Positions 1-64,000 of a stretch of DNA of 64,000 bases are shown here, piece by piece. Position 1 is the first letter of the stretch. Each line of letters starts with the position of its first letter. The position numbers were made by a program, and so were the translations under genes. The DNA lies in contig NC_135223.1 of NCBI RefSeq assembly GCF_052324685.1, positions 4,444,779-4,508,778 of the forward strand. Reading direction: 5' to 3'. Source of the DNA: Brachyhypopomus gauderio (taxonomy: Eukaryota; Chordata; Actinopteri; Gymnotiformes; Hypopomidae). The notes under the pieces were generated by a model. That model was given only the letters and a program-made list of their open reading frames with translations, was not told where the DNA came from and did no database searches.

Positions 1-298
1 TTGGCATCTCCTGTGTGAAATAGAGTGGATCATTTGGTTATTGGCACACCTGTGATAATCACACTCCTCTGCATACTATCACAGATCTTCGAAAGATCCA
101 AATTACACTAAGCCAGAGCACTAGAATACAAAGAGAGAAAAGTGAAGAAGAAATCATACATCTTCGTCTTGACCTTTACACCTGTGGCATGACCTCAGAA
201 ATGGTGTTCTCTGACCATGCCTCACTTGACTAACTTGACACTACGAGCAATGTTTTTGACTTCTCAATAGACCAGCATATGGTTTAAGTATCGGAAGA
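1..298. other. 3' flank of the Ig/coiled-coil gene
   Basis: No gene seen. This lies downstream of the minus-strand stop at 299-301 and presumably holds 3' UTR. I found no convincing minus-strand AATAAA signal. Confidence 0.4.
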
Positions 299-2943
299 CT
301 ATTCGGTTTGATCTTCTCCATTCATGTCCTCCTGACCTGTCTCCTCAACAACCAACCTCACGTCTCTCCATCCCTCCCCCTCTGCTGTCACTGCCTGAAT
401 TTCGACCGCCAGGTCATTCACAATTTCAGGCGATCTTCCCGGTTCTGACGCCTCACCTTCCGAATCGGTGTCCCCGTTTTTCAAAGCCCTGCCATCTAGC
501 TCTCCGTCTGGGTCTGGGACTGCCTGGGTTTGCGGGTCTTCATGCTCCAGTGTCCCGACGGCACACGTGCCTCGTACCTGGCCCGTGGCTGCACGTTGTT
601 CTTTCAACACGAGCCTTTCGGTTGCACACTCTTCCTCGGCTGGTCCGTCCTCCGCCCGCTCTCCAAGTACCTCCTCTGTTTCTTCCTCATCCACTCTGTC
701 GGTGCCGTCTTGGTGAGCCGGGCTCTCTCTTTCTCCCACTACCTTGCATTTCTCAGGTGTATTTCGCATTTCTGCCGCCGTCCTGCTAAAGTACGCCTGG
801 ACATCGGGTAGGATGATATGCAGGAGATTCATTTCTGCTTCTAGCCTGGACACAATCTCATATTTCTCCCTGATCTTCTGTATCTCGTGTGTGTGCCTCT
901 GCTCGACCTCAATCCTCTGTTGGTCTATCTCTTTGGTTAGCTGCTCCACCTTTCCCTGTGCCTCCCTGCACCTCCCGAACGCCTCCCTCAGCTGTACGCT
1001 CAGCTCATTCCCGTCCTCTGCTGTCTCTGTGCACTCTAGTGCTTTCTCAAGGTCAGCCATCTTCATGGCTGAGGCCACGATCTTCCCTTGCTCCCCCTCA
1101 AGCAGTCCTTTCCTCGCCATGAAAAAATCGAGAAACTCCTTTTCGAGCATCTCTGTCACCTCAGCTTCTTCTCTCTCTCTTCTCTTCTCTCTTTTCTTCA
1201 GTATCCACCTCACTATCGCCCCCAGCTGGTCTTTTGGGTTGTGCCTTTCCGCCAGCGCGACGCTCTCGTTGAGAAGTTCTCGTTGATCAGCCACAGCTTC
1301 CTCGCCGGGCCTTCCTCCGTTCACTGAAACCAACACATGCAGTCACAAGCGTAAGGATATGAAAAGGCACGACAGCCAATTACCTCCATCCTGAAGAACA
1401 CTGAACATTACCTGCAAGAAAATATTCAAGAATATCTACCTAACTAGAAGCCAAAGGGAGGGAGGGAGGGAGGGAGGGAGGGATGGAGGGGGCGTCATTG
1501 AGAAATAGTTGAGACGTTATCGAGTAAACATAGTTTAACCTGCAAGGAGCTGATCTGCCCTTTGCTCCTGCTGCATCTTCACCTCCTCCAGTTCTCGCTC
1601 TTTGTCCTGCAGGACCACAGCGAGCTTCTGAGTCCGGCCGGTCTCCTCCTGCAGCTTCGTGCCCAGTGTGGCCAGTTCCTGCTTACACATCTCCAGCTCC
1701 CCGGCCAAGTTCTTCATATGTTCCTCCCTCTCGTTCGCTGCTGCGCCCATGCTCTCCAAATCGGCGAGTCGCCCTTGCAGGAGCCTCGTCACCCTCCGCA
1801 ATTCCTCCATGGTGACCTCCAGCTCCCTCGTCCTGCCCTGGAGCTCTTCTTGCGCCTCCTCTTGACGTCTCCTCGCCTCCTTCAGCTCCTGCTCTCTGTC
1901 CTGCAGGGTTGCTCCGAGCTGCTGTACCGCCCTGTCCTTCTCCTGGAGCTGGCGAGCCAGCATCTCCAGGTCCCTCTGACAGGCTTCCAGCTCCTTCTCC
2001 TTTAGCTGCTGTGACTTCTTCATCCCTTCAATATGCATTGGGAACAAATAAAGATCTCGTTTCAAATCTATTTTGAGCCTATAACTGCACAAAAACACAC
2101 TAATGTGTAGTTACATTTGTTCCTTTTCACTGGAATCATAAGGTGATCTCGCCAGAATTCCAAGTCTTAACTCGAGCATTGTTTCTTTCACTGATTGTAA
2201 TTCATGCTCTCACCAAGAGTCTGGACAGATTCTTCCATGTCCAAGCTGTCCTGCTGTGCGACCTTCAGTCCCCCTGGGGAACCACATGCAGAGAGCAGAG
2301 GTAGGCGGAGTAGACGAATGGAGAATGACTCGCTCGCATTCACACCACATAGCTTTAAAAAAGCAGAATTAAAAAGGTGACGGGTAACTTACATCTCTCA
2401 GGAGACAGGGGATCTGTTCCTAAATGAGGACAGGACACGTAAAGGACAACCATAAATCACACAACTCTGAGTGGCGCTTGTCCATCAATAAGCAACACTT
2501 GGCTGTCTTAAAAACATACATTCACATTTACTAGCAATGTGAATTCGTTCATCCCAACTCAGACCACCAGTTTTAGGACTAAACAGCAAGATGGATGTTA
2601 TCACCCTTACCTGCCATATATAAATGTATCGATTTCTCCAGTTTGATGTCTTCAGCGATGACCTGACAGCCATATATTCCTGTGTCTCCTGGACCAACCT
2701 CTCTCAGGATCAGAGACAGATTTCCTATCTCCAGCTCGTGGGTCAGCATACTCACCCTGCCTGCGTACGCTTTCGCCACAGTCACCTGCCCCTTTTTGTA
2801 TAAGTAAATGCATTCTATACCCCTAAACCACCGTATCTCCATGGACACGGCGCTTGTTTCGGGAGAGAGGTGCGAGGTAAGCGTGACGTCGTCGCCGGGG
2901 TAGGCGAACACGCGGTTGTAACGACAGACTAGTATGAACATAT
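299..2943 (-). CDS. Ig V-type domain plus long coiled-coil protein (butyrophilin/MOG-like), 5' exon missing
   Basis: Five exons on the minus strand join in one frame: 2943-2611 (Ig V-set), 2419-2393 (27 nt), 2273-2214 (60 nt), 2025-1540 and 1323-299. All have AG/GT borders and phase 1 junctions. The Ig exon has the WFRG strand and the DTGIYGCQV motif typical of butyrophilin/MOG-type V domains. The position normally held by the first disulphide Cys is Ser (TLTSHLSP). Short 27-nt exons after an Ig exon are typical of butyrophilin genes. Exon 4 is almost pure heptad coiled coil (about 160 residues). Exon 5 adds more coiled coil, then a long acidic Glu/Asp/Ser tail. I see no transmembrane segment between Ig and coiled coil, and no confident signal-peptide exon, so membrane topology is open. 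The butyrophilin-like assignment is by motif only. Confidence 0.7.
1454..1492. repeat. (GGGA)n microsatellite
   Basis: Run of GGGA/GGAG units in the intron between the two coiled-coil exons. Confidence 0.9.
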
Positions 2944-3966
2944 CTGTGGACCTAGGAAGAATGATTCAACAAGCAGTCTTACTGCCATGAGCAGGGGGAA
3001 AATGTACTCACAGGCAAATTCATACGTACGAAAAAAAAGAAAGAAAAGAAAATCACAATTACAGCGTCGTGCAACAAAACTCTATGACGAGAACAAGGTA
3101 TTAATGTTTCAAATATGCATTAATGAAATGCTATGAATAAATACAAGTTTCCGACTATGGAAACTGAACCTGCTTGTACAGCAGAAATTGAAAGAATTTA
3201 TAAGGAAATACAAGCAGGTATCATGAATTTTAGAATAGGCTTTTTGCTTATGCAGAATGTGAATAGAAATGTATTAGGTTTTATGTGAAAAAACTAAATG
3301 AAGTGAGAAACTCCTTAAAGCAGGAGGCAAAAGATAGAAAAGACTGAAGTTCTCACCTTGTCTCTACAGCAGAATTCCTCCAAAATAACAATCTGTGAAC
3401 CAACACACCAAAATACCTACATACACACACACCCACACGCAGACACACCCATATAATCTGAGATCACCTAAAACACTTCTAGTGCAAAAAATAAAGAAAG
3501 AAAATTAATAAATAAATAGCTCAGTGCAAAAGCAATACCCAGTATGCTGCAGGCTACAACACCGGTAGCCTTCAAATGTCTGTCAACAAAGCCAGTTAAT
3601 TCACAACCTCCCCCATTTCTCAGTAGAGAAGTCTTTTTTTCCTTTGCTTCCACACCTTCTGTCGCCTTAAGTCTGATAAGAAGAACGTGAAATGACTTGA
3701 CAGGTGGGTGTAGTTCCTGCAGCTACAAATGAATAACCACTTTCGCTTCGTTGCACTTCGCTGAATAAGACACACGCCACTGCGTGAGAATATTCACGGC
3801 GAGAATATCTACATTCCTTGTCAATAAACGGAACCAAAGTTTTGCATCGTCTCAAAGTCCATTTGGGCCTCAGTTGATCAACATTGCTGAGAAAGGCGTG
3901 TGATAGAGGCCCGGGGCCAAAAAGGAGGGGGGGGGGGGTAACTCGGCCCTTTACGCATTGTTCGTA
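2944..3966. other. Spacer between the Ig gene and dnaaf3
   Basis: AT-rich sequence with no supported exon. A minus-strand open frame at 3468-3653 contains a hydrophobic stretch (about residues 30-60) and could be a signal-peptide exon of the Ig gene, but no donor could be matched with confidence. A G-run lies near 3930. Confidence 0.3.
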
Positions 3967-3979
3967 GTTACCAGGCAAC
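3967..3979 (+). promoter_or_regulatory. RFX X-box motif upstream of dnaaf3
   Basis: GTTACC-A-GGCAAC fits the X-box consensus GTNRCC-N(0-3)-RGYAAC exactly. It sits about 400 bp upstream of the dnaaf3 start codon. RFX factors binding such motifs are known to drive ciliary genes, which suits the downstream gene. Functional use is inferred. Confidence 0.65.
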
Positions 3980-4211
3980 CACTACTCAAACTTTCGCATC
4001 CTGCCGCTGGGCTCCCGTGAGTGAGGGTAAGATACAGTAAACAAAGCGTTGTTTATCATCACTACATATCAGGTTCCGCTTTGACATTAAACGAAAAGTA
4101 TTGCTGTTAATGAAAATGGACGTTACGGATGACGTTAACAACGTAAAGTGAGTTAGTTAACAAGTCAGTTAGCTAGCATACGAGTAGCTGTAGCTTACGT
4201 AGCTGGCTGAC

Positions 4212-4225
4212 GTTACCAAGGTTAC
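4212..4225 (+). promoter_or_regulatory. Second X-box-like motif
   Basis: GTTACC-AA-GGTTAC has one mismatch to the X-box half-site pair. It lies 157 bp upstream of the dnaaf3 start codon, before a splice-acceptor-like tract that ends at 4364 and suggests a non-coding first exon. Confidence 0.4.
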
Positions 4226-4381
4226 TTCACGTACGCCTGCTGCGCTACATGGTAGACTACGTTCAATCAAAATAACCGAAGACCGTGCAACCGCCCCAAT
4301 AGTTATACTACGGCAAGGGACGTAGTTAGTTATTTAGTTCGCTTTATATATTTCTTGATTTCAGGTTCTTCACACGCGAGA

Positions 4382-7300
4382 ATGAACGCGGGTCGGACCC
4401 TGGAGGGCGCAGGCTGTGTCACATGGTGGGGTTTCGGACCAGCGAGAGACGTGGTCGGCGCAGGTGGGTTCGCCACCTTTGAACTGGTGTCAGCCTCCAT
4501 CCTTTATCTCCGTGATAAAGCAGAATAAAGCGGAATGATGTGTTATGAAGTCTCTTTTTGTGGAATTATGGCCCTCGCCATTGCCTGGTTCTCCCACACA
4601 GGTGCGACGAGGCCGGGAGGGGAGCTGAATGTGTTGCTCTTGGGCAGCGGAGATCCCAGACACATCCTGAAGACCATCGCAGGCCTGCAAGACACTGATG
4701 TGCTGCACGTCAGTTGCATCATATGACATTACATGCAAAAACAACATATGAGCCCCCCACCCCACTTTTGTGGTGTATTAAATCGGGAACTATATGTAGG
4801 GCCTACATGTAAATAATTGTTTTACCTGCTGCAAAAATGAATGAATGGAGCAGCCTATGTGCAGTGCAGGTGGCCATTTTGTTGTAGTGCAACGTGTGAA
4901 ATGTCTTTGCAGGTTTGGGTGATCGAGAACAGCATGGAGGTAGTGGCACGGCAACTGTTGCTACTCTGGCTGTCGCTGACCTCCCCAGGCAGCATGGGAA
5001 TACACGGTGTGTCTTAGTGTAGCACCATCACACCACATGACCGAAACATGCACTACTGATACTGATGCTAGTATGATACTACTACTACTACTACAATACT
5101 AATATACTTCTGATACTGAAACTAGTATACTACTGATACTAGTATACTACTGATACTGATACTAGTGTACTACTGATACTAGTATACTACTGATATTGAA
5201 ACTAGTGTACTACTAATACTAGTATACTACTGATACTCAAACTAGTATACTACTGATACTAGTATACTACTAATACTGATACTAGTGTACTACTGATAGA
5301 ACACAGATGCTCCTAAATAAGTGCTGCTTTCAATTGGGTGTTTGCTCGGATGAAGCAGATTGACATGGCTGTTTTATACCCAGAGAAGACGGAGGTGTTC
5401 CTCGAGGTGTTTGGGAACAGTGAGATTCGCTGTCAGACCGAAGAGACGGTCAAACGCATTGCTGCTCAACTTTTACTCTCCGTCACCAACACGATGGACG
5501 CACACACTCCATCACATCCCTGTCTGGACACTAGCCACCTCAAGGTGAGCTCTACGGTTGTGTGTATACCGTTTCCTAATGACAGTACAGTTCAGTAGGT
5601 GGAAGTCGTTTCCTGTAATCGGGAGCTGCTAAAAGAGGACAAGCGCTAACAAAACAAGCTAACACCAGCTGAACTGGACATTGTGACGAAGGTTTCGCAC
5701 TAAAATTCCACAACTTTTTAGTGCTGGCCTATAATCTACAGAAATTTTCAGATGGGGCTTTAATGTATCATAGACAACACAAATATTTTCACATTTACAA
5801 ATACCTATATGGTTCTTCAGAGTCACACTTAAGAACAAGGTCTTAAGACTGCTGGTCTGTGAAGGTACCTGGAGAGAACCCATCGTCTTATTATTACCCA
5901 ACAGAAATGACGTGCACACATACAATAGGTGGCATTTACCAAGCATGTGGAAAGATGCCACATCTGAGGTCTAAAGACCGGTTTCCCAGACAGATTTAGC
6001 TTCCATGTTCACTTTATTGCAGTGCCAGTGTGATTCAATAAAGGAATGTTGGAATTTGTTTATTAAAGCCTTTGGCTTAATCTGGGTGTGGGAAATAAGG
6101 CTGTGTGTCAACAACATTATGTCAAATAATGAACCTTTTGTAGAAGGTCCCGCAATAAGAACCTGAAGGGACAACACCTGCTCTCCTAGAACATAAATTG
6201 TATTTGACAGAGGTGCAGATGTTCTCCTAGCTAATGATCCTGTTGTTTGTAGTTTAAGGAGAGGGACGAACTCGCCCGCATATTCACCCAGTGGCAGCGT
6301 CCGCCCTTCGCCCCTGCCAGCGTGTCCAGGGCGTGGGACGCCCGCGTCAGGCAGCACCTGGGCTCGCGCTACGACTCCAGACAGGGCTGCTTCGACTGGG
6401 ACCTCACCATGAAGCTCCACCAGAGAGGGGTGTGTAGCTGGAGCTCTAAGCAGCACTAACGTCACGTTCTGTGCTTTACGGGTCATTAAAGCCCCGAGAA
6501 CCACCAGAACCCACTGAAGTATCATGATCAAGACTCTTGGACTTATGCTGTATTATGTGCCCCATCCCTGTCCTGTCTTGCAGTGTGGAGTCATACACAA
6601 GCAGCAGTATGTCAAATGGAGAGAAAGGGGTGTGGCTTTTGAGTTGAGGGAGGGGTTATACCAAATAGCAAATCAGAGTCTGCTGTCTACACGCGTGTTT
6701 AATCATGTAAGTCAGTGTGAATGCTGTCATTTTTGTCATATGTACTACTTTGATATCTCCATAACAGAACGTAGTATGCCCAAATGTTGTTTTAGCTAAC
6801 CACATCCTCAGTCACAACAATAGATTTCATTACAATGAACTGAAAACTGTGTGTGTGTGTGTGTGTGTTTTGTGTGTATGTTAGAGAGGAGACAGGGTGG
6901 GACTGAGAGGGTACTGGGGAGACATCGTTTCCAGCCCCTATCTGGCTTTTGGTATCGAAACGGAGAATAAAGCACTACTGAAGACCCAAAACAACCAGTA
7001 TGTGAAGGTATAAGATTACAGCATAGTGTGGTGAGAGCCCACGAGACAAATGGTACCTCTCTGATTTTATTGTATTACATTTTCATCTGTCTCTCTCCTA
7101 GAAAGCAGAAAGCTACACATCTCCCATCTCTGGCTATCTCTCTCTTTTTTAGACTGCTCAAGATATCTCTGTAGCGAACGTCCACATGCTTTTCGACTCT
7201 CTCGCCACTAGAGGGGGCCAACCCCCCGCTCCTCAGCAGGGCTACGAGGTTGTGGGCTCGTCGTGCAGTAAGCAAACAGAACAGTCCCAAAAGAATCAGG

Positions 7301-8453
7301 ACTTCGTGGACAATCAAAGGACTTCAGAGACCCAAGAAATCGAACAGGCCTGTGGAGTAAACGCAGAACTAACGGACCACCCGGAAACACCTCATAACGC
7401 CAATGATCGTGGTAACAGTATTTATAATTACACTGTAATGAATGTATCAGGTGATACATTCACCTAATGCTCTCACACAGTACTGAACCAGTGTGTTCGC
7501 ATCTTATTTAGTAAATACAGCAACAATTATAACACCAACCAGATGCATAGGGTCAATCCTCAACATTGGCAAAGTAAATAACTTACTTCAACTTCACAAA
7601 TTATTTTCACTATCCAGGTTTACGAGAGACAAAGCTCATTATCCCTCTCCCCAACAACACCAAAACCTCCAACAGTGTTTCTGACCTGAGCAACACAATT
7701 TTGGGACTCTTCTAAATAATGTTAGCAATGCAACCCATAAATCAGCTCAGCTGGAATGGATTTGGAGTGCATTCCTATCAGACGTTGTAGATTTGGGGTC
7801 TGCAAATCTAGACCTTGAATCTAAATCCAGTCCTGGATTTTGTAATCTCCTGTAGTCGATGATTTATGTATTAAATGATTTATGTACCTGGTTGCCTCCT
7901 AGATAAAGGCAAATGTTTCTGGAGGACTGTGATTTGAACACCTCTGCTATACACTTTAGTTAAGTGGCTTACTGACGAGCACTGCTGTGTGTGTTTATAG
8001 AGTTAATGAATCTGAATGGGGTGAGAGTGTCATTCTTGTCTCTGGACTCCCTGCCCAAACTGCCCACCAAAAGCCAATTCAGCCAGCGGTTTAATAGCAT
8101 CTACTGCTCAGCCAGGTAAGACATGTTCACTTCTCCCCCACTCTTGATGATGGCCACGCCCCCTCCCTTCACCTCTCCCCTACTCTTGATGATGGCCACG
8201 CCCCCTCCCTTCACCTCTCCCCCACTCTTGATAATGGCCACGCCCCCTCCCTTCACCTCTTCTGTACTGATTCTAATGAACCTGTATATGCTCCGCCTCC
8301 CCAGTATGGTCCAGCATTTAAATTCGTCACTGAAGCAAATAGCGGCCCCAGGTGCTGTGCTTATGATCGAGCTCGCCAGGTAAGTCTGACATGCTTTCTG
8401 GCACAGCCTGATAGTCATATTAACATAAAAGGTGTTATTGGCACTACGCGTGT

Positions 8454-8492
<39 letters not shown>

Positions 8493-8632
8493 GGTACCTG
8501 CTGGACTTGTCTAAAGAGCACGAAGCTGCTTTTGCAGCGAGAGTTGGAGAGATTGCAAAAGACGCAGGCTTCGTATCGGCCCCAGACAGCAGTGATAACT
8601 CATACGCCGTGTTCACACTGCACCAAGACTGA
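4382..8632 (+). CDS. dnaaf3: Dynein axonemal assembly factor 3
   Basis: Cytoplasmic factor needed to preassemble axonemal dynein arms in motile-cilium cells. Eleven coding exons were read: 4382-4463, 4602-4708, 4913-5006, 5384-5544, 6253-6429, 6584-6706, 6885-7007, 7153-7411, 8001-8115, 8305-8379 and 8494-8632. All borders are GT/AG and phases agree, giving 1455 nt (484 aa plus stop), close to the family's usual length. Recognisable family stretches are CVTWWGFGPA at the N terminus, TEVFLEVFGN, the SRYDSRQG..DWDLTMKLH block, VIHKQQYVKWRERGVAFELR, RGYWGDIVSSPYLAFGIE and the C-terminal LARYLLDLSKEH region. The start codon was chosen because it is the first in-frame ATG before the conserved WWG motif. 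No break is visible, so the gene looks functional. The variable Gln/Asn-rich segment in exon 8 is expected for this family. Confidence 0.95.
5040..5298. repeat. Tandem repeat ACTACTGATACTAGTAT in dnaaf3 intron 3
   Basis: About 260 bp of degenerate repeats built from ACTACTGATACTAGTAT-like units, ending about 85 bp before exon 4. Confidence 0.9.
8137..8259. repeat. Three-copy minisatellite in dnaaf3 intron 9
   Basis: Three tandem units of about 41 bp containing CTCTTGATGATGGCCACGCC, followed by CCCTCCCTTCACCTC. The intron is only 189 bp, so this pyrimidine-rich array forms much of it. Confidence 0.9.
8460..8491. repeat. (GT)n tract at the dnaaf3 exon 11 acceptor
   Basis: An uninterrupted GT run reaches to 4 nt before the AAG|G acceptor of the last coding exon. 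Confidence 0.9.
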
Positions 8633-9465
8633 AAGGATCACACACCCCACCAGGACCTGACACAGGGCGTCCAGGACACGCAGTCCCCTCCTCCAGCTGG
8701 GACGTCGTCCAGCTGGGACGTCATCAGCTGTATATGGTCCTCACACTAACCATTTCAATGTGGCCTCCTAATTCAGTGTAATGAAAAGGAAAGGCAGTTT
8801 GGGTAAATACTGTTTTAATAGGTATAGTGAGCATTATTCACCCAGTGTTTATTTCACACAGTCAAGGGGCCTAGAGTGGAATATTCTGGAAGCGTTTGGG
8901 TTCCTTTAGTGAACACACTCACTTCCAGCGACCTTGCCTTTCCCGCTCGTGCCTTTCTTACTGTAAAACAGGAAGAGGATTTGATGAAGTAACGTTGCTG
9001 TAACGCACCCTTTACAAAGAATACAGGCGTATCCAACACACTCTTGCTTCCTTCCATTCATTTCTTGGTCTGTAAGATGATCTTACAATTTCTGGGCATG
9101 GGAGATGCGGTTCAGCAAGACTTTTATCTAGAAGCAGAACCAGCACAGAAAGCGTTATTGGTAATTAGACCGTCGTCCGTGGACAGGAGTTGAAGGAAGT
9201 GTTTTGAGTGCAGGAATCCAACCTCATATTTCTGCCTTCTCATCTTGTCCAACAGGTCAAACTTTTCAGACTCCAAGTGTTGGATCCATTCCCACATCTC
9301 TCACATAAACTATCATTTATGTTCTCACACACATTCAAAATTGTTTTCAAGTTACTTACAGCTTATTCGGATACACATACACACACTATTGTGCAAAACA
9401 TTAAAGCATGTGTGGAAAAATGCTGCACTTGAGGGAAGAAACTTGGTAAAAAGAACCGAGTCCAT
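8633..9465. other. dnaaf3 3' UTR and intergenic DNA
   Basis: No further coding signal seen on either strand. A direct 10-bp repeat (CAGCTGGGAC) is present near 8694-8719. The remainder is AT-rich single-copy-looking sequence. Confidence 0.4.
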
Positions 9466-9803
9466 GGCTGTGTTCGAAATAGCCTACTACATACTACTGG
9501 CGTACTGATCGAGCCCCAAATCAGTATGCCGTATGCAGTATGTGACCAAAATGAAAATTTCCAGTATACCCGGATGACCTACTACTTCAGCAAAATATTC
9601 CAGTAAGCGAACAGAGCTATCTTTGTGGTGTACTGCATCCCATCATGCAACGCTACGTTCACGTGACCCCGTAGTGTGCTTTGCTTTTGTCGCATACTGG
9701 AAACTGTACTGCATACTACTACGAGGACCAGTATGCAGTATCCAGTATATACTGAGTCCAGTATGCAGTATCCAGTATGTAGTAGGCTATTTCGAACAGA
9801 GCC
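9466..9803. mobile_element. MITE family A (TIR GGCTGTGTTCGAAATAG)
   Basis: 338 bp with inverted ends GGCTGTGTTCGAAATAG and its complement. The interior is made of CAGTATGCAGTAT-type subrepeats. Related copies lie at 12127-12473 and 55175-55897. There is no coding capacity. The target duplication is ambiguous because CCATG-like bases overlap the termini. Confidence 0.85.
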
Positions 9804-10304
9804 CATGTTTGTGGGTCGGCTGTGCGCGACAAGGGCTCCCCCTGGTGGACGCTGCAGTGAAACAGCACCTGACCACCCCTTCAGCCTGCTACCTAAAGCC
9901 CATTTAGCTTTATTCCGGGTTCACGCGGCTATGAAACGCCGCTGAAATGGAAAATGGACTGATCAACTTACTCGTGTTCTTCCTCTTCGTCAGACATGGT
10001 CGGAAGTGGACTAGCAGACAGAAAGAGGCTTGTATTAACTTATTAAGCGCAATAAAGCTCACAGCAGCTGTGTTGTCCGTGACAGATGAACAGAAACAGA
10101 GAAGCTTAGACAAGCCCATTCCAGTCTATCCGCACCGGCCAAAGTTATTATACCAAAACCCACCGTCATGAGCTCATTAAACAGCAGCTTTAGTAAAGAC
10201 TGTGACTCATCCAGTATTTACACACCATGTCTCTCATCCACACGATTGTCAGTCTGCATGAAACTACACACAGAGCGATATGGACACCATGATTATTAAG
10301 AGAT
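9804..10304. other. Intergenic, nothing recognised
   Basis: Small open frames (for example 9947-10171, plus) lack splice context or family motifs. Confidence 0.4.
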
Positions 10305-10622
10305 AGGCTGGTCCTGTAAATATACATTAATAATGACCCATTAATGGGAAAAAGAATTTTTAACAGTAACTTGGACAGTTAAACAGTAATGTTTGCCTGC
10401 AGCCTAGACCGTTTGAGCTGTTTCCTGGAATTAACAAATATATCACACAAGTTCCCTGATTCTGACTTCATAACTCACAGCAGGCATTAGAATAAAACAT
10501 TCCAGGAAACAGCTCTAGTCTGCCGGCAAACGTTATGCGCAGTCCAAGTTACTGTTCAAAAAAATTATTTCCCATTAATGGGTCATTCATTATTAAAGTA
10601 TGTTTATTTACAGGACTAGCCT
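10305..10622. mobile_element. Palindromic MITE
   Basis: About 318 bp that is largely an inverted repeat. The left end AGGCTGGTCCTGTAAATA matches the complement of the right end, and both sides contain CCCATTAATGGG next to the termini. Short non-autonomous DNA transposon; family not assigned. Confidence 0.75.
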
Positions 10623-10762
10623 AGCTAGAATTTTACATGTTGTGAACGCACTGACCAATCTTGGCTTTTCCACAGCCACTGTGCTGTGGGTGTGGTCTTA
10701 ACTACAATTACATGTATGACAAAAATGCACACGTTAAATACAAGCTAAACATTGTGTATACC

Positions 10763-10860
10763 AGGGGTGTCAAACTCATATTGGTCTAGGGGCCGCATAC
10801 AACTTAATCGGATTTCAAGGGGGCCGGACCAGTAAACTCATTCCAAAATTACATGGAACT
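10763..10860. mobile_element. hAT-like terminal fragment
   Basis: CAGGGGTGTCAAACTCAT followed by a GGGGCCGCA..GGGGGCCGGACC segment resembles the end of common vertebrate hAT-type repeats. No opposite end identified. Confidence 0.4.
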
Positions 10861-11287
10861 AATAATATGTTCACTTTTTTCCCTTTGTGTTAGTACTAAA
10901 AAGTAAATTATAAAAACTGATTTACTGCAATAAATTCACTGTTTAAGTACTGTTTAATTTATTTTAGTAATAATTTGTCACACACCTGAGAGTTCGGATT
11001 GCTTACCATACTGTATCAATTACACAAGACACTGACCAGATTAATGCTAATGTCTTTATTATAATAATTAATTTTCTATAAAATTATTACATGCATATCT
11101 TTTTAATGAATATAATTACAGCTATAATAAAACAATGAAAACAATGAAATATATTTAAACACACCTTTAAACACAACTTACACAACAGCTGAAACTGAAT
11201 CCAGTGCAGTGAAACACACATTTATATACACACACAGGTGAAGTGAGCACACATGCCCGGACCGGTGAGCAGCCTCTACAGCCTCTA
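10861..11287. other. AT-rich intergenic DNA
   Basis: No coding or repeat structure recognised. Confidence 0.4.
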
Positions 11288-11478
11288 GGGCTGAAGTGCC
11301 CTTGGGTAAGGCACCTAACCCTGAAGTGCCCTTGGGTAAGACACCTAACCCTGAAGTGCCCTTTGGTAAGGCACCTAACCCTGAAGTGCCCTTGGGTAAG
11401 GCACCTAACCCTGAAGTGCCCTTGGGTAAGGCACCTAACCCTGAAGTGCCCTTGGGTAAGGCACCTAACCCTGAAGTG
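11288..11478. repeat. 30-bp minisatellite derived from a SINE body
   Basis: Six to seven nearly identical units of about 30 bp (GTGCCCTTGGGTAAGGCACC + TAACCCTGAA). The unit matches the body of the tRNA-derived SINE seen intact at 53690-53963. The overlapping open frames are products of the repeat, not genes. Confidence 0.9.
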
Positions 11479-11536
11479 CTCCACGGGCGCTGTAGAGGCT
11501 GTTCACCGCTCCGGGCACTCATTGATAACTACAAAA

Positions 11537-12020
11537 GATGAATAGGGGTGCCCAAACTTTTTCATATGACTGTACCTACAAATGTTTCCCATAAAGCAGC
11601 GTCTGAGCATGTATCTCTAAATATGAGAATCCAACAAAAAGCAGTGTATTATAAATCATTTGATAATATGCTCGTGTTTAATTGGCAAGTAGTAAAATTA
11701 GCTTAAATGCACCAATATTCACACAGTGCACATATATACCACACATAAAGCCAAGAGAGCCTATACCAAATATCTTTCCACTATACACCATACACATATA
11801 CAGTATAAGACAAAAAGATTTTACACTTATTTAAATGTTAACCTGTGCAAATATGCATGGTTAATATACATGTCACATAGGGCTACGTCCCCCTCTCTAG
11901 CTGTCACTCCGGTACTGTTCAACGTGCCTGTGTTTTCCTCGTCTGTTTATCCCGCCCTGTTTCCATGGTTTCCCTCTGTCTGTCACACCCCTGTCGGTGT
12001 TCTCTCCTGCTGTCAGTCCA
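11537..12020. other. Left-arm non-coding DNA
   Basis: Mirrored at 55960-56446. No gene recognised; both copies carry the same unexplained open frame (11726-12049), which lacks family motifs. Confidence 0.4.
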
Positions 12021-12120
12021 GTCCATGTCTTCTGTGTGACCTTGTTTAGATCCGTTCCCCAGTGAGTCCAGTCCATGTCTTCTGTGTGACCTTGTTTAGA
12101 TCCGTTCCCCAGTGAGTCCA
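12021..12120. repeat. 50-bp tandem duplication
   Basis: Two exact copies of a 50-bp unit starting GTCCATGTCTTCTGTGTGAC. The right arm has one copy, so the duplication arose after the arms formed or was lost from the other arm. Confidence 0.9.
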
Positions 12121-12126
12121 GTCCAT

Positions 12127-12473
12127 GGCTGTGTTTGAAATAGTCTACTACATACTACTGGCGTACTGATCGAGCCCCAAATCAGTATGTCGTATGCAGT
12201 ATGTGACCAAAATGAAAATTTCCAGTACGCGAAACATACCCGGATGACCTACTACTTCCGCAAAATATTCCAGTACGCGAACAGAGCTATCTTCGTGGTG
12301 TACTGCATCCCATCATGCAACGCTACGTTCACGTGACCCCGTAGTGTGCTTTGCTTTTGTCGCATACTGGAAACTGTACTGCATACTACTACGAGGACCA
12401 GTATGCAGTATCCAGTATATACTGAGTCCAGTATGCAGTATCCAGTATGTAGTAGTCTATTTCGAACACAGCC
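12127..12473. mobile_element. MITE family A, left-arm copy
   Basis: Same inverted termini and CAGTATGCAGTAT interior as 9466-9803. This is the uninterrupted counterpart of 55175-55897 in the right arm. Confidence 0.85.
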
Positions 12474-13385
12474 CAGGTCTTCTGTTGTTCACCTTGTCTT
12501 GTCTGTCCCTCCTTCCTTGCTTTCAGCTCAGGTGTTTCTAGTTTGTCTTGATTGGTTTGGTACTTGTACTCCCTGTGTTTCAGTCCCTCTTTGGAAGTCA
12601 CTGTGGTGGTAATCCTGGTTCTGTGTTTATCTACCTTGTTCTGAGTTCTTGTTTTTGTTTTATTTGTCTTTTGTTATCTGAGTTATCCTGTCTGGTTGTT
12701 AGTTCTTGATTTGTGATAGTTGTATTTTAATTAGTATGCCTCGTTACCCTCGTATCCTCTATGTTAGCACTCCAGCTATTAAACCCTGCTCTCCTCAGCA
12801 TTTGTGTCCACCTCTTAGCTCTGTCGTTACAATACTTCTAAGCTTTATGCACACAAAAATGAAACCATATGCACATATGCTTAAATTAAATATACCCCTG
12901 CAAACTCACAATACAAAGCAAGAGAGTATGACATGCATGTTCTGACTTCAACTGTACATAATCTATATCTTTTTATCTATACTTTCAGTAACCTCTTTTA
13001 CAAACTGGGTTATTAACCCTTACTCTGCCGTTCCACATATTCTAAAGGTGTTAATCAGTGATTCATGGACACAATCAATGAGGGATTGTCTAATGTTTTT
13101 GAATTACAATAATGAATGGTTACTGGAACAAAACATCTACATGGATTTGGCAAGGGTGTATCAAATATTGCCTAAAATGGAATACATAACCTGGAGGAGC
13201 AGTTATGGCCAGTTGACACCTCTGTGAATCACCCCCAGACCATGCCCAAAAAACAGGTTTTATTTTGAGAAGGGAGAGCCAGTGACACATAAAAACACTG
13301 GCTGTATAGTTTAATCACACATTTGTACTGTATCTTCTTCTGCCATGTTAAGATGTGGAGCAGGTTGTCCATCACTTGTCCAGGT
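12474..13385. other. Left-arm non-coding DNA
   Basis: Mirrored at about 53964-55174 of the right arm, which carries an extra hAT MITE. No coding evidence. Confidence 0.5.
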
Positions 13386-13456
13386 CAGTCATGGCCTGGT
13401 GGTAGGGAACTGGTCTTGTGACCGGAGGGTCGTGGGTTCGATTCCCAGGCCTGGGG
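13386..13456 (+). mobile_element. tRNA-derived SINE, head part
   Basis: Contains A-box-like GGTGGTAGGGAACTGG and B-box GGGTTCGATTCC. It is split by the retrovirus at 13457-20399 and continues at 20404. The unbroken counterpart is at 53690-53963. Confidence 0.85.
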
Positions 13457-14068
13457 TGTGGTGGAAATTTGATGATTTCCATTTATGTCAGGCTTTCTTA
13501 GTATACATTTAACACATTAGGGATAGGTGTTAGAGATCTTTTACATATACGTGTGTTGATCAGGGCACTGAAGCCATTCTCGTGACTTCAGTAGGCCTCA
13601 GATGTGTGTGTGTGTGTGTTCTCTGGCCTCGGCTGAGGCCTAATCTGATGTTCCTCTGGTGTTCCTAAACTGACCTCGCTGGAGACGCCAAATCTCTGCT
13701 TGGAAGGGACTACGGCGACACTCAGTCTGTCATGACATCACGAGGATGCTGAGCGTGGAGGGGGCATGCGTCACATGCATCTGTCAAATCAGTGTTATTC
13801 ATTCTATGTATTGTCCAATCACATTTGGTTGATCACCTCGTGTTCACCTCGTGGGCACCGTGTGTATTGATGATTAAACGTATAAAAGATGAGAGTTTGG
13901 AATGGGGAATTAGCTCTCTCTGTGACAGACACCTGGCGTGTTTGTAACGGAGATCTCAGGGGTTAATCCATGCTTTGTTGAAATAAATCATTGTACTTTA
14001 TTATCTAACCCAACTGCTTCTGACTTTTATTGTGCTCACCATTTAAGGGTTTCAGAATTTCTAACACA
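13457..14068 (+). repeat. 5' LTR of ERV copy 1
   Basis: 612 bp, TG..CA ends. Contains TATAAAAGATGAGAG (TATA box region near 13880) and AATAAA near 13981. Matches the 3' LTR closely. Confidence 0.9.
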
Positions 14069-14071
14069 TTT

Positions 14072-14089
14072 TGGCACCCCAGATGGGAC
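14072..14089 (+). other. Primer-binding-site candidate
   Basis: TGGCACCCCAGATGGGAC starts 3 nt after the 5' LTR. TGG complements the tRNA CCA end. The tRNA identity was not determined. Confidence 0.6.
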
Positions 14090-14442
14090 CCCACGACTAA
14101 GGACGGCACACCTGAGGGGGAGACTAAGCGCTTAGCTCCTGAAGGCCTTACTTCAGTCAGCCAACGACAAATTCCGTTGGAGTTTTCCCAGGAACAGACG
14201 AACAGTTAAAGTAACTAAAACCCGGTGAGTACAAACTGTCAGATAAACTTAGTGCAGAGGTGGTGACTTCTCTCCTGGTGCGTGTATACACTGTTATGGT
14301 TATCGGGCGGGGTAACTAAGCGATTGAGTGTTTCACCCTCGGCTGGGAGTCGAGGACCAGAGTATCAGGGAGAGTGAGAGTCAGGTTCTGCGTGAGTGTG
14401 TTGTGTGGGGGAGCGTTGTAATTTGTCTTCAGAAGCAGCAAA

Positions 14443-14509
14443 ATGGGTGGATGTGCCAGTAGCCGTACTGACGGTGAGATCAGCGAGATACTGCGCGCAC
14501 ATCCTAGAG
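14443..14509 (+). pseudogene. gag: gag leader, N-terminal fragment
   Basis: Starts MGGCASSRTDGE, a Gly-2 N-myristoylation-type beginning usual for retroviral matrix proteins. The frame is cut after about 22 codons by the LINE at 14510-15790. A homologous leader (MGACNSSRTDGE) is visible on the minus strand near 31490 in ERV copy 2, supporting the assignment. Confidence 0.75.
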
Positions 14510-15790
14510 TCAATCAATCAATCAATCAATCAAATTTTATTTATATAGCGCTTTTTACAACAGTTGTTGTCACAAAGCAGCTTTACAAGTGCCGAGTCCT
14601 AGCCCCCAGTGAGCAAGCCAAGGGCGACAGTGGCAAGGAAAAACTCCCTAGTTTTTGCATGAGGAAGAAACCTTGAGAGGAACCAAGACTCAGGGGGGGA
14701 GCCCATCCTCCTCTGGCCGACACCGGTCACCATGACAACAACAACAATATAGACAGAATGTAGACAGAATGTAAAAGATGCAATAATGTCCATTTAGACC
14801 GAAAAAGATGTAATAATGTCCATCATGGTGTAGGCATCCGGTTAGGCAGGAGGTGGCCGGCCAGGATGGATCGCTTGTCTCTCCTCATCTCATTATACCT
14901 CAAGCAGGCGGGCAGCCATGTGGAGAAATGAAACAGGGAAAATTAGCTCTGTATGAGGACATATACAGGACAGGTAAAATTATAAACATTTCTGGAGTGT
15001 GGCAGCAACTCCGGCACTAAGTTAAATTATTACAGCCTAGCTTGAGGGCATTCTGAGACAATGGCATCCGTCCACTGCACTGTCAACAAACTTGAGTGAC
15101 CACGAGCAGTGACAGGATGACAGCACCAGCACCCCAGTCTACCATAAAACCCTTCGTCTATGAACCCCTGGATCTGTACCTTTATCTAAGGGGGATATTA
15201 ATTATCAAATGCTAGACTAAATAAGTGGGTTTTCAACCTAGATTTAAAGATTGTGACTGTGTCAGAGTCCCGGACACATTTAGGAAGATTATTCCAAAGC
15301 TGGGGGGCCTTATAAGAAAAGGCTCTTCCCCCTGCTGTTACCTTGTTAATTTGTGGAACTAATAACAGACCAGCACCCTGTGATCTTAGTTGACGTGGGG
15401 GTTCATAGTAGGAAATAAGTTCCTGGAGGTATTCAGGAGCAAGCCCGTGTAGTGCTTTATATGCTAATAATAGAATTTTAAAATCAATACGAAATTTAAC
15501 TGGGAGCCAATGCAGGGCTGATAGGACTGGTCTAATATGCTGAAATTTTCTAGTTCTGGTCAGAACTCTAGCTGCGGCATTTTGAACTACTTGAAGTTTA
15601 TTTAGATTCCTATTTGAACATCCTGACAGTAGTGAATTGCAGTAGTCTAGTCTAGAGCTAACAAAGGCGTGCACCAATTTTTCTGCATCATCCTGTGATA
15701 ATGCATTTTTTAATTTGGCAATGTTGCGGAGATGTAGAAAAGCTATCCTAGTAGTATTATCTATATATTTATCAAATGATAAATAGTAAG
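14510..15790 (-). mobile_element. 5'-truncated L2-like LINE inside ERV gag
   Basis: Minus-strand frame 15677-15198, open upstream to about 15790, shows the C-terminal part of a non-LTR reverse transcriptase: FVSSRLDYCNSLL, ALHWLPVKFRIDFK and RAFSYKAPQLWNNLP. The 3' end has the ATTTTATTTATATAGCGC-type tail and an ATTG repeat (14508-14532). The insertion separates the gag leader from the gag body. Clear target duplications were not found. Confidence 0.85.
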
Positions 15791-15794
15791 GTAC

Positions 15795-17210
15795 ATGAAA
15801 GAATGGTATGGGTCCGAAAGTCTAAAACAATTTCACATGTGGGTTACTAAATGTGATTTCCCAGAGGGAGGGAGTTTTAACATGAACCGAATTGCAGCAT
15901 TAAAACAAAGTTTGATAAAGGAACAAAATGATGGGTTTAAAGTAAATTGGGGGGCTTTTGACTTGTGGGAGAGGGAGGCGAAACGGCGGGATTATGAATT
16001 GCAAACAGAAACTAACTATGAGGTTCGACAGGAACTTCAGAATCTCCAGTCTGTTAAGTGTGTTGCAGATCCAGACCTGGACGGATGTCTCAGGCGACCC
16101 CCAACCGTCCCGACGGCCCCACCCAACCCCACCGACGTCAAGCCCCAGGAACCAGTCAGACGAAACAAGCCTCCTCCAGCACGTCCAATCAGCTCAGTGG
16201 CTCTGCACACGAGATCGCGAGACGGGCAAGACGCAACAGCCGGACCAAGCCAAGGACGGATGGTCCACGTCAGCGAGCCGTCCCTGTCCCCACCTCCGGA
16301 AACAACCAACGATCAGGTGATGTGCCCAATGGTGGAAGTGGCGGGTCAGGATGGGCCTATGCTTGTTATGAGAACATGGACTTTTGCAGATTTACAGGAA
16401 GTGATGAAGCAGCTCAAGCACCCTGGTGACATTGGGGGGCGTAAGTTTGCATATGAACTGGACATGTTTTGCCGTGAGTTCAGGCCGACGTCACATGAGC
16501 TGCACCAATTCCTGGGCCTGAAACTGGGAGTAGAGGTTGCAAGGATCCAGATGGACTGGTCAGTAAAAAACATTCAGCTGGTCAACAGTGAGTGGTCACA
16601 TGAAGGTAACGAACATTATCGGACAATGTTACAGGACTTGTGTTCAGCAATACGGGATGCCTTTCCCCTTGTTATGGATTTAACCAAAATAGCTAACTGC
16701 AAGCAGGATGACAGAGAGACTGTGCAGGAGTACCTGTGTCGGCTCACCCAGGTGCATGATGCTCACTGCGGCATGGACAAGCCCGACAGGATGGACAATG
16801 GGCCAGTCACACCCTATGAGGCTCATTTGCGGAATGCTTTCATCAATGGTCTGAAGCCGGAGATATCCGAGAAGCTGAAGGACACCTGCATCACGTGGGA
16901 GACAGCCAAGATGGAGGTGATTGTGCAGCATGCTATCCACGCGGAAAAGCGACGGAAAAGGGTGAGTCTCTGGAAGCAAGCCAAAGAACCGCGACAAACA
17001 CAACTTTTCATGGTTCGAGTGGTGAGAGGCGATGGAAAAGGCAAAGACTGGAAAGGGCAGAAGAGGACTAAAAAGGTGAAGAACCGCAGAAGAGATGATG
17101 ACGACAACGCTTGTTACATCTGTGGAAAAGAAGGGCACTGGTCAAGGGAGTGTCCACGAAGACAGGATAAGCGGGAGAAGCAAGGTCAGCAAAGTCAAGG
17201 TGGGGACTGA
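15795..17210 (+). CDS. gag: Retroviral Gag body (matrix remainder, capsid, nucleocapsid)
   Basis: Open frame of 471 codons, though the first Met is only the first one after the LINE, so the true N terminus is the fragment at 14443. Residues about 100-180 are Pro-rich. Residues 190-390 look like capsid, with an MHR-like segment around 305-355 (ETVQEYLCRLTQ..LRNAFINGLKPE). One zinc knuckle CX2CX4HX4C lies at C440, C443, H448, C453, preceded by a basic stretch. One knuckle and this capsid pattern point to a gamma/epsilon-like retrovirus. The body itself has no internal stop. Confidence 0.85.
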   Translation: MKEWYGSESLKQFHMWVTKCDFPEGGSFNMNRIAALKQSLIKEQNDGFKVNWGAFDLWEREAKRRDYELQTETNYEVRQELQNLQSVKCVADPDLDGCLRRPPTVPTAPPNPTDVKPQEPVRRNKPPPARPISSVALHTRSRDGQDATAGPSQGRMVHVSEPSLSPPPETTNDQVMCPMVEVAGQDGPMLVMRTWTFADLQEVMKQLKHPGDIGGRKFAYELDMFCREFRPTSHELHQFLGLKLGVEVARIQMDWSVKNIQLVNSEWSHEGNEHYRTMLQDLCSAIRDAFPLVMDLTKIANCKQDDRETVQEYLCRLTQVHDAHCGMDKPDRMDNGPVTPYEAHLRNAFINGLKPEISEKLKDTCITWETAKMEVIVQHAIHAEKRRKRVSLWKQAKEPRQTQLFMVRVVRGDGKGKDWKGQKRTKKVKNRRRDDDDNACYICGKEGHWSRECPRRQDKREKQGQQSQGGD

Positions 17211-19736
17211 CGGTCGGAGGGGTCGACTGGTGACGTTCCGGAAGGGTCAGGTAAGACACAAACTTTTCCTATGCTTTGCAACGAAGAAATGCTTCCGCTA
17301 ACTCATACTGAGACTGTTTTTATTCTATTATCTTAAAAAAAAAAATTAAAAAATAAAAATAAAAAGTATGCCCTGCAATGAAGAAATGCTTTTGCCTTTA
17401 AACGCAAATTAATGGGGAACTCTCATCTGGGGGACATATGCAGTTTTGTGAGACAAATATTGCTGCTGATTGGTTCAGCTAGACAGCGCAGGGTGAAATG
17501 TTGGTGGAGAAACGGATGTTTGTGTGTGCGCATGACTGGGGAGTGGGTGTGACGGTGTGCGGTACAGTCCATCAATGGACGTTTTTTCTAAACCACTGAA
17601 TTGGGTAGTCAGGGTAGGGAGAGGAGTACAGTTGTATCTGGGCATGTTGCCAACATTCCATTGTCCAAAGATAGAGGGTGTGTGTGTGGGACCGGAGGGA
17701 GTCCCGCAGACTCTGTGGTCCAAAGGGAAAGGGTGACGTAGGCTTAATCAGGGAGTGTGAGTCGGTGTGCAGCACACCTAAGTTTGACTTCAGGCCTTGT
17801 AAACCACAGTATCCCTTGAAGCGGTCAAGGGGATACGACCAGTCTTTGAGACATTGGTGAGGGGGGGGGTAATTGTTCCATGTGCTATTTCCAATTTTTT
17901 CCTGAGAGAAAATTTAGGAGGCCTGGTGTACCGGAGGAGTGGAGATTGATAAGAGGTCTCCAGGCGGTAAATTTAGCTGTGGTAGCGAGAGCCCCGTTGG
18001 TACCGAATCCCTATACAACTCTGTCACGAGGCCCACCTGACAGGAAGTGGTTTTGGGGTGTTGATTTGGCTAATGCCTTGTTTTTTTGTACCGGCACATG
18101 CAGACTCACAGGTTTTGGGTTGATTTTAAGTTTTCCTGCATTGAAATACAAGCGCTGCAAACATCCCTAACATTGGGCTCGCCTAACTCTGTACTTTCAT
18201 TTGTCCAAACAGTAGATGAGAAGTGGTGACTGAGATCTATTCCCCAAGGCCAGACCTGAGGGGGGTCTGGAGCTATTTGTGGACGGATTGGCATCACGTG
18301 ACCCAGCAGCAGAGTAAACCTGTGTGGGGTATGCAGTGGTTTCGCAACACAGCACTGTTGAATCTGGACCGCTGCCAGAGCACGGTTCGGCGCGGGCAGC
18401 TGGATTGGTGACTCTGGCTGAGGCATGCTGAGTGGTTCTAGGTGAAGCAGTGGCGATTCGCACGGTCAACGGGTATGCCTTTGAAGTAGTGCACGACTTC
18501 GGGGCTATCTGGACACACATGGGGGTTCTCACTTCCTCTGGGAAGTTGATCACACATTGTAAATTACTTGCTGAACTTCATGATTCCATCCTCCTCCCGA
18601 AACAAATAGCTGTGTGTAGATATGATGCGCATACTAACGATAAAGATTCTGTTTTTTTTTCTGGGTAATGAATGGGCAGGTGTGGCTGCTAAGCAGGCGG
18701 CTGGGCAGTCATTTAAGCAGAATTTGGACAACATGTACGCTCTGTGTGCTGATAACACCGTTGTTTCCCCAACAGCTGAGATTAGCGAGCTCCAGGACAC
18801 GGCAGCCGCCTCTGAGTTGTCTGTAGGGCAGCGCGGGCGGGTGCGGTGGAACGGGGGGGGCCTTTGGGTTGGGCCCAGTGACGAACCGTTTCTTCCTGGG
18901 AGCATGTTTCCTGTGTATGCACAATTGACACACGGTGAAGATCATGTGTCAACAGGGGGGATGTATGATAACAATGAGATCTTATTTGGCAGGCCGCCAA
19001 ATACAGGCATCGGGTGAGAACAACCCTCTGCACCGACCACGAACGAGTGCAATGATGCCATGTTGATTTACTGTGCAAACCTGTCCTCTGTCTTGTCACA
19101 AGTTCACAGGGCGGTGAAAGAGGCGTTACCTAAGGTCCACAGCACAACATGGAACGTGGATTCACGCCAGCCATTGCAAGAAGGTTCCAGTACCTGAGCA
19201 GACGAAGAGCAGTCCTGAAGCATCCCAGCTTCTGTAGGGTGAAAGGAGGGTGTTCAGGCGCCTCAGCTGAGTGGGTGGAAGTGCAGATAGGGCGTGACCC
19301 GCACTCCAAGCACAACGGCTGTCAAGAAGGGTCAACGATCACCCACCCTGAACCCTGTGCTCTTGCTCATCCGGTGATGGAGCTCAATGGTGATTGTTGT
19401 TGATGGTTTTCTGTGTGCCCTGTTTGCTGTCACTTCTGAGGAGTTGTGTCTTGCAGGCTGCAGACACGGCGCTAAAACCTGAGGACCTCACGATGAGGAC
19501 AGATGTCAAGGCCACAAATCTACCACCTGATGTTGATTCATTTACTGAAAATGATGATGATTTGGTTTGATTAACTTCATTGAACAATGTTGTAATCTGT
19601 TTGTAATCAGGTGTAATTTGTTTGACCATCCATGTACTTCCTGTAAGTGACGCTACGATCGAAAGCCTGTATTGGAATGATCTGTAGTTGATGTAATTTG
19701 TCCATAAAGGACAAAAAGGACGGAAATGTGGTGGAA
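17211..19736 (+). pseudogene. pol: Degraded pol/3' region of ERV copy 1
   Basis: Scraps of pol only. RT-like residues lie at 17898-18080 (WRLIRGLQAVN and GVDLANALF). An RNase H-like tail lies near 18660 (GNEWAGVAAKQAAG). An integrase-like GRPPNTGI lies near 18985. Frames are broken throughout. A purine-rich tract (AAAGGACAAAAAGGACGGAAA) directly precedes the 3' LTR. The segment near 19150-19340 recurs in copy 2 at 31040-31200. No env reading frame found. Confidence 0.65.
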
Positions 19737-20399
19737 ATTTGGTGATTTCCATTTATGTCAGGCTTTCTTAGTATACATTAAACACATTAGGGATAGGTGT
19801 TAGAGATCTTTTACATATACGTGTGTTAATCATGGCACTGAAGCCATTCTCGTGACTTCAGTAGGCCTCAGATGTGTGTGTGTGTGTGTTCTCTGGCCTC
19901 GGCTGAGGCCTAATCTGATGTTCCTCTGGTGTTCCTAAACTGACCTCGCTGGAGATGCCAAATCTCTGCTTGGAAGGGACTACGGCGACACTCAGTCTGT
20001 CATGACATCACGAGGATGCTGAGCGTGGAGGGGGCATGCGTCACATGCATCTGTCAAATCAGTGTTATTCATTCTATGTATTGTCCAATCGCATTTGGTT
20101 GATCACCTCGTGTTCACCTCGTGGGCACCGTGTGTATTGATGATTAAACATATAAAAGATGAGAGTTCGGAATGGGGAATTAGCTCTCTTTTGCAGACGC
20201 CTTGTGCGTTTGGAACAGGGATCTCTTGGAGAGGGGTCTCTGAGCTCTCTCTGTGACAGACACCTGGCGTGTTTGTAACGGAGATCTCAGGGGTTAATCC
20301 ATGCTTTGTTGAAATAAATCATTGTACTTTATTATCTAACCCAACTGCTTCTGACTTTTATTGTGCTCACCATTTAAGGGTTTCAGAATTTCTAACACA
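19737..20399 (+). repeat. 3' LTR of ERV copy 1
   Basis: 663 bp. It carries about 50 bp more than the 5' LTR because of an extra segment around 20190-20250 with AGCTCTCT repeats at its ends. Confidence 0.9.
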
Positions 20400-20403
20400 G
20401 GGG

Positions 20404-20514
20404 CCATGACTGAGGTGCCCTTGAGCAAGGCACCTAACCCCAACTGCTCCCCGGGCGCCAGGCTAGGGCTGCCCACCGCTCTGGGTATGTGTGATCCACA
20501 GCCCCCTAGTAATC

Positions 20515-20553
<39 letters not shown>

Positions 20554-20644
20554 CTAACTGCACAGATGGGTTAAAAGCGGAGGACAAATTTCGATTGGGG
20601 TGTAAAAATCACAATTGACAAAATATGGCACATTTACATTTTTT

Positions 20645-20655
<11 letters not shown>
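20404..20655 (+). mobile_element. tRNA-derived SINE, body and tail
   Basis: Continuation of 13386-13456. Contains the GAGGTGCCCTTGAGCAAGGC body and a (GT)n stretch at 20520-20551. It runs to the 3' end of the PKC-like gene. Confidence 0.85.
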
Positions 20656-24849
<4,194 letters not shown>

Positions 24850-25074
24850 TGTCTTTATGTGGACTGATATGGAATTATACTGTACATGCAATTTTATATA
24901 TACCCTCATTTGTTGTGCCGTCGTTATGACGACAGAGCAGGTATTATGACGTCATGTGGAATTATGGGAATATATATTTTTTATTCGCTCTGTGCACGTG
25001 ACGCTTCCGCATGCGCATATACCGGCAGTATCATTTCCGGTTATCTCGGGCGCGACTGCAGAGACACGTCAACA
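24850..25074. promoter_or_regulatory. Divergent promoter region (kinase / SWIM-YqaJ gene), left arm
   Basis: 225 bp between the oppositely oriented first exons of the kinase (minus) and the SWIM/YqaJ gene (plus). It holds a perfect palindromic CRE TGACGTCA (24947-24954), a CACGTG E-box near 24995 and a GCATGCGCATA element. Mirrored at 49206-49428. Promoter role inferred from position. Confidence 0.55.
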
Positions 25075-25271
25075 ATGACGTTTTACACGCGCTGTTTGCA
25101 GGACCTCCCTCGGGTGACGGTCAACGATGTTCATCGGATCGTCAAGACACACATGCCGCGGCTTCTTCGAGCGAGAAAGAGAAAGATTTCAAGATGTACA
25201 TATCTAGTTATATTGACAACTACGAAGGTGAGTGTTCCGTGTTAGCGCTAGCACACAGCTAAACGTTAGCA

Positions 25272-25304
<33 letters not shown>

Positions 25305-27001
25305 TGTGTTTGTTAGCTAGCTGGTCGTGTCTGAACACTAAACTTCGTAAGAGCTTAAACTCAAGATCAACACAAACCCGGCGGATCCCTGTGTTTAGCC
25401 CGGCCATGACATTCCGTTAAATAGCGGAATCTGTGTTTGTAAACAAAGCGCAACTCGACGGTGTTCGCCGACGCGTATTTGTTTACAAACACGGAATCCG
25501 CGCCGGAGACTGCTGTTTAACCTGTCTCAGGACTGAGTTATCTCACTTCACTATTAAACACATACTGTGATTAAGTCTATTCTTTTATTTGCATTTTAGT
25601 GTTGAACAAAGATCAGGTGACAGGAGAGATGTGTGTGAGGGCGACCTGTTTTAGGTCGATGAAGAAGTCGGAGAAGCCACACGGCTCGAGTGTAGGGTGA
25701 CAGTGCTTTAGAAGATAGATGCTATGAATGTTGTTTTAGATTTATGTTTATGGGGATTAAAAACATTTTGTTGGTGAAAAGTAAGTAGTGGAGTAATGTT
25801 TTGAGTAATGTTACCTGGCAATGTGAGTATGACTTAATGTCAGGAAAAGTGAATGTTAAAGGCAAAACCCCCAGAAACTGTATTTGTTCAGATGTTTCCT
25901 GATTTACTTTATTGTAAATACTATTGAAGCTGGTAAATTGTTTATGTCAAATGAGGGCCACATTAGGCAACACTGTAGACTATTAGTGACAGTGTATTCT
26001 AATTATATAGCCTTTCCTGGCTGATTTTATTTTGTAAACAGTTTTTTTTATTAAATTGCACTTGATACTGTTTCTCATTGTATTTGCTACATTTTGTATT
26101 TTTGCAGATTTCTTTAGATGATTCGAGACCTGCTCATGTGTTGCTGGGACAACTTTGTGCAATCATGTGGTGGCATTGCTTTATCAAACTGCACATTATT
26201 CACAACTAAGAGTTCCTGCTGTTCCTCCTGTCCTGAGCTGCACAGAGAGTGAGCAGCAATGGCACAAGCCAAGAACTTTGGTAAGTAATAATATTCTAAA
26301 CTTTGTACATTTGTGTAAAAATGTAGGGTGCTATGAAAAATGTCAATAAACACAGAATACAGTCATATACTAATTATTTTAAATTACAAAGACATCATCT
26401 TGGATATTAAGACTGCAAAATGTAATTGATTTTAAAAATAAAAAGCACATATACCACTGCACTGCTGACAGTGATCCACCACCCATATAATATCTGCTCA
26501 GGGGTGGTCTGGGCCATAAATGAGTTGAGTGAAGACAATCAATCTATGCAGAGAAATGGAATGATCTTTAGTTGTTGAACTACAAAGCTGGCCTGAAAAG
26601 AATTGTGCCAACTAAAGTGGCCAATAATTATACCTACTCACCATAACGGAAGTACTGTTTTGCATAAACAAACTTTAGTATGCATCATTACAGTAACATA
26701 CAAATGAATATAAAATACCACAGTATAGGTTGAGTTATTCAACCATGCACATTAGCAGTATGAGTATAAATAAATAGTGATCTCTGTAGATATATCTCTG
26801 ATCATTAGGATCCTCTGCTCTGTAAGTTATGTTGACTGCTCTTACCTAGAAGCAAAGCAGGGCACACTGCAGCTGAAGCGTCATCATAACTACTACTGAC
26901 AGATCCAGGGGCAGATGCTCATCACAGGAATGGACTGGTGTGACTTTGTTGTTTTTGCTGAGGAGGACATGTTGGTGCAGCGCATATTGAGAGATGCACA
27001 G
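25075..27001 (+). pseudogene. SWIM/YqaJ transposon protein, left-arm copy with large deletion
   Basis: Exon 1 at 25075-25227 starts MTFYTRCLQDLP and shifts frame before the SSSEKEKDFK block. A SWIM zinc-finger exon lies at about 26115-26280 (CSC..CNH, then VALLYQTAHYSQL). A final piece near 26850-27001 holds the end of the YqaJ exonuclease fold (ITGMDWCDFVVFAE), preceded by an in-frame TGA where a Tyr codon is expected. About 1 kb present in the right arm, including most of the YqaJ core, is missing between 26290 and 26835. Not functional as read. Confidence 0.75.
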
Positions 27002-27553
27002 GTAATTAACACCATTAAACAAAAGGTGGACCATTTCTTTTTTCACATATACATGCCCAGATATCTATAAACTCAGTTTGTATGTTTGTATATATTGTTG
27101 TATTTGTTTAAAATGTTCTTATAACCCTGATAAGGATCTGTAGAATAGAAAAACATTTGAATGTCATTGGCACAGTTCTGATATTTTAAAAAACAACTCA
27201 ATAGACAAATCACAAGCACTTTGTTTCAAAATAAAATTATTTTCCTTCACTTTGCCATTGTTTTACATTTCGTCAAGCTTAAGTACAAACAAGTGAAACA
27301 TTTATATTAAATATTAAACATTAAAAGTGAAGCCCATTAGATGTGAAGTAACTATTTACAAAAAGTAAGTGGTCATAGTTCAAACTGCAGGAAGTGTACA
27401 TGAAAAGTAAACACATGGATAACATGCATATGCACCCTTAAATATTTACCACAGGTTTCCAACATTGGTCCTGGAGTACCATTGCCCTGCTGTTTTTCCT
27501 TATTTAGTAAACCTACTTCAAATCATGAAAGCCTTAATTGCAGCAGGGAAACA
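27002..27553. other. Transposon non-coding interior, left arm
   Basis: AT-rich DNA matching 45840-46164 and the DNA beside the Harbinger insertion of the right arm. About 145 bp here (27322-27467) has no counterpart there. No gene. Confidence 0.5.
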
Positions 27554-27982
27554 TCAGGGGAAATTCAGTAACATTTCTAAAATAATAACAAAAAGCCCTG
27601 TACATGAATGTAAAAAGTATTCTTGGGAAAGAGCAAATGTTATCCAATCTGTACTCATACAGCCCTTTCCACCATCCGAGGCCCATTTCTTGACAAGAGG
27701 ACCATTCTGGTAGCTGGAGAGAAGACATGCCACAGTAACAATTTGATTGATACTTCCTGTGATGGAGAGTGGTATTACAGTGTCAAATAGTTTGTTTTCT
27801 TTAATTCGTCTAATCATCCTCTCCACATGTACCCTTAGACGTGCAATATGCTGGGTCTCTCTCTCATCATCTTCCAGCATCTGTGTTCTCTTGTGCAGGA
27901 AAGCAGGCCTCATCAGCTCATCAATTGGTGTTAGCTTCTGGATTGGGCAAAAACAAAGAGAAAAGATTAAAATAGTATACAC
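27554..27982 (-). pseudogene. DDE transposase (DDE_Tnp_4 type), left-arm copy, core deleted
   Basis: The frame starts IQKLTPIDEL and then jumps directly to RPAFLHKRTQM. The right arm (39992-40552) has about 170 extra residues there, including two catalytic Asp regions. The C-terminal helix with the expected Glu (RVHVERMIRRIKE) is retained, as is NQIVTVACLLSSYQNGPL. The core deletion makes it inactive. Confidence 0.75.
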
Positions 27983-28019
27983 AGTCCGGTCACATTATGA
28001 ACACCCATTGAAACCATAC

Positions 28020-28749
28020 TGTGAGCGTGGTACTACGAGTGGGTGAATATGGAGGTGGGTTCACTACAGAGAGTGAGGTGAATACAGACATTGGTGTTCC
28101 CAATCCAGGTGTTTTAATTGTGTTTTCCAGCAAAGGAGTAAATCACCAATACTAGTAAACGAAAAGAAAAACTGTATAAAAGGAGAACAAACATATAAAA
28201 AGTACTCAAGCCCGCAAAGGCTTATAAGCAGTACTTCCAGTAAGCGCTGGCAATCAGCAGCCAGTCTAGCCCCTACGTTTCTTGGGCTCAACACAATAAC
28301 ATCCAATATCAAACAACCAACATTAACCAACCAACCTCAACCTCCTTAGCCTCTGAGAGGAAGGCCTCTTATACTAGTAGCCCCTCCCCTTAATTAAGCT
28401 GGGACACACCACTACTACTAGCAGGGGTTACCTACAAACACAAACATGACATACATACATTACTGCAGTAACACAATATATACATAACATTTTACATTTA
28501 GTGCACTACTATGACAAGAATAATAATTAATATGTCCATTTGTTGCATACAACTCCGTCCTCAGGTATTCCAGGAACTGTAACCCCCTCCCCTCCTTCAG
28601 TAGGCCGAGGGCCCTTCGGCCACTATAAGAGGAGGAGCTGGATGGGCCACCAGTCCCCTGAGAATCCCGGAACAGGTAAATACAACATTATAATCAATCA
28701 CGTGTCTTTTAGAGTCTTGGTGATGGGCCAGAGCTGGATGGCTCAATCA
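28020..28749 (-). repeat. 3' LTR of the Gmr1-like element
   Basis: About 730 bp, near-identical to 33172-33904 except at the U3 end. A purine-rich AGCTAGGGG precedes it on the minus strand. The upper boundary is approximate. Confidence 0.8.
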
Positions 28750-28782
28750 CCCCTAGCTTTATCATCTTTTATTCTTTATTCT

Positions 28783-29434
28783 TTATTCTTTGGAATAAAG
28801 GCTCACATATGGGAGCCACTTGTCCCAGTCAGAGCCAGTCTCTGACACAAACTTGCAAAGAATGCACTTCAGGGTCTTATTGAAGCGCTCAACCAAGCCG
28901 TCAGTTTTTGGGTGAAAGGGGGTCGTCCTGATGCCTTTTATACCCATTAACGCAAAGACGTCTTTAAGCTGCTTGGACATAAAGTTTGTTCCCTGATCTG
29001 TGAGTATTTCACGTGGTATGCCTACTCTGGATATTAACTGTAGAAGGGCATTAACCAGCTGGCGTGTTTTCACTTTACTTAGTGCAAATGCTGCTGGATA
29101 GCGCGTTGCATAGTCAGCAATTACTAAAATATAGCGTTTGCCGCTCTGACTCTTGGATAGGGGACCTACTACGTCCATGGCGATCCGTGAAAACGGGACG
29201 TCAATAACCGGTAAGCTTATCATGGGTACTCTGTCTGTCTGATTTTCTTTTTGGTGCGGTTAGCTGGCACTCTGGACATGCTTTGCAGAATTCTATTATG
29301 TCTAACTGCTGACGTGGCCAGTAGAATCGGTTCGCTATTCTGCTCTGAGTTTTAGCGTGTCCGAGGTGACCTGCCCATGGGTCAGAATGCCCTAATTTAA
29401 GTACTTCCTGCCTCAAACCTACAGGTACCACAAG
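28783..29434 (-). pseudogene. Gmr1-like integrase
   Basis: Two overlapping frames (29431-29201 and 29223-28783). HHCC zinc finger: GHLGHAKTQSRI..CKACPEC. Catalytic core: DVVGPLSKS, TDQGTNFMS, then HPKTDGLVERFN with the Asp, Asp, Glu triad. A frame change lies between the finger and the core. The frame ends at YVS, where the reading normally continues, followed immediately by the 3' LTR. Confidence 0.8.
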
Positions 29435-29656
29435 TTGTTCTATTTCACCCTTTACTCGGAAAAGAATGTCCCTAATTATTGTGAACTGGATCTCTGTTCC
29501 TCTGCCTTTAGGAATAGTGGCTCAAGTGACTTGTCCTGACGTTGTAACTGCGCCACGTTACCAGGCAATGCGTCTACCTCTATATCAGGACATTCTACTT
29601 GTTCCTCTATAGCAGTGCCTCTGATTTTATCTTGCCTTTTTTGTCGTTTGGACTTT

Positions 29657-30106
29657 TTAAATTTTAGGAGTCTCATTATAGGGTAACTCCCTCAAGAGGG
29701 TCTGATTTTCCCCTGCTACACTCTCCTGCTTAGCCTGCAGCCTGGTTACAACCATTACATCAGCTGTTTTCTGCCTATCTGCTAAGAGGTCTATTAAAAC
29801 GGGTACATCTCTGCCTAAAATCACGGAGTAGGGAGATTGCTGAATTATACCCACGTTTAACAGATAAGCCTGCCCCTGTACCTCTATGCTTACTTCTGCT
29901 GTGGGATATACCTGCTCGTCCCCGTGTATGCACTTTACCCGTAATTTCCCGGTGTGTACTACTTCATTGTTGGGAAAACATTTAGCCGATACCAGCGTCT
30001 GACTAGCTCCCGTATCAATGAGCGCTTTGAACTTTCTACTGCCTATTTTTACAGTAATTGTGCTGTCTTTAGTATCATCAACAGTTTTAAAGCTAAACTC
30101 TCCTTG
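29657..30106 (-). pseudogene. Gmr1-like retropepsin domain
   Basis: Aspartic protease motif FKALIDTGASQTLVS and the ILGRDV block. The upstream end is cut by the nested retrovirus. The frame continues into a short linker (LQRQDKSLEPLFLKAEEQ) that leads to integrase without an RT. Confidence 0.8.
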
Positions 30107-30110
30107 GGCT

Positions 30111-31856
30111 TGTGATAGAAATTCTGAAACCCTTAAATGGTGAGCACAATAAAAGTCAGAAGCAGTTGGGTTAGATAATAAAGTACAATGATTTATTTCA
30201 ACAAAGCATGGATTAACCCCTGAGATCTCCGTTACAAACACGCCAGGTGTCTGTCACAGAGAGAGCTAATTCCCCATTCCAAACTCTCATCTTTTATACG
30301 TTTAATCATCAATACACACGGTGTCCACGAGGTGAACATGAGGTGATCAACCAAATGTGATTGGACAATACATGAAATAATTAACACTGATTTGACAGAT
30401 GCATATGACGCATGTCCCCTCCACGCTCAGCATCCTCGTGATGTCATGACAGACTGAGTGTCGCCGTAGTCTCTTCCAAGTAGAGATTAGCCGTCTCCAG
30501 CGAGGTCAGTTTAGGAACACCAGAGGAACATCAGATTAGGCCTCAGCCGAGGCCAGAGAACACACGCACACACATCTGAGCCCTACTGATTAACACACGT
30601 ATATGTAAAAAGATCTAACACCTATATCTAATGTGTTTAATGTATACTAAGAAAGCCTGACATAAATGGAAATCACCAAATTTCCACCACATTTCCGTCC
30701 TTTTTGTCCTTTATGGACAAATTACATCGACTACAGACCACTCCAATACAGGCTTTCGATCGTAGTGTCACTTACAGAAAGTACATGGATGGTCAAACAA
30801 ACTACACCTGATTACAAACAGAATCAACATCAGGTGGTAGATTTGTGGCCTTGACATCCGTCCACATCGTGAGGTCCTCAGGTGTTGGCGCCGTGTCTGC
30901 AGCCTGCAAGACACAACTCCTCAGAAGTGACAGCATACAAGGCACACAGAAAACCTTCAACAACAATTGCCATTGTGCTCCATCACCGGATGAGCAAGAG
31001 CACAGGGTTCATGGTGGGTGATAGTTGACCATTCTTGACAGCTGTTGTGCTTGGAGTGCGGGCACGCCCTATCTGCACTTCCACCCACTCAGCTGTGGCG
31101 CCTGAACACCCTCCTTTCACTCTACAGAAGCTGGGATGCTTCAGGACTGCTCTTCGTCTGCTCAGGTTCAAGAACCTTCTTGCAATGGCTGGCGTGAATC
31201 CATGTTCCAGGTTGTGCTGTGGACCTTAGGTAACGCCTCTTTCACCGCCCTTCGAACTTGTGACAAGAGAGAGGACAGGTTTGCACAATAATTCAACATG
31301 GCATCATTGCATCATTACTGTATTTGGCGGCCTGCCAAATAAGATCTCAAACGGACTCAGGCCCGTTCTCCCCCGGAGATCTCAGGGTTAATCCATGCCC
31401 CGTTAAAACAAATCACTGCACTCCCTTCTAGGATGTTCACACAGTATCTCACTGACCTCACCGTCAGTACGGCTACTATTACATGCACCCATTTTGCTGC
31501 TTCTGCGGAGAGAGACAACTACTCACCCACGCTCTCTCATACCACAAACACTCACACAGAGCGCGACCTTCACTCTCACTGGTTTTATGCGAACTGTGTG
31601 CTCGTCAACCCACAGTTACGTGCGGCCACCTGGTGCTCGACTCCCAGTCGAGGGTGAAACTCCCAATCACTCAGTTACCCTGTCTGGTAACCACCAATGG
31701 TGCCACCTGTATAACCCCCCCCCCCGGGTAAAGTTCGACCGCCAAACCTCTCGACTCTTGTCCAGTTAGATCCCCTGATCCTGACAGTTCCCTATGAACT
31801 GCGTCTGGCGTCGCCTGTGTATACACGCACCAGGAGGTCACCAAATTTCCACCACA
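30111..31856 (-). mobile_element. Endogenous retrovirus copy 2, internally deleted, nested in the Gmr1-like element
   Basis: 4-bp target duplication GGCT (30107-30110 and 31857-31860). The 3' LTR is 30111-30691, and TGTGGTGG also starts the outer end at 31856. The 5' LTR is mostly lost: 12-18 nt of LTR start join directly to leader sequence. The gag start (MGACNSSRTDGE) is followed by LTR-like sequence and then the 3' pol-flanking region shared with copy 1. No coding capacity is left. Confidence 0.85.
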
Positions 31857-31860
31857 GGCT

Positions 31861-33030
31861 GTACGACAAACGACTGGAGCTACTCGATAAATTAGGACAA
31901 GCACTAATTTTGTGGCTGGTTTGGTTACAGTTAAAGCACCGTAGTGTTTTATCTGCGGGGCGTCTATCGCTAGCTGCTCTCACATTAATCGCATTCGAGC
32001 GCCCGTGTGTAGGTGGTCTGCTATATTGTGGCATCGGAATACTACCCCGTCCCCCAGCAAACATACCAAACTCGTTGTGCTGACGCGGTTTGTTGACTTC
32101 GTCAAAGCGGAAGTTGCCTTCTGTCTGTCTCGCTGCCACGAATGCCTCTGACATCTCTACCGCTTGGAGAGTTGACCCGGGACTACGCTCAATAATCCAC
32201 CTCCTGAGCTCTGGCTTGACCATGCGCAGGTACTGTTCCAGCATGATCGCGTCGCCAATCTCTTCCTTAGTCTTCTCCTGTGGCGTCATCCACTTCTCGT
32301 AGAGACCTTTCAGCCTAGTGTAGAGCTCCCGTGGTGTCTCTGCCTCGAGTATGTCGTTCATCCGGAACCTCTGGCGGTAAGTGTCTTTGTTTATTTTGTA
32401 TTTTCGCAGGATAACGTCTTTTACTTTGTGGTAGTCACCGATGTCCGTACCATCCATAGCTACGTAAGCCGCCCTGGCTTTTCCTTCCAGAAGCGGGGCC
32501 AGATGTAGCGCCCAAATTCCACTTGGCCAGTTTGCCGTTTGCGCTATGCGTTCGAACATTGTGAGGAAGTGTTCGATGTCATCTGACTCTTTTAGCGTTG
32601 GCAGTCTTGGTGTTGGCCACACTGTGTGTGATGAAACTTGCGATGTAGATTGCCGTGTTTCACTTTCATTTGCTTGGTCTGCACTCTCTGCTTGAGTGCG
32701 TCGTATAATCCGAGAATGAGCGAAGTCCGTTGTTTCTTCACTCTAGTCTTGTTCGCGTCTTCCCGCAGCCCGGCCCTTGTGGACTTCTTCCTGCAGTAAA
32801 CCGAACTGGTGCTGCATTGAGCACCATCTTTGCTCCTGTTTTGCTACTTCTTTTTGGAAATAGTCTTCCCTTCCTTTTTGCTCCTTCATAAAGCTCTGGA
32901 GCATTGCACACAGCTGTTCTACATCTGCGGGTGGGTCGCCAGACGCAGCTTCGGTGCTAGAGATTAGAAGCGGGTCATCTTCTCTTTGCAGCTGTTGACT
33001 CGTTGCTGGTGGAACTCTTTTTGGCGGCAT
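31861..33030 (-). pseudogene. Gmr1-like Gag with SCAN-like domain
   Basis: Starts MPPKRVPPATSQQ at 33030. An in-frame TAG at 32743-32745 interrupts it, and the same frame then continues. Capsid N-terminal-like part: FERIAQTANWP..WALHLAPLLEGKA. SCAN-like part: YRQRFR..ELYTRLKGLYEKWM..EQYLRMVKPELRRWI. Zinc knuckle: CFNCNQTSHKISAC. Vertebrate SCAN domains are known to descend from Gmr1-like Gag. The 3' end is split by ERV copy 2. Confidence 0.8.
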
Positions 33031-33171
33031 TCTCCCAGTCTTGTAGATTGTCTTGCTTTAGAAGAGTCTGCTAACCTGTTTCTTTTCCGCAGGTGACCCT
33101 GCGTGGCCATTTCACTGAAGCCAGTCCTCTTACGGCGTCACTCTTGCAAGGCCTTGTTCGCTGCCACCATT

Positions 33172-33904
33172 TGTGAGCGTGGTACTACGAGTGGGTGAAT
33201 ATGGAGGTGGGTTCACTACAGAGAGTGAGATGAATACAGACATTGGAGTTCCCAATCCAGGTGTTTTAATTGTGTATTCCTGCAAAGGAGTAATTCACCA
33301 ATACTAGTAAACAAAAAGAAAAACTGTATAAAAGGAAAACAAACATATAAAAAGTACTCAAGCCCACAAAGGCTTATAAGCAGTACCTCCAGTAAGCACT
33401 GGCAATCAGCAGCCAGTCTAGCCCCTAAGTTTCTTGGGCTCAACACAATAACATCCAATATCAAACAACCAACATTAACCAACCAACCTCAACCTCCTTA
33501 GCCTCTGAGAGGAAGGCCTCTTATACTAGTAGCCCCTCCCCTTAATTAAGCTGGGACACACCACTACTACTAGCAGGGGTTACCTACAAACACAAACATG
33601 ACATACATACATTACTGCAGTAACACAATATATACATAACATTTTACATTTAGTGCACTACTATGACAAGAATAATAATTAATATGTCCATTTGTTGCAT
33701 ACAACTCCGTCCTCAGGTATTCCCAGGAACTGTAACCCCACTCCCCTCCTTCAGTAGTCCGAGGGCCCTTCGGCCACTATAAGAGGAGGAGCTGGATGGG
33801 CCGCCAGTCCCCTGAGAATCCCGGAACAGGTAAATACAACATTATAATCAATCACGTGTCTTTTAGAGTCTTGGTGATGAGGCAGAGCTACTGGCATCAT
33901 CACA
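33172..33904 (-). repeat. 5' LTR of the Gmr1-like element
   Basis: 733 bp, minus-strand ends TGTGATGATG..GCTCACA. A primer-binding-like TGGTGGCAGCGAACAAGG follows it 2 nt downstream on the minus strand. Confidence 0.85.
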
Positions 33905-33998
33905 CATACTCTTTGTGGATGTTTTCAGTTAATTAGGTTATATAGGATCAGATCATATAGCACTTTGTAGCTATACAATAATCAGACTGTAATCTGTC

Positions 33999-34507
33999 GG
34001 GGGGGGGGGGGGGGGGGGGGCTTTCCGGGGTCTCCCTCTCCCGCGAGGGTCACTGGGATGTGCGGCCTTGGGACTCCACTGCTCCTGGAGGGGCCGTGGG
34101 TGGGTGGGATTCCCGGGTCTTTCTCTGCCTGCCTCTGGCCTCTGGGGGAATGTTGTCGCGGCTTTCTTACCCTTGCTGGTAAGCACATTCCGTACATTTA
34201 TACTATGGTTGCACATAAACACACACTCACACATACACATGCATCACAGTCATGTGTGCTATATGTCTTGGGTACACTTTCTGCTCTTCTTTGCAGTAGT
34301 CATTTGAGCTGGTTGTTTTTCCTCCTGCCCTTCTGTCTTTTCCCTTTTTATTCTTTCTCTCCCCCTCTTTTCTTGGTCCACCTAACCCCAATAATTATCA
34401 CTTTGCATATTGTTATCACTATATTATACAGAATTGTTTGAACTGTACATAAGAACAAAGTTGTCCTCCAAAGATTGGGGGTGGAGGTGGGCCATTAAAA
34501 AAAAAAA
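33999..34507 (+). mobile_element. 5'-truncated non-LTR insertion with poly(A)
   Basis: Flanked by a 15-bp direct repeat AGACTGTAATCTGTC (33984-33998 and 34508-34522). The right end is a run of A. The left end starts with a long G run. Typical of target-primed reverse transcription. No protein motif recognised. Confidence 0.8.
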
Positions 34508-34615
34508 AGACTGTAATCTGTCTCTTTCTCTGTATACTTTATTAACCAGATTTTGTCCTGTTCTACGGTAAATAGCAGCTATTGTTTGGGTGAGCATTGC
34601 CAGCACTGTTGTGAC

Positions 34616-36319
34616 CAGAGGTGGGCAGTAACGAAGTACATTTACTTAAGTACTGTACTTAAGTACAGTTCTTGAGTATTTGTACTTTACTTAAGTTGAT
34701 TTTTTAAAAAATACTTATGACTTTCACTTCACTACAGTTGAATAACAAATACAGTACTTATCACTCCACTACATTTCTGTCCAGCTCTCGTTACTCGTTA
34801 CTTCCACACACAACTCTCCTCCCCTCCCCCGATAGTATTTTCACAGGTGACAGCCTATCAGCAATCAAGGATGTGTCTGTGAGGTGTAAAATCAAGTTCG
34901 GTGTCGCTAGTCGTTCTTTTCCTAAAAAACAGCAACATGAGCGGAGACGGCGGTGATGGAGCATGCCAGGGTTGCCAACTTTTCAAGATCGCTTGGAGGG
35001 AGATTTGAACCTGGACTTGGTGGCGAGTGTAAATTGTTGATCGGGGGGTGGCGAACGTTACCGGGGCGGTGAAAAATGGACACAAATTAAGTATTATATC
35101 GCGATCGCCGGTGGTTGATAGATATAGATCAGAGGTAAATAAACTAGATTTTTTTATCGGCGTGAGATATCGGAACTGTGGCGTGAGAGCGTGTGAAAAC
35201 GGTCAAATGCGTGTGTCTCACGCTCAATGCGTGAGAGCTGGCAACCCTGGCATGCTCTTTTGCACCCATGGCCGTATCTCGACAAAATGTTCCAGTTTTC
35301 TGAACGGATGAATCATTCCTATCGTTTTAAATGCATGCTTTGTTTGCCAAAAACAAACTATATCACTGCATACCAAAATTCACCGTCCCACCTGAGGAAG
35401 TATATTACGGTATGCAGCCTAAATGTTTTGTTAAGTGACTATGTAGTCAGAGGAGCTTTGCAGTAAGGCTAGTGAAATGACTTTGCCTGCTCACTCCACT
35501 GCTAGGTCTGCTAGGATCACTATAAATGTTAACATTATATTGGCAAGTAATTCAAACTACGGAAACATCAATAAGGGAAACTGTGTGGGTTAATCGAATC
35601 TTGTCAAATAATGTTTCCATTCTAATGTCAGTGTAGAATTAATGTCAATAATTCTAATGTGGCTGTGATTTCTAGTTTGAAAAGAGTTTGTTAGCATGTT
35701 GGGTGGCATGGAGTTGGTGGGCTTTAGCCATACTGCAAAAGGTTGTAGCAAGGTTAGACTACCAAGATGCCACACTGCTAATTTTACTTTGTCTTTGTTT
35801 ATATTGACTGTAGCATAATGTTGTATTGGATGACTGAATACCTAACTAGCAAAGAGAGAAAACCGTCATTTTATTATTGACTTTTAATATGGTAACATAA
35901 TTTGCTTAAACAGGTTAGGCTAGGCTAATCAGTGAATTGTGGTTTTAGAAAATGTTTTTGTTCCTTAAACTAAAGTGTAGGTTAAACTTTTCTGCTACCA
36001 CTACCTGAATGATGTACATCATTGGAATATGCCTTATTGATTATTATCAAAGACTGTATGAATATTATGCCCAAAGAGGATTTGGTAGGATGTATAATAC
36101 TTTTAAACTATAAAGTATTTTATACAAATGTGACGGAAGGTGTACTTCCGTCACATTGTTTAATGTGATTTAATACGTATTTTTAAAAGCAAGTACTTCA
36201 GTACTTTCACTTAAGTAAGATTTTGAACATGCAACTTTCACTTGTATCGGAGTAGCATTTGACCAGTGGTATCTGTACTTTGACTCAAGTAATGAAATTG
36301 AGTACTTCGTCCGCCTCTG
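34616..36319. mobile_element. hAT-type non-autonomous element
   Basis: Termini CAGAGGTGGGCAGTAACGAA and its imperfect complement ending CCGCCTCTG. 8-bp target duplication GTTGTGAC/GTCGTGAC (one mismatch). 1.7 kb without a transposase frame. A smaller element is nested at 34967-35249. Confidence 0.85.
34967..35249. mobile_element. Element family B (TIR CAGGGTTGCCAAC), spacer copy
   Basis: Inverted ends CAGGGTTGCCAAC / GCTGGCAACCCTG and 6-bp target duplication GCATGC (34961-34966 and 35250-35255). Interior GGCGTGAGATATCGG is shared with 55504-55873. Confidence 0.85.
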
Positions 36320-37021
36320 GTCGTGACCCTGATGTGGTAGTGGTGTGGTAATGTGGCTTTGTCCACATACTTTCCACTTTACTAGGCATACCTACCATGT
36401 GGGTCCACCTTGTAGGTGTAAAGTCAGAGACAATAACTGATCTGTCTGTTCACAGTTTCTAAGTCATCTAGATATTCATCAGTGTTCACAGAGCACTGCA
36501 CACATTATACCTTTGGCTGTAAATTATTGGTAAGTGCAATCCTGGTCCTGTAGACGCCCTGTCCTTTATATTTTAGTGTCTTTGCTGCTCCCAGCACACT
36601 TTTCAAGTTGCAAGGGGTGTTAAAGCAGTGAAAGCACTCAAATGTTCAGGGCATGCACAGGACCAGGTTTGGAGAAACACTGGGTTAGTGGACTTTTTTT
36701 AGCAAGCAGTAAATCTGAGTGTTTAAAAATGTACATTGGATCAAGCTTTATCTGATCCAATCCTGAATAATAGCTGCTCTGTAGTGTTTAAATAGGATCA
36801 ATAAAGTATACAAAAAGGTACTGACTACAGTCTGATACTGTAGAACAGGGGTGCTGGATCCTGGTCCTGGAGATCTACCACCCTAAAGTTCACCTATATG
36901 ATCAGTGCAACTGAGAACATCCACAAAGACTTGATTTACAAGGAGGTGGTCATAATAATCTGACTGGCATGTATAGATTACACATTAAATATGAGAAAGA
37001 AAAAAAAACAGATGTACTTAC
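36320..37021. other. Transposon-interior non-coding DNA
   Basis: No gene. Segments resembling dispersed fish repeats (CCTGGTCCTGTAGACGCC, GGATCCTGGTCCTGGAGATC) near 36540 and 36850. Confidence 0.4.
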
Positions 37022-37162
37022 AGTGGGTCTTGACAACGCTTCCTCAAGGGCACTCAAGTGGGAGCCTCCACTGGCCTGACCAACACGAAGCATTTTGGAT
37101 GTTGATGGCTCAATAAGACTCCAGAAGGCCATTAGATGCTCATATGTGGCAAACATAGTGTG
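37022..37162 (-). pseudogene. Possible upstream exon of the left-arm DDE transposase
   Basis: The minus-strand frame reads YEHLMAFWSLIEPSTSKMLRV and ends at a good donor (CCCACT|GTAAGT at 37022). It lies upstream of the left transposase exon, with later insertions between. The link is inferred; no acceptor was found. Confidence 0.4.
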
Positions 37163-37224
37163 TGGCAAAAATATATATATAACCAACACCGATTCCTAAG
37201 TTGATCCTTGCACTCCTCCAGACA

Positions 37225-38745
37225 TGTGTATGTGTTTCCCTACTCCAGTTCTCAACACACCTCTACCATATTGTTCTTACTGATAAACATTGTAAGCGTG
37301 TGTTAAGAGCTGGGTGAGGGAGAAAAAACATGCACTTTCAACATGGATAGCAAGGGTGAAATACCTGATTTAAGAAAATGCAAATATTTGTTACTACCAA
37401 AATAACGACATGAACTGAATTTTAGCCAGTCTTTTCAACATCCAAATAGTGCATTGAATACACCAGGGATATATTTTAGGATTCAAGCAACTGCTGCACG
37501 TTCGCCTGCTAAACTTAAAGTACATTAACTGCCTGTAAATAAAACGTATTTTGTATTCTATTTAGTGCACTACACAATGAGTGGGGAGCTATTTGGGTCA
37601 TGATCTAATCAAACACAGCTACACGGTTACGCGGTTACGTCTTGTGATTATCCTACTCACCTGTGGCTCGTCTCGTCATCACTTGGGGTTTATGGGGTCT
37701 GTCTATTTAATGTACGTTCGCGCAGTGTCCTGTGCTCGTCGTTGTCTGAGTCATACGTTTTCTGTGAGTAGCTGTGTGTTTTACGTCGGGAGCGGGAGCT
37801 GCAGGCGCTGCGGTGGGCGGTCCTCCTCCTGCCCTCGCCGCAAACCATCCACCGGGTGCAGCGCGAACCCTCCACCAGGTGTGAGCCTTCCTAACCTGGC
37901 AGTGGGAGCGCTGTCTGTAACCTCTATCTCCTCTTCCTCCTCACTGCCCAGGCTCCAGCTCATGGGCGCGGCTGGGCTCCCACCCCGGGAGCCGTCCATC
38001 GCGCTCCCCTCGGAGCGGTAAGGGGGAGCGCTCACCCCCAGGCTGTTACTCCCCTTGACGGTCCCGGCAGAACGCTCAGTGGGTGGCGAACTACCCTCGT
38101 CCTCCGTACATAGCTCGCTGTCCGTGCACTCAGAGTCACTTTAATATGAGTACATATATTGCGCAGATGGCGCACGTAAAACACACAGCTACTCACAGAA
38201 AACGTATGACTCAGACAACGACGAGCACAGGACACTGCGCGAACGTACATTAAATAGACAGACCCCATAAACCCCAAGTGATGACGAGACGAGCCACAGG
38301 TGAGACGGATAATCACAAGACGTAACCGCGTAACCGTGTAGCTGTGTTTGATTAGATCATGACCCAAATAGCTCCCCACTCATTGTGTAGTGCACTAAGT
38401 AGAATACAAAATACGTTTTATTTACAGGCAGTTAATGTACTTTAAGTTTAGCAGGCGAACGTGCAGCAGTTGCTTGAATCCTAAAATATATCCCTGGTGT
38501 ATTCAATGCATCCATTCAATTTGGATGTTGAAAAGACTGGCTAAAATTCAGTTCATGTCGTTATTTTGGTAGTAACAAATATTTGCATTTTCTTAAATCA
38601 GGTATTTCACCCTTGCTATCCATGTTGACAGTTCATGTTTTTTCTCCCTCACCCAGCTCTTAACACACGCTTACAATGTTTATCAGTAAGAACAATATGG
38701 TAGAGGTGTGTTGAGAACTGGAGTAGGGAAACACATGCACATGTT
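37225..38745. mobile_element. Fold-back element with long inverted arms
   Basis: Arms 37225-37783 and 38174-38745 are near-perfect reverse complements (about 560 bp each). The outer ends read CATGTGTATGTGTTTCCC and the complement. Part of the arm (TTACGTCTTGTGATTATCC to GTCCTGTGCTC) recurs as an LTR-like piece at 38890-39030. The core 37784-38173 is unrelated and GC-rich. Confidence 0.85.
37781..38147 (-). pseudogene. Coding-like core of the fold-back element
   Basis: The minus-strand frame is open throughout and encodes an acidic Ser/Glu-rich stretch (SDSECTDSELCTEDEG), then GSEEEEEIEVTD and an Arg/Pro-rich end. High GC and absence of stops contrast with the AT-rich arms. I do not recognise the protein. 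A donor-like GGG|GTGAGC near 38032 suggests a captured exon. Confidence 0.4.
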
Positions 38746-38865
38746 CCCGCTCCCGATGTGGGTTCGGGGCACTGGGTCCTGTTGGCACCCCGGGAAGGGT
38801 AGTGCCCTTGGTGGGGGAGTCTGTCACATTGAGGTCCCTGGCCCCTCCCTTTGGGCGTGTGTTTA

Positions 38866-39126
38866 CGTCGTCTGCTCGTCTGCGTCTGTGTATCTCCGTG
38901 GGTGCGGTTACGTCGTGTGATTATCCGTCTCACCTGTGGCTCGTCTCATCATCACGTGGGGTTTATGGGGTCTGTATTTAATGTGCGTTCGCAGTGTCCT
39001 GTGCTCTATGTGTGTGAACACATTGTTTACGTTCTACGTGCGCTGTCTGCGCTATATGTGTAATAATAAATACGTGACGTGTGGCAGAAAAGCAAGGACT
39101 CCTGTCTCGTCTGGCGCCTCGCCCCA
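38866..39126 (+). mobile_element. LTR-like fragment
   Basis: Shares TTACGTCGTGTGATTATCC..GGGGTTTATGGGGTCTGT with the fold-back arms, continues to a poly(A) signal (AATAAATACGTG, about 39065), and ends in GTCTCGTCTGGCGCCTCGCC, as in gypsy LTRs of fish. No internal region. Confidence 0.55.
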
Positions 39127-39832
39127 CGGTCACAGTCATGTCAATTTATCTAATTATGTATTTGTGGAAAACTGAATTGTGTAAGCTCTTTTCTGCTACT
39201 TCAAGGTAAAAAAAAATCTGACAAATTTTGTCATAAATTTCAGATTCAAACTCATTATTTTCTCTATCATAATTTCATAATTATTAATTTCACCCACATT
39301 TAGCCATGTAGTGCTCAAAGATGCTCCTCCACACTGATGCCATCTCATATTATACTTGAACATATATAAGAGGTATTGCACTTAAAGAATTTATGAAAAT
39401 ACGGGGAGTTTAATGGTGTTAATACTGTAACGGGGAGAGTTGACAAATAAAGAGATAAACTCATAAATTTGACTTCCAATATCAGAATTGTGACTGTTAT
39501 CGTAACTAAAACATCAAAGTTATTTATTTAAAACTTTACCATAATTATGATTGAATATCAAAAACATGACATGCATGTGTTATTTAGTTTAGTTGAAAAA
39601 TTTCCAGACTGCTTATAAATGTATCTCTTGGGAGAGTAATATAGATCAATGGGCTGACCTGGATGCCCCCCCCCCCACCACCACCATGGGTCGGTAGCAA
39701 AGCCCCAGCGCCACGCACCCCGGAAACCACCCACCACCCGGCAGGGCCCCCCTCCCGCCGAGGAGCCCCGAGCCGCTCCGGACCACAACCGCCCAGGGGA
39801 GCGGGCCAACCACCCCCACGCCGGAGCACCAA
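39127..39832. other. Spacer beside the right arm
   Basis: AT-rich up to 39640, then a C-run (39667-39678) and about 160 bp of very GC-rich DNA directly abutting the right arm. No gene. Confidence 0.4.
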
Positions 39833-39991
39833 GACAGATTACAGTCTGATTATTGTATAACTACAAAGTGCTATATGATCTGATCCTATATAACCTAATT
39901 AACTGAAAACATCCACAAAGAGTACGGTTACAAGGGCTGTTTATAATGTGACCGGACTGTGTATATTATTTTAATCTTTTAAAAATATAAT

Positions 39992-41630
39992 TTGTGTATG
40001 TTTTCTCTTTGTTTTTGCCCAATCCAGAAGCTAACACCAATTGAAGAGCTGTTCCTCTTTCTGATGTACTTGTCGGTTGGCCTAAAACAGAGGGATCTTG
40101 GGCACAGATTTTTTATTCACCGCACCACTGTGAGCCGGATCATCATTACGTGGGCCAACTTCTTTACACCCTTTACAGGCCTTTACACCCTGCTGGGATC
40201 CATGTGTATCTGGATGCCACCCGAAGTCATCAAGGCTCACCTGCCCAAGGAGTTCTCAAGGTACCCAGACACACAGTTAGTGATTGACTGCACAGAGCTT
40301 CACTGCCAGACTCCATCATCATTACTGCTGCAAAGTGAAGTATTTTCAACATACAAGTCCCACTGCACTTTCAAAGGTATGTTGGGGATGGCACCACATA
40401 GAGCTGTGACATTTGTATCAGCACTTTACCAGGGGTCTCTCAGTGACGAGGAAATCTTCAGGCAGTCAGGCATCACATCTCTACTGACACCTGACATGGC
40501 CATTATGGTAGACAAGGGATTCCTTGTTGATGACCTGGTTCCTTGTAAAGTAGCGGCGTCCTTCATAGGAAAGACAAAAGCCCTGATTACTGGAGAAACC
40601 GCCCAAAATGCTCCCACTGGTCAGTGGCCGTGCTCAGTGTGCAATACTGGTGTTGGCAGCAACTCGATTCTATGCCATCATTGTAAAAAATGGTGTCATA
40701 AAAAGTGCTCGAAGATAACTGGTGCATTGTCTTCAATAGCCGCAGCAAACTTTGTTTGCCCAACTTGTCAGAATCCTAACCAGCCTGTAAAGCAAACACA
40801 ACTATTGGACAAGCTAGGGATTGAACATGTAACGACATTTCAATACCTGGGGGACATGATTAATACTGCCGGAACTGCTGATGCGGCAGTTCGTACTCGC
40901 ATTCGAGCCGCTTGGAGCAAATGGAGACCCCTTGCTTCTATATTCACTCTACGCGATATTCCTTTACAGCTGTGAACAAAACTGTACAGCTCAGTGATGA
41001 GGCCTGTATTGCTGTATGGTGCAGAAACATGGCCCATGACCAAAAGACTTGAACAGCAACTACACAGAACTGACATGAAAATGCTGCGATGGTTACAACG
41101 TGTAAACCTTGCTGATCACATTGAGTCCACTGAGATACTACATCGTAGTGGGCTAGGTGGAATAAGTGAAGCACTGCAAAAGCATCGGTTGCGCTGGTTT
41201 GGTCATGTAAAACGCAGTGAAAATACTGCAATAAAAACCATTATGAACCTAGAAGTTGACGGGAAACGACCAAAAGGACGCCCAAGGACAACATGGTTGA
41301 CAACTATTTGAGGAGACCTGAAAACTACTGGGCTAAAGGAAGCTGATGCTTTGGATAGAGTGAGCTGGCGACATAAACTACGCGTCCAACCTCCGCTAGG
41401 GGACAACGGACGTTAAAACGACGATGAAAGTACACAGGCCTGCTTTCCTGCACAAGAGAACACAGATGCTGGAAGATGATGTGAGAGAGACCCAGCATAT
41501 TGCATGTCTAAGGGTACATGTAGAGAGGATGATTAGACGAATTAAAGAAAACAAACTATTTGACACTGTAATACCACTCTCCATCACAGGAAGTATCAAT
41601 CAAATTGTTTACTGTGGCATGTCTTCTCTC
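39992..41630 (+). pseudogene. DDE transposase (DDE_Tnp_4 type), right-arm copy
   Basis: Frame from 39992: helix-turn-helix region (LTPIEELFLFLMYL..RDLGHRFFIHRTTVSRI), then the catalytic domain with VIDCTE, TFKGMLGMAPHRAVTFVSAL and MVDKGFLVDDL. The frame is interrupted by a LINE at 40553 and resumes at 41430 with RPAFLHKRTQM and the Glu helix RVHVERMIRRIKE. One extra T near 41610 shifts the frame after NQIV. It would have moved the transposon by DDE cleavage; it is dead as read. The fold is that of the HARBI1-related DDE_Tnp_4 family; a more exact class (IS4EU-like) is a guess. Confidence 0.8.
40553..41429 (+). mobile_element. 5'-truncated LINE inside the transposase
   Basis: Flanked by AAAGT on both sides. 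The frame carries a Cys/His motif (CSVCNTGVGS..CHHCKKWCHKKC), then the end of a reverse transcriptase (RPVLLYGAETWPMTKR, HRLRWFGHVKRS, RPKGRPRTTW). One stop near 40973 breaks it. RTE-like by motif. Confidence 0.8.
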
Positions 41631-41876
41631 CAGCTACCAGAATGGTCCTCTTGTCAAGAAATGGGCCTCGGATGGTGGAAAGGGCTGTATGAGTACAGAA
41701 TATATAACATTTGCTCTTTCCCAAGAATACTTTTTACATTCATGTACAGGGCTTTTTGTTATTATTTTAGAAATGTTACAGAATTTCTCCTGATGTTTCC
41801 CTGCTGCAATTAAGGCTTTCATGATTTGAGGTAGGTTTACTAAATAAGGAAAAACAGCAGGGCAATGGTACTCCAG
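41631..41876. other. Transposase 3' region
   Basis: Matches left-arm 27468-27720. No separate gene. Confidence 0.5.
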
Positions 41877-42753
41877 GGGGGTATTCCACGAAGCGAGCTA
41901 ACTCAGTAAGCCGGGCTTTTAAAGACAAGCCTGGCTCATTTTGCTCAAATTCGGTTCCACAAAAGAGGCTAGACTTGAGCCTCGCTCAGTTACTACAGCA
42001 ACATATACGTTTGAACTAACCTGCTCCGTACCAGGCTAGAGTTGAGGCTTAGCTTAGCCGGACCGCTTCTATTGGCTGAGCAGCGTGATGTCAGTCTCGC
42101 CATCCGGGAAACTGAATTGAGGAACAAGGTTCCGCTGCAGTTCTATCCATTAAATGGCTGTGGATGTAGCATATATTATAACATCTTTATACATTTAATT
42201 GAGTACTGTAATTATTAGTTTGGAATGATTGCAGGTTATTATTATCAAATTTTAATAATTATATTTCAAAATGCAATTTATATTTCGATCTTAAGAGTAC
42301 ATATTCAATGTTATTCAGTGAGGTTTCTGCACATTTTAATGTATTGGTTTAATCTTCACAAATTCAGGTCAGTATAAAATGGAATACAGTGTCTAATCGC
42401 AGTTATGGTGCAGAAACATACATTAGCATAAACTCTATATCACAAAAAATACAATTCTTTGTACCTGAGTATTAATAATTATTAATACTGAGTAATTTAG
42501 GTGAAGATACTTTTAGGTATATATTTATCCCCATACTTCCTCTTTTGTGTTCAAATTACAAGCAAATCATATCACTCTGCAATTTACATATGTTCAGTAT
42601 AAATAATGTAAATGTGTGGTTAACTTAATGGTGCAAAAAGGAAATGGATACAGACAAATACCTTACCAAGATTTTCATACAGGTGATACAAATAATCCAA
42701 AATGTAAGCTATAAAAAGAGCAGCTAACAGTGAAGGCTGAAGGCTGATTGACC

Positions 42754-44275
42754 ATGGCATGCCCATTTGTAGAGAATCCAGTAGATGAGGGAGCGTGTGT
42801 AGTGCACAGAGCATTCATGCTACCAGCTCCAAGGTCATTCCAGGACAGGACAGATCCACTGGGCTTTCCGGATGACTACTTATTTGAGCACTACAGGTCA
42901 GGGGCGCAGATGGCACTGGGGACGGGGGGGACATGTCCCCTCCAGATTTATATTGACCCCATCCGAAATCTAGCATCTACAAGCATAAACGCATATATTG
43001 TACAGCTTGGTCCCCCTCACTTCAGAATTTCCATCTGCGCCGATGCTACAGGTTCAGAAGACACAGTATTATATATCTTTGTAAATTACCGGGGCCATAT
43101 ATTGAGAAGACCACTAGACGTAGTAAATCTCTTACCAAACCCCAAACAGTCTGTATCGCTTTGTGCTTCTTTGCCAGTCGTGCATTTCTGTACAGCTTTG
43201 GGGATGCATAACATCTTAGTAAGGCAACGTTCTGCAGCGAAATTCGAAAGGTTTACCTTGCGCTTAAGCGCTTCCTTAATATATTCATCAAATTCCCTGG
43301 TCACAGAGGCATCCTTCCCATCCTTTTCAGAACAGCTGGCATGTATTCATGAGAAGTAGTGTTGGTTTGATCAGTAACTTGGAGTTAAATTTATATGACT
43401 TTAACAGACGCTCTTATCCAGAGCACTTACCAAAGTGCTTTGTATTCATCTTAATCAACTATTTCATGCTAAAATTCCTTCAATTCAAAACGCATTGAAT
43501 TGTCTAGGATTTCCAAATGTCATTGGTGCTATAGACTGTACTCACATCTGGATAAAGGCTCCATCTGTACCCATGGAGGCAGACTATGTGAACCAAAAAA
43601 TTATTTCACAGCATCAATGTACAGGTACATGCAAGTTTTGCCTACCCAACAGAAATTGTAAAGCATGTCAGTTCATGGGTTTGAATAACTTTCACCCTTT
43701 GTCACTTTTGCCATTGTTCTAGATGGTTTGCACCAGCCAATTTCTATTCTCCAACATTGAGGTAAAATGGCCCGGCTCGCTGCACGATTCCAGGATATTT
43801 CGTGCCTCCTCACTGGCACAGAGGTTTGCTAAGGTAAGAATACTCCAACCACACAAAATAGTGCAGATTTGGCCTCAGTGTTTAACTCTACTCCTTATAA
43901 TCGTAGGTGCTTTTCCTGGCTTACTGCTTGGGGATAGGGGTTACCCCTGCCAACCTTTTCTCCTTACCCCATATGCAGACCCTACAACAGATGCAGAGAG
44001 GAGGTTCAATCGTGCACATTCAAAGACAAGGGCATGCATTGAGATGGCATTTGGACAGTTAAACAGCAGATTTAACTGCTTGCGCCATCTCAGTCACTCC
44101 TGAGAGAGCCTGTGACATTAAAGCAGCCTGTGCAGTTTTGCACAATGTGGCAATACTGCAAAAAGAAGAAATGCCAAGAGTGCAGTTGGAGCAATGGGAA
44201 GACGACATTTTAATTGCAGACCACATGGATGGTAGAGCTATGAGGGACATGTATGCAAACACTTACTTTAGTTAA
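42754..44275 (+). pseudogene. HARBI1-like Harbinger transposase, disrupted
   Basis: Pieces in order. 42754-42902 encodes an N-terminal block ending GFPDDYLFEHYRS. 43435-43620 encodes GFPNVIGAIDCTHIWIKAPS with the first catalytic Asp. 43722-43833 encodes VKWPGSLHDSRIF with the second Asp. 43912-44275 encodes LLGDRGYPCQPFLLTPY and a Glu-containing end (RACIEMAFGQLNSRF), then a one-base frame change near 44094 before ACDIKAACAVLHN. A MITE at 42903-43045 and unrelated DNA to 43330 replace the part after EHYRS. Confidence 0.8.
42903..43045. mobile_element. Small MITE in the Harbinger transposase
   Basis: Ends GGGCGCAGATGG and CCATCTGCGCC. The flanks carry similar CTACAGGTCAG / CTACAGGTTCAG, probably the target duplication. 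Interior GGACATGTCCCCTCCAGATT. Confidence 0.7.
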
Positions 44276-44913
44276 GGGAATATTTTGTTTGCATTTGTTC
44301 ATTAACACTATTAACATAAAACAAGAGGCGTTTTTTTTTGAAAGAGAAATGTATTAATTGTCTTGCTGAGCCTGTGGACAGAAGAAACTTTGATTTACTT
44401 ATCTTGCAAAAACAAGCATATTAAAGTGAGACCTTTTTGCAAATACTCACATTTTTCTCCATTTTCTTTATTTCAAGCTCCAACTTCCGTATTTTTAGTT
44501 TTTTACATTCTATATCTTAGAGCAAGTACCTTTTGTAGATCTCACTAATCATGGATTCCTTGATAAGACTGAAGTATAGTCAAGAATGAGAAGTATTTAT
44601 TCATGTTGAACTGCATAACTACTCACGTGTTCTCTTGCAGAGGTGTGAGCTCTGAACATGGAGGCCTGAGGGTCTTCTCATGATTTGTGTTGTGTTTAAA
44701 GGAAATTGAAGAACAGAGATCACACAGCACATTAACAGACAGATACATAGACACACACGCCTTACAGAACAGGCAGACACTGTGTCCTTTCTGAACAGGC
44801 AGAAACTGTGTCCTCATCCTCCTGTACCATCCTGGATGGTCCGGCAATCTCCCCCTGCAAACAACAAATTAAGACACGTAAATGTTAACGGAAATGTTAA
44901 CGGTCCTCAGGGT
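44276..44913. other. Harbinger interior, non-coding
   Basis: Between the two convergent Harbinger genes. Nothing further recognised. Confidence 0.5.
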
Positions 44914-45611
44914 TCAGTCATAAGAAATAGGCGGGTTTATGGTACTCACATCATTGTCAAATACAGGAGGGTCCAAAAGAGTCAGCACACCCCCCACCAC
45001 TGTAAAATTTTAGTCATCAAGTATACAATAATACTACAATGTAGCCTGTAAGAACAAAAATGTAAAATCTGAGAAACAACTAAACCTACCTTTAACATAA
45101 GGCTGTGTATCATGAGGACAGACAAGATCAGATGATGTTCCTCCTTCGATTCCCACAATGATGGGGCGTCCGCTGTTTTGCTCTAAAGCAAGGTCTTCTG
45201 CAGGAGTGAGGGCTGCTACAGGAGGCCCACCACCAGCAGCAGCAGTAGCAGTTTTCTTTCTGGTTGCTAAAATATTTTATACAGTTATTTAATATGGTGT
45301 TTTACTTTTTCCTGCACATTGGACTAATCAACTGTACTTACCATTCTGGAGTACATATTTTTATTTTACCTTGACCTGCTGCCACGTTCTTCTAACCCCG
45401 CTCATGTTACTTCTAAATCAGGAAATTATTAACATGCTCACGCATTTAATCTGTCTGCAATATTGTGCCAGGCAGCTTCTCTGGCTTTATTAATACAGGA
45501 CGTGTTGCCTTTCTTCATAATAACGTCTTTATATTCCTCATAAAGACGTATGAGTAGCTCCTGTTCAGCAGAAGAAAAAAAAGCTGCTCGTTCTTTCAGC
45601 TCTTTCGACAT
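44914..45611 (-). CDS. Harbinger Myb/SANT-like accessory protein
   Basis: Exon 1 at 45611-45442 encodes MSKELKERAAFFSSAEQELL and KKGNTSCINKAREAAWHNIADRLNA, a trihelix Myb/SANT-like DNA-binding start. A further exon around 45412-45378 (SNMSGVRRTWQQ) completes it. 45262-45093 encodes an Ala/Gly/Pro linker and LALEQNSGRPIIVGIEGGTS. The last piece ends FDNDVSTINPPISYD with TGA at 44914-44916. In Harbinger systems this partner brings the transposase to the transposon ends and into the nucleus. No stop is seen in the pieces, but the last acceptor is unclear. Confidence 0.7.
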
Positions 45612-45832
45612 TTTCTTGCCTTTTCGAATATCGATTAGTGAGGCTGTGTAAATACTGTGTGCACGCGCTTGATCGCCGATTACAAAAGCCGGGCTTGAAT
45701 TAGCGGGGACAGGTTGAGTCTGGATTTCGTTAGTGGAACGGAACTAGACGGAAGTGAACTGTTTGGCTAACTCAAGCGAGGCTCACTCTAATAAGCGCCG
45801 CTTTCATAAGCTCGCTTCGTGGAATAGCCCCC

Positions 45833-46164
45833 ACTTTTAATGTTTAATATTTAATATAAATGTTTCACTTGTTTGTACTTAAGCTTGACGAAATGTAAAA
45901 CAATGACAAAGTGAAGGAAAATAAATAATTTTATTTTGAAACAAAGTGCTTGTGATTTGTCTATTGAGTTGTTTTTTAAAATATCAGAACTGTGCCAATG
46001 ACATTCAAATATTTTTTCTATTCTACAGATCCTTATCAGGGTTATAAGAACATTTTAAACAAATACAACAATATATACAAACATACAAACTGAGTTTATA
46101 GATATCTGGGCATGTATATGTGAAAAAAGAAATGGTCCACCTTTTGTTTAATGGTGTTAATTAC
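45833..46164. other. Transposon interior, right arm
   Basis: AT-rich, equals left-arm 27002-27330. No gene. Confidence 0.5.
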
Positions 46165-48035
46165 CTGTGCATCTTTCAATATGCGCTGCACCAACATGTC
46201 CGCCTCAGCAAAAACAACAAAGTCACACCAGTCCATTCCTGTGATGAGCATCTGCCCCTGGATCTGTCAGTAGTAGTTATGATGACGCTTCAGCTGCAGT
46301 GTGCCCTGCTTTGCTTCTAGGTAAGAGCAGTCAACATAACTTTTAACATTAGGGCACTTCACCTCAACAAGGCCGTACTGTGGGTTTTCAGTGGTCATAC
46401 ACAAGACCATCAGGAGAGGAGCCCATCCAAGGTGCATCTGGGTGAACCACAAATCCACAAGGGTAGACGTTGACATTTCTGGTCTGGCTGTATTCTTGAA
46501 GAGCAGCTGGCTCCATAGCAGTTCCTCTTCTCATAGCAGAGGTTTGATAAGATCCTTTCAGGATCCTGTCAGCCAGTTGCCCCCATTCGCCATTCTCCCA
46601 TGATGCCATTCTCCACATTCACTTTGCTTTCTGGTTGCGCACTCAACTTTGTGCGCCATTTCCCAGGTCATGGTACGAGACTTGAGGTGGAGCTGTTCTT
46701 TTTCACTGCAAACAAACATGCAGTCTGAAGATGCCAGTCTGTAAACAACCGAAGGAACATCTGGAGGCAGAGGTGCATCATGGCAGGGTGATGTAATCTT
46801 TAGCCACTGGCTGCTGGTAAGACAGATGACTACCAGCTTGCACCATTCCAAATGCACTCTCAACCAGTGGATGGTCTTGGGAGATGCCCATCGTAGTTAT
46901 CAATGGTGCAGTTTGAGGAGGAACATCTCTGTAAACCTCAGACACACGGAGGACAGAGAGGTCTGCCAGATCTCCACACACTGCTTTGTAAAGTGTGCTG
47001 TGAAAAAACAGCGAGAGTTTTAACTTCACTCCTTATCAATTTAGATTTACAAATATTATTAATTTGCTACTCATTCTTACCGCACACCCTCAAAAACACC
47101 TCTTTGCTTAGGTCTTGCTGAGAGAACTGCCATTTTATCCACAGGCCCTGGCTTCACACCCTGTTTAAGATACATATCTAATGTAAGTGCTTCTCAACCC
47201 TGGTACTGGAAGCCTATGATCTAAACATTTTAGTGTTTTCTCTGCTCCTAACACACCAGATTCAGCTAACTACCTAAGAAGCCAGTCCCTCTTGGGCTAA
47301 CGTATGTGTGTTAGAACAGGAAACATTTACAGAGCAGAGGATCCTAATGATCAGAGATATATCTACAGAGATCACTATTTATTTATACTCATACTGCTAA
47401 TGTGCATGGTTGAATAACTCCAACCTGTACTATGGTATTTTATATTCATTTGTATGTTACTGTAATGATGCACACTAAAGTTTGTTTATACAAAACAGTA
47501 CTTCTGTTAAGGTGAGTAGGTATAATTATTGGCCACTTTAGTTGGCACAATTCTTGTCAGGCCAGCTTTGTAGTTCAACAACTAAAGATCATTCAATTTC
47601 TCTGCATAGATTGATTGTCTTCACTCCACTCATCTATGGCCCAGACCACCCCTGAGCAGATATTATATGGGTGGTGGATAACTGTCAGCAGTGCAGTGGT
47701 ATATGTGCTTTTTATTTATTAAATCAATTACATTTTGCAGTCTTAATATCTGAAATGATGTCTTTGTAATTTAAAATAAGTAGTATATGACTGTATTCTG
47801 TGTTTATTGACATTTTTCATAGCACCCTACATTTTTACACAAATGTACAAAGTTTAGAATATTATTACTTACCAAAGTTCTTGGCTTGTGCCATTGCTGC
47901 TCACTCTCTGTGCAGCTCAGGACAGGAGGAACAGCAGGAACTCTTAGTTGTGAATAATGTGCAGTTTGATAAAGCAATGCCACCACATGATTGCACAAAG
48001 TTGTCCCAGCAACACATGAGCAGGTCTCGAATCAT

Positions 48036-48660
48036 CTAAAGAAATCTGCAAAAATACAAAATGTAGCAAATACAATGAGAAACAGTATCAAGTGCAATTT
48101 AATTAAAAAAACTGTTTACAAAATAAAATCAGCCAGGAAAGGCTATATAATTAGAATACACTGTCACTAATAGTCTACAGTGTTGCCTAATGTGGCCCTC
48201 ATTTGACATAAACAATTTACCAGCTTCAATAGTATTTACAATAAAGTAAATCAGGAAACATCTGAACAAATACAGTTTCTGGGGGTTTTGCCTTTTAACA
48301 TTCACTTTTCCTGACATTAAGTCATACTCACATTGCCAGGTAACATTACTCAAAACATTACTCCACTGCTTACTTTTCACCAACAAAATGTTTTAGTCCC
48401 CATAAACATAAATCTAAAAACAACATTCATAGCATCTATCTTCTAAAGCACTGTCACCCTACACTCGAGCTGTGTGGCTTCTCCGACTTCTTCATGGACC
48501 TAAAACAGGTCGCCCTCACACACATCTCTCCTGTCACCTGATCTTTGTTCCACACTAAAATGCAAATAAAAGAACAGACTTAATCACAGTATGTGTTTAA
48601 TAGTGAAGTGAGATAACTCAGTCCTGAGACAGGTTAAACAGCAGTCTCCGGCGCGGATTC
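48036..48660. other. Intron of the SWIM/YqaJ gene
   Basis: Mirrors 25500-26107. No coding evidence. Confidence 0.5.
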
Positions 48661-48864
48661 CGTGTTTGTAAACAAAGCACAATATTCGTTGTTTTGTAAA
48701 CAAACACGCGTCGGCGAACACCGTCGAGTTGCGCTTTGTTTACAAACACAGATTCCGCTGTTTAACCCAGTCATGGCCGGGCTAAACACAGGGATCCGCC
48801 GGGTTTGTGTTGATCTTGAGTTTAAGCTCTTACGAAGTTTAGTGTTCAGACACGACCACCTAGC

Positions 48865-48868
<4 letters not shown>

Positions 48869-48910
<42 letters not shown>

Positions 48911-48917
48911 GCGCGCG

Positions 48918-48964
<47 letters not shown>

Positions 48965-48993
48965 GCGCGCGCACGCACACACACACACACACA
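48869..48993. repeat. (CA)n with CGCGCGCGCACGC interruptions
   Basis: Two CA runs, each followed by the same CGCGCG block. The left arm has a much shorter GT/CA run at 25275-25310. Confidence 0.95.
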
Positions 48994-49205
48994 ATGCTAA
49001 CGCTAACTAATTTACGCTTAGCTGTGTGCTAGCGCTAACACGGAACACTCACCTTCGTAGTTGTCAATATAACTAGATATGTACATCTTGAAATCTTTCT
49101 CTTTCTCGCTCGAAGAAGCCGCGGCATGTGTGTCTTGACGATCCGATGAACATCGTTGACCGTCACTCGAGGGAGGTCCTGCAAACAGCGCGTGTAAAAC
49201 GTCAT

Positions 49206-49428
49206 TGTTGACGTGTCTCTGTAGTCGCGCCCGATAACCGGAAATGATACTGCCGGTATATGGGCATGCGGAAGCGTCACGTGCACAGAGCGAATAAAAA
49301 ATATATATTCCCATAATTCCACATGACGTCATAATACCTGCTCTGTCGTCATAACGACGGCACAACAAATGAGGGTATATATAAAATTGCATGTACAGTA
49401 TAATTCCATATCAGTCCACATAAAGACA
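49206..49428. promoter_or_regulatory. Divergent promoter region, right arm
   Basis: Counterpart of 24850-25074. CRE TGACGTCA at 49324-49331 and CACGTG near 49279 are both preserved. Confidence 0.55.
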
Positions 49429-53669
<4,241 letters not shown>

Positions 53670-53689
53670 AAAAAATGTAAATGTGCCAT

Positions 53690-53963
53690 ATTTTGTCAAT
53701 TGTGATTTATACACCCCAATCAAAATTTGTCCTCCGCTTTTAACCCATCTGTGCAGTTAGAACACACACACACACACTAGTGATTACTAGGGGGCTGTGG
53801 ATCACATGTGCCCAGAGCGGTGGGCAGCCCTAGCAGGTGCCCGGGGAGCAGTTGGGGTTAGGTGCCTTGCTCAAGGGCACCTCAGTCATGGCCTCAGGTC
53901 TGAGAATTGAACCCACGACCCTCCGGTCACAAGACCAGTTCCCTACCACCAGGCCATGACTGA
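53690..53963 (-). mobile_element. Intact tRNA-derived SINE (empty site for ERV copy 1)
   Basis: Complete counterpart of 13386-13456 plus 20404-20655 without the retrovirus. The tRNA-like head is at the 53963 side. Confidence 0.85.
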
Positions 53964-54213
53964 CCTGGACAAGTGATGGACAACCTGCTCCACATCTTAA
54001 CATGGCAGAAGAAGATACAGTACAAATGTGTGATTAAACTATACAGCCAGTGTTTTTATGTGTCACTGGCTCTCCCTTCTCAAAATAAAACCTGTATTTT
54101 GGGCATGGTCTGGGGGTGATTCACAGAGGTGTCAACTGGCCATAACTGCTCCTCCAGGTTATGTATTCCATTTTAGGCAATATTTGATACACCCTTGCCA
54201 AATCCATGTAGAT

Positions 54214-54506
54214 CAGGTATCACCAAATGGCGGACCGCGGTCCGGATCCGGACCCGAACACCGTCCTGTCCGGACCCAATCACATTCCTGATTAACTGGA
54301 TATGGACCCAAATGCCAAAAAAATTTTAACGGGAGACTATATTTTAAACCGGAGAATTTATTTTCAGACGAGTGCTACGTTCACCCCCCCCCCCCCCCCC
54401 CCCCCACCCCCGCTCAACAACTTTCGTTCGCCACCGCGGACCCGGACCTAAGGTCTGAGCTATCTGCCAAAAATGGACCGCGGAAAGATTTAATTGATTA
54501 CCCCTG
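54214..54506. mobile_element. hAT-type MITE, right arm only
   Basis: 8-bp target duplication ATGTAGAT (54206-54213 and 54507-54514). Ends CAGGTATCACCAA / TTGATTACCCCTG. The left arm has the empty site at about 13135. A long C run and CTCAACAACTTTCGTTCGCC lie inside. Confidence 0.85.
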
Positions 54507-54514
54507 ATGTAGAT

Positions 54515-55174
54515 GTTTTGTTCAAGTAACCATTCATTATTGTAATTCAAAAACATTAGATAATCCCTCATTGATTGTGTCCATGAATCACTGATAACAC
54601 CTTTAAAGTATGTGGAACGGCAGAGTAAGGGTTAATAACCCAGTTTGCAAAAGAGGTTACTGAAAGTATAGATAAAAAGATATAGATTATGTACAGTTGA
54701 AATCGTATTGTGAGTTTGCAGGGGTATATTTAATTTAAGCACATGTGCATATGGTTTCATTTTTGTGTGCATAAAGCTTAGAAAGGAAATAAATACAATG
54801 CATTTTAAAAGGTATTGTAACGACTGAGAGCTAAGAGGACACAAATACTGAGGATAGCAGGGTTTAATAGCTGGAGTGTTAAAATAGAGGATACGAGGGT
54901 AACGAGGCATACTAATTAAAATACAACTATCACAAATCAAGAACTAACAACCAGACAGGATAACTCAGATAACAAAAGACAGAGAATAAAACAAACACAA
55001 GAACTCAGAACAAGGTAGATAAACACAGAACCAGGATTACCACCACAGTGACTTCCAAAGAGGGACTGAAACACAGGGAGTACAAGTACCAAACCAATCA
55101 AGACAAACTAGAAACACCTGAGCTGAAAGCAAGGAAGGAGGGACAGACAAGACAAGGTGAACAACAGAAGACCT
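54515..55174. other. Right-arm non-coding DNA
   Basis: Mirror of 12474-13130. No gene. Confidence 0.5.
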
Positions 55175-55897
55175 GGGTGTGTTCGAAATAGACTACTACA
55201 TACTGGATACTGCATACTGGACTCAGTATATACTGGATACTGCATACTGGTCCTCGTAGTAGTATGCAGTACAGTTTCCAGTATGCGACAAAAGCAAAGC
55301 ACACTACGGGGTCACGTGAACGTAGCGTTGCATGATGGGATGCAGTACACCACGAAGATAGCTCTGTTCGCGTACTGGAATATTTTGCGGAAGTAGTAGG
55401 TCATCCGGGTATGTTTCGCGTACTGGAAATTTTCATTTTGGTCACATACTGCATACGGCATACTGATTTGGGGCTCAATCAGTACGCCAGTAGTATGTAG
55501 TAGCAGGGTTGCCAACTTTTGACGTTCGCTTGGAGTGAGATTTTAACCTGGAGCCGGTGGCGAGTGTATTTTGTTGAGCGGGGGGTGGGGGTGGGGGGGG
55601 GGGGTGGCGAACGAAAGTTGTTGAGCGGAGGGGGGGGGGGGGGGGGGGGGGGCGAACACAGATTCACAGATGGACACAGATTCAGTGTTATATCGCCGGT
55701 GGATGGCGCCAGAGCTAGCGAACTAGTAACGTATTGAATCATATATGTGGATCTGAGGTAAATAAACTGGATATTTTTTTTCGGCGTGAGATATCGGAAG
55801 TGTGGCGTGAGAGCGTGTGAAAACGGTCAAATGCGTGTGTCTCACGCTCAATGCGTGAGAGTTGGCAACCCTGTAGTAGGCTATTTCAAACACAGCC
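55175..55897. mobile_element. MITE family A, right-arm copy, interrupted
   Basis: Counterpart of 12127-12473, split by element B at 55504-55873. Confidence 0.85.
55504..55873. mobile_element. Element family B, right-arm copy
   Basis: CAGGGTTGCCAAC / GTTGGCAACCCTG ends, 6-bp target duplication TAGTAG (55498-55503 and 55874-55879). The left-arm MITE shows the empty site. Contains two long G runs. Confidence 0.88.
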
Positions 55898-56446
55898 ATG
55901 GACTGGACTTACTGGGGAACGGATCTAAACAAGGTCACACAGAAGACACGGACTGGACTGACAGCAGGAGAGAACACCGACAGGGGTGTGACAGACAGAG
56001 GGAAAGCATAGAAACAGGGCGGGATAAACAGACGAGGAGAACACAGGCACATTGAACAGTACTGGAGTGACAGCTAGAGAGGGGGACGTAGCCCTATGTG
56101 ACATGTATATTAACCATGCATATTTGCACAGGTTAACATTTAAATAAGTGTAAAATCTTTTTGTCTTATACTGTATATGTGTATGGTGTATAGTGGAAAG
56201 ATATTTGGTATAGGCTCTCTTGGCTTTATGTGTGGTGTATATGTGCACTGTATGAATATTGGTGCATTTAAGCTATTTTTACTACTTGCCAATTAAACAC
56301 GGGCATATGATCAAATGGTTTATAATACACTGCTTTTTGTTGGATTCTCATATTTAGAGATACATGCTCAGACGCTGCTTTATGGGAAACATTTGTAGGT
56401 AGGCCTACAGTCATTTGAAAAAGTTTGGGCACCCCAATTCATCTTA
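55898..56446. other. Right-arm outer non-coding DNA
   Basis: Mirror of 11535-12068. No gene. Confidence 0.5.
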
Positions 56447-57927
56447 AGGAGATGAGACAGTTTACAGACAGGAGATCCTGAAATTGGCAGATTGGTGCTC
56501 AGAAAATAATTTATCTCTGAACACAAAGAGACCAAAGAGATAATCGTCGACTTCAGGAAACACAGCACGAACCTAGACCCTTTATACATCAACCTAGCCC
56601 CTTTATACATCAACCTAGCCCCTTTATACATTAACCTAGCCCCTTTATACATCAACCTAGCCCCTTTATACATTAACCTAGCCCCTTTATACATCAACCT
56701 AGCCCCTTTATACATCAACCTAGCCCCTTTATACATTAACCTAGCCCCTTTATACATCAACCTAGCCCCTTTATACATTAACCTAGCCCCTTTATACATC
56801 AACCTAGCCCCTTTATACATTAACCTAGCCCCTTTATACATCAACCTAGCCCCTTTATACATCAACCTAGCCCCTTTATACATTAACCTAGCCCCTTTAT
56901 ACATCAACCTAGCCCCTTTATACATTAACCTAGCCCCTTTATACATCAACCTAGCCCCTTTATACATTAACCTAGCCCCTTTATACATCAACCTAGCCCC
57001 TTTATACATCAACCTAGCCCCTTTATACATTAACCTAGCCCCTTTATACATCAACCTAGCCCCTTTATACATTAACCTAGCCCCTTTATACATCAACCTA
57101 GCCCCTTTATACATTAACCTAGCCCCTTTATACATCAACCTAGCCCCTTTATACATCAACCTAGCCCCTTTATACATCAACCTAGCCCCTTTATACATTA
57201 ACCTAGCCCCTTTATACATCAACCTAGCCCCTTTATACATTAACCTAGCCCCTTTATACATCAACCTAGCCCCTTTATACATCAACCTAGCCCCTTTATA
57301 CATTAACCTAGCCCCTTTATACATCAACCTAGCCCCTTTATACATTAACCTAGCCCCTTTATACATCAACCTAGCCCCTTTATACATTAACCTAGCCCCT
57401 TTATACATCAACCTAGCCCCTTTATACATTAACGGTGAGTATGTGGAGGGTCCACACTTTCCGGTTCCTTGGTGTCCTTATCTCTGCCAACCTAGACTGG
57501 AAACACCACAGCAGTCATCAAAAAGGCTCAGCAGAGGCTACACTTTCTGAGAGTCCTCAGAAAACACAAGCTGGACTCCAACCTACTGCTGGTGTTCTAC
57601 CGCGCCTTCATCGAGAGCCTGCTGACGTACTGCGTCACAGTGTGGTATGGCAGCTGCACCATGGCAGACAGAGAGAGACTCCAGAAAGTAGTTAAAACAG
57701 CACAGAAAATAATTGGCTGCCCTCTTCCATCCCTGATGGACATTTATACCTCACGCTGCCTCAAAAAAGCTAAAAACATAATGGAGGACAGCATCCACCC
57801 TGGCTTTGATCCGTTTGACTTGTTGCCCTCAGGGAAGAGCTACAGGTGCATCAGAACAAGGACAAACCGATTCAAGAACAGTTTCTTCCCCAAAGCAATC
57901 ACCACACTGAACTCACACATGCACTGA
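56447..57927 (+). pseudogene. LINE reverse-transcriptase fragment with expanded coding repeat
   Basis: Reads ILKLADWCSENNLSLN and VDFRKHSTNLDPLYI before the minisatellite, then TFRFLGVLISANLDW (frame-shifted soon after) and FYRAFIESLLTYCVTVWYGS, CPLPSLMDIYTSRCL and LLPSGKSYRCI. These are the palm-to-C-terminal parts of a fish Rex/L2-like non-LTR RT. The 3' end is AT-rich (57930-58060). Confidence 0.8.
56577..57432 (+). repeat. 21-bp minisatellite, about 40 copies, in LINE coding sequence
   Basis: Unit CCCCTTTATACATYAACCTAG. The only frequent variant is C/T (ATCA or ATTA), largely alternating. On the plus strand each unit is 7 codons reading NLAPLYI. The minus strand gives a long MYKGARL frame that is a by-product. 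Confidence 0.97.
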
Positions 57928-58204
57928 TCCCATAACTGAACCTCCAATCCCATAGACTCTCACCATATAATAAATGCAATAATAATAAGTGCAATAATAT
58001 GTGGAATATGTGCAATATTACTATTTAACTATTTAACATGCAAATCTTAGTGTTTAAACTAGAACTGGAAATTCTCCACACCTTTATTGTATTTGTAGCC
58101 TGGGGGAAAATTTAAATGTCCAGTATGCAGTCCTTATCCTAGGGGTCCCTGAAGACTTAGCCATAGGACAGATTGAAGAAGTGTTACACTCCGTGCGTTG
58201 CTGG
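57928..58204. other. LINE 3' end and ERV flank
   Basis: AT-rich; nothing coding. The base sequence CCAGCAACGC follows the LTR end on the minus strand. Confidence 0.4.
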
Positions 58205-58747
58205 TGTTGGGAATTTTCTTCTCCGACCCAGACGGGCCCCAACACCGCCCCGATGAACCGACTGGTTTTTGACTGAGTGGTCCAAGCAAAGTCTTGACAA
58301 CAAAAGTTCTTTTAAAATGATTTATATAGAATATTAATGAATGCAATATAATAGAAGTATTCGTGGTACAAACTCTTCAGTGCACTGGTGCTAGTTGCCT
58401 AGGAATCTACCTAACCCAAGTGGATCTCAGCAGTGTCCAAGCGAAAAGCCTCTCGTGCTGGGCGATGTCCTTTCTTTTCATACTCTCTGTCCATAAGTTT
58501 CGATTTGTTAAGTTTCGATAACTCCCCAATCCTGGCTGCTCTCCATGGAAAATCACCTGCTCCTCTTCTCCCAGCCTGTGTGCCTGGTTATCTAAAAACT
58601 GCTTGCTACACATCCTGCACTGAATAGGCCCCTTCTGTTCTCCTCAAGGCCACTGAGGCCTCCTTACTCCTGCTTTCCCACAGTCTTCCTGAAAAACACT
58701 AAATTGACACATCAAGTTATTAGCCTTTAATTTTCTTTTTTCCAACA
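58205..58747 (-). repeat. 3' LTR of ERV 3
   Basis: 543 bp with inverted ends TGTTGG / CCAACA. A TATA-like CTATATAAATC lies about 58325. Confidence 0.8.
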
Positions 58748-58758
58748 TTCCCCCTTTT
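58748..58758 (-). other. Polypurine tract of ERV 3
   Basis: Minus strand AAAAGGGGGAA immediately before the LTR TGTTGG; the typical plus-strand priming site. Confidence 0.8.
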
Positions 58759-59225
58759 AGACCAAAACATTGGTCTAACTCTAGTCTAATACTAAAATCT
58801 ATCTAGCCCAGTGCACTTATTAAAAGAAAGACAATCATAAAAATCCCTAAATGTGTATACATTCATAGTGTGACTATGTCAGTTAGTACAACGTCTATGT
58901 GTTCTTTTATGTGATTGGTGGGTTCTGGATCACTCCCCAGTCGTGGGCCGAGACCTTTCAGACTATTTGGAGATGCCCCCCTTCATCTCCCACGGTCTCG
59001 TGACTTGACGTTGTCCCCGAGACCCAGGTCCCGCCTGGTGGGAGATCACCTCGACCCGTTCTATTAATGTGCCCATGTGTCATGCATATTACTTTTAAGC
59101 TAGTGAATCAGCTTTCATGTGCTGTTGGTTGTGCTCTAATGTGTGGTGCGTCTTCATTCTTCATCAGTCGCTGTCGCTGCCAATACCTACAAAGCAAGCA
59201 TAATTAATCAAAAACAACAAGTTTT
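58759..59225 (-). other. ERV 3 env-to-LTR untranslated region
   Basis: About 470 bp after the env stop with no open frame of note and no accessory gene recognised. Confidence 0.5.
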
Positions 59226-61460
59226 TCACACAGAATCGTCTTCTTCAGATGATATGTCATCATCATCCTCCACCATCAGTGGCATGGTGTATGGTGGTGG
59301 GTTCTTTGCATCCCCCTTCTCAATCGCGGCTGTGATCAACCTTTGGGTGAGAGATCTGATACATGGTATACAACAACATCCACAAATAACAACAATTGCA
59401 ATAAACACTGCTACTGACATAAACAAGGACATAATTAGTGCCTTCCATTTCCCAAACACCTTCGTGAACCACTCCTCCATGGGGTTACTGATACCTGAGG
59501 CCTCCTGCATCTCCTTAGATAAAGCCTTCAGTCCGTCCAGAGCTCTGGTCACCGACCCGTCCGGTGCGGTGTTATTGGGAATGAAGGTACAACAGTTGTC
59601 GCCAAACATGAAACATACACCCCCTTTTTCCGCCAGGAGCATATCTAGAGCCATTCTGTTTTGTACGGCCATCAATGAGGTAGCTCTCAGTTGTTCGCTC
59701 AGCCCCTCTATTGCGTCTCTCGTTAGGTTGGTTAATCTCAGCACATTGTAATGGACAAAGTTGATCCTATTTACATTCTTGTTCGGTGTTACTGGAAACA
59801 AGGCTGATATAATTGGAATGTTCTCAAAGCCCGTAGCTATTTGATCAACTAGCTTGTATTCATTGGGAACCCCCCGAGGCACTCCTATGGAGTCAATGTA
59901 TGTTGGTGACCCTATGGACAAATCAAAGGCATCACGCTTCTTTCTCCCTTGGGCTGTAGCAGGCTGCGGTGTGATTTCCCTCAGCCCTATCATTGTTATT
60001 GGTGTGATTAGTCTAACCATAGCACAGATTCCTTTAGCTTTTCCTGGTATTAATGCCAACAGAGTGTGTCCTCCGCAGTACCACCAGATCCCTGCCCGGG
60101 CTACTCTCCCTATCCCCGGGACCTTCGTTGTGGCGTTACACCAATCTGGTTCAATTTCTCCCACACTCATGATTGCGTCTTTCTCGGTCAAGTTAAAACA
60201 TTGGTACTGTCCTTTAAGTTTTACTGGCACGAAAGGAGCGTTACCTCCTTCCAAATTTTTGACGTACGGAAAAATACTGTCCAGGCTGGAACAATTTGAG
60301 GTCGCAATACTTTTCACCTTAGTTAAATTCAACATACACTGATATCCTACTGGATCTGTTTCAGGATTCAGTGGGGCTGGTGAGGTCATTAATGCGGGTC
60401 GGGCCGCTGCACAGGCCACACAACCTTCTAACCCATTTTCTCTACTGTTTTGTTCTAGCCATGACAACCACAAATTCGAGCCGCTGTAACCGGTTGCTAA
60501 TTCTATTAACTGCTGGGACGATAATTTAGTGAAATCTGTGGTTAGAGTGAACTTGTCTGCTGAATCCTCCATCTTCTCTATTTCTGCCTCAGGTTTTGCT
60601 GGGCTGAGTGGCTTGGGTTTGGCTAAATAGCTGAGTTTAATTATTCCCCATATGTCACGTCCTGATTGCTCCACCCCCAGGGTGAAGTACAACGGTCTGT
60701 TATTACCCCATATCTGCCCATTCCATTTGACAGAAAAAGTTACTGGATTTTGGGACACGTGATAGTCTCGCTGAAACGACACATCGACCCACCATTTGCT
60801 CAAAGAGGTCGTGGACGGGTTACCTTTCTTATCTCCTAATGTCGGTTTCCATCTCCCCGAGTACTTTATCACTGACCCCCAACCAGGACACCAGTCTGCA
60901 CTATAGAAACTCCCCCTTCCATGACAGCCCGCATTAACTTGATTGGTCCAACATATGTACAAATCACATCCTCTGTATGAGGCATTGGCTCCCCCGCAGT
61001 CCACTACCTCACATAAGTCAAAAGTCCAGCTCGAGGCTGTACCATCTCTATAACTCAATTCCACACCTCCGTATGTCCGTACACACCGGTCCTTGGACTG
61101 TCCTACTGGCCTGGTTCCAGCTCCTCTTGGTTTTCTTACTTTAAAGTCTATTTTCTCTGGTTTGGTCGCGTTTACTAGCGGGTTAGGGCTGTGGATCTCA
61201 CCGGGCCTCACCTCTTTGCAGGCAGTGTGATTGTCGTCCCACCGACACAAAGTTACGTTCACGTTATTGGGTTGTTTCTGATTTCCTACACTAAATATCA
61301 CCACCGCTCCTATTATCACCGCGGCTAGAAATGTTCCCCCCCATAGCCAAGTCCATGTTCTCAAAGTTAATCTCCCTACTCTAACATATTGTTGGTACTG
61401 AGCCTCATCTGGACGTCCGACACGTCCCGACAACATGTCTCTTATTTCCCACAGTTCCAT
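59226..61460 (-). CDS. env: ERV 3 envelope glycoprotein
   Basis: Intact 744-codon frame whose ATG follows the pol stop by one base. Residues 1-35 are cytosolic-like, then a hydrophobic leader at about 37-57. SU contains many Cys, several N-glycosylation sequons and a CVAC (CXXC) at 347-350. A furin-type site RKKR lies at 506-509. The TM subunit has CX6CC at C616-C624 and a membrane anchor at about 674-692, followed by a Cys cluster (CGCCCIPC). The tail carries PPPY (721-724) and an acidic end. CXXC plus CX6CC implies a disulphide-linked SU-TM pair of gamma/epsilon type. No strongly hydrophobic fusion peptide directly follows the furin site. No stops or frameshifts. Confidence 0.93.
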   Translation of the reverse strand: MELWEIRDMLSGRVGRPDEAQYQQYVRVGRLTLRTWTWLWGGTFLAAVIIGAVVIFSVGNQKQPNNVNVTLCRWDDNHTACKEVRPGEIHSPNPLVNATKPEKIDFKVRKPRGAGTRPVGQSKDRCVRTYGGVELSYRDGTASSWTFDLCEVVDCGGANASYRGCDLYICWTNQVNAGCHGRGSFYSADWCPGWGSVIKYSGRWKPTLGDKKGNPSTTSLSKWWVDVSFQRDYHVSQNPVTFSVKWNGQIWGNNRPLYFTLGVEQSGRDIWGIIKLSYLAKPKPLSPAKPEAEIEKMEDSADKFTLTTDFTKLSSQQLIELATGYSGSNLWLSWLEQNSRENGLEGCVACAAARPALMTSPAPLNPETDPVGYQCMLNLTKVKSIATSNCSSLDSIFPYVKNLEGGNAPFVPVKLKGQYQCFNLTEKDAIMSVGEIEPDWCNATTKVPGIGRVARAGIWWYCGGHTLLALIPGKAKGICAMVRLITPITMIGLREITPQPATAQGRKKRDAFDLSIGSPTYIDSIGVPRGVPNEYKLVDQIATGFENIPIISALFPVTPNKNVNRINFVHYNVLRLTNLTRDAIEGLSEQLRATSLMAVQNRMALDMLLAEKGGVCFMFGDNCCTFIPNNTAPDGSVTRALDGLKALSKEMQEASGISNPMEEWFTKVFGKWKALIMSLFMSVAVFIAIVVICGCCCIPCIRSLTQRLITAAIEKGDAKNPPPYTMPLMVEDDDDISSEEDDSV

Positions 61461-61461
61461 C

Positions 61462-64000
61462 CTAGGATGGAAGATGGTGCACCACCACCTTGGTACCGGT
61501 TGGTTTAAGTAAAGTTTTAATGATTGGTTTCACAGTCCTCCAGTCTAATCCGTCTAGTCCACAACCCAGCTTCGGTATGGCTAGAGTGTTAATGTTCAAT
61601 GATATTAACAATGTGGCCAGGTGTTGTATGCTTGAAATCAGATCTCCTAATTCTGGCTTCTCCCTGTAGTATCTTTTGGTCACTAAATGAAATATAATGT
61701 GTGTCTGTGTGGTTTGTGTGGCACACTTGCCTATGGGCACCTTGGCTATACCTGTAGTGCCAAACGCTTGTCTGATCTGCAGAGCCACTCCAGCTCCCAG
61801 GTTCAGGTCCGCGCTCACACAGTGTGCTATAGCCTCACAGTCAGTCTCCAACAGGTCTCCTTCACCTTCCTCCCACCAGTCCTCGGCTGTGATGTATTCT
61901 CTGTAAAAAGCTACACTGGGGTCGGTACTCACCACTAACTCCTTCCCTGGGGCTTCTCCTGTCTCCTCCAGGTGTGTCTTGATCTCTCCTGTGGTTCTTG
62001 TTGGTTCTTTTGCTGCAACACAGTGTGAAATGTGGTACCAAGTCTTACCTTTGTCTTTCCTCACTTTCACTGAGTGCTCGTTGGCACCTTCGACCTCCCA
62101 CGGGCCTGTCCACCGTGGCTCGTTCCACTTCCTCTTGTGCACCTTGATCCTTACCCAATCCCCTGGCTTCACCTTCACCTTGGGTGATTCCAGGTCTTCT
62201 TCTCCTTTTTCCTGTTGAACAGACTTATTGATTTCACAAAGCAATTTGGTTAATTCTCTCATGTACTCTGACATCTCCTGTTCCTGGATTTCCAAAGCTG
62301 GTCCCTCAATCCTCGGTCGAGGGCACCCTGGCATGGGTCGTCCTGTCATGAGCTGGTGTGGTGAGAGATTGTATTCTCCCGTGGGGGTTGCTCTCATGGA
62401 CATCAACACTAGTGGCAGCGCCTGAACCCAGTCCATGTCTCCTGCTGCGCACACCTTGGCCAGTTTAGTCTTAATGGTCTGGTTGGCTCTTTCCACCAAC
62501 CCCTGTGACTGTGGGTGGTAGACAGTGCCAAACTTGTGGGTTAGGCCCAGCTTTTGTTCTACTTCTGCCAAGTGTTTGTTATCAAAGTGGGACCCATTGT
62601 CACTCCTAATCACTTTTGGTAGGCCGTACCTGGGAATCAACTCATTTTGCAACCATTTTATGACTGATTTTGAATCTTCCTTTTTGGTGGGTATAGCTTC
62701 TACCCACTTGGTGAATCTGTCTACCATGACCAGCAGGTACCTGTACCCCCTTACCCTGTTGTCTGGCCCCATGTCTGTGTAATCGATCACAATCTCCTCA
62801 AATGGCCCCGTGGGCACTGGGTATCCTCCAATTCTCACCCGGTATGGTTTCTTCACATTGTATGACTGACAGATATCGCATTCGCTCACGTATTGCTTCA
62901 CGTGGTCTCTGAGGTATGGATGCCACCATAAACATTCTAATTTGGTCACCATGGCCGACACTCCGGAGTGAGTAGGCCCATGTGCTTCGCATAGTATCAA
63001 TTTCATCTTCTCTAAGGGCAAAACTACTCTCCCTTCTGGACTCCTCCAGAGTCCTTTAGTGACTGTGGCTCCCCGGTCTATCCACAATTGCTTCTCATAG
63101 ACCGTGGCTTGTTCTTGGATCTGTGCCAGGTGGCTCTCCGTCAACTCAGGCATGTTATGAGTTTCCAGCAACAACAAGCTCTGTGGGTTGTACCCTCCAG
63201 CAGCTTTGGCTGCTCTGTCAGCAGCTTCATTACCTCTAGAAACAAAACTGTCATTACCCTGATGTCCTCTTACCTTTATCACAGCCACTTCTTTGGGTAA
63301 CATGATAGCTTCACTCAACTCATGTACTGCTCTCAAATGTTTGATTGGCTGTCCTGTGGCGTTAGTGTACCCATTATCCATCCACCTGACTAGTTCATGG
63401 TGGATGACCCCGTGCACGTATGCTGAATCTGTGTAAATGTTCACAATCTGACCTGACGCGTGTTCCAGTGCTCTAGTGAGTGCGACCATTTCTGCCAGCT
63501 GAGCTGAAGCTGGTTGTGGAACCACTCCTGATTCCACCTCCTCCCACTCTTCCCCACATGCTTGTACCACAGCGTAAGAGGCCTTCAGTTCGTTACCTTG
63601 TCTCCAACAACTCCCATCTGAACAGAGTTCCCATGCTCCTGGTTTAGTAATTCTGACCTTGTGCAGTTCTGGTCTGAGCTGAATGTATCTTTCTGTGGCG
63701 TCAGCGCAGTCATGTGGTGTCGCATCTTCGGCTACTTCAATGTTATCAGTCAGATTCACAGATTCACAAGTTGTACGTGCAGTGTTGTACGTGATGTGTG
63801 GCTGTGTGAGTATGGCTTTTATCTTGTTCTGTCGTGCTCTTGACAAAGAAAAGGCTTGTGAGTTTATGAACGCCATTACTCCGTGATTGGTGCTGACTAT
63901 TAGTGGGTGACACATTACCAAGTGTGCTGTCTTCTCTATCGCTGTGGTGAGTCCTGCCATGTATGTTGTGCATGGTCCTGTTCCTATCACTGGTTGATCT
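61462..64000 (-). CDS. pol: ERV 3 Pol, C-terminal part: RNase H, integrase, macro domain
   Basis: Partial: the frame enters from beyond the window. Numbering from the first Met visible at 63990, RNase H has D125, E167, D188, H243 and D258. The integrase zinc finger is H337, H341, C371, C374. The DDE core is D403, D464, E500 with exactly 35 residues between the last two. A C-terminal integrase segment with WTGPWEV lies near 627-633. After a linker (about 655-705) comes a 130-residue macro domain (711-842): GDLLETDCEAIAHCVS, LGAGVA, and LGCGLDGLDW near the end. Its closest resemblance is cellular OARD1/TARG1. K772 and D813 sit at that family's catalytic spacing. The frame has no stop, so both enzyme parts look usable. 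RT lies outside the window. Confidence 0.93.
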   Translation of the reverse strand, partial: DQPVIGTGPCTTYMAGLTTAIEKTAHLVMCHPLIVSTNHGVMAFINSQAFSLSRARQNKIKAILTQPHITYNTARTTCESVNLTDNIEVAEDATPHDCADATERYIQLRPELHKVRITKPGAWELCSDGSCWRQGNELKASYAVVQACGEEWEEVESGVVPQPASAQLAEMVALTRALEHASGQIVNIYTDSAYVHGVIHHELVRWMDNGYTNATGQPIKHLRAVHELSEAIMLPKEVAVIKVRGHQGNDSFVSRGNEAADRAAKAAGGYNPQSLLLLETHNMPELTESHLAQIQEQATVYEKQLWIDRGATVTKGLWRSPEGRVVLPLEKMKLILCEAHGPTHSGVSAMVTKLECLWWHPYLRDHVKQYVSECDICQSYNVKKPYRVRIGGYPVPTGPFEEIVIDYTDMGPDNRVRGYRYLLVMVDRFTKWVEAIPTKKEDSKSVIKWLQNELIPRYGLPKVIRSDNGSHFDNKHLAEVEQKLGLTHKFGTVYHPQSQGLVERANQTIKTKLAKVCAAGDMDWVQALPLVLMSMRATPTGEYNLSPHQLMTGRPMPGCPRPRIEGPALEIQEQEMSEYMRELTKLLCEINKSVQQEKGEEDLESPKVKVKPGDWVRIKVHKRKWNEPRWTGPWEVEGANEHSVKVRKDKGKTWYHISHCVAAKEPTRTTGEIKTHLEETGEAPGKELVVSTDPSVAFYREYITAEDWWEEGEGDLLETDCEAIAHCVSADLNLGAGVALQIRQAFGTTGIAKVPIGKCATQTTQTHIIFHLVTKRYYREKPELGDLISSIQHLATLLISLNINTLAIPKLGCGLDGLDWRTVKPIIKTLLKPTGTKVVVHHLPS
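61465..61893 (-). other. Macro domain (OARD1/TARG1-like) in ERV Pol
   Basis: Residues 711-842 of the visible Pol. Seen: the ADP-ribose-loop motifs of macro domains (GAGVA after AHCVSADLN; the LGCGLD loop), VTKRYY with K772, and D813. Known: TARG1 removes ADP-ribose from proteins using a Lys and an Asp 41 residues apart. Here 813 minus 772 is also 41. Inferred: a hydrolase released from, or carried on, integrase that could counter ADP-ribosylation-based host defence. Confidence 0.85.

What the first reader, a model, noticed from the sequence alone, without database searches (positions are those of the whole stretch)
61465..61923. A retroviral pol frame that ends in a TARG1/OARD1-like macro domain
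The integrase frame of ERV 3 runs without a stop into about 130 residues with macro-domain landmarks (GDL..AHCVS, LGAGVA, LGCGLDGLDW). The TARG1 catalytic pair appears kept (K772 and D813, 41 apart as in human TARG1 K84/D125). Viral macro domains in coronaviruses and alphaviruses reverse host ADP-ribosylation. I know of no standard retrovirus that encodes one in pol, so this looks like host-gene capture. I cannot exclude that it has been noted in fish ERV catalogues.
Basis: partly seen in the sequence, partly recalled or inferred. Interest (0 to 1): 0.95.

Follow-up and report, generated by a model that had tools for sequence, protein, structure and literature searches.

The report
Retroviral integrase tailed by TARG1-like macrodomain
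A recently active endogenous retrovirus, probably of a fish, carries at the end of its integrase an intact-looking enzyme domain of a kind that in cells removes ADP-ribose tags from proteins and DNA, and beetle retrotransposons carry a similar domain in the same place.

Summary

The source is hardly this host's OARD1 (30% identity; trees weakly reject grouping). And macro-domain ORFs in fish epsilon-like retroviruses are already in print (Basta 2009, as cited by a 2016 review; Basta itself was not held).

Not met in my searches: beetle Ty3-like elements carry a TARG1-like domain at the same place, behind integrase. I favour a Pol-borne de-ADP-ribosylase acting on viral DNA ends or the integration site; evasion of antiviral PARPs is nearly as likely.

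The parts
61465..61929 (-). C-terminal part of pol: end of a linker plus TARG1/DarG-class macro domain (core about 61465-61881)
61930..63999 (-). upstream pol in the same open frame: RNase H, integrase zinc-binding domain, integrase core, MLV-like integrase C-terminus
   Evidence: Pfam PF00075, PF17921, PF00665 above cut-off; PF18697 at 24.7 bits, below its cut-off of 29.2
61462..61464 (-). pol stop codon; the first env ATG follows after one base, at 61460-61458
   Evidence: read from the sequence
59226..61460 (-). env, gamma-type coat protein
   Evidence: Pfam PF00429 TLV_coat 42.9 bits, cut-off 22.5
58205..58747 (-). 3' LTR, 543 bp, TG...CA ends; its partner lies outside the window at contig 4513162-4513703 (L111 1663-2204)
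   Evidence: blastn pair, 544 columns, 1 mismatch, 3 gap openings; ends and CTGG target duplication read

Best explanation
A retrovirus that looks SSSV/ZFERV-like (epsilon-related) carries a TARG1/DarG-class ADP-ribosylhydrolase domain as the last domain of Pol. SHOWN: the domain, its predicted fold, its kept catalytic residues, its presence through the family at a fixed position, purifying selection on changes shared between copies, and its absence from the four other ERV pol ends read in this genome. INFERRED: made as part of Gag-Pol, it is packaged and enters the next cell with integrase, as its tail or released by the viral protease. There it removes ADP-ribose that PARP1-3 place on nicked or exposed DNA ends and on Glu/Asp of nearby proteins, at the viral cDNA ends or at the unrepaired gaps of the integration site, so that integration or gap repair is not blocked. 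A similar domain behind the integrase of beetle Ty3-like elements points to a step shared by integrating elements.
Against: No activity was measured; packaging or cleavage of the domain is not shown. The sequence does not tell DNA from protein substrates. Most retroviruses do without such a domain (recalled). Singletons in the macro core are not significantly below neutral (p 0.20) and the linker is not depleted (p 0.15). The variant counts are not corrected for relatedness of the copies. A common clade of the retroviral and beetle domains is not rejected (AU p 0.14), which weakens the argument from convergence. The beetle-type domains score low with Pfam: PF01661 is listed for 1 of 120 hits, and P0001 reaches 20.4 bits against a cut-off of 22.
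Confidence: 0.42

Rival explanations
1. Evasion of innate immunity: the domain strips mono-ADP-ribose placed by interferon-induced PARPs on viral or host proteins, as alphavirus and coronavirus macro domains do.
Against: Its nearest class is TARG1/DarG rather than the alphavirus type (17-20% identity to alphavirus domains). It sits in Pol, which is made in small amounts (recalled). Ty3-like elements of beetles, animals without interferon (recalled), carry a similar domain behind integrase.
Confidence: 0.33
2. Reader, not eraser: the domain binds ADP-ribose and steers integrase to PARP-marked chromatin, as the chromodomain at the same place in chromoviruses steers integration.
For: Its position directly behind the integrase C-terminal domain; the chromodomain parallel is recalled.
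Against: A reader does not need the catalytic Lys and Asp, yet both are kept in 102 of 102 copies, and a pattern search found a Lys/Asp pair in 121 of 121 database proteins, 41 apart in 120 of them.
Confidence: 0.13
3. Recent capture of the host's own OARD1 transcript, on its way to becoming neutral cargo.
For: Same enzyme class; an intact-looking stretch of OARD1 is present in the host (four exons read).
Against: 30% identity to the host's OARD1 against 72% between host and human; AU p 0.022 and 0.032 against grouping; selection on shared variants.
Confidence: 0.05
4. Chance similarity or an assembly artefact in this copy.
For: None found.
Against: 122 matching rows in the genome, 50 of them 100% identical over residues 1-155; paired LTRs and a target duplication around this copy; Pfam, PDB and fold matches.
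Confidence: 0.01

Closest known systems
Fish epsilon-like ERVs with macro-domain ORFs (Basta et al. 2009, J Virol 83:10152; known here only through PMC4977317 and reference lists)
   Same: Fish retroviruses with a macro domain beside the usual genes
   Different: The passage of the review speaks of additional ORFs and names neither class nor place; here the domain is in frame with integrase. Whether Basta describes the same arrangement could not be checked.
Human TARG1/OARD1
   Different: 29% identity; a cellular protein on its own
DarG macrodomain (DNA ADP-ribosyl glycohydrolase, bacterial antitoxin)
   Different: About 30% identity; part of a bacterial toxin-antitoxin pair; far below the model's cut-off
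Ty3-like elements with macro domain and CCCH zinc finger, mostly filed under beetles (P0001, P0023, P0042, P0047 and relatives)
   Same: TARG1-like macro domain directly behind the integrase C-terminal domain, Lys/Asp kept
   Different: Ty3-type pol; integrase 29% and macro 35% identical between P0042 and the virus; a CCCH finger follows; the integrase core motif was found in 6 of 121 proteins
Alphavirus and coronavirus macro domains
   Same: Viral macro domains with ADP-ribosylhydrolase activity (literature)

Membership tests
TARG1/DarG-class macro domain | macro fold closest to TARG1/DarG | tested here: met
TARG1/DarG-class macro domain | catalytic Lys (TARG1 K84) and Asp (D125, recalled), 41 apart | tested here: met
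   sequence; Lys and Asp in 102 of 102 copies compared
TARG1/DarG-class macro domain | ADP-ribosylhydrolase activity | not testable with these tools
   needs a biochemical assay
DarG (NCBIfam NF048014) | whole-protein score above the curated cut-off | tested here: not met
   70.1 bits against 250
Vertebrate OARD1 gene family (orthology) | groups with vertebrate OARD1 | tested here: inconclusive
   AU test rejects grouping at p 0.022 (28 rows) and 0.032 (37 rows); long branches, 144 and 146 columns, only two vertebrate sequences
SSSV/ZFERV-like (epsilon-related) retrovirus | retroviral anatomy: LTRs, pol with integrase, gamma-type env | tested here: met
   gag was not examined
SSSV/ZFERV-like (epsilon-related) retrovirus | primer site for initiator tRNA-Met (recalled as an SSSV trait) | tested here: inconclusive
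   aaccatcctctgctacca stands beside the 5' LTR; the tRNA sequence and the SSSV trait are recalled
SSSV/ZFERV-like (epsilon-related) retrovirus | position in a reverse transcriptase tree | not tested
   no named fish retroviruses were at hand
Alphavirus/coronavirus macro domains | closest to these viral macro domains | tested here: inconclusive

The most novel reading that the evidence does not exclude
Integrating elements have more than once attached a TARG1-class DNA/protein de-ADP-ribosylase to the end of integrase (a vertebrate retrovirus and beetle Ty3-like elements), because ADP-ribosylation of cDNA ends or of the integration site by PARP1-3 is a general barrier to integration. A third element, P0002, carries one between RNase H and integrase.
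Probability: 0.3. Interest if true: 0.85.

Novelty: new variant of a known kind. Interest (0 to 1): 0.62.

Why it matters
If the enzyme acts at integration, it would show that ADP-ribosylation of DNA or of nearby proteins is a barrier that integrating elements must clear, an open question for retroviruses and retrotransposons alike. It offers a natural fusion of integrase and eraser with which to test this. If it acts against antiviral PARPs instead, it extends to retroviruses a strategy known from RNA viruses.

Tried and rejected
Assembly or copy-specific artefact: rejected. Chance similarity: rejected. Capture from this host's OARD1: disfavoured.

IMG/VR viral contigs: 7 stretches matched a pattern, none encoded a relative. 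INPHARED phages: 35 records with distant matches, all under 60% identity, 20 listed; three were used as tree rows, a fourth was fetched and not used. A Foldseek search of the PDB itself was not run because the machine was busy; one search is a second look at Foldseek's candidates.

Trees: P0020 and P0021 were dropped before both trees. The nearest row to the viral domain, P0003, has weak support (90/75, 84/64) and unknown origin, so no source is claimed. Holding beetle-type rows with vertebrate OARD1 is not rejected either (p 0.19).

Ten paper searches were answered. Going by their listings and by the passages read, none shows a macro domain fused to integrase in a retrovirus or a beetle retrotransposon; only open-licence papers are held and Basta 2009 is not. 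Passages only: PMC4977317, PMC8672886 (a zebrafish ERV survey; the search term macro occurs there only in a reference), PMC9967133 (reference list), PMC8501950. PMC10499221: passages, author summary, introduction. PMC11102865 and PMC5725667: abstract and outline.

Selection count: the comparison rests largely on 30 loci that came first because they were 100% identical in protein; only its divergent copies L031 and L033 are used. One search uses 102 of the 110 loci held then (those covering at least 90% of the last 930 nt of pol), from 122 rows. It counts distinct variant codons per position against the window's copy, leaving out insertions and gapped codons; they are not independent events.

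Full report
WHAT IS THERE. On the minus strand the pol frame 61462-63999 (845 aa, running off the window) is open. It holds RNase H and the integrase zinc-binding and core domains above their Pfam cut-offs and an MLV-like integrase C-terminus at 24.7 bits, below its cut-off of 29.2. Its last 155 residues match Pfam Macro at 31.2 bits, cut-off 22. The best PDB sequence match is human TARG1/OARD1 (E 7e-17), followed by bacterial relatives and, far weaker, alphavirus domains (E 0.15 and worse). The Lys of LVTK and the Asp of GCGLD stand 41 apart, as the aligned residues do in TARG1. K84 as TARG1's catalytic lysine is in passages of PMC8501950; D125 is recalled. The pol stop is followed after one base by the env ATG at 61460. 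Env matches the TLV_coat family. Gag was not examined.

THE PROVIRUS. The 3' LTR is 58205-58747. Its partner lies outside the window, at contig 4513162-4513703, with 1 mismatch and 3 gap openings over 544 columns. Both have TG...CA ends, and the flanks share CTGG. Beside the 5' LTR stands aaccatcctctgctacca, which I recall as the 3' end of initiator tRNA-Met and as an SSSV-like primer site. One substitution between LTRs means a young insertion, roughly under a million years at usual neutral rates (recalled; a single copy dated).

COPIES. An integrase search listed 150 of 151 matches and scored 150 of 3740 candidates. Of its 116 rows at 94% identity or more (some copies give two rows), 115 have a macro row, whole or truncated, within 1.5 kb downstream on the same strand, 102 at exactly 232 nt; the exception is a partial integrase match. 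In two of the copies read, L042 and L046, the domain breaks off into unrelated sequence. Of the 110 loci held, 102 cover at least 90% of the last 930 nt of pol: Lys, Asp and the Ser of HCVS are kept in 102 of 102, while one Gly of LGAGV varies in 4. Variants seen in two or more copies, which are mostly inherited through replication, number 13 amino-acid, 22 silent and 1 stop in the macro core, against 53, 32 and 4 among singletons (p 0.015). In the first 170 codons of the integrase stretch they number 10, 21, 1 against 46, 33, 4; in the next 80 codons 10, 13, 1 against 16, 9, 5; in the linker 8, 7, 0 against 16, 5, 1. Macro and integrase do not differ (p 0.80), and the shared macro variants are below neutral expectation (p 0.00014); the singletons (p 0.20) and the linker (p 0.15) are not. 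Against the window's copy the divergent L031 has dS 0.28 and dN 0.057 in the domain, L033 0.24 and 0.026. Segmental duplicates would add neutral changes to the shared class and so weaken this signal; no correction for relatedness was made.

WHEN AND WHENCE. The nearest other ERVs listed have integrases about 50-63% identical, many with pol frames of 1381 aa; further ones, about 38-43% identical, have frames up to 1489 aa. I read the pol end of four (L117, L120 at 55-56%; L118, L119 at 43%): by eye none has a macro domain, and one search lists no macro row there (4 of 4). So the domain was gained in, or kept only by, this lineage. The host's OARD1 lies at C21:1044669-1045467. It is 72% identical to human OARD1; the window's viral domain is 30% and L031's 35% identical to it. 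Trees of 28 and 37 rows place the viral domain apart from vertebrate OARD1; holding them together gives AU p 0.022 and 0.032. Only two vertebrate sequences were available and the branches are long, so an old capture followed by fast change is not excluded.

THE SAME TRICK IN BEETLES. The first protein search found two retroelement proteins with a TARG1-like domain (P0001, P0002). Of nine read in full, P0023, P0024, P0042, P0043, P0044 and P0047 show integrase core sequence, then an SH3-type C-terminus, then the macro domain, then a CCCH finger; P0028 and P0046 lack the integrase core, and P0022 is a protein of three macro domains. P0001 is of the first kind. Over 121 proteins (P0001, P0002 and 119 listed hits) a pattern search found a Lys/Asp pair in 121, with spacing 41 in 120; an integrase core motif upstream in only 6, an SH3 end in 112 and a CCCH finger in 111 (the integrase pattern misses variants such as P0047's). 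Many are thus fragments or annotation products of decayed copies. Pfam sees these domains poorly: PF01661 is listed for 1 of 120 hits and scores 20.4 bits in P0001, under the cut-off of 22, and 24.2 in P0002; but P0001's domain is 47% identical to the host's OARD1. Integrase is 29% and macro 35% identical between the virus and P0042. The eight beetle-type rows form one clade (99/96), apart from the viral one, but a common clade with the virus (p 0.14) or with vertebrate OARD1 (p 0.19) is not rejected. In P0002 the domain lies between RNase H and integrase. I found no paper on this (ten searches, listed under Tried and rejected).

MECHANISM. TARG1 reverses PARP3-made ADP-ribose on DNA ends (PMC5725667, abstract); telomeric DNA-ADP-ribose made by PARP1, forming at unligated Okazaki fragments, is removed by TARG1 (PMC11102865, abstract); TARG1 reverses thymidine-linked ADP-ribose on DNA, and K84A does not rescue (PMC8501950, passages). 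Retroviral cDNA ends and the gapped integration intermediate are the kind of DNA that activates PARP1-3 (general knowledge). A hydrolase carried in Pol would arrive with integrase before any viral gene is expressed. I therefore favour action at cDNA ends or the integration site (0.42), closely followed by evasion of antiviral PARPs (0.33); a pure reader role (0.13) fits the kept catalytic residues less well. None of the functional steps is shown.

NOVELTY. Macro-domain ORFs in fish epsilon-like retroviruses were reported by Basta et al. 2009 according to PMC4977317 (passage); Basta was not held, so whether the in-frame integrase fusion and the TARG1 class are in it is unknown.

Noticed in passing
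L034 3319-, L035 3048- (minus), and G000:C7:29254871: In three copies a length change near the end of the macro domain runs the pol-macro frame into the env frame, giving one open frame of 2077 aa. L034 and L035 were read; the third is known only from its row.
   Followed up: partly
window 56570-57433: Minisatellite of a 21-bp unit, 41 copies at 95% match, open on both strands, near the provirus.
   Followed up: no
window 39983-40975 (+): DDE_Tnp_4 transposase-like frame that also matches a PHD finger (27.7 bits, cut-off 24).
   Followed up: no
window 31792-32742 (-): Frame with a SCAN domain (73 bits), possibly of a Gag-like retroelement protein.
   Followed up: no
window 57496-57927 (+): Short frame matching ALKBH8_N (62.5 bits), perhaps the end of a LINE-like element (recalled).
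   Followed up: no
P0043: A Ty3 pol with macro domain is filed under the fungus Erysiphe pulchra and groups with Harmonia axyridis (99/96); perhaps insect contamination of that assembly.
   Followed up: no
P0022: A 484-aa database protein made of three TARG1-like macro domains in a row.
   Followed up: no
P0002 residues 347-446: Another retroelement pol carries a macro domain between RNase H and integrase rather than after it.
   Followed up: partly
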